DNA from: Candidatus Hydrogenedentota bacterium
Lineage (GTDB): Bacteria > Hydrogenedentota > Hydrogenedentia > Hydrogenedentales > JACPGD01
Direction: 5' to 3'
Length of the DNA: 33,839 bases
Assembly (NCBI GenBank): GCA_016182645.1
Contig: JACPGD010000249.1
Span: forward strand, 1 to 33,839
Shown here: positions 1-33,839 of the stretch, piece after piece
How positions within the stretch are numbered: the first letter of the stretch is position 1
Layout: every line of letters begins with the position of its first letter
The notes under the pieces: generated by a model
Told to the model about the DNA's origin: nothing
Seen by the model: only the letters and a program-made list of their open reading frames with translations
The model's database searches: none
Made by a program: the position numbers and the translations under genes

Positions 1-501
1 AGCCGCGAGCGGCGCTTCGAGCCGCTCTGGCTTCTCTGTACCGTCCGGCCCTTTTTCTCGCATTAGTTGCCGTGTCCAGCGCTCATTGCCCCCAAAATCC
101 AGGGCGCAGACCTGGCCCGTGCGCGTGTTGGCGTAGATGCCGTGCTCATCGGCGACCGGCGTAAAGTAAATCGGACCGTCGGCCTGATACCGCCAGAGCA
201 CATCAGGCTCTTCGGGGAGCGCCGTCTCCACATAACCGGCCAACTCGGGACCGCCATGATAGGTGGACCACATTGTGGCGGCGGGCGTGGCCAACGGTCC
301 CGTGATGGGCTCCGCCGCGACGGCACCTTCCTGGGTGCCATCCTCAAGCGCAGTCGCTTGAGGGTGGGATTCTGCAGCGGGCGGCAGTGGCGTGTTCAGC
401 GAACCTGGCGCCAGCCATAACTCATACGCGGTGAACGCGATCACAAGCAACACGATTGCCGCCGCAGGGGCCACAAAACTGGAACGAGGTTTCTCAGTCA
501 T
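1..501 (-). CDS. PQQ-like beta-propeller protein with N-terminal TM segment (truncated at window start)
   Basis: Manual minus-strand reading from the ATG at 501: MTEKPRSSFVAPAAAIVLLVIAFTAYELWLAPGSL...MWSTYHGGPELAGYVETALPEEPDVLWRYQADGPIYFTPVADEHGIYANTRTGQVCALDFGGNERW; no stop before the window edge. Start overlaps the upstream gene's stop as ATGA. Absent from the ORF track because it is open-ended. Confidence 0.8.
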   Translation of the reverse strand, partial: MTEKPRSSFVAPAAAIVLLVIAFTAYELWLAPGSLNTPLPPAAESHPQATALEDGTQEGAVAAEPITGPLATPAATMWSTYHGGPELAGYVETALPEEPDVLWRYQADGPIYFTPVADEHGIYANTRTGQVCALDFGGNERWTRQLMREKGPDGTEKPERLEAPLAA

Positions 502-1847
502 AGGAGAGATTCGTAGACCTTGGCGATGCCCGCGGCCATGACATCCACCGTGTAGAAACGGCCCACCGCTTCGCGGCCTTGCGCGCCCAATTGCCGGGCA
601 TGCTCAGGATTGCGCAACAGCGATTCGAGTGAGGAGACAAGTCCGCCGGGATCGTCTGGATCGTACAACAATCCGCCGCCGGTCCCGCGAATGACCTCGG
701 GATACCCGCCCGCATGGGGCTGCACCACGGGGACGCCTTCACCCATTGCCTCAATAATGTGCAGGCCGAAGGCCTCGCCGCATCGGGCAGGCACGGAAAG
801 CACCGTGAGCGAGCGAAGGAACTCGCGGCGTTCCTCGAGATTGAATCCCTCCCTGAATTCGACGTCCTGATCCATGCCTTCACGGCGCAGTTTTTCGCGC
901 AGTTCTTTGATGAAGGCCGCATCCGGGCCATGTTGACCGCCCGTGGCGCGCAGCCGCAGGTTTCTTAGTTCCGGCTTCTTCTTGAGTGCGATAAAGGCGT
1001 CCACCAATAGTCCAAGCCCAAGGGATTTGCACATCTTCGAGAGGTACCCTATCACGGGCGGATCGAAGGGCAAGGGCGCCGGGCCGCGCGCGTCCAGTTC
1101 CACGCCCAGCGGCACGATGTGCAGCCGCGACTTGTCGAGCTTCATGCGCGCGCTCATCTTATTGCCGTACCATTCGCTGACTGCGACAAAGGCGTCTATA
1201 CTGTCCTTCTTCTCGGCCATGGCGTCCCAGCAGAGTTGATCGTAGGGCTTCGCCATGGCGTCCACCCAGTTTTCTTCATCCTGCAGCGAGCACACCACGG
1301 GCACGCGCAGCCTGCGCTTGATCTCGCCGGCTAGACCGGCAAACAGCGAGTTCGAGAGATGAACGAGATCCGGCTTCTCATGCGCTTCCAACCAATCCAG
1401 CAGGCGATCCAATTCCTTTTTCTGATTGCCGTCCTCACCGCGCAGCACCGACAGCGTCATTGGCCCCAGGCCGGCTGCTTCGGTCGAGCCCTCCCGCTGT
1501 GCGGCCAGGCGCAGAAGGTGGGGTGCGTCGAATAACCGATCAAGCCAGCGCGGGGTCTTACGGAAGAAGGGAAACTTCTGTTGCAGGTAGACGTTGATTC
1601 CCCCGAAGAATACTGGCACGTCTCGGGCAACGTCGCGCGCGTCGATCATGATCGGAAGGTAGACAGGGACCAGCGTCACTTCATGATGATAGCGGCGCAT
1701 GGCGCGCACCAGCGACACGTCGCGCATGCAGTTCTGACAATAAAATGTACCACCGGTTCCCGGGGCGATATAGATGATTTTCACGGTGTGTGACAGACCT
1801 TCACTGGGTGCAATGAATGCAATTCGTGCACACTTTAAGCGTTTCAC
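498..1847 (-). CDS. Glycosyltransferase family 4-type protein
   Basis: ORF 449 aa with C-terminal GT4-like motifs (PVIGYLSKMCKSLGLGLLVDAF; FGLHIIEAMGEGVPVVQPHAGGYPEVI). True start may be the internal GTG at VKIIYIAPGTGG. Confidence 0.88.
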   Translation of the reverse strand: MKRLKCARIAFIAPSEGLSHTVKIIYIAPGTGGTFYCQNCMRDVSLVRAMRRYHHEVTLVPVYLPIMIDARDVARDVPVFFGGINVYLQQKFPFFRKTPRWLDRLFDAPHLLRLAAQREGSTEAAGLGPMTLSVLRGEDGNQKKELDRLLDWLEAHEKPDLVHLSNSLFAGLAGEIKRRLRVPVVCSLQDEENWVDAMAKPYDQLCWDAMAEKKDSIDAFVAVSEWYGNKMSARMKLDKSRLHIVPLGVELDARGPAPLPFDPPVIGYLSKMCKSLGLGLLVDAFIALKKKPELRNLRLRATGGQHGPDAAFIKELREKLRREGMDQDVEFREGFNLEERREFLRSLTVLSVPARCGEAFGLHIIEAMGEGVPVVQPHAGGYPEVIRGTGGGLLYDPDDPGGLVSSLESLLRNPEHARQLGAQGREAVGRFYTVDVMAAGIAKVYESLL

Positions 1848-1850
1848 CTC

Positions 1851-1925
1851 AGAGATTCCCGCCTTCGCGGGAATGACAATCTCTTAGGTCCCTGCCTCGT
1901 CATTCCCGCGAAAGCGGGAATCCAG
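1851..1925. repeat. Two inverted copies of a palindromic repeat (GTCATTCCCGCGAArGCGGGAATC)
   Basis: Copy 1 (minus) at ~1851-1877 gattcccgccttcgcgggaatgac; copy 2 (plus) at 1898-1925 cgtcattcccgcgaaagcgggaatccag; near-identical third copy at 13948-13975. Confidence 0.85.
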
Positions 1926-2010
1926 AATCAGGTACGCGGATGCTGCGCCACTCCAGAGACGGATACATGCCCTGGCCGAAGCGGCCTGGGCATGCCAACC
2001 CATGTTTCTG

Positions 2011-3291
2011 TCAGGGCGCCTTCAAGTCAAGGCATTTGAGTTCGTTCTGGCTGCGCAGCACCAGCTTTCCGCCGGACAACGCCATGGGGGACCACATTTC
2101 CCGGCTGTCGAAAATCTGTGCGCGCGCCAGTTCCTTGTAGCCGTCCGGCGAGGGATCAATCAGGTGTAGGATGCCTGTCTTCCCATCGAAATTGAGGATC
2201 ATGCCGTCCGCGAAGATGAGACCTCCGCGCTCGAACATCGGCGCCCCCGGCGTGTCTTTGGTCTTCCACAGAACCTTGCCCTCCAGATCGAGGCACGCCA
2301 TCCCATCGTTCCGCCTGTTGCCATTGCAGTTCAGGTACAGGTGATCTTTGATCAAGAGCGGAGGATGAATCTGGCTTTCGACGTCGGGGAGCAGAGCCAG
2401 CTCCGTTACAGTGAAGGCGTCTCCGTCGCGTTTAATCTGGATGAGGGCGGAGCCCGCGCCATACTCACCGGTGATGAAGAGCCGGTCTTCGGGGAGGAGT
2501 GTGGCGTGGGGGATCGGATACTTACAGTGCCAGCCTTCATAGCGCCACAACTGGCGGCCTTCTTCCACCGACAGGCCCATGACCCCGCCACTCGGGCCCC
2601 CGCTGACCATGACGACCTGGTCCATGCCCACGAGCGGATGAATTACCGGCGTGGAATAGCCCGCGACACCAACCCCCCCGGTTTTCCAGACCACATCCCC
2701 GGTCTCTTTGTCGAACGCCACGACAAACGCGGACTCGTTTTGGGGCGCGACGATCACCAGATTCTTGTACAGGGAAGGCGATTGCGCGTAGCCCCACGTC
2801 AGGCCGTCCACCGGCGGATATTCCGCCGCCAAGTCCTTCTGCCACACCGCTTGGTGCGTCGTGCGCGATAATGCATAGAATTTGCCCAACATCCCAACCG
2901 TGTAGATGTGCGTTTCGTCGACAGTGGGCACCGTGCGCGAACCGTTATGGCTGATCTTGCCGGGGGCCGGAGACTCGAAGTTCCACAGTTCCTGGCCGGT
3001 ATCGAGCGCGAAACACCGGAGCACGTCCTTCTCATCGTTGACGCGGTCGAGCAGATAGACCTCCCCGTCGCGAATCGCGGGACCGGCGAAGCCGATGCCT
3101 AGCGGAAAGGTCCATAAGGCCTTCGGGCCGGTCTCCGGCCACGATTTCGCCAGTCCAGTTTCACCGGAGTGCCCATTGCGGTTTGGGCCGAGGTGCTGGG
3201 GCCAATCCTCGCTCTGCGCCGGTCGCAGCGCGAAAAACAAGCACCCGATCAAACAAAGACACCAATTTGTGAAGAAGGAAGAGAGTTGCAT
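2011..3291 (-). CDS. Secreted PQQ-binding-like beta-propeller repeat protein
   Basis: ORF 2011..3420; likely start at 3291 gives a Sec-type signal MQLSSFFTNWCLCLIGCLFFALRPAQS followed by EDWPQHLGPNRNG and repeated blades (ALDTGQELWNFESP, AFDKETGDVVWKTGG). Confidence 0.87.
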   Translation of the reverse strand: MQLSSFFTNWCLCLIGCLFFALRPAQSEDWPQHLGPNRNGHSGETGLAKSWPETGPKALWTFPLGIGFAGPAIRDGEVYLLDRVNDEKDVLRCFALDTGQELWNFESPAPGKISHNGSRTVPTVDETHIYTVGMLGKFYALSRTTHQAVWQKDLAAEYPPVDGLTWGYAQSPSLYKNLVIVAPQNESAFVVAFDKETGDVVWKTGGVGVAGYSTPVIHPLVGMDQVVMVSGGPSGGVMGLSVEEGRQLWRYEGWHCKYPIPHATLLPEDRLFITGEYGAGSALIQIKRDGDAFTVTELALLPDVESQIHPPLLIKDHLYLNCNGNRRNDGMACLDLEGKVLWKTKDTPGAPMFERGGLIFADGMILNFDGKTGILHLIDPSPDGYKELARAQIFDSREMWSPMALSGGKLVLRSQNELKCLDLKAP

Positions 3292-3357
3292 AATCGAGAT
3301 CCTCTGAGGTGTTGAGAGTATATTCAGGGCCGCCAGGCAATCCAAGTCTTTTCCCGG

Positions 3358-3388
3358 TGGTCGCGCGCTCGCCGAACGCGTGACTACT
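3358..3388 (-). repeat. Palindromic intergenic repeat, family B copy 1
   Basis: ggtcgcgcgctcgccgaacgcgtgactact; its reverse complement matches 18839-18869 with few differences. Confidence 0.65.
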
Positions 3389-3470
3389 GAGCTTATTGCG
3401 TTGGCATGCGCGGGCTGCATAAGCTAGGGCATCGGCGATGATTCCCAACCCTTCGAGGACGTGCACTTTC

Positions 3471-4778
3471 ATGAAAGTTCTGCCGGCCCTTCTGTCAGGT
3501 CTGCTGTTTCTAGGCGTTTCGTACACGGCCCACGGGACGGACTGGCCGCATTGGCGCGGGCCCCTGCACAATGGCTCCACCGATGAAAAAGGCCTGCCCT
3601 CGCAAATTGACCCATCGAAGGACGTGCTCTGGTCGGCGCCAATGCCCGGCCAAAGCTCCGCCACCCCCATTGTCAGCGGGGACGCCGTGTTCGTGGTCTC
3701 CAATGATGAGACCCAGCAGAAGGTCGTTGGGTTCTGCCTCGACCGCGCCACCGGGGCCGTGCGCTGGCAAAAAGTGCTCTGCGAGATGGCCGTGGTCAAG
3801 ACCCGGAACAACATGGCATCGTGTTCGCCCGTTACGGATGGCAAGACCTCCTACTTCCTGTGCGGAGCCGGCGCGTTGTTTGCCTTCGACTGGGCGGGCA
3901 ATGAACTCTGGAAGAAGGACTTGCGCGCAGCCTATGGCCCAATCAGCCAGCAATTCGGATTCAGTTCCAGCCCGCTGCTCCTCGAGGGGAAACTGTATGT
4001 CCCCTTGCTGCATGGCCAGTGGGAAACCGGCAGCGGCCGCTCGTCCTTCACGGATGAGAATTCCTTCCTGATCTGTCTCGATGCCGCGACGGGCGCGGAG
4101 GTCTGGAAGCACCACCGGCGCACCGACGCGCGCGGCGAGTCGCTCGATTCCTATGCCAGCGCCGTCCCGTTTCAGTCGCGCGGCGTACCCGCCCTCCTCG
4201 TCCAGGGCGGCGACCACCTGAGCGCCCACCAGTTGTCGGATGGCGCGGAACTGTGGCGGCACACGCACAATGCGGGCAAAGCGACCAATTGGCGGCTTAT
4301 CCCCTCACCCGTGGTCGCGGGCGACCTCGCCATCGGCATCGAGCCGCGCGGCGGCGACGTCTTCGCCGTTCTTTCGGGGGAGAAGAAGGAATTGGCCTAC
4401 GACGAAGCGCACTGGATTCTCCAGGGGCCCACGAGCGACGTGCCTTCACCCGCCATTTACAACGGCAGGATGTACATCGTGACCGGGACCAAGGGCGATC
4501 TGATTTGTGTGGATCCGAATACCGGGCAAAAGCTGTGGGAAGGCGATCTCGAACCGAGCGGGCGCATCTGGGCCTCGCCCACCGTGGCGGAGGACAAGAT
4601 CTACTGTCTCGATGAGAACGGTCAAGTGACGATCGCGTCTGTGGGAGATGCACTGCGTGTCCTTTCCCAAACGGATTTTCCAAGCTCGGTCTGCAAATCT
4701 ACCATCGCGATTGCAGGAGGGCAGCTCTTCGTGCGCACGTCCGAAATGTTGTATTGCCTGGTTGGACCCAAGGGCTGA
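3471..4778 (+). CDS. Secreted PQQ-binding-like beta-propeller repeat protein
   Basis: ORF 3438..4778; start at 3471 gives signal peptide MKVLPALLSGLLFLGVSYTAHG then TDWPHWRGPLHNGST and blades such as CLDAATGAEVWKH and CVDPNTGQKLWEGDL. Confidence 0.87.
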   Translation: MKVLPALLSGLLFLGVSYTAHGTDWPHWRGPLHNGSTDEKGLPSQIDPSKDVLWSAPMPGQSSATPIVSGDAVFVVSNDETQQKVVGFCLDRATGAVRWQKVLCEMAVVKTRNNMASCSPVTDGKTSYFLCGAGALFAFDWAGNELWKKDLRAAYGPISQQFGFSSSPLLLEGKLYVPLLHGQWETGSGRSSFTDENSFLICLDAATGAEVWKHHRRTDARGESLDSYASAVPFQSRGVPALLVQGGDHLSAHQLSDGAELWRHTHNAGKATNWRLIPSPVVAGDLAIGIEPRGGDVFAVLSGEKKELAYDEAHWILQGPTSDVPSPAIYNGRMYIVTGTKGDLICVDPNTGQKLWEGDLEPSGRIWASPTVAEDKIYCLDENGQVTIASVGDALRVLSQTDFPSSVCKSTIAIAGGQLFVRTSEMLYCLVGPKG

Positions 4779-4779
4779 T

Positions 4780-4812
4780 TCGGGAGGGCGAGCGTACCCG
4801 CGAGCCGGTTGA
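4780..4812 (+). repeat. Intergenic repeat, family C (TCGGGAGGGCGAGCGTACCCGCGAG)
   Basis: 25-nt core is identical to the reverse complement of 32790-32814 and nearly identical to 32627-32649. Confidence 0.75.
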
Positions 4813-4851
4813 GATAAGTCGCCACCCAGCTTGAGAGTGCCACCCAGGGCT

Positions 4852-5115
4852 TCAGCAGCAACAACCTCTGCCGCCAGCCATCTGTTCCGCGGGTGTGCAA
4901 CACATCGGGCCGCAAGACATGGGCGTGCAGCACACGGCCTGAAGCGGCACACCATCGACAAAACTGGTAAGCGCCCGGCGCGTCGTGCGCCAAGTGCCGG
5001 CCACCAGCCTTCCCGGCAGTTCGCTGGATTCCAGCAGTTGCACAATGATTGCAGGCTCGACTTGGAGCGTCCGCGCGGCTTCCTCCACAGTCAGAATATC
5101 CCACTCCATGAGCAC
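4852..5115 (-). CDS. Small helix-turn-helix (excisionase/MerR-like) protein with Cys-rich C-terminus
   Basis: 87 aa: MLMEWDILTVEEAARTLQVEPAIIVQLLESSELPGRLVAGTWRTTRRALTSFVDGVPLQAVCCTPMSCGPMCCTPAEQMAGGRGCCC; the N-terminal part resembles HTH_17/excisionase-type domains. Divergent from the downstream thioredoxin-like gene. Confidence 0.72.
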   Translation of the reverse strand: MLMEWDILTVEEAARTLQVEPAIIVQLLESSELPGRLVAGTWRTTRRALTSFVDGVPLQAVCCTPMSCGPMCCTPAEQMAGGRGCCC

Positions 5116-5224
5116 GTCTCCTTGTCACGCAACGCCAGTTTCGTTATCATAACAAATAGTGGTGCTGAGTTTTGCGTTTTGGGTGGTGGTAGTGCTCTGA
5201 TGGCCACAAGACCCTGCCTGAGTC

Positions 5225-5270
5225 TGTCAAACCGGTCAGACAGGTCAGACCAGTCCGGCAAGTCCGGCTT
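5225..5270. repeat. Degenerate tandem repeat, 9-bp period x5
   Basis: GTC triplets at 5226, 5235, 5244, 5253, 5262: ...tgtcaaacc|ggtcagaca|ggtcagacc|agtccggca|agtccggct. Confidence 0.8.
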
Positions 5271-5292
5271 CCCGTGTCCAGCGGAGTTTCCG

Positions 5293-5526
5293 ATGAAGAA
5301 ACTGCAGATTCTCGGAACAGGCTGTCCCACCTGCGCGCGTCTCGCGGAGTTGACGGAATACGCCGCGAAAGCGCTTCACCTCGAGTACGAATTGGAAAAG
5401 GTCACCAAAATCGAGGAGATTCTACGCTTCGACATCGCCGGGACGCCGGCGTTGGTCGTCGATGGGCAAGTCAAGGTATCGGGCCGTCTTCCTTCCGTAA
5501 ATGAATTAAAACAAATGTTGGTGTAG
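5293..5526 (+). CDS. Small thioredoxin-family redox-active disulfide protein (ArsE-like position)
   Basis: From the internal ATG at 5293 of ORF 4831..5526: MKKLQILGTGCPTCARLAELTEYAAKALHLEYELEKVTKIEEILRFDIAGTPALVVDGQVKVSGRLPSVNELKQMLV; CPTC active site and cis-Pro (GTPALVVDG). Confidence 0.88.
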   Translation: MKKLQILGTGCPTCARLAELTEYAAKALHLEYELEKVTKIEEILRFDIAGTPALVVDGQVKVSGRLPSVNELKQMLV

Positions 5527-5618
5527 CGTGGCTTCTGCGCAAAATTCGGACGGATCGAACCGCTCAGCCCGACTGGTCCGGCCAGTCCGGCGCACCGGCG
5601 CCTGTGGCGGATGTCCGT

Positions 5619-6107
5619 ATGAATGCTAAGAACCTCCTGCGAAATCTTCTGCTGGTATTCGCCTGCGGGAGCGTGGTGTACCTGGTGGCGCAAGAAATCA
5701 GGGCCACCCGGCCCAATTCGACGGAAATTGAGGAGAAAGGGGCGCCTCCACGGGAAGAAACCCCGGGTTCTACGGTCATTGTCTACTACCTTTCGGAAGG
5801 CAAAGACTGCGCCGTGTGCGACAACCTTGAATCCTTTACGCTTGAAACGCTACAGACTTATTTCGCCTCCGAATTGGCATCGGGACGGCTAACCTGGCGA
5901 TCCCTGGACATGGACGATCCCCAACATGCGCATTACGTGACCGATTTCAGCCTCTATACGAAGTCCGTGGTGCTGGCGGAAATGCGGGACGGCAAAACGG
6001 CTCGATTCAAGAACCTGGAGGACGTCTGGGACCACGTCTATGACAAGACCACATTCATCGAGTACATACGCACCGAAATTGCAGCATTTCTGGAACAGGT
6101 CCCATGA
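5619..6107 (+). CDS. ArsF-like protein (nitrophenyl compound nitroreductase subunit ArsF family)
   Basis: MNAKNLLRNLLLVFACGSVVYLVAQEIRA membrane/signal segment, then VIVYYLSEGKDCAVCDNLESFTLETLQTYF; CxxC, size and synteny fit the ArsF family. The ORF track starts upstream at 5604. Confidence 0.78.
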   Translation: MNAKNLLRNLLLVFACGSVVYLVAQEIRATRPNSTEIEEKGAPPREETPGSTVIVYYLSEGKDCAVCDNLESFTLETLQTYFASELASGRLTWRSLDMDDPQHAHYVTDFSLYTKSVVLAEMRDGKTARFKNLEDVWDHVYDKTTFIEYIRTEIAAFLEQVP

Positions 6108-6793
6108 ATGAAACCGCGGTGGCCACCGGGCTGGCTTTCTGGTTCGGACTGCTCACTTCCATCAGCCCCTGCCTCCTGGCGACCAATGTAACTGCCATCT
6201 CGTTCATTGCCCGCCGCGTCTCCCTGCCGCGTTACGTCCTGCTCTCCGGTATCTGCTACACCATTGGCCAGGCGTGCGCGTTCATTCTCCTTTCGGCGGC
6301 GCTCGTCTCAGGACTCCTCACGGTCCCGCTCGTTTCGCATTGGCTGCAGAAGTATCTGTTCCGCCTGCTGGGACCGGTGCTAATCGTGTGCGCGCTGTTC
6401 CTGCTGCAATGGCTCGTGCCGCACTGGGGCAGGGGCCGGCTCAAAGCGTGGGTGCAACAGTGGGCGGGAGACGGTGGGCTGTGGGCGGCGGCGCTCCTGG
6501 GCATCGTCTTCGCCATGTCCTTCTGCCCGACCACCGCGGCTTTGTTCTTTGGGAGCATGCTGCCGCTTGCAATCGCCCGTGAATCTTCCGTGTTGATTCC
6601 GCTCGTATATGCGGTCGGCGTGGCGCTGCCGGTCATCTCCTTCAGCCTCGTCATCGCCTTCGCGGCCCACCGCGTCGGCCTGATCTTCGAACGCATCGGC
6701 AGCTTCGAGCGCTATGCAAGGAATGGCACCGGCGCTATTTTCCTGCTGGTGGGAATCTACTTCACTCTCGCGTACACGCTGGGCCTCTTCTGA
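6104..6793 (+). CDS. ArsG-like/CcdA-like permease (aminobenzylarsenical efflux permease ArsG family)
   Basis: 229 aa multi-TM protein MNETAVATGLAFWFGLLTSISPCLLATNVTAISFIARRV...; overlaps the ArsF-like stop (ATGA); SPCLL...CPTTAALFFGSMLP motifs resemble DsbD/CcdA-type permeases. Confidence 0.8.
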   Translation: MNETAVATGLAFWFGLLTSISPCLLATNVTAISFIARRVSLPRYVLLSGICYTIGQACAFILLSAALVSGLLTVPLVSHWLQKYLFRLLGPVLIVCALFLLQWLVPHWGRGRLKAWVQQWAGDGGLWAAALLGIVFAMSFCPTTAALFFGSMLPLAIARESSVLIPLVYAVGVALPVISFSLVIAFAAHRVGLIFERIGSFERYARNGTGAIFLLVGIYFTLAYTLGLF

Positions 6794-6830
6794 CGGAACT
6801 GCCACCCCCGCTGCTTTCAGACTAACTCTG

Positions 6831-6866
6831 GACTTGTGCGTCCTTCGTGTCCTTTTGGTCCTTTGA
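6831..6866. repeat. Degenerate tandem repeat, 9-bp period x3
   Basis: GTCC at 6840, 6849, 6858: gacttgtgcgtccttcgtgtccttttggtcctttgag; sits between convergent genes. Confidence 0.65.
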
Positions 6867-6875
6867 GAATTCCCG

Positions 6876-8384
6876 CTACAACTCGATCCACGTGGTCGTG
6901 TGGCAGGCTTCAAGGTCTTCCTTGTTGCGGAAGGCAATCGCGGCTGTGGGACACGCCGCGACGCATTCCGCCGCTGATTTCACGAGCGCGTCGTCGAAGC
7001 TGTGGTCAAAGGGAACGCGGATCTCAAGATCGAAGCCGCGGCCGATCATGGCCAAGCCGATGTCCTCGCCGTGCTTCTCCGCAATCGCCACACACAGGCC
7101 GCAGCGGATGCATTTCCCGGGCTCAAACAGGATGTTGCCCCGGCCAATGATCCGGAAATCGCGCTCTTCGGTGGTCAGGTACTTCTTCTTTTCGGCGCCG
7201 TAATCGGTGGCCCACTTGCGCAGCCCGCACGACACGCGCTTGCGGCAATCGCAGTGCAGGCAGCGGCCCGCCTCCACGCGCGAATCGAGCAGGGGACCAT
7301 CAATCGTTGAGACCGGCAAGGATTCCTTGTTTTCATTGTGCTCGCGCATGTTTTCCATTTCCGCGCGCTGCATCTTGCCGATCTTGCTCTCGAAAAACTC
7401 TGGTTCCTTCGTGACCGTAATGCTGCTGAGGTATTTGTCCGCCCAGACGCCCGCGGTCTTGCCATTACCGACCGCCTTCACCGTCAGCTTGTGTTCTTTG
7501 GCCTCGAAAATCTTCCCGCCGGGCTTGGCCACGCCGTTGCACGCCACAATGACCGCATCAAATTCCTGGAGGATCGCGTCCAGATCGCCGTTGCCGTTGA
7601 TCTCGCTCTTATAGCGGAAATCGACCCCCAGCCGCGTGACCGACTCGATTTCCGCGTCCAAAACGTGCTTGGGCAACTCTTCGTCCTTCAACTTGCGCAG
7701 CTTGCCGCCCGCCTTTTCTTCCTTCTCGAAAATGACAACACCGTGCCCCTTCTTGCGCAGCACCCAGGCGGCCGCCATGCCGGTGCAGCCGCCGCCGATA
7801 ATGGCGATGCGGCGGCCGGTGTCCGGGGGACACTCGAGCAGTTCCGGGTTCTCTTTGCGCGCGCGCTCGGAAACGTTGCGGTGCAATGTCCGGATCTTCA
7901 TGGTCTCGTCGTAGGCCTTGCGGCGGCAGGGATTCTCGCACGGCGCCGGGCAGACATGCCCGAGCGTGCCCGGAAACACCAAGCCGTTGGTGACCGTGTA
8001 CGCCGCGCCGTCGAGATCGCCCTCGTAGATCTGGCGCATCATCACGGGGATGTTCATCGAGGCCGGGCAGGTGTGCGTGCAGGGGGCCTCGCAATCGCCG
8101 ATGTGCTCGCTGATGATGAGTTCGAGCACCTCTTTGCGCGAGGCGCACACGTCGCCGGCGTCGGTCTCGACACGCATCCCGTCCTGCACGATGGTCGAAC
8201 ACGAGGGCACCAATTGGCCGGTGCGCAGGTCGCGCACGACGCACAGCATGCACGAATTCATCGGCCGCACGCCTTCCCAATAACACAACGTGGGCACTTC
8301 TATTTCGAGCTGCCGCGCGGCGTGCAAAACCGACGTGCCGGGCGCCACTTCGATCTCGTGGTTGTTAATTACGATTTTAGGCAA
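6876..8384 (-). CDS. NuoG-like 2Fe-2S / GltD-like flavoprotein with 4Fe-4S motifs
   Basis: 502 aa: N-terminal [2Fe-2S] (CYWEGVRPMNSCMLC), GltD-type Fer4_20 region (CEAPCTHTCPASMNIP...CPAPCENPCRRK), FAD GxGxxG (RRIAIIGGGCTGMAAAWVLRKKGHGVVIFE), C-terminal Cys motifs (CIRCGLC...CVAACPTAAI). Confidence 0.87.
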   Translation of the reverse strand: MPKIVINNHEIEVAPGTSVLHAARQLEIEVPTLCYWEGVRPMNSCMLCVVRDLRTGQLVPSCSTIVQDGMRVETDAGDVCASRKEVLELIISEHIGDCEAPCTHTCPASMNIPVMMRQIYEGDLDGAAYTVTNGLVFPGTLGHVCPAPCENPCRRKAYDETMKIRTLHRNVSERARKENPELLECPPDTGRRIAIIGGGCTGMAAAWVLRKKGHGVVIFEKEEKAGGKLRKLKDEELPKHVLDAEIESVTRLGVDFRYKSEINGNGDLDAILQEFDAVIVACNGVAKPGGKIFEAKEHKLTVKAVGNGKTAGVWADKYLSSITVTKEPEFFESKIGKMQRAEMENMREHNENKESLPVSTIDGPLLDSRVEAGRCLHCDCRKRVSCGLRKWATDYGAEKKKYLTTEERDFRIIGRGNILFEPGKCIRCGLCVAIAEKHGEDIGLAMIGRGFDLEIRVPFDHSFDDALVKSAAECVAACPTAAIAFRNKEDLEACHTTTWIEL

Positions 8385-10849
8385 AGCTCCCGCTCCTCCT
8401 TCGTGCGCGATCCGGCTTTAATGGCATCCACGGGGCACGCAACGAGGCATGCATCGCAACGGGTGCAGGTGTCCAGGTGAATGTAGTGCATCTTGAAGGG
8501 TTGGGAATCGATGCAATCGACGGGACACGCCTGGGCGCAGAGCGTGCAGCCGATGCAGTTGTCATTGACCCAATAATCGATCAGCGGCTTGCACTTGCCG
8601 GCCGGGCAAAAGCCTTTCACATGCGCCTCGAACTCCTCGCGGAAATAGCGCAGCGCCGTGAGCACCGGGTTGGGCGCGGTCTTGCCGAGACCGCACAGGC
8701 TCTGGGCCTTGACCACCTTCCCCAATTCTTCGAGATATTCCAGGTCGCATTCCCGGCCTTTCCCTTCGGTGAGGCGGGTGAGCATCTCGCGCAAACGCAT
8801 GGTGCCGATGCGGCAGGGCGCGCATTTGCCGCAAGACTCGGATTGGGTAAAGGACAGGAAATACCGGCACATTTCGACAATGCAGTCAGAGTCGTCCAAC
8901 ACGACCATACCGCCGGAGCCCATCATGGCGCCCGCTTCGGCGAGGGCCTCATAGTCCACCGGCGTGTCGCCCATCGAAGCCGGAATGCAACCGCCGGACG
9001 GCCCGCCCACCAGGATGGCCTTGAACTTGCGCCCATCGGCAATGCCGCCGCCGATGCCCTCCACAATCTCGTTGATCGTGATGCCCATCGGCACTTCAAT
9101 CAGCCCACCGTGCCGGATCTTGCCCGCAAGCGAGAAGACCTTGGTACCCTTGCTGCGTTCCGTGCCCAGCTTGGCGAATTCGGCGGCGCCGTTGCGGACA
9201 ATCCATGAGATGAGCGACAGCGTTTCGACATTGTTGATCAGGGTCGGGCGGCCATAAAGGCCCTGAATGGCCGGATAAGGCGGACGGATCGACGGCATGC
9301 CGCGGCGCCCCTCGAGCGAGGCAATGAGCGCGGTTTCCTCGCCGCAGACAAACGCCCCGGCGCCCTCCTTCACTTTCAGGCGCAACGATCTGCCGCTGCC
9401 CAGGATGTTGTCCCCAAGCAGCCCGGCCTGCTCGCAGTCAATGATGGACTGGCGGATGCGCTTCGTGGCCAGCGGGTATTCCGCGCGGATGTAGAGATAG
9501 CCTTCTTCCGCGCCGACCGAGAAAGCCTCGATCAGCATCCCCTCGAGCACGCGAAACGAATACGACTCCAGAATCATGCGATCCATGAACGCACCGGGAT
9601 CGCCTTCGTCGCCGTTGCAGATGATGTACTTCAGGTCTCCCGGCGCATCATGCACGAACTGCAATTTCTTCCCGGTGGGAAATCCCGCGCCGCCGCGCCC
9701 GCGCAGGCCGCTGGCGCTGATTTCGTCGATAATCTGTTGCTGTGTCCACCCCGCTCCGGGTGGTGGCGGGTCCGGCAGGCCGCCCTTGTGGCGTGCCAGG
9801 AGAATCCGGCCCTTGTAGTCGCCATAGAGCACCTTCTCGAGCGCGTGAAACCCGCCCTTGCGCAGGTACTCATCGAGCGAGGCCGGATCCAGCGCACCGC
9901 GGTGTTCCGTCGCAATGTGGTGTTGGCCGCCCAGGAACGTGGCCACGCGCTCGTCGCGCAGGTCCCCTTCGTGGCGTTCCACAATGTCTCGGCTGCCGAC
10001 CCCGCCGTAGACGTGTTCTGTCCAACGCAGCACCGAGGCGCGCAGACCGGAGATCACGTTCTTGGGCTTGAAATGCCGCGCGATGATCTGGGAAACATCC
10101 TCCTCGCGCACCTTGACGTAAAGCGAGGAGCCCTCGCCTTCCTTGATAATCTCGATTACTGGCACCTGGTGGCACATGTGCACGCAACTTACATGTTTCA
10201 CGGGCACATCGGACGCGAGTTCCGCGAGCGCGCGCTCGATCTCCACTTCAATCCGGTCCGTGCCGCCCGCAACACAACAGGAGTCAAGACCGATACGGAT
10301 CTCGGCGCCGTTGTCCCGGACTTTGCGGTGGAGTTCCGTCTTGCCGTTTCCTTCTGCGATCTCGCGCTTCTTGAAATCACGCAGAATGCTTGGCACGGAG
10401 TCTGCCCCCGCGTGCGCATAGGTCACGCCATCGATCTGCATGGCAGGCGCGAGCGAACAGCAGCCCAAGCAAGCGACTTTCCGAATCGTGAACTCGCCCT
10501 TGGGATCCGTGTCGCGCCCCTTGGCCATACGCAGTTCCGTGCTCATGGCCTCGTGCACGTCTTCCGCGCCCTTCACGTGGCAGGCCGTGCCGTCGCACAG
10601 GCTGATCACATGCTTGCCGACCGGGTCGCGCCGGAATTGGGAATAGAAGGTCGCCACACCCTCGATGGACGCGGGCGTAATATCAGTTTGCTCGCAGACC
10701 CGCATGAGCGCGGGCGTGGGCAGGTAACGGTACCGGGACTGAATGGCCTGCAGGATCGGAATGACCGCCTCGGGTCCCCGGCCGTGGGTCTCGACGATGC
10801 GGTCGATTTCCGCGGAATCGACTTCTGTGGCGAGCAGCGCTTCAGCCAT
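8369..10849 (-). CDS. NuoE-NuoF fusion: NAD(P)H dehydrogenase (diaphorase)-like flavoprotein with extra 2Fe-2S domain and C-terminal 2x[4Fe-4S]
   Basis: ORF 8369..10942; start at 10849 (ATGGCTGA overlap with the upstream gene). NuoE-like CDGTACHVKGA...CLGCCSLAPAMQID; second thioredoxin-like CCVAGG...CVHMCHQVP; NuoF-like GLRGRGGAGFPTGKKLQFV, ESCGKCAPCRIGT; ferredoxin CIGCTLCAQACPVDCI / CTRCDACLVACPVDAI. Confidence 0.93.
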   Translation of the reverse strand: MAEALLATEVDSAEIDRIVETHGRGPEAVIPILQAIQSRYRYLPTPALMRVCEQTDITPASIEGVATFYSQFRRDPVGKHVISLCDGTACHVKGAEDVHEAMSTELRMAKGRDTDPKGEFTIRKVACLGCCSLAPAMQIDGVTYAHAGADSVPSILRDFKKREIAEGNGKTELHRKVRDNGAEIRIGLDSCCVAGGTDRIEVEIERALAELASDVPVKHVSCVHMCHQVPVIEIIKEGEGSSLYVKVREEDVSQIIARHFKPKNVISGLRASVLRWTEHVYGGVGSRDIVERHEGDLRDERVATFLGGQHHIATEHRGALDPASLDEYLRKGGFHALEKVLYGDYKGRILLARHKGGLPDPPPPGAGWTQQQIIDEISASGLRGRGGAGFPTGKKLQFVHDAPGDLKYIICNGDEGDPGAFMDRMILESYSFRVLEGMLIEAFSVGAEEGYLYIRAEYPLATKRIRQSIIDCEQAGLLGDNILGSGRSLRLKVKEGAGAFVCGEETALIASLEGRRGMPSIRPPYPAIQGLYGRPTLINNVETLSLISWIVRNGAAEFAKLGTERSKGTKVFSLAGKIRHGGLIEVPMGITINEIVEGIGGGIADGRKFKAILVGGPSGGCIPASMGDTPVDYEALAEAGAMMGSGGMVVLDDSDCIVEMCRYFLSFTQSESCGKCAPCRIGTMRLREMLTRLTEGKGRECDLEYLEELGKVVKAQSLCGLGKTAPNPVLTALRYFREEFEAHVKGFCPAGKCKPLIDYWVNDNCIGCTLCAQACPVDCIDSQPFKMHYIHLDTCTRCDACLVACPVDAIKAGSRTKEERELCLKS

Positions 10850-12638
10850 GGCTCGACTCAATGCAGTAAAGATGTCCTGTCGAACGCAAATAGATTTTGC
10901 CATCCAGATACGCCGGCGTGGCAAAGGTGCCCTCCCCAACATTCAGCGTCGCCAGCAGGGCGAAATCACTGCCGGCCTGGACAATGTACATCTTGCCCTC
11001 GGTCCCGAGGATGAAGACTTTGTCTCCTACAAGCACAGGCGAAGAATAGAAGCTCTCGGCCAGTTCCTCAACCCACAATTCCGTGCCCGCCTTTGTATCG
11101 AGTGCCACCAACTGCCCGGCCGACGTGGCGAAGTACACGCGCTCGCCGTCAAGTACGGGGCTGGAGACTTCGGGCAAGAAACTGTCGTATTGCCAGGCAA
11201 TCTCGGGCTGAATGGCCTCCGCCGTGCCATTCAACTTGATCAGCGAAGCGGTGGCGTATTCATTGGCGGCGAAAACCACGCCGTTCCCATAAGCGGGCGA
11301 AGGGGCCACTTCGCCGCCCAAACATTCCTGCGACCACAGCAGTTTGCCGGTGTCCGGCGCGTACCCGTCCACCGTCGCTTCAGAGTTCAGGATAAGCTGC
11401 GGGCCGAAGGACGTCCGCGCGAGGATCGGCGACGCCCACGAAATCGTCTTGCGCTCGGCTTCCCACGCTTCCTTTCCGGTGGCCAAGTCAAAGGCCAGCA
11501 ACCGCGCCTTCGAGTTATCGTCGCGCTGCACATAGAGAAGATTTCCGTATGCCAAGAGCGACGAGGCATGCCCGTAGTGGTTGTCCGGCAATCCTATGTT
11601 CAATCCCCAAACGAATTCCCCCTCGGCAGTGTACGACGCCAAATCTCCATTCGCGAAGATCGCAAACACCTGCTTGCCATGCACGGCCATGGACGGCGCG
11701 GCGAAACCGGCCTCTTCATTGACCTTGGGCGGCTCTGCCGGCGTGCCTTGAAAACGATCCAGCGTCTTCTTCCAAACCAGTTCACCAGACTCAGTATCGT
11801 AACAATAGACTTCGCGCGTCGTCTCGTTCGCACCGGAAAAGTACAGCCGGTTCTCCCAGACCACCGGCGAATTATGGCCGGGCAGTTGGGTTTCGGTTTT
11901 CCATTTCACCCCAGTCCCCGCGGCGAGGTCCCATTGCGTCGGCGCGCTTGTGAAGTGGGCAACGCCCGTGCTGCCTGGCCCGCGAAACGTGGGCCAATTC
12001 AGTTCCATCGCCTCCCAGGCCGGCGTTTCAATGGCCTTGGCAATCCCCTCGGGAGATGCCGCGGCCTGGGCCTCGGTGGCGGCGTTCTGCGCACTGGTTG
12101 CGGCCGGTGGAGCCTCCAGAATCCGGGCGTCGACCGTCGAGTAGATGGCGCCTTCCGTCAGCAGGGCCGTCATCATGCCCACCCCCAGCAGTCCCACACC
12201 CCCCCAGGCAATCAACTGCCGGGACTGGGCAAAGGCCAGAAACTCCTTCTCCGCCGTGGGCGTTTCGGCGAGCTTGGGCAGATCTCGTTTCCAGCGCATC
12301 ATGTACTTGAACGCGATGAGAAACAGCGACACGCCCACCAGAAGCATGACGGCGCCCACGCGCAGATGGGTCTGCGTCGTGAAAAAGGCCTTGCGCGTCA
12401 ACAAGTCCAGATCGCGAATGCGCTGCGCCAGCGCGGGGTCCTCTTCCGGCAGCGCCGCGTATTCCTGCCGCATTTTCGTGATCATTTCGTTATTTACCGG
12501 ATCGGCCGCGCGAATTTGCATGTAATTCACGACGAGCAGGAGGAAGACAATTAGCGAAAAAAAGCCGGAGACGACCGTCACCGCCAAGGACAACCGGTAC
12601 AGAAAATCGCTTTGCTCAAATTCCCGTTTCTCTAACAT
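10842..12638 (-). CDS. Membrane-anchored PQQ-like beta-propeller protein
   Basis: 598 aa; N-terminal TM helices (VTVVSGFFSLIVFLLLVVNYM; VGAVMLLVGVSLFLIAFKYMM; GGVGLLGVGMMTALL), then LNWPTFRGPGSTGV and blades (CYDTESGELVWKKTL, AFDLATGKEAWEAE, ALDTKAGTELWVEEL). Confidence 0.88.
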   Translation of the reverse strand: MLEKREFEQSDFLYRLSLAVTVVSGFFSLIVFLLLVVNYMQIRAADPVNNEMITKMRQEYAALPEEDPALAQRIRDLDLLTRKAFFTTQTHLRVGAVMLLVGVSLFLIAFKYMMRWKRDLPKLAETPTAEKEFLAFAQSRQLIAWGGVGLLGVGMMTALLTEGAIYSTVDARILEAPPAATSAQNAATEAQAAASPEGIAKAIETPAWEAMELNWPTFRGPGSTGVAHFTSAPTQWDLAAGTGVKWKTETQLPGHNSPVVWENRLYFSGANETTREVYCYDTESGELVWKKTLDRFQGTPAEPPKVNEEAGFAAPSMAVHGKQVFAIFANGDLASYTAEGEFVWGLNIGLPDNHYGHASSLLAYGNLLYVQRDDNSKARLLAFDLATGKEAWEAERKTISWASPILARTSFGPQLILNSEATVDGYAPDTGKLLWSQECLGGEVAPSPAYGNGVVFAANEYATASLIKLNGTAEAIQPEIAWQYDSFLPEVSSPVLDGERVYFATSAGQLVALDTKAGTELWVEELAESFYSSPVLVGDKVFILGTEGKMYIVQAGSDFALLATLNVGEGTFATPAYLDGKIYLRSTGHLYCIESSHG

Positions 12639-13903
12639 CAGGACGCTACCCGCTTAGGTTCCACGGGACAATAGGGATAGCAGCGTCCGCAACTGAAGCA
12701 CGTCTCCTTGTGCGGCGTGTAGACCTCGCGTTTGGGCACCGTGGACAGTTCAATCAATTTAAGACAAATAATCAGCGCCATAAATCCCCCTAACCAAGCC
12801 CCCGCTTTCTTAAACACATCCCGCAGGCCGAGTGCCTCGCCATGCAGGGTCTCGACGGTCTTCTCGCTGGCCCGAAACGTGCGGCTTTCCAGGATGTCAC
12901 CCTGGACCCGCCCCAAGTCTTCCAATGCAACACGCTCGCTGAGCGCCACCGTCGGATGCACCCGCGAAAGCGGCTCATAGATCGAGTAGCCCCCCACCGC
13001 ACCCATGGCAATGATGAGCGGCGATGCAAACAGGATGTAGCGCAAACGCCGTTTGCCCTTAATGGGATCCTCCACCAGATGGGCGGGCGTGGGCATGTCA
13101 ATCGCATTGTAGGGGCAAGAGTTTTCACATAGCCGGCAGCTCACGCACGGGGACGGCGGAATGTCGAGATGCCATTTGCTGAAGCGGGACATCCAGCCGA
13201 GCAGCACCCCATACGGACAGAGAAACCGGCAATAGGGCCGGGCGATAAATACCCCCAAGAGCAGTATAACGCCGCCGGCCAGGAGCATGCCATAGCTGTG
13301 GCCCAGCCGGTACAGACCCACAAATGGATCGTAACGGCAAATCAGGAAACCCGCGCCCGTGGCGACGCCCACGGTCGCCAGTCCGAGATACAAGTAACGT
13401 CCCAGACCCAGGGTCCGGTCTAACGCCGGAGAGATGCGAATGGGGGCAATGGCCACCAGTTCCTGAATGGCGCCCAGCGGACAGACCGAGGCGCAGAAGA
13501 CACGGCCAAAGAACAGCGAAAAGAGCAGGGGCATCACAAAAAACGACAAGACTACAATCGACACACCGACGTCCGGCACAAAAATCCCCGCGAGCACGTT
13601 TTGCGTCGAGCCGACTGGGCAAATGCATCCTGTGCGGTAAAACCCGAAATAGGCCAGGGAAAAAATGCTCATCAGAAACAGGCCCCGCCGCGAGCGGGCG
13701 CGAAACACCAGCCACGTCGTAATGCACAAGGCCGCAAACAGCATGAGGGCGTCGAAGACACCATTCGTGGTCGCCGGTGCGGGCGTATAGAGATCCGGAA
13801 TGCGGTATTCCGTCTGGAAGTCCGGCGGCGGGAAACGCATCTCCGCGGCGTTACCCGGGAGGCTGGCCAGCAACACGCCGCCGATAAAGAGCCATAAGAG
13901 CAT
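12638..13903 (-). CDS. Multi-TM 4Fe-4S protein of NapH/NosR/CcoG-like type
   Basis: ORF 12638..14269, likely start at 13903 (MLLWLFIGGVLLASLPGNAAEM). Motifs CICPVGSTQNV, CASVCPLGAIQELV, CRFLCPYGVLLGW, CVSCRLCENSCPYNAI and C-terminal CFSCGRCYPYCPVEPKRV between TM helices. The longer ORF runs through the palindromic repeat at 13948-13975, arguing against the upstream start. Confidence 0.86.
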   Translation of the reverse strand: MLLWLFIGGVLLASLPGNAAEMRFPPPDFQTEYRIPDLYTPAPATTNGVFDALMLFAALCITTWLVFRARSRRGLFLMSIFSLAYFGFYRTGCICPVGSTQNVLAGIFVPDVGVSIVVLSFFVMPLLFSLFFGRVFCASVCPLGAIQELVAIAPIRISPALDRTLGLGRYLYLGLATVGVATGAGFLICRYDPFVGLYRLGHSYGMLLAGGVILLLGVFIARPYCRFLCPYGVLLGWMSRFSKWHLDIPPSPCVSCRLCENSCPYNAIDMPTPAHLVEDPIKGKRRLRYILFASPLIIAMGAVGGYSIYEPLSRVHPTVALSERVALEDLGRVQGDILESRTFRASEKTVETLHGEALGLRDVFKKAGAWLGGFMALIICLKLIELSTVPKREVYTPHKETCFSCGRCYPYCPVEPKRVAS

Positions 13904-13947
13904 CGACACGGCGTTCCGAGGAAGCAATGGTGGCAGAAGCCCTGGGT

Positions 13948-13975
13948 CGTCATTCCCGCGAAGGCGGGAATCCAG
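13948..13975 (+). repeat. Palindromic repeat, third copy of family A
   Basis: cgtcattcccgcgaaggcgggaatccag, one mismatch to 1898-1925. Confidence 0.85.
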
Positions 13976-14019
13976 AGAGGCGCAAGCCAGTTCTTCAACC
14001 AGATTTATACGAGTCCTTC

Positions 14020-14628
14020 TCATGCGGGGTGTTGCACCGTTTTCTCTTGCGGTTCCTCGCCTTTCCGCACCGGAATGGTGGTCTCCACGCCGCCGGTCAG
14101 GTAGATATAAGGGGTCGAAGCGGGCACCCGGCTGAAGGAGTCCGAAGGGCACGCCTTCGCGATCGAGCACTCGTTGCAATTGATGCAAATGTCCTGGCGA
14201 ATTTGCAGGTAAAAAGAAGCGTTGCCGAAAACCAGGCACGCCTTCACGCACTTGGCGCAGCCAATACACCGCTCCTCGTCGATGACGTATTCGTAGTATG
14301 GGTCTTCAATGTACGTGCGTTTGATGGCGGCCGTCGGGCAGAGCTGGTTTTCCGCGCCGGTGTCCCGCCCACGCGAGCCGGGTTGGAGGTACCCGAAGCA
14401 CAGGTCGCAGTAGCCGCAGATGTTGAACTGGTTCATGCACTTCACGGCGGAAGGGTTCAAGACGCAATGCGTGGAGCACCGCCCGCACTGCGTACACTTG
14501 TTCGGATCGAGTTGCCACACTGTGCCTTCGGTCTTGTCGCCCACGGCCGCATACGCCGCCCCGGCAAACGTCACCGCCGCGGCGCCGCGCATGAAATCAC
14601 GCCGGTCGAGTTTCGTCAGCTCGCTCAT
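14020..14628 (-). CDS. Tat-type exported 4Fe-4S ferredoxin-like protein (NapG/HycB-like)
   Basis: MSELTKLDRRDFMRGAAAVTFAGAAYAAVG (RR motif plus hydrophobic stretch); CTQCGRCSTHC, CGYCDLC, CIGCAKCVKAC, CINCNECSIAKACP cluster motifs. Confidence 0.86.
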   Translation of the reverse strand: MSELTKLDRRDFMRGAAAVTFAGAAYAAVGDKTEGTVWQLDPNKCTQCGRCSTHCVLNPSAVKCMNQFNICGYCDLCFGYLQPGSRGRDTGAENQLCPTAAIKRTYIEDPYYEYVIDEERCIGCAKCVKACLVFGNASFYLQIRQDICINCNECSIAKACPSDSFSRVPASTPYIYLTGGVETTIPVRKGEEPQEKTVQHPA

Positions 14629-14631
14629 GAG

Positions 14632-14868
14632 TCAACTCCTTCTTACAGACGCGGCGTCCGGGCCGCGTCCCACCTGCGCCAGGTCTTGCTTTTCCGGCAG
14701 TGAACACCCGTTGTACGCCCAACATGAATCACAATAATTGTGGTTAAAACACTCGCTCACGTCGCGCCGGCCATGAAGGGCCGCCGCGCCGGCGCCCGCC
14801 AGACCGGCCAACAGGCCCGCGCGCCCGAGATCGTGCAGAAATTCATGTCTGCTGAGCAGTTTTTCCAT
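14632..14868 (-). CDS. Small protein with Tat-like N-terminus and C-x5-C-x2-C-x5-C motif
   Basis: MEKLLSRHEFLHDLGRAGLLAGLAGAGAAALHGRRDVSECFNHNYCDSCWAYNGCSLPEKQDLAQVGRGPDAASVRRS; packed between flanking operon genes (overlaps the upstream stop, 3-nt gap to the next start). Confidence 0.65.
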   Translation of the reverse strand: MEKLLSRHEFLHDLGRAGLLAGLAGAGAAALHGRRDVSECFNHNYCDSCWAYNGCSLPEKQDLAQVGRGPDAASVRRS

Positions 14869-15850
14869 CACCGGCCCCTTTCTCTGTAAAGACGCGTACG
14901 GATTCGGTCTTCGGGTCGAGCACCAGGATACGGCCCGCGGCGTCCACCGCGAGATCACGCACCGACTGCTGCCGCGGGAACAATTTGGACCCCGCGATCA
15001 GTTCAATGAATTCCCCCGAAGTCACGTCATAGCGCTTTACGCGGACAAGGCCCTTCTCACAGGTAATCAACTCGCCCCGCTGCGTGAAAGCAATTTGCGT
15101 CGGATTGCAGCAACCGGAAAAGCCGCTGAGTTCAAGCGTGGGGTGGTACCACGAAGTAACAATGTCGCCGTTCTCCCGATACCGTTCCAGACCGAGCTTG
15201 CCGGGATTCGCGACCCACAGATCACCGTCCGGGTTCACGGCAAGATCCAGATACGGACTCGGCGCTTCGATGCCCGGAATGTCGCGGGCGGCATCTTTCT
15301 TGCCAATGCGCGCCAGAACATTGCCTTGCCAGTCGCAACGCAGGACAAGGCGATTGCCGGCATCAGCGACAAACACGCTGTCCTTCTGGGCGGCGATTGA
15401 GGTCACGAAACTGTGGGCGCCGAAGCTCGCCCACGTCGCCTGTGGATTGCCGTCCCGGTCAAGGATTTCGATGTGCTCGGTCATGCCGAGCAGAATGGCG
15501 CCATCGGGAGCGACCGCTACGCAGTTTGGAGTGCCGGTAATCTGGAACCGTCTTGCTCCAGCATGGTTCTCGCCGATGACCGCGACCGCGTTTTTGCCGG
15601 CAACGTACAAATCACCGTCGTGCACTGCCATTGCCCGCGGATTTTCCATCACCAGCCGTATCGGGGGCGCTTCCTCGTAACGGGTTTCAATGCGATCCAG
15701 TTCCTCATACACCTTGACGTCATAATTCAGGTTCAACCCCGGCTCTGGGTGCTGGCCCGACCCGAGCAGCACAAAATACGCCGCCCCAATGCCCACGACG
15801 ACCACGCCGACGAGCCAAGGGTGCTTGGTATTGAGTACTTGTTCCTTCAT
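14843..15850 (-). CDS. Membrane-anchored NHL-repeat/six-bladed beta-propeller-like protein
   Basis: 335 aa; N-terminal TM (WLVGVVVVGIGAAYFVLLG) and NHL-like repeats (NPRAMAVHDGDLYVAGKNAVAVIGENH; VTSIAAQKDSVFVADAGNRLVLRCDWQGNVLARIG; VRDLAVDAAGRILVLDPKTESVRVF). Confidence 0.82.
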   Translation of the reverse strand: MKEQVLNTKHPWLVGVVVVGIGAAYFVLLGSGQHPEPGLNLNYDVKVYEELDRIETRYEEAPPIRLVMENPRAMAVHDGDLYVAGKNAVAVIGENHAGARRFQITGTPNCVAVAPDGAILLGMTEHIEILDRDGNPQATWASFGAHSFVTSIAAQKDSVFVADAGNRLVLRCDWQGNVLARIGKKDAARDIPGIEAPSPYLDLAVNPDGDLWVANPGKLGLERYRENGDIVTSWYHPTLELSGFSGCCNPTQIAFTQRGELITCEKGLVRVKRYDVTSGEFIELIAGSKLFPRQQSVRDLAVDAAGRILVLDPKTESVRVFTEKGAGDGKTAQQT

Positions 15851-15897
15851 GCTATGAAGTGTTCCGGCTGTCCCTGTTGTCTTTCATCTGTCCGTGT

Positions 15898-17376
15898 CTA
15901 GCTCGCCGTGCCCGCGCCCAATTCAACACACGCCAGGTTGTTCATATCGCGGAGGAGCAATCGGCTCCCCGCCAGTGCCAGCGGGCCCCAGGCATCATGT
16001 CCGTGCAGGATTTCCGCGTGGCCCAATAGGCTATATCCGGGTTTCGTGGCATCGAGCATGGTCAGCGCGCCTTCGTCATCCAGGATTAAGAACTTGCCGT
16101 CGGCCAGCAGGAACGGCCCCAAGCCGAAGCGGTTGTCCGCGCCGCTCGACCAGACGGTAGTGCCGTCTGGCTTCATGCACACAAACTGGCCTTTGAGCGC
16201 CCCGGCATCCTTGGGCATGATCCCGTAGAGCAATCCCTCGTGAAAGATGGGCGTCTGTTGTTCGCATGACAGGATCTGATCCGGCGTCTTGTCGTAGACT
16301 ACTTCCACCCCCATCCCGCCGGCCGTCGCCTGAACTTTGAGCAGACGGCTGCCCTTCCCATAGCCGGCCGTCACGAAGATCAGGTCTTCTCCGGCCTTGA
16401 CGGGCGAAGGTGCCACCACCTTGGCGTCCCAGGGGAGGTCCCACAACAGCTTTCCCGAGGAATCCGGCTCCGCCGAAACACACGCGGTGCCGCCCAAGGC
16501 CGAATAGAGGTACACCTTGCGCCCAAGGAGCGTCATCGGGATGACCGAGGAGTGGGACATCTTCCAGCCGCGGGGATTGGGCGTCTGCCACAAGACCTTT
16601 CCTGTTTCACACGCCACCCCAATCAGGAGGGCACTGGCGCCACAGGGCGCGATAACCGCCACGTCGTTGTCGATGAACGGACATTGCCCCGAGTACCAGA
16701 GGGGCACCTCGGTGCCGAAGTCCTTCGTCAGGTCGATGCCCCAGCGGAAATCGCCGCGGGCCGCATCAAGGCAAACCACATGGCACTTAGGTCCGACTGT
16801 TACCACGTATCTGTCCGTCACGGCCGGGATGGTGCGAGACATGCCGTGATTACGCTTGATATTGATGTCGTAGGAGCGCCGCCAAATCTCTTTCCCGTCT
16901 TCCAGCGAGAGGCAGCGGACGGCGTCGGCGCGCTTTTCCACGTCGTAGTCCATCAAGTAGACACATCCATTCAACACGGTGGGCGCTGCATAACCGTCTC
17001 CCACGGGGACTTTCCACACCACTTTCGGCCCGCCTTCCGGCCAGGAATCGGCGAGGGACGTCGGGTCCGTGGCAATGTTCGACGCCGCGGGGCCACGAAA
17101 GGACGTCCACGCGCCGGGAAGACTGGCGGGGTGCCCGTCCGATTTCTGAAAGACGCCCGCCAGGTTTATTTGAGCGGCTTTCGAGGGATCGACCGCCGGG
17201 CGGCCATCATGACCCGGTACCTCCGCCTCAAGCAGCCACGCGGGATGGTAGACAAGCCAGGAATAGAGCGCGGCCATTCCGGCAAATACAAGGAGGCCAG
17301 GCAGTCCAATCAGCACTGCCGAGCGTGTCCTCGGATTTTGTCCGATAGCACCTAAATCTAGAGCTGTCAAGGACAT
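15898..17376 (-). CDS. Membrane-anchored PQQ-like beta-propeller protein
   Basis: 492 aa; N-terminal TM (SAVLIGLPGLLVFAGMAALYSWLV), AWTSFRGPAASNIA motif, blades (CLSLEDGKEIWRRS, CLDAARGDFRWG). Confidence 0.86.
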   Translation of the reverse strand: MSLTALDLGAIGQNPRTRSAVLIGLPGLLVFAGMAALYSWLVYHPAWLLEAEVPGHDGRPAVDPSKAAQINLAGVFQKSDGHPASLPGAWTSFRGPAASNIATDPTSLADSWPEGGPKVVWKVPVGDGYAAPTVLNGCVYLMDYDVEKRADAVRCLSLEDGKEIWRRSYDINIKRNHGMSRTIPAVTDRYVVTVGPKCHVVCLDAARGDFRWGIDLTKDFGTEVPLWYSGQCPFIDNDVAVIAPCGASALLIGVACETGKVLWQTPNPRGWKMSHSSVIPMTLLGRKVYLYSALGGTACVSAEPDSSGKLLWDLPWDAKVVAPSPVKAGEDLIFVTAGYGKGSRLLKVQATAGGMGVEVVYDKTPDQILSCEQQTPIFHEGLLYGIMPKDAGALKGQFVCMKPDGTTVWSSGADNRFGLGPFLLADGKFLILDDEGALTMLDATKPGYSLLGHAEILHGHDAWGPLALAGSRLLLRDMNNLACVELGAGTAS

Positions 17377-17532
17377 AAAATGAAGTTTCCGTTAACGCAG
17401 AGTTTGCCGCGAAAGCACAGTTCAGGCCACGCAGCCTCCTCTGAGTCTGTTGTCCGGATACAGAAACTCAGAAATTGCAACAAATGAAATATATCTTTCC
17501 TTCCCGGCACTGGCACTGGGAAAATGGCACCC

Positions 17533-17553
17533 GGCGCCATGGCGCCCGGCGCC
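17533..17553. repeat. Short GGCGCC-rich palindrome in intergenic region
   Basis: GGCGCCATGGCGCC perfect palindrome at 17533-17546, plus a third GGCGCC at 17548-17553. Confidence 0.6.
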
Positions 17554-17671
17554 GCATCGCACCGGGAGCTCATGCCTTGACACGGCCACGAGTCTGGACC
17601 CGCAGAACGCAGGCCGTCTAAGTGACCATCAATCTCGCGCGCCGGTTACACCTGCCCCGCGCCGATTGTCC

Positions 17672-18400
17672 CTAAAGTGCTTTCAGTGCTGATTTTACCT
17701 CATTTCCCTCCTCAATGGCACGATACAACGTTCTGTTGAACTCCGCCAAGGCGGGATCGGCCCCAGCGGACAGCGTCTGCAACAGCAGGATCAAGGCCGG
17801 CTGCTCCAAATCGTCAAAGCTCCTGTAGGTAACATACGTAACTTTCCAGCCATCGCTCGTGCCCACGACCCCTTTGTCGTACGGCCGCTTCGCTTCCCCC
17901 ATGAATTCTGAAGTGCGGACGGCTTTCCGCAATGCTTCGCCCGACGACGGCACCAGCAGGCTGGCTATATTCGCAACCTCATTAACAGCCTCCTGCATGG
18001 CCGATGCCGAGGGGGAAGGCGCCAAGGCCCGAGGCGTAAGCCAGATGATCGCCGTTTCCAAGGACTCGCCGGCGCCGATCAAGTTCATGAAGCACTGGAA
18101 CTCGGGTAGTGGCTTTGTATAACCCGCAATCTGCCGGCCCGAAAGCGATTGCCGGTCGAGAGGTTTGTAGGCTTTCGACTCCGCCAGGGCGCCCGCCTCG
18201 CCGAGGGTTTCCACCGCCATCGCGGGAATTTGGGCGTGCGAGTTCCGCCAGGCGAGATAGCCAACGCCGCCAACAATGAGGAAAATGACGCAAACTATTT
18301 CAAACCATTTCTCACGTGTGATCTTCCGTTGATGTACTGGCTCCGGTGCCGGCGGCGGCGCGGGATAGGGCAGTGCTTTTCCTGTTAAGGGGTCGAACAT
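17672..18400 (-). CDS. Hypothetical protein with one N-terminal TM helix
   Basis: 242 aa ORF: Pro-rich N-terminus, TM (WFEIVCVIFLIVGGVGYLAW), no recognised domain. Confidence 0.65.
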   Translation of the reverse strand: MFDPLTGKALPYPAPPPAPEPVHQRKITREKWFEIVCVIFLIVGGVGYLAWRNSHAQIPAMAVETLGEAGALAESKAYKPLDRQSLSGRQIAGYTKPLPEFQCFMNLIGAGESLETAIIWLTPRALAPSPSASAMQEAVNEVANIASLLVPSSGEALRKAVRTSEFMGEAKRPYDKGVVGTSDGWKVTYVTYRSFDDLEQPALILLLQTLSAGADPALAEFNRTLYRAIEEGNEVKSALKAL

Positions 18401-18602
18401 ACGGGCGGTCTTGCTCCCAGTTCCTCTGGCTGGCCCTTACCCTCTGCCCGCGGACACGCGGAAAGATCCAGCCCGTCAACCATGTATTCGGCGCGTCATG
18501 TGGATCGCGTCAGCCGCCGCCGCATAGAATTGCGCGCCGAAGACTAACATGGGTTTCAGCCTGGCCGTAAACCGGCACGACACTGCGCGGGTCTTGAGTA
18601 CA

Positions 18603-18815
18603 ATGCGCAAGACAATTCTAACCATTTACTACACCGCCCTGGTAATTGCCGGAGCATCGCTGCTGTATCTGCTCTTCATCTTTGGCCACACAGAGACGGC
18701 GCCGCTGCCACGCGTGCTCACCACGGCCGGCGTGGCGGCAGTGAGCGCGCTCGTGGCAGGCATATTGCAGTGGGCCGGACTTCCAAAAACCGAAGACCGA
18801 AAAGAAGAGAAGTAA
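18603..18815 (+). CDS. Small two-TM hypothetical membrane protein
   Basis: MRKTILTIYYTALVIAGASLLYLLFIFGHTETAPLPRVLTTAGVAAVSALVAGILQWAGLPKTEDRKEEK; credible membrane topology, no homology recognised. Confidence 0.5.
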   Translation: MRKTILTIYYTALVIAGASLLYLLFIFGHTETAPLPRVLTTAGVAAVSALVAGILQWAGLPKTEDRKEEK

Positions 18816-18838
18816 CAGATCCCACGAGTAGTCGCACC

Positions 18839-18869
18839 GAGTAGTCGAGCGCTCGCCGAGCGCGCGACT
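18839..18869 (+). repeat. Palindromic intergenic repeat, family B copy 2
   Basis: gagtagtcgagcgctcgccgagcgcgcgact; compare reverse complement of 3358-3388. Confidence 0.65.
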
Positions 18870-18948
18870 GAACTGCGCGCAGTCTTTGGTCATTGACGCC
18901 GCTCAAAGGCACTACGGTGTTCGTGTAAGAAAGGAGCTCGTGTTGCTT

Positions 18949-20295
18949 ATGGCCTTGCGTATCCGCCGACTTGCGCTCACGCTTGTGATGCTGGCAACGC
19001 TCGCGCAGCCTGCGGCCCTTGCCGCGGATGCCCCACGGTCTGGCTGGCCCGAGTTTCGCGGCCCACTAGGCAACGGGCACGCCCCGGCGCCCAAGGCGGC
19101 AGACGCGCCGGCCGTCCCGCTGCAATGGAGTGAGACGGAAAATGTCGCGTGGAAGACCCCCATACCCTTCCGCGGCTGGTCCACACCGGTGGTCCTGGAG
19201 GGCAAGATCTGGATCACGACGGCCACCGAGGAAGGGCACGACTTCTATGTGCTGAGTGTGGACGCGGCCACCGGGGAAATCCTCCTCAACAAGCAACTCT
19301 TCCACGCCGACAACCCGGAGCCGCTCGGGAACAACGTGAACTCCTATGCCTCCCCGACGGCAGTGGTCGAGCCTGGCCGCGTCTACGTCCATTTTGGGAG
19401 CTACGGGACGGCTTGTTTGGATACAGGCTCTGGCGAAGTCCTCTGGCAACGCCAGGATCTGCCCTGCCGCCACTTCCGGGGGCCGGGCGCCTCTCCAATC
19501 CTGTTCGAGAACCTGCTCATCCTCACCATGGACGGGGCCGACGTGCAGTATGTCGCCGCGCTCGAAAAGACCACGGGGGAGACCGTCTGGCGGACGGACA
19601 GGACGACAGCCTGGATAGACTTGGACGAAAACGGCCAACCAAAGCGGGAAGGCGACTTTCGCAAGGCGTTCACGACGCCACTCGTGATAGACGCAGCGGG
19701 AAAGAAACAACTGATTAGTCCGTCTTCCTACACCATTTATTCCTACGACGTGCGTACAGGCCAGGAGATCTGGCGCGGCGTCCACACCAGTTATTCCCCC
19801 GCGTCCCGGCCGCTGTTCGACGGGAAACTGCTGTTTGTGCCCACGGGCCGGGGCAAAAGTGAACTCTGGGCCATCCGTCCGGACGGCGCCGGCGACGTGA
19901 CAGCCACCCAGGTGGTGTGGAAACTCGACGGGCCGGCCATTCCCCAGGAACCTTCGGGCATATTGGTCGATGACCTGTTGTATCTCGTCAGCAATCAAGG
20001 GGAGGCCACCTGCGTCGATACGGCCATGGGCGCCCCGCTCTGGAGCGAACGGCTCGGCGGCAACTACGTGGCCTCGCCGGTATACGCGGCCGGGCGGCTG
20101 TATTTCGGCAGCATGCAGGGAAAGACAACGGTGCTGAAACCGGGCCGCGCCTATGAAATACTCGCGACAAACACCTTGGGCGGAGGGTTGGACGACGGAT
20201 TCATGGCGTCCCCCGCCGTCGTGGACGACGCGCTCTATCTGCGCACCAGGACCCACCTGTACCTGATTCGGGAAGGAGCAAAGCCCGCCGAGTAA
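18949..20295 (+). CDS. Secreted PQQ-binding-like beta-propeller repeat protein
   Basis: ORF 18886..20295; from ATG 18949 signal peptide MALRIRRLALTLVMLATLAQPAALA then SGWPEFRGPLGNGHA; blades such as SVDAATGEILLNKQL, CLDTGSGEVLWQR, SYDVRTGQEIWRG. Confidence 0.87.
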   Translation: MALRIRRLALTLVMLATLAQPAALAADAPRSGWPEFRGPLGNGHAPAPKAADAPAVPLQWSETENVAWKTPIPFRGWSTPVVLEGKIWITTATEEGHDFYVLSVDAATGEILLNKQLFHADNPEPLGNNVNSYASPTAVVEPGRVYVHFGSYGTACLDTGSGEVLWQRQDLPCRHFRGPGASPILFENLLILTMDGADVQYVAALEKTTGETVWRTDRTTAWIDLDENGQPKREGDFRKAFTTPLVIDAAGKKQLISPSSYTIYSYDVRTGQEIWRGVHTSYSPASRPLFDGKLLFVPTGRGKSELWAIRPDGAGDVTATQVVWKLDGPAIPQEPSGILVDDLLYLVSNQGEATCVDTAMGAPLWSERLGGNYVASPVYAAGRLYFGSMQGKTTVLKPGRAYEILATNTLGGGLDDGFMASPAVVDDALYLRTRTHLYLIREGAKPAE

Positions 20296-20339
20296 CTGTT
20301 CAGTCGTGGGCGCCTGTCCGCCTCAGTTTTTGGATTTAT

Positions 20340-20360
20340 AAACGGGAGCTACGCAGGTCG
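20340..20360 (+). repeat. Short repeat, family D copy 1
   Basis: aaacgggagctacgcaggtcg; 19/21 identity by hand to the reverse complement of 23269-23289. Confidence 0.5.
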
Positions 20361-20469
20361 CATTTGCAGTGGAAGTGCCTGAAGGTCGCTCACCGCTTGC
20401 CTCCTGGCCGGACCCTAGGATATCGTTGCCGCACCGGAAGACGATTCGCAAGTATCCAACGGAGACGGC

Positions 20470-21687
20470 TTGGTGCTATTGCAGGGCCATGACATCTTGG
20501 CGTTTACTTACGCGGATTGGCACGCAAGTTGGAGCACCCCCCAACAGATTATGTCGCGCCTGGCGCCCCAGAACCGAGTCCTCTTCGTGGACCAGCCGCG
20601 CTCCTTTCTCTATGGGATCAAGCGGCCCGATCCGCAAGGGGCCGGCGTCTGGCAGGGGCCGCGGCTCCAGGAGGTACGGCCCAACCTGCTTGTCTACCAT
20701 CCGCCTCACTGCTTCCTGCCCGTGGGCCGGCTGCCACTCAGCCTGGCCAAGGTGACGCTGCGGCTGAATGGACGCCGTCTCGCCCGTTTGGTGGGCAAGC
20801 AGATGCGGAAGCTGGGCATCCGCCGGCCCATCCTCTGGAACTTCTCGCCGCTCCATGGCAAGGCCGTGCCACACCTGCCCCGGCGCCTCGCGATATATGA
20901 TATTTGTGATGAGTGGGCGAGCTATGTCCCCGATCGGAGCGGTAAGGAGGTCCTGAGGTGGATCGAGGAAGCCCTTACACGCCAGGCGGATCTGGTCTTT
21001 GTCGGCTCGGAGAACATGTTGCAGAAGCGGGCCGGGCTGAACCCGGAGATGCATGTGGTTTACCATGCGGCGGACTTTGCGCACTTTTCTCGGGCCGCCT
21101 CGCCCAATACCGCCGTGCCGCGGGACTTGGCGGGCCTCCCCCGCCCTATCATTGGGGCCATCGGCGTGATGGATTGCGCGCGGTTTGACGTGGATCTCGT
21201 GGCGGCAGTGGCGGCGGCCCGGCCTCAGTGGTCCATTGTCTTGGTGGGACCGGCGCGGCCAGGTCTGGATCTGACTCGACTTAAAGCGTGTGCTAATGTA
21301 TACTTACTTGGAAACCGGGCGGTGGAGGAATTGCCCGCGTACCTGCGCGGAATGGACGTGGCCCTGATTCCTTATCAGATGAATGACGCGACGGCCAATA
21401 TTTACCCGCTTAAGTTGCAGGAGTATTTGTCCGGTGCGAAGCCGGTGGTCAGTCCGCCGTTGCCTTCGGTGCGACCGTATGGGAACGTCGTGTATTTGGC
21501 GGACGGACCGGAGGAATGTGTGAAAGCTGTCGAGCGGGCGTTGGCGGAGGACACCGCGGAGCGGCGGGAAGCGCGGCAGGCGGTGGCGCGTGAGAATTCC
21601 TGGGAACAGCGCGTCGAGGAGAAATCGAGGCACGTGCTGCGGAAGCTACAGGATAAGATGGCTGCGGAAGGAGCGAACGCCGTATGA
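20470..21687 (+). CDS. Glycosyltransferase (GT-B fold, family 1/4-like)
   Basis: 405 aa: RRLAIYDICDEWASYVP, FVGSENMLQKRAGLNPEMHVVYHAADFAHF, VALIPYQMNDATANIYPLKLQEYLSGAKPVVS. Confidence 0.84.
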   Translation: MVLLQGHDILAFTYADWHASWSTPQQIMSRLAPQNRVLFVDQPRSFLYGIKRPDPQGAGVWQGPRLQEVRPNLLVYHPPHCFLPVGRLPLSLAKVTLRLNGRRLARLVGKQMRKLGIRRPILWNFSPLHGKAVPHLPRRLAIYDICDEWASYVPDRSGKEVLRWIEEALTRQADLVFVGSENMLQKRAGLNPEMHVVYHAADFAHFSRAASPNTAVPRDLAGLPRPIIGAIGVMDCARFDVDLVAAVAAARPQWSIVLVGPARPGLDLTRLKACANVYLLGNRAVEELPAYLRGMDVALIPYQMNDATANIYPLKLQEYLSGAKPVVSPPLPSVRPYGNVVYLADGPEECVKAVERALAEDTAERREARQAVARENSWEQRVEEKSRHVLRKLQDKMAAEGANAV

Positions 21688-23234
21688 GCACCTATGTACG
21701 TGGCGGTCTGGCGAACAGTCCACTGTTTTTCGTGGTGATGATGCTGTTCACCCTGACCCTGGCCATCTCTGTCATCGTGGTGCAGCACCAGGCCGTGTTT
21801 CTGCTGGTGGGCACGCTGTTCTTCATCCTGTTCGTGAGCTACCCGGTGGTGGGCGTGTACTTCACGACCGCGCTGCTGCTGCTCTCGGGCTCGCATGGCA
21901 TCGTGGGCTACGTGGGGGACAGTTCAGATCTAGCGGTCACCTTGTCCAAGCTGAGCGGCACGGCGGCGCTGGTGGCCTGGATGATCAATGTCTTGATGAA
22001 GAAGATCCCCTTTGCCGTGAACTGGGTGGCGATCTGGCTGTGCGCGTTCTGTGGCTGGGCGCTCATGGGCACGGCGCTGGCCCCGGATGTAGTCAAACAG
22101 ATGCCGGAGTGGGTGCGCCTGGTCACGATCCTCGGGTTCTATCTGCTGGCCATCAACGCGCTGCACACACCGCGCGCTGTCCACATTTATGTTGTAATTC
22201 TGGTCCTCTGCGGGTTCTTAATGTCGCTCGTGGCCGTGGCGCAGTACCTGTTCCCGCAACTCCAGGTGAGCGGCGAGAAGGCGTGGTCATCGCTCGGGGC
22301 GGTGGACGCGGCGTTTATCGACACGGAGTCCCTGCAGGGCGGGCCGGCCATTCGCGCGTCGGGGCGGGCGGGTCACTCGAATTGGCTGGCGTTCACCGTG
22401 CTGCTGATTCTGCCGCTCAACCTGTATTGGTACTCCGTCGTCCGCGCCAAGACGTTGAAGCTGTTCATCATCGCGTCTGTGGTGCTGCAATTGTGCGCGC
22501 TCATCTTGACCTTCACGCGCACGGGATTCCTCATCGGCGTCGTCCTGGCCGTGCTGATGCTGATGAAGAAGATGGTGAAGTTGACGCCGCAGCGCTTTTT
22601 TGGCTTCCTCGTGGCGGTCGCGCTTGTGTACATGCTGGTGCTGCCCTCATCTTACAAAGAGCGTGTGTTCACCCCGAAGCAATACGCGAAGAGCACGTCG
22701 GTCCAGAGCCGGCTCCAGTTGCAGGAATCCGCGACGGCTTATGCGGTGGAGAACCCCTTGTTTGGGCTGGGGATGGGCGGCTTTGGTTTCAACTTTATTC
22801 AAGAAACTAACACGACCGCCCTGACCATGAAGTACATGGTGCAGCACCAGCAATGGAACCCGGTCTTCGTGGGCACGCACAACATGTACCTCGAGATCCT
22901 CGCCAGTACCGGCTTCCCTGGCCTGATCATGTTCATCTGCTTCTATGTGCTCATGGTGCGCAAGTTGTTTGTGCTCGAGCAGGAATATGAGCAAGAAGGC
23001 GACACGCAGGGCGCGGCCCTGGCCTCTGCCTTGTTCATCAGCCTCGTGGGCTTCATGCTTTGCTCGGTGTTCCTGCACGCGCTGACCCAGAAGATCTGGT
23101 GGATGATCGCCGCGGCCGCCACCGTGCTGCCGCTGTACGAGATGTCCTTCAAGGGGCAGGTCGTGACGCGGTTCCACGCCACGACCGAAGACCCGAAGAG
23201 CCTCCAGCCCGTTGCGGCCTTGCCATCGCCTTGA
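21684..23234 (+). CDS. O-antigen ligase/polymerase-like (Wzy_C family) membrane protein
   Basis: 516 aa polytopic protein; ATGA overlap with the upstream GT; Wzy_C-like region (ILTFTRTGFLIGVVLAVLML...NPLFGLGMGGFG...VGTHNMYLEILASTGFPGLIMF). Confidence 0.88.
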   Translation: MSTYVRGGLANSPLFFVVMMLFTLTLAISVIVVQHQAVFLLVGTLFFILFVSYPVVGVYFTTALLLLSGSHGIVGYVGDSSDLAVTLSKLSGTAALVAWMINVLMKKIPFAVNWVAIWLCAFCGWALMGTALAPDVVKQMPEWVRLVTILGFYLLAINALHTPRAVHIYVVILVLCGFLMSLVAVAQYLFPQLQVSGEKAWSSLGAVDAAFIDTESLQGGPAIRASGRAGHSNWLAFTVLLILPLNLYWYSVVRAKTLKLFIIASVVLQLCALILTFTRTGFLIGVVLAVLMLMKKMVKLTPQRFFGFLVAVALVYMLVLPSSYKERVFTPKQYAKSTSVQSRLQLQESATAYAVENPLFGLGMGGFGFNFIQETNTTALTMKYMVQHQQWNPVFVGTHNMYLEILASTGFPGLIMFICFYVLMVRKLFVLEQEYEQEGDTQGAALASALFISLVGFMLCSVFLHALTQKIWWMIAAAATVLPLYEMSFKGQVVTRFHATTEDPKSLQPVAALPSP

Positions 23235-23268
23235 CAGGGACAACTGGACAGCAGGGACAAGGGAAGAG

Positions 23269-23299
23269 CGATCTACGTAGCTCCCGTTTGAAACGGGAG
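23269..23299. repeat. Family D copy 2 with perfect hairpin CTCCCGTTT-g-AAACGGGAG
   Basis: cgatctacgtagctcccgtttgaaacgggag; 9-bp perfect stem 23281-23289/23291-23299, no T-tract. Confidence 0.6.
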
Positions 23300-23349
23300 T
23301 GGGCTGGCACCCATGACTGAATGGCTACGGCAGAGTAAGGCGGGGTAGT

Positions 23350-24519
23350 GTGGCGCCGGTCAATGTTCTTTATCTCATCCGCACGTGGGCACTGGGGGGC
23401 TCGCACACGATAGTGCGGCTGCTGATGAAGCACCTGCCGAAAGACGAGTTCAACATCATCACCGTGCCGTATGACGCGCCGGGGGATGGGGACGAGCGGT
23501 TTATCGAGTCGGTCCGGCGGCAGGGGGACGACGTAGCGCCGGAACGGATCCCCTGGAAGTCGCGCGAGAACTGGTTCCAGGCGCGCGCGAGGGTGGCGGA
23601 ACTCATCCGGAAGTACGACATCCAGCTTATCCATTGCCACGACACGCACTCGAACGTGCTCGTGGGGCTGGGGCGCCGCCGCTGGCCCTGTGCCTGCATT
23701 GCGAGTCCTTACGGGTGGTGGCAGGCGCCCTGGCACGTGCAGGCCCATGTGTATCATTGGGTGGAGAAGAACCTGGCCCTCCCTCACTTCGAGCGCGTGT
23801 ACACCGTCTCGCAGGACATGAAGCGAAAGATTATGCGGGGCCGGACGCCCGAATCACGCATCCGCGTCATTCATACGGGGCTGGATCTGGCGTTCCTTGA
23901 GCAGGGCCAGGCGCGGGAAACGGTCCGGCGCGCGTCCGGTTTTGATGCCCAGCAGGTGGTCGTGGGCACCGTCAGCCGCCTCTTCCGCGAAAAGGGACAT
24001 AAGTATCTACTGGACGCGCTGCACCTGCTCCGGGACGAACACCCAGAACTGCGCGCGTTGATCGTCGGCACCGGCGACCAGCGGACGGCGCTTGAGACTC
24101 AGGCGCGCACGCTGGGAATGGGCGACCGCGTGATTTTCACTGGATTCTATGACGACTTGCCCGGGGCGTTGCGCGCCATGGACATCTTTTGCCAGCCGAG
24201 CATTGATCACGAGGGGTTTCCCACTGCCGTGCTCGAGGCCCAGGCGGCCGGTCTGCCGGTCATTGCGTCGGACATCGGGGGAACGGTCGAAACGATAGAC
24301 CCGGGCGTCACGGGGCTGCTCGTGCGTCCCGCCAACGCGGCGGCCCTGGCCGGAGCACTCCGGCAGCTCGTCGCGGATCCCGGCCGGCGTCAAGCGATGG
24401 GCGCGGTGGCCCGCCCTTGGATCGAACGCAGCTTCACCCTGCAAGCGATGATAAGCCAAATGATCCAGACATATGAGGAAGCGATGGCCGAGTATCGGAC
24501 GGGACGGAGAAGGACCTGA
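23350..24519 (+). CDS. Glycosyltransferase family 4 protein
   Basis: 389 aa (GTG start): IRTWALGGSHTIVRLL, HCHDTHSNVLVGLG, VGTVSRLFREKGHKYLLDAL, DIFCQPSIDHEGFPTAVLEAQAAGLPVIASDIGGTVE. Confidence 0.93.
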   Translation: MAPVNVLYLIRTWALGGSHTIVRLLMKHLPKDEFNIITVPYDAPGDGDERFIESVRRQGDDVAPERIPWKSRENWFQARARVAELIRKYDIQLIHCHDTHSNVLVGLGRRRWPCACIASPYGWWQAPWHVQAHVYHWVEKNLALPHFERVYTVSQDMKRKIMRGRTPESRIRVIHTGLDLAFLEQGQARETVRRASGFDAQQVVVGTVSRLFREKGHKYLLDALHLLRDEHPELRALIVGTGDQRTALETQARTLGMGDRVIFTGFYDDLPGALRAMDIFCQPSIDHEGFPTAVLEAQAAGLPVIASDIGGTVETIDPGVTGLLVRPANAAALAGALRQLVADPGRRQAMGAVARPWIERSFTLQAMISQMIQTYEEAMAEYRTGRRRT

Positions 24520-24601
24520 AGGCAACGGCGGCAGGTAGAGGAGAAGTACTGGGGCACCCTTAACCGGATACTGTCCCCAATTAGGATCAGGGAGAGGGAT
24601 C

Positions 24602-26584
24602 ATGGCGCCCAATAAGCTCTGTTTTTTGATCTTGTTCCTCTACGTCTGGGTTGATGCAGGAGGCTTGCCAGCGGATGGAGCCGTAGACACGTCAGTACCG
24701 CCTAGTGGGGCCGTGAACGCGCCGCCGGCGTTGCACGTGGAGACGGACCGCGACCGGGCACGAATCCTGGAACTGGGCTGGGACACGGAGGGGGGAAGCC
24801 GCTCCCGCGAGAATCTCTTGCGCGCGCCCGTCGAACTTCGCCTGCGGCGAAACGGGACTTGGCAGGCGGTGGCGGATCTGCCGTCTCGAAGTGCTCCCGG
24901 CGCCTCGGGCGGAACGGAGTACCGGATTTCCGTGGCGGATGGGGCGGTGCTCGTGTGGGCGGTGCGCCCGCAAGACGGCGGACTTGAAATGTGGTTCGGG
25001 TGCGAAGGCAAGCAGCCGTGGGAGGGCGCTTTGGAACTTGCCTTTTCCTTTGACCCGCGCGTGACCCCCACGACCGTCTTATCCAGTTCCTGGACGGACG
25101 AGGGCCATTTTGCGCTGCCCGCGGTGGTGAGCGCACCCGATCACGGGCAAGTGTGGCTGTCGGTGGAGCCGGCCAAAGAGGTGAAGGGCCGCCTCGAAGG
25201 GAACCGGGCCGAGCAAACGGTCCAAGTCACGCTGGAATTGTCCCTGTCGCCGGGGAACCAGCAGATCAAACTGCTGCTGACGCCCGTTCGTTTAGCGGCG
25301 CCTGTAGGTCTGCGCGATGTGGCGTTGTGGCAGCAGGCCCGGCGCGGGTGGTTCGGCGCCTTGCAAGCCACCTCGGCCTGGGGACAACAGACGAACCCGT
25401 TCAGCGCCCCCGCGGGCATGCTGGGCAACAATGTCATTAGCGATCCCGCCAGTTGTTCGCTTTGGTTCTATGCCGACCAGGCATTTTGGGTTCCAGAACT
25501 GGCCGAGGGCGTGGATGCGATGGCCATGGTCCGCCGGACGCTCGATTGGTGGCTCGACGAGAAGGTATTGCCTGACGGTGAGGTGATTTGCTACTGGGAC
25601 AAGAAGGACTTCCTGGACGCAAATGCGAGCTTGCTTATCGCTGCTTGGGACTATGTCGAGGCGACAGGGGACATGACCTGGCTAACCCACCGCATTGAAC
25701 GTCTCGAGTTTGTCGCCGATTATCTTGTCCGGCGTGATGTGGACGGCGACGGTCTGGTCGAAGCCGTGCAGAGCGGGAACGCGAACACGCTTCAGGAGCC
25801 GATGCGCTCTTGCGCCTGGTGGGATGCGCTCAATTGCGGCCATAAGGACGGCTATACAAATGCGCTCATCTACCGGGCTTGGCGCTGTTTGGCGGATCTG
25901 GAAGCACGCCTGGATCGGAAGGATGCGAAAGACCGCTATGCAGAGTGTGCGCGCAGGCTGAAATCAGTTTACATGGACGTGTTGTTCAACCCCGAAACCG
26001 GGTGGCTGGGCTGGTGGCGCAGCGCGGATGGCCAACTGCACGATTACGCCTCACCCGTCGTCAATGGGCTGGCGATAGAGTACGGGCTGGTGCCCCCGGA
26101 GCAGGGCAAGATAATCCTGGCGCTGATCCGCGACAAAATGGCAGAGGCCGGCTTTTCGCGCTTCGAGTTGGGCGTACCACCGATGCTGGTCCCTGTACCA
26201 CGCAGCGACTATCTTCAGCCGGACGCCGCTGGGTGCCCGAAGCGAGAAGACGGCACGGACACCTTCGGATACTACATGAACGGCGGCATTACCGCGGGCC
26301 AGGTGCTGCACTTCCTCGCCGCGCACTACGTGGTGGGTGACCCGGAACCCGCGGACCGGATTCTCCGCGCCATGCTCGAGCGGCTGACGCGCGGCGGCTT
26401 CCAGAACGGCGTCATTAACGCCTATCCCAAAGGGATGGACTGGACCACCTGGGACGGCGAGCCTGCCGGGTACGAGGGGTATCTGGCCGACAGTTTCCGC
26501 TTCCTTCAGGCCGTACTTCTGCGGCAATCCGAGTTCAGGAATCGCCTCTATCGGCCTTTATCGGGGGGAATAACCAATGAGTAG
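24602..26584 (+). CDS. Secreted (alpha/alpha)6 six-hairpin glycosidase-like protein
   Basis: 660 aa, signal-like N-terminus; catalytic-toroid-like region (LLIAAWDYVEATGDMTWL, DVDGDGLVEAVQSGNAN, WWDALNCGHKDGYTNALIYRAWRCLADLEARL, EDGTDTFGYYMNGGI, DWTTWDGEPAGYEGYLADSFRFLQAVLL). Confidence 0.75.
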   Translation: MAPNKLCFLILFLYVWVDAGGLPADGAVDTSVPPSGAVNAPPALHVETDRDRARILELGWDTEGGSRSRENLLRAPVELRLRRNGTWQAVADLPSRSAPGASGGTEYRISVADGAVLVWAVRPQDGGLEMWFGCEGKQPWEGALELAFSFDPRVTPTTVLSSSWTDEGHFALPAVVSAPDHGQVWLSVEPAKEVKGRLEGNRAEQTVQVTLELSLSPGNQQIKLLLTPVRLAAPVGLRDVALWQQARRGWFGALQATSAWGQQTNPFSAPAGMLGNNVISDPASCSLWFYADQAFWVPELAEGVDAMAMVRRTLDWWLDEKVLPDGEVICYWDKKDFLDANASLLIAAWDYVEATGDMTWLTHRIERLEFVADYLVRRDVDGDGLVEAVQSGNANTLQEPMRSCAWWDALNCGHKDGYTNALIYRAWRCLADLEARLDRKDAKDRYAECARRLKSVYMDVLFNPETGWLGWWRSADGQLHDYASPVVNGLAIEYGLVPPEQGKIILALIRDKMAEAGFSRFELGVPPMLVPVPRSDYLQPDAAGCPKREDGTDTFGYYMNGGITAGQVLHFLAAHYVVGDPEPADRILRAMLERLTRGGFQNGVINAYPKGMDWTTWDGEPAGYEGYLADSFRFLQAVLLRQSEFRNRLYRPLSGGITNE

Positions 26585-26908
26585 TGTTGCACCTGCCGAA
26601 GTATTACGGGACGGGGCAGGATGCCCCTGGCTACTATATTTTCCTGATTTTGGGCATTCAAAAGGTTGATTGCGCTCAAATCTTTTTGGATAAAAACATT
26701 TTTTGTCAAGTGATTCATCGTGTTTTTAGAGAATATTCCAGTTTGAGTAGCGAATTAGGTTGGTCTTTTCACCGCTATTTCGTTTCTACAAGAAATTCAT
26801 GTAGCAATATAACTCACGTGTTTACAGATATTTACAAAAACAATTCCTTTTCCAATCGCTCACAGAATCCCGCAAACGCCGCAAGAAAAAAATTTTTCTC
26901 ACAAGGGC

Positions 26909-26935
26909 TAAAGTTCTGACTCAAGCTGCCGATAA
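26909..26935 (+). promoter_or_regulatory. Sigma-28 (FliA) promoter for flagellin 1
   Basis: TAAAGTTC-N11(tgactcaagct)-GCCGATAA; near-perfect match to sigma-28 consensus TAAAGTTT-N11-GCCGATAA, about 110 nt upstream of the flagellin ATG. Confidence 0.9.
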
Positions 26936-27048
26936 ATACGCAGGGTAAGCTGAAAAGCGCCTAGAGATTCAGTGTCATTTATGGGAAACATCATTAAAGG
27001 GCTTTGACGCGCAGGGACGCGCGTCCAACCACTCACGGAGGACATGTT

Positions 27049-27864
27049 ATGGGACTTAGAATCAATACGAATGTGGCCGCTCTGAACACTGCGCGGACGT
27101 TGCGCAGTTCGACGGCAGACCTGAACCAGAGTCTGGAGCGGTTGTCGAGCGGCTTGCGTATCAACCGCGCGGCGGACGACGCGGCGGGCTTGGCGATTGC
27201 AGAGGGGTTCCGCTCGCAGGTGCGCGGTTCGCAGGTGGCGCAGCGCAATTCGCAAGATGGCGTCAGCCTGGTTCAGACGGCGGAAGGCGCGCTGAGCGAG
27301 ACGACGAACATTCTGCAGCGCGTGCGCGAGTTGGCGGTGCAGGCGGCGAACGGGACACAGAGCACGACCAACCGGGCATCGATCAACACCGAAGTGCAGC
27401 AGTTGCTGGCGCAGATCGACGACATTGCGCTGGAAACGGAGTTTAACGGCATTCACGTGTTGAGCGCGGCGCAGACCGTGACGCTGCAGTCGGGGGCGTT
27501 CACGAGCCAGACGCTGGCGATCAGCGTGAGCGGCGCCAAGACGAGCGATCTCGGCGTGAGCACGGTGGTGGTGTCGAGCGTGGCCCTGGCGGTGTCGGCC
27601 ATCAGCACGATTGACATGGCGCTGCAAAGTGTGAACAGCCTGCGCAGCACGCTGGGCGCGTTCCAGAACCGGCTCGAATTCACGATCAATACGCTGGCAA
27701 TCCAGGAGGAGAATGCGGCGGCGTCGGAAAGCGCGATCCGTGACGCGGACATTGCGCAGGAAACGGTGCGCTTTACGAGAAACCAGATCCTGGTGAGTGC
27801 CGGCACCTCGGTGCTGGCGCAAGCCAACGTGGTGCCTCAGACGGCACTGCAACTGCTCGGCTAA
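27049..27864 (+). CDS. fliC: Flagellin 1
   Basis: 271 aa from ATG 27049: MGLRINTNVAALNTARTLRSSTADLNQSLERLSSGLRINRAADDAAGLAIAEGFRSQ... / ESAIRDADIAQETVRFTRNQILVSAGTSVLAQANVVPQTALQLLG; D0/D1 flagellin signature. ORF track starts upstream at 27004. Confidence 0.96.
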   Translation: MGLRINTNVAALNTARTLRSSTADLNQSLERLSSGLRINRAADDAAGLAIAEGFRSQVRGSQVAQRNSQDGVSLVQTAEGALSETTNILQRVRELAVQAANGTQSTTNRASINTEVQQLLAQIDDIALETEFNGIHVLSAAQTVTLQSGAFTSQTLAISVSGAKTSDLGVSTVVVSSVALAVSAISTIDMALQSVNSLRSTLGAFQNRLEFTINTLAIQEENAAASESAIRDADIAQETVRFTRNQILVSAGTSVLAQANVVPQTALQLLG

Positions 27865-27872
27865 TCGCGGGA

Positions 27873-27914
27873 CCCGGCCGTCATGGGCACAGGGACGTTG
27901 CCCTGACGGCCGGG
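27873..27914 (+). other. Strong intergenic hairpin downstream of flagellin 1
   Basis: CCCGGCCGTCA-t-GGGCA-cagggacgt-TGCCC-TGACGGCCGGG; 16 bp with one bulge, no T-tract. Confidence 0.8.
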
Positions 27915-28073
27915 CACGCTACCAAGGATGGATAGGGTCTTTAACGAGGAAAGGAGGACGGTACCGGTTTCGGGGGTCCAATAATCGTGCCTCCCCCCAC
28001 GCACGAAGTCAAAGGGACATGACAAGGATGACGGGGTTAGGGATAGCCCCAACCACTCACGGAGGAAGAAGTA

Positions 28074-28889
28074 ATGGGACTTAGAATCAATACGAACGTG
28101 GCGTCGCTGAATGCGTCGCGCACCTTGCAACGGTCCACGGCGGACCTGAACAAATCCCTGGAACGGTTATCGAGCGGCCTGCGGATTAACCGGGCGGCGG
28201 ACGACGCGGCCGGTTTGGCGATTGCGGAAGGTTTCCGTGCGCAGGTACGTGGTTCTCAGGTGGCCCAGCGCAATTCGCAAGATGGCGTCAGCCTGGTGCA
28301 GACGGCGGAAGGCGCGCTGAGCGAGACGACAAACATCCTGCAGCGCGTGCGCGAACTGGCAGTGCAGGCGTCGAACGGGACGCAAAGCACGTCGAACCGC
28401 AATTCGATTCACACGGAAGTGCAGCAGTTGCTGGCGCAGATTGATGATATTGCCCTGGACACGGAATTCAACGGCATTCACGTGCTGAGCGCGTCGCAGA
28501 CGGTGACGCTGCAGTCGGGCGCCTTTACCAGCCAGACCCTGGCGATTGCGATTTCGGGTGCGAAGACGGGCGATCTCGGCGTGAGCACGGTGGCCGTTTC
28601 GTCGGTCGCGCTGGCCGTTTCCGCGATCAGCACGATTGACGTGGCCTTGCAGAGTGTGAACTCGCTGCGGAGCACGCTGGGCGCGTTCCAGAACCGTCTT
28701 GAGTTCACGATCAACACGCTGGCGATCCAGGAAGAGAACGCAAGTTCTTCGGAAAGCGCGATTCGCGACGCGGACATCGCGCAGGAAACGATCCGCTTCA
28801 CGCGGAACCAGATCCTGGTCAGTGCCGGCACGTCAGTGCTGGCGCAGGCCAACGTGATCCCGCAGACGGCGCTGCAGTTGCTGGGCTAG
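28074..28889 (+). CDS. fliC: Flagellin 2
   Basis: 271 aa MGLRINTNVASLNASRTLQRSTADLNKSLERLSSGLRINRAADDAAG...; same length and ends as flagellins 1 and 3. Confidence 0.96.
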   Translation: MGLRINTNVASLNASRTLQRSTADLNKSLERLSSGLRINRAADDAAGLAIAEGFRAQVRGSQVAQRNSQDGVSLVQTAEGALSETTNILQRVRELAVQASNGTQSTSNRNSIHTEVQQLLAQIDDIALDTEFNGIHVLSASQTVTLQSGAFTSQTLAIAISGAKTGDLGVSTVAVSSVALAVSAISTIDVALQSVNSLRSTLGAFQNRLEFTINTLAIQEENASSSESAIRDADIAQETIRFTRNQILVSAGTSVLAQANVIPQTALQLLG

Positions 28890-28960
28890 CGGTAGCTAGC
28901 GGGCGCCGGAACGGGGCTGAAAGTCCCGGCTACGGTGTGCAGACAGTTGAGTAAATCAGA

Positions 28961-28987
28961 CTCCGGGCCCGCGGTGCGGGCCCGGAG
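28961..28987 (+). other. Perfect 12-bp GC hairpin downstream of flagellin 2
   Basis: CTCCGGGCCCGC-ggt-GCGGGCCCGGAG; no T-tract follows. Confidence 0.8.
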
Positions 28988-29139
28988 AAGAATACTCCAC
29001 GGAAGGGAGGTGATTAGAACAGCGAAGGCAGCGGCGCTTGGGATGGCGCCTGCGGCCCGTTGTGCTGTTTGATTTTGGTTCCGAGTCAGCAACTGCGGTA
29101 GTCAAGGGATAGCTGCCGCACTCTCACGGAGGAAGATTC

Positions 29140-29955
29140 ATGGGACTTCGCATTAACACGAATACCTCGGCCCTTAATGCCTCGCGAACGCTCCAACGTT
29201 CGACGCTGGACTTGAACAAGTCGCTCGAGCGGCTGTCGAGCGGCCTGCGGATCAACCGGGCGGCGGACGACGCGGCCGGGTTGGCGATTGCGGAAGGGTT
29301 CCGCGCGCAGGTGCGCGGCTCTCAAGTGTCGCAGCGCAATTCCCAGGACGGCGTCAGCCTGGTGCAGACGGCGGAAGGTGCGCTGAGCGAGACGACGAAC
29401 ATTCTGCAACGCGTGCGCGAGTTGGCCGTTCAGGCGTCCAACGGCACGCAGAGCACGAGCAACCGGAACGCGCTGAACACGGAAGTGCAGCAGCTTCTGG
29501 CGCAAATCGATGACATTGCCCTGGATACAGAGTTCAACGGATTGCACGTGCTGAGCGCGTCGCAGACGGTGACCCTGCAATCCGGCGCGTTTACCAGTCA
29601 AACCCTCGCCATTTCCGTCAGCGGCGCAAAGACTTCCGATCTGGGCGTGTCGACCGTGGCGGTGTCGTCGGTCGCGCTGGCGGTATCGGCCATCAGCACG
29701 ATCGACGTGGCGCTGCAGAGCGTCAATAGCCTGCGTAGCACGCTGGGCGCGTTCCAGAACCGCCTCGAGTTCACGATCAATACACTGGCGATTCAGGAGG
29801 AGAACGCCTCGGCGTCGGAGAGCGCGATCCGCGATGCGGACATCGCGCAGGAAACCATCCGATTTACGCGGAACCAGATTCTGGTCAGCGCGGGCACATC
29901 GGTGCTGGCGCAAGCCAACCTGGTGCCGCAGACCGCGTTGACGCTGCTCGGCTAG
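29140..29955 (+). CDS. fliC: Flagellin 3
   Basis: 271 aa MGLRINTNTSALNASRTLQRSTLDLNKSLERLSSGLRINRAADDAAG...QANLVPQTALTLLG. Confidence 0.96.
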   Translation: MGLRINTNTSALNASRTLQRSTLDLNKSLERLSSGLRINRAADDAAGLAIAEGFRAQVRGSQVSQRNSQDGVSLVQTAEGALSETTNILQRVRELAVQASNGTQSTSNRNALNTEVQQLLAQIDDIALDTEFNGLHVLSASQTVTLQSGAFTSQTLAISVSGAKTSDLGVSTVAVSSVALAVSAISTIDVALQSVNSLRSTLGAFQNRLEFTINTLAIQEENASASESAIRDADIAQETIRFTRNQILVSAGTSVLAQANLVPQTALTLLG

Positions 29956-29985
29956 GCGCGGCAAGACTGATGCAGGAGACTGAGC

Positions 29986-30339
29986 ATGGAAGTTAATGGC
30001 GTAAACGCATTGGCGGATGCGCTGGCTGGCCAGGCGAAGACTGCTCCTGCTCCCCATGTTCGCGCCGCCGCGCCCGCGCCGGCCGCAGTGGCGAGTCCGC
30101 CACCGAGGCCCCCGGCCAATGAGGAACAGGTGCAGCGTGCCGTTAGGGACGCTTCGGAACCGCCGAGGATCCTGAGCGCCCCTTCGCGCCTGCGCATCGA
30201 TGAAAGTACAGGCCGCTTCGTGGTTCAAATCCTGGATGAGAATGACCAGGTAGTCCGGCAGATCCCTCCCGAGGAATTGCTCCGGATTGCCCAGCGCTTC
30301 AAGCAACTCCAGGGTCTGCTTTTCGACGAGCAATCCTGA
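29986..30339 (+). CDS. flaG: FlaG family protein
   Basis: 117 aa: disordered Ala/Pro-rich N-terminus and C-terminal LRIDESTGRFVVQILDENDQVVRQIPPEELLRIAQRFKQLQGLLFDEQS, typical of FlaG. Confidence 0.88.
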   Translation: MEVNGVNALADALAGQAKTAPAPHVRAAAPAPAAVASPPPRPPANEEQVQRAVRDASEPPRILSAPSRLRIDESTGRFVVQILDENDQVVRQIPPEELLRIAQRFKQLQGLLFDEQS

Positions 30340-30363
30340 GTGGGCGGCAAGTAAGCTTAAGAC

Positions 30364-30395
30364 AGGCCCCAGCGCCAGAAACGCTGGGGCCTTTT
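30364..30395 (+). terminator. Rho-independent terminator after flaG
   Basis: AGGCCCCAGCG-ccagaaa-CGCTGGGGCCT-TTT. Confidence 0.88.
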
Positions 30396-30396
30396 G

Positions 30397-30467
30397 AATT
30401 AGGAATTAGGAATTAGGAATGGGGGGGATGAGGAGATGAGGGGATGGGAGGAATGGAGGGAGGGAAA
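30397..30467. repeat. AATTAGG x3 tandem followed by polypurine tract with 8-9-bp periodicity
   Basis: aattaggaattaggaattagg then aatgggggggatgaggagatgaggggatgggaggaatggagggaggga; ATG steps at 30419, 30428, 30436, 30444, 30453. Confidence 0.65.
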
Positions 30468-30472
30468 CGCAT

Positions 30473-32482
30473 TCAGCCGAGCATGGCACGTAGTTTTCGG
30501 GAGAGGCTGGCGGGGGTGAACGGTTTTGGCAGAAAGTCCATGCCTTCCTCCAGTACGCCCTGCTGGACCAGGGCATCGTCGGTATACCCGGACACGTAAA
30601 GCACCTTCAGGCCCGGGCGTTCCTTGAGCAGGAGTTCGCTGAGCTGCCGCCCGCCCATGAGAGGCATGACCACGTCCGTGACGAGGGCGTCAATCTTGGC
30701 ATGTTCGGCAGCGATCTTGAGGGCCTCCACGCCGGATTCCGCCACCAAGACATTGTAGCCCTGGTCGCGCAGGGTCTGGGCGGCAATGCGGCGCACGAGG
30801 GCGTCGTCCTCCACCAGGAGGATGGTTTCGGAACCGGCGCCCGCCGCCACGGCCGGTTCTTCCGCGGCTGGGCGCTCGCCTTTGCTTGCGGCCAAGGGTA
30901 AGTAGATTCTAAAGGTTGACCCGCGGCCCGGTTCGCTGTAGACCCAGATGTGCCCTTCGGCCTGCTTCACGATGCCATAGCACGTGGCCAAGCCGAGGCC
31001 CGTGCCTTTCCCGCGCTCCTTGGTCGTAAAGAACGGCTCAAAGATCTGCGCCTGCACTTCCGGAGTCATTCCTTCGCCGGTGTCACTGACTGTGAGGACG
31101 ACGTATTGTCCGGATATCACCTCCGCCCGGCGCCGGGCGTACTCTTCGTCCAGGGTCTGGTCGGAGGTCTCGATGATAATCGTGCCGCCAGACGGCATCG
31201 CATCGCGGGCATTGACCACCAGATTGACGAGCAGTTGCTCGAGTTGGCTGGCGTCCATGAAGATGTGGCCGCTGGCCCGGGTATGCGTTTGCAACTCGAT
31301 ATGTTCGCCGATCAGCCGGCGCAGCATTTTCTCCAGATTGTGGACAATTTCGCTGATATCGATGACGCGGGGAACCACCATTTGTTTTCGAGCAAAGGCG
31401 AGTAACTGGCGCGTCAGCGACGCCGCGCGATCGGCCGCGAGGCGGATTTGCTGGATGTGGCCCCTGATTACTTCGTCCTTTATGGCGTCTGCGCTCAGGT
31501 CGGAATAGCCGACAATCGCGGTCAGCAAGTTATTGAAATCGTGCGCGACGCCGCCGGCCAGGCGGCCGATGCTCTCCATCTTCTGGGCCTGGAGTAACTG
31601 TTGCTCGAGATTGAGGCGCTCGGTGATGTCGCGCGAGTTGAGGACGACGCCGTGGATGTCGGGGTCGTCCAGCAGATTGCAGCCGATGGATTCGAGCACG
31701 CGCCAGGCGCCGTTGGCGGTCTGATAGCGAATGGACGAAGGGGCGGCTTCCTCGGCGCATTCGGCGGCCAGCAGCGCATCGAGTTTTGACCGGTCCTCGG
31801 GATGGATCATGTCGTGGATGTCGCGTCCGGTCAACTCCTCTGGCCGGTATTTGAGCACGTGTTCGATGGACGGACTTTCAGAGCGGATCGTTCCATCCCT
31901 GTTGACAACGGTAATGACATCGAGAGCGTTGTCGAGCAGGGCGCGCGCGTAGCGTTCACTTTTCCGGCGCAAGGTAGCCTCGCGTGCGAGTTCGTGCGAC
32001 TCGAACAGCAGTTCCGTCTTGGCGCGCAATGTTTCAATGAGTGCGAAGTAGAGGGTGGCGATCAGAAGAACAACGCCAGCGAGAAAGAACATACGTTCGA
32101 CAAAATCAACCCCTGATGATGGGGGCAGCGCCGTCAGGTAGGGGTGGAGTTCGCTGGCGAAATTCACCAACTGCGCCAGGCACATGGAAAGGGCGGACCA
32201 GTAAGCGGTCCAACGCAGAATGGGAACGTCTTCGAGCCGGCGAATCAACAGGACCGCGGGCAAGGCCAGGATGAGCAGGGCGAGGAAACTCAGGAATTCA
32301 GAAATGGGACGGAAGATGCCGCCGCCTTCCTGGATAAAGCGGGCCAGCGTCTCGAGGAGCAGGGCGGCCAGGAGACCGGCCGCAACCCCGACACGCCAGC
32401 GCTGGACCCGCATGGTTTTTGGCCGCCGCCGGGACATTTCCGCCACGTCGAGCGGCTCCGGCGTAACTGGGGCAACCGTCAC
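30473..32482 (-). CDS. Hybrid sensor histidine kinase (TM region, PAS, HisKA, HATPase, REC)
   Basis: 669 aa, GTG start; PAS-like [24 protein letters not shown]-box [23 protein letters not shown] boxes [50 protein letters not shown]...[13 protein letters not shown]...YVSGYTDD...LPKPFTP. Confidence 0.95.
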
Positions 32483-32626
32483 TGGCTCCTCCCCCCGTGT
32501 GCTCCGCGCTGGCGCAAGAGCGGCCTATCCACAACACGCTACTTGAACGGATTGTAAGAGAATTCGGGATTATCCACAAGGAGATTCCAGGCCGCGGGAT
32601 AACCATTCAGTGAAAGGGGGCGAGAT

Positions 32627-32814
32627 GGGGAGGGCGAACGTACCCGCGAGCAGGTTGAATTGTCCCATTACATCAACAGCTTTCTCGCCACCAACCTGCT
32701 GCTAAGGAAGCGCGGCGTAACCCGTTGAAGAATAAGGATCGCCATATGAGCGGTTCCTTGTCCGAATCCCCGCCCCCGGCGGTCCAAAACTCGCGGGTAC
32801 GCTCGCCCTCCCGA
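32627..32814. mobile_element. Candidate ~188-bp MITE-like element bounded by family C inverted repeats
   Basis: Left ggGAGGGCGAaCGTACCCGCGAG and right CTCGCGGGTACGcTCGCCCTCcc in inverted orientation; inner inverted pair GCAGGTTG/CAACCTGC. No transposase and no clear target-site duplication seen. Confidence 0.4.
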
Positions 32815-32897
32815 AACGACGCCCTTGCGCCACAGGCCGCGCGCAACTTCGTCGGGGATGTGGCAAGACCCCGACTACCTGTCCGAGTTCAGCCCAG

Positions 32898-33674
32898 TTA
32901 TTCGCTGCGTGACAGCGCCTTGGCGCCAAGAGACTGCACCAGGGGGTCGGCGCCCTCACCGCAGAATCCAAGATGGAGGTGGCGCCGCCAGCCTTCGGCG
33001 TAGGCGAACTGCCTGGACCACCGCCCGACTTCGCGGGACATGTCTTCCATGGTGATGAGGTAGCTGTCCAGACCCTGGCTGTGATCGAGCCATTCCTTCT
33101 GGCTGCGGTGGCAGGCGAGCGCTTCCCGTTTTCGCGGCAGCACCTCGGAAATATCCACGTAGAGGTGCGGCTCGATGCGCTGGCGGAGCCCGTCGCGCAG
33201 ACCATAGGGGAGGGCGTGGTAGACAGTGACTTCACCTTCCACGGCGGGCCGGGGCGGATCGGTGGTGTAATTGCGCATGCCGCGAGAGAAGGCGGCGCTC
33301 AAAGCGAGGCGGCAGGCGTTCATGTGGTCTTCCATATAGTCCTGCGGCGAGTGCAGCAGGAGGATGGCGGGATTCACCTCGCGGATGACGGCTGCGACGC
33401 GGCGCAATAGGGACGGCCCATAGAAGATTTCGAGGTCGTCGACCAGTGGTTCATGCAGGATTGCGCCCAGGGCCTTCGCGGCGTCGCGCGCTTCGCCCAG
33501 GCGCGTGGCGATGGTGGTGTCCTTATCCATGGTCGCCGAACCACAACTGCCGTTGGCGATGTTCATCATGTGAAGTTCAAAGCCGGCCTGTCCCAGCAGG
33601 AACAGGGTGCCGGCCATCATGAATTCGATGTCGTCGGGGTGGGCCGCGACGGCGAAGACTGCGGGTTTACTCAC
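32898..33674 (-). CDS. PIG-L family (LmbE-like) deacetylase
   Basis: GTG start at 33674 preceded by AAGGAG: VSKPAVFAVAAHPDDIEFMMAGTLFLLGQAGFELHMMNIANGSCGS...; the AHPDD motif is diagnostic of the family; HSPQDYMEDHMNACRL. Confidence 0.93.
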   Translation of the reverse strand: MSKPAVFAVAAHPDDIEFMMAGTLFLLGQAGFELHMMNIANGSCGSATMDKDTTIATRLGEARDAAKALGAILHEPLVDDLEIFYGPSLLRRVAAVIREVNPAILLLHSPQDYMEDHMNACRLALSAAFSRGMRNYTTDPPRPAVEGEVTVYHALPYGLRDGLRQRIEPHLYVDISEVLPRKREALACHRSQKEWLDHSQGLDSYLITMEDMSREVGRWSRQFAYAEGWRRHLHLGFCGEGADPLVQSLGAKALSRSE

Positions 33675-33755
33675 GTACTTCTCCTTCCGGGCTGAAACCG
33701 GGGAGAAGTATAGGATGCAGGAGGCGGGGCGCGCCAATTGGCGGGGCGTGGCGAC

Positions 33756-33799
33756 ATGGACGGAATGGACGGGAGGGACGAGATGGACAGCATGGACGT
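33756..33799. repeat. Degenerate tandem repeat, 9-bp period x5
   Basis: (T/G)GGAC at 33757, 33766, 33775, 33784, 33793: catggacgg|aatggacgg|gagggacga|gatggacag|catggacgt. Confidence 0.8.
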
Positions 33800-33839
33800 C
33801 GGGGCGGGGGGATTATTCGGGTTCGCCGGAGGCGCCGGC

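Follow-up and report, generated by a model that had tools for sequence, protein, structure and literature searches.

Why should the trinucleotide GTC recur every 9 bp between genes, at several places of one contig and in units whose other letters differ? The window, by which we mean the whole stretch of 33,839 nt that was analysed, is contig C495 of a 5.6 Mb MAG that is 95% complete, and its NuoG-like protein has its nearest named relatives in Candidatus Hydrogenedentota MAGs (66–79% identity). The original prediction was of degenerate nonamer arrays with a strict 9-bp period, all lying in gaps between genes and explained either by protein binding or as slippage relics. Its main runs (from 5226, 33757 and 6840, and the pair at 5576/5585) are exact in the letters of the window (Table 1). 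Of the looser loci that had been added to them, 15870/15879 and 23238/23246/23255 stand as short, partly out-of-phase runs, while 30396-30465 had to be removed: it consists of a GAATTAG heptamer in 3.6 perfect copies next to a purine-rich tract and contains no GTC. The 3.8 kb of window gaps contain 7 three-copy runs of GTC/GAC at lag 9, compared with a mean of 0.03 in 1000 dinucleotide shuffles; there are 4 runs of four copies and 2 of five, both against 0.000 in the shuffles (P ≤ 0.001 in all three cases).

Table 1. Arrays, flanking genes and other repeats in the window, numbered from its first letter
Feature	Position	Strand	Remarks
GTC array, five units: GTCAAACCG GTCAGACAG GTCAGACCA GTCCGGCAA GTCCGGCTT	5226..5270	+	Palindromic dialect GTCNGACNN, partial decay; GTC at 5226, 5235, 5244, 5253, 5262
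Thioredoxin-fold gene	5293-5526	+	Begins 22 bp 3′ of array 5226..5270
GTCCGGCNN run, two units	5576..5593	+	GTCC at 5576 and 5585; between the thioredoxin-fold gene and the next gene (5604-6107)
CcdA-like membrane-protein gene	6104-6793	+	Named by sequence reading
Direct array GTCCTTNNN, three units	6840..6866	+	GTCC at 6840, 6849, 6858; convergent gap between CcdA-like and NuoG-like genes
NuoG-like gene	6876-8384	−	Flanks array 6840..6866
Two GTC units 9 bp apart, third at 11 bp	15870..15893	+	Weak member
Short GGAC run, 8- and 9-bp spacing	23238..23258	−	Weak member; just 3′ of the stop of an O-antigen-ligase-like gene
GAATTAG heptamers and purine-rich tract	30396..30465	+	Other repeat class, outside the GTC class
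PIG-L deacetylase gene	32898-33674	−	
Direct array, five units	33756..33798	−	Upstream of PIG-L gene; GGAC at 33758, 33767, 33776, 33785, 33794, GAC from 33759; + strand ATGGAC/AGGGAC + NNN, which is GTCCNTNNN on the − strand

The pattern is not confined to the window. In about 197 kb sampled from evenly spaced contigs of the same genome, lag 9 stands out in the intergenic autocorrelation with an identity of 0.282, compared with about 0.267 at lags 8 and 10 (SE 0.003). When the window is added to this sample, GTC heads all 64 trinucleotides in enrichment at intergenic lag 9, with 14 occurrences against 0.3 in shuffles and 1 in roughly six times as much coding DNA. The autocorrelation and shuffle checks that had been proposed for the prediction both came out in its favour. 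Over the 5.6 Mb, five-copy GTC-N6 matches amount to 57+75 (132) on the two strands and those of the reversed word to 4+2 (6); three-copy GTCNGACNN matches amount to 60+60 against 0+0 for the control, the two strands counting the same sites here because the pattern is self-complementary. In 625 kb of own-genome DNA, an array-enriched set fetched mostly around arrays, there are 283 three-copy runs of GTC with period 9, 8 with period 10 and none with periods 6, 7, 8, 11, 12 or 14. The 9-bp period is thus dominant, with three-copy runs at 8 or 11 bp absent, but it is not the universal one that had been claimed, since a minor dialect, GTCCGTGTNN, has period 10, is separate from the 9-bp runs and is common in the relative G015. 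This 10-bp sister dialect, also seen as GTCCGTGNNN, is abundant in G015 (C11:42192-42314, C67:12195-12387) and rare in the genome of the window (C472:19515-19557).

The class of degenerate nonamers with a common GTC core holds across the phylum as well. The genomes compared are no closer to that of the window than order level. If a genome counts as enriched from 10 hits upward, provided that these are three times the control or more, 30 of 68 Hydrogenedentota genomes are enriched for GTC and 0 of 68 for the reversed word; among 150 sampled control genomes from the phylum to which a Magnetococcales MAG belongs, GTC is enriched in 2 and the reversed word in 17. Contrasts within genera are strong (81 in G001 vs 0 in G002, 92 in G040 vs 1 in G039, and 59 vs 3), the counts of this phylum comparison being overlapping matches and not array numbers, and in many species of the phylum arrays are rare or absent. 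A search of open-licence PMC papers returned nothing that links Hydrogenedentota to such repeats, which in itself does not prove absence. One genome of the control-phylum sample, G096, has nonamer arrays of its own, GTCTGAACC/GTCTGAATG, at several loci (e.g. C11:200085-200150), which suggests that other lineages have analogous nonamer classes. Scans of IMG/VR gave coding repeats, some of them collagen-like with Gly-Pro, mixed with non-identical arrays that may be of the GTC kind; contigs L279, L295 and L334 carry several non-identical GTCNGACNN arrays each. The IMG/VR arrays were left out of the evidence, their hosts not being identified.

Two main types of unit are found in the genome of the window, a palindromic one, GTCNGACNN, and a direct one, GTCCNTNNN. 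The palindromic unit reads GTC N GAC NN. GAC was not imposed by the array search, and its three letters (positions 5-7) are present at 94, 88 and 80%, values that lean upward because arrays were typed by that motif and some loci came from a GTCNGAC search; positions 4, 8 and 9 are near random. The direct unit reads GTC C N T NNN, mainly as GTCCAT, GTCCCT or GTCCTT, and 138 of 190 direct units fit GTCCNT (ANGGAC on the opposite strand) with all four bases occurring at N. Two or three positions per unit drift freely while GTC stays fixed every 9 bases. N positions of palindromic arrays agree hardly more often between adjacent units (0.36-0.38) than between random ones (0.27-0.32). Where two GTC units were required on each side and the unit between them was left free, GTC was present in 80 of 83 middle units and positions 8-9 were random; these cases are not independent, since the windows overlap and most loci were fetched for five-copy arrays.

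This anatomy bears directly on the possibility that the arrays are neutral relics of slippage or unequal exchange, in which a duplication-prone GTC 9-mer would be multiplied and the arrays would decay where they are tolerated. Decay should strike all nine positions equally, but it is the N positions that randomise, GTC (and GAC) being retained. Since the core is kept while positions 4, 8 and 9 randomise, mutation and slippage alone fit poorly and the core appears to be maintained. Nor would slippage account for a GTC common to several dialects or for the head-to-head pairing described below.

Comparison of relatives also supplies points in favour of slippage. The cluster of thioredoxin-fold gene, next gene and CcdA-like gene is conserved beside the NuoG-like gene in L031 and L033, which belong to other genera, and no array was found in the orthologous gaps of the cluster there; yet the genome of L031 as a whole is rich in arrays, with 268 hits. 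In the only two gaps of G040 that could be aligned to its more distant congener G039 (L149, L157), G039 has no array. Over shorter evolutionary distances an array often stays where it is. Close species differ by exactly one 9-bp unit in one array (L373/L385; G052/G051 array 46 vs 37 bp), and the L370/L391 arrays differ by 36 bp; a second array common to G052 and G051 is of equal length in both, and two further gaps have no array in G051. G030, G031 and G028 have palindromic arrays in common, in which unit number and N positions differ and the core is retained, and the other orthologous gaps of this comparison hold a remnant only, or nothing. In orthologous palindromic arrays of sister species 10 of 90 core positions differ, whereas the N positions agree at 0.26-0.47 over all unit pairs and at 0.58 or less when best aligned; these figures come from a small set of four comparisons, in species not selected for these loci and in gaps where an array is still recognisable. 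As in short-unit SSRs, units of 9 bp or less follow one another head to tail, are enriched over shuffles and change in number between close relatives. Long, homogeneous and clearly young arrays occur in some relatives (G034, G011, G036), and near-perfect unit identity, the mark of recent slippage, is likewise confined to some relatives and absent from the genome of the window. The array-free orthologous gaps, the scarcity of arrays in divergent gaps and the insertions into protein linkers, both taken up below, also speak for slippage. The slippage half of the original prediction is thus borne out for copy-number change and for the homogeneous arrays of some genomes, but not for the core, and as the whole explanation we think neutral relics unlikely, although a serious contender. 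Taken together, the repeats form a class specific to the lineage, with a core under constraint; they come in several dialects, change length by whole units and turn over from genus to genus.

Since 9 bp correspond to three codons, arrays can sit in-frame in real proteins. The arrays of the window all lie outside called genes, as had been claimed, but the claim does not extend to the class, a minority of which is in-frame within real proteins. The clearest case is the IleRS of the same genome (L062:203-265, C24), which contains a SDQSDRSDQSDRSDQSDRSDK insert, 21 residues of Ser-Asp-X derived from a seven-unit GTC array, at a loop that is gapped when the protein is aligned with Thermus IleRS (1ILE). 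A PKS/PUFA-type synthase (L104:2604-6599, C394 of the same genome) has RDx/KDx repeats resembling degenerate arrays in the linkers between its repeated carrier-protein-like segments, and from reading of translations in-frame arrays appear to occur in a sulfatase-like and an M56-peptidase-like protein too. Two N-terminal signal-peptide regions (L103:1714-1880 and L064:4711-4737) are built from a direct array, giving SISSISSIS... and SILSILSI..., and here the repeat seems to have become coding. These names, from PKS/PUFA to signal peptide, come from reading the sequence and not from a domain search. Arrays of this kind complicate gene calling in linkers and signal peptides, and the (SDx)n, (RDx)n and Ser-hydrophobic repeats that they encode might suggest that the arrays are simply parts of genes with three-residue repeats. 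However, gaps hold 117 of the 150 runs of at least three copies, and among the other 33, nominally coding, several are chance triplets or fall in doubtful ORFs. As an account of the class, and of the window arrays in particular, coding repeats are most improbable.

With genes called by a simple codon-usage caller, so that boundaries are approximate, gap arrays of at least four copies lie in 53 codirectional, 9 divergent and 5 convergent gaps. Divergent gaps are under-represented, with 9 of 67 arrays in 30% of the gap bases. The median distance is 28 bp from the upstream stop and 53 bp from the next start, and in codirectional gaps the arrays are closer to the upstream stop. Direct arrays in codirectional gaps present GTC on the sense strand 13 times and GAC 13 times. 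Close to gene 5′ ends the ratio on the sense strand is 24 GTC to 8 GAC. Among direct arrays 120 bp or less apart, 13 pairs are arranged head to head (GAC, followed by GTC) and one is tail to tail; a single genome, G011, contributes many of these pairs.

Such pairs, and the palindromic arrays, could act within transcripts as hairpins that stabilise or terminate 3′ ends in the manner of REP/BIME. Head-to-head pairs are predicted to form very stable RNA hairpins (mean z −9.2, 9 pairs), palindromic arrays fold moderately (59% below z −2 vs 15% of control gaps), and the latter lie mostly in codirectional gaps and closer to the upstream stop, which would suit a role at 3′ ends. However, no RNA structure is seen in single direct arrays (mean z −0.32 vs −0.52 in control gaps), and the N positions of the palindromic arrays of the window's genome gave no sign of adjustment to base pairing, with a non-significant mean z of +0.37. 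No T-tract is evident by eye 3′ of the head-to-head pairs, no Rfam family was matched across the window, and a scan limited to the window arrays gave no excess of intrinsic terminators close to them. We consider RNA hairpin elements distinctly unlikely as the explanation. In G011, loci L208, L209, L210, L211 and L213 have long head-to-head arrays whose complementary arms often include the variable bases and form strong hairpins; these are possibly template-switch products.

RNA could also be recognised as a sequence. ANGGA is the core bound by CsrA/RsmE proteins, and the direct dialect, read on its GGAC strand, is ANGGAC, as most direct units are. The excess of GTC over GAC on the sense strand near 5′ ends nevertheless puts the motif mostly on the wrong strand for mRNA-leader sites, and the palindromic dialect does not contain ANGGA, so that we give RNA-binding sites of this type very little credence.

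We also hold it to be very improbable that the arrays are mobile micro-elements which a REP-associated transposase (RAYT, Y1) has spread. Y1_Tnp occurs widely in the phylum, and array number shows a rank correlation with it (rho 0.49), but the correlation is largely one of genome size (partial 0.25), some array-poor genomes have three or more Y1 matches, and no conserved ends or flanks were seen. Dependence on Y1/RAYT as a necessary condition was rejected because G003 and G028 are array-rich without a Y1 match, with the caveat that these are MAGs and may be incomplete. An inverted repeat of the type TTCCCGC(C/G)TTCGCGGGAATGAC / GTCATTCCCGCGAAAGCGGGAA, REP-like in appearance, occupies a gap of the window at 1853-1925.

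The data are poorly explained by relics of slippage, by coding repeats, by REPs that a transposase carries or by RNA signals on the sense strand, and of the two explanations originally offered, binding of a putative protein remains the better guess. Our preferred reading, to which we would assign somewhat less than an even chance, is that the arrays are tandem binding sites for a putative DNA-binding protein, born by tandem duplication and with a core kept by selection. They would be multivalent DNA sites made of contiguous GTC half-sites in 9-bp steps, either as the palindrome GTC-N-GAC with two free bases or as direct GTCCNT with three, and a chromosomal protein that polymerises or clusters on contiguous sites would read GTC. 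New arrays would arise by tandem duplication of a GTC-bearing 9-mer, would gain and lose whole units, and would persist through selection on the core, their exact address mattering little. What argues for binding is that GTC at lag 9 is specific by word, lag and lineage, that GAC is conserved without having been imposed, that GTC recurs in free internal units and that the core changes little between orthologous arrays; fixed letters kept over evolutionary time point to a reader. The use of both strands and both unit symmetries, the unfolded single direct arrays and the untuned N positions favour recognition of DNA over RNA. Since the exact address seems to have little weight, a role spread over many sites, for instance in organising the chromosome or in mild local repression, would fit better than regulation of single genes, and the absence or rarity of arrays in many species, together with their uneven number in congeners, rules out a function essential to the phylum. 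Binding is less easily reconciled with the in-frame arrays of coding sequences and with the long homogeneous young arrays, which slippage alone would give, and the minor 10-bp dialect weakens a strict helical-phase argument.

Binding may be part of a fast-evolving chromosomal addressing that spans the phylum. A conserved Hydrogenedentota DNA-binding protein would nucleate on contiguous GTC sites spaced by 9 bp (by 10 bp for one of the dialects), many interchangeable arrays being born, resized and lost with only the core letters under selection; the dialects would then reflect co-evolving versions of the protein. We think this rather unlikely on balance, if well worth keeping in mind. Bacterial short tandem repeats are usually regarded as slippage noise or as phase-variation switches. 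The fixed and free positions of the GTC units can be told apart by sequence alone, and provide a natural test of selection on arrays at the scale of a phylum. If a protein does read them, an uncultivated lineage would turn out to have a new distributed system for DNA organisation or regulation; if there is no reader, a mutational mechanism would be needed that writes GTC every 9 bases and leaves the rest free.

Several known repeats resemble the GTC arrays in part. Xanthomonas and Nostoc have intergenic GGGAATC / GGGGA(T/C)T heptamer arrays (PMC4692102), likewise many and short in each genome, with a lineage-specific word and some inverted repeats, and likewise found in the same gene gaps of sister species with varying length and sequence. 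The GTC arrays differ in having 9-bp units with a constrained core and free positions, in their several dialects and in entering protein linkers, and the unit composition in the genome of the window does not provide the G-quadruplex-forming runs (at least three G) of the heptamers. The TAACTGA direct-repeat sets of Beggiatoaceae, cyanobacteria and Bacteroidetes (PMC4679880) are also numerous, short and patchy among relatives, with whole-unit indels and some copies within ORFs. Word, period, degeneracy and placement are different, however: in Beggiatoaceae the specific heptamer for the most part directly precedes start codons, in a single orientation (PMC4679880), whereas GTC arrays lie at the median distance to the next start given above and direct arrays are split evenly in orientation. 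REP/BIME and GTAG/CGTC-tagged repeats are stem-loops of 20-40 bp with a tetranucleotide tag, transposase-associated in the case of GTAG (PMC3733652); like the GTC arrays they are interspersed, mostly intergenic, palindromic, often in dimers of opposite orientation and at times inside genes, but the GTC arrays are tandem nonamers with no conserved GTAG/CGTC tag and, in view of the array-rich MAGs without a Y1 match, no dependence on Y1. From the known lineage-specific intergenic arrays, those of GGGAATC and TAACTGA, the GTC arrays differ in unit, internal degeneracy, dialects and placement.

Their architecture is closest to that of sites for ribbon-helix-helix proteins. The met boxes of MetJ, which are such sites, are tandem short palindromes. 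In the parS heptads of pSM19035, read by a ribbon-helix-helix ParB, the repeats are contiguous and of differing orientations, and at least four are needed for full activity (PMC9499535). GTC arrays similarly consist of contiguous short sites, direct or inverted, in several units; they differ in that ribbon-helix-helix arrays have units of 7 or 8 bp at one or a few loci and a known protein, whereas the GTC units are of 9 bp, occur at many loci and have a presumed reader. The pSM19035 ParB heptad array would be the nearest functional analogue of the GTC arrays, by resemblance of architecture and not by membership.
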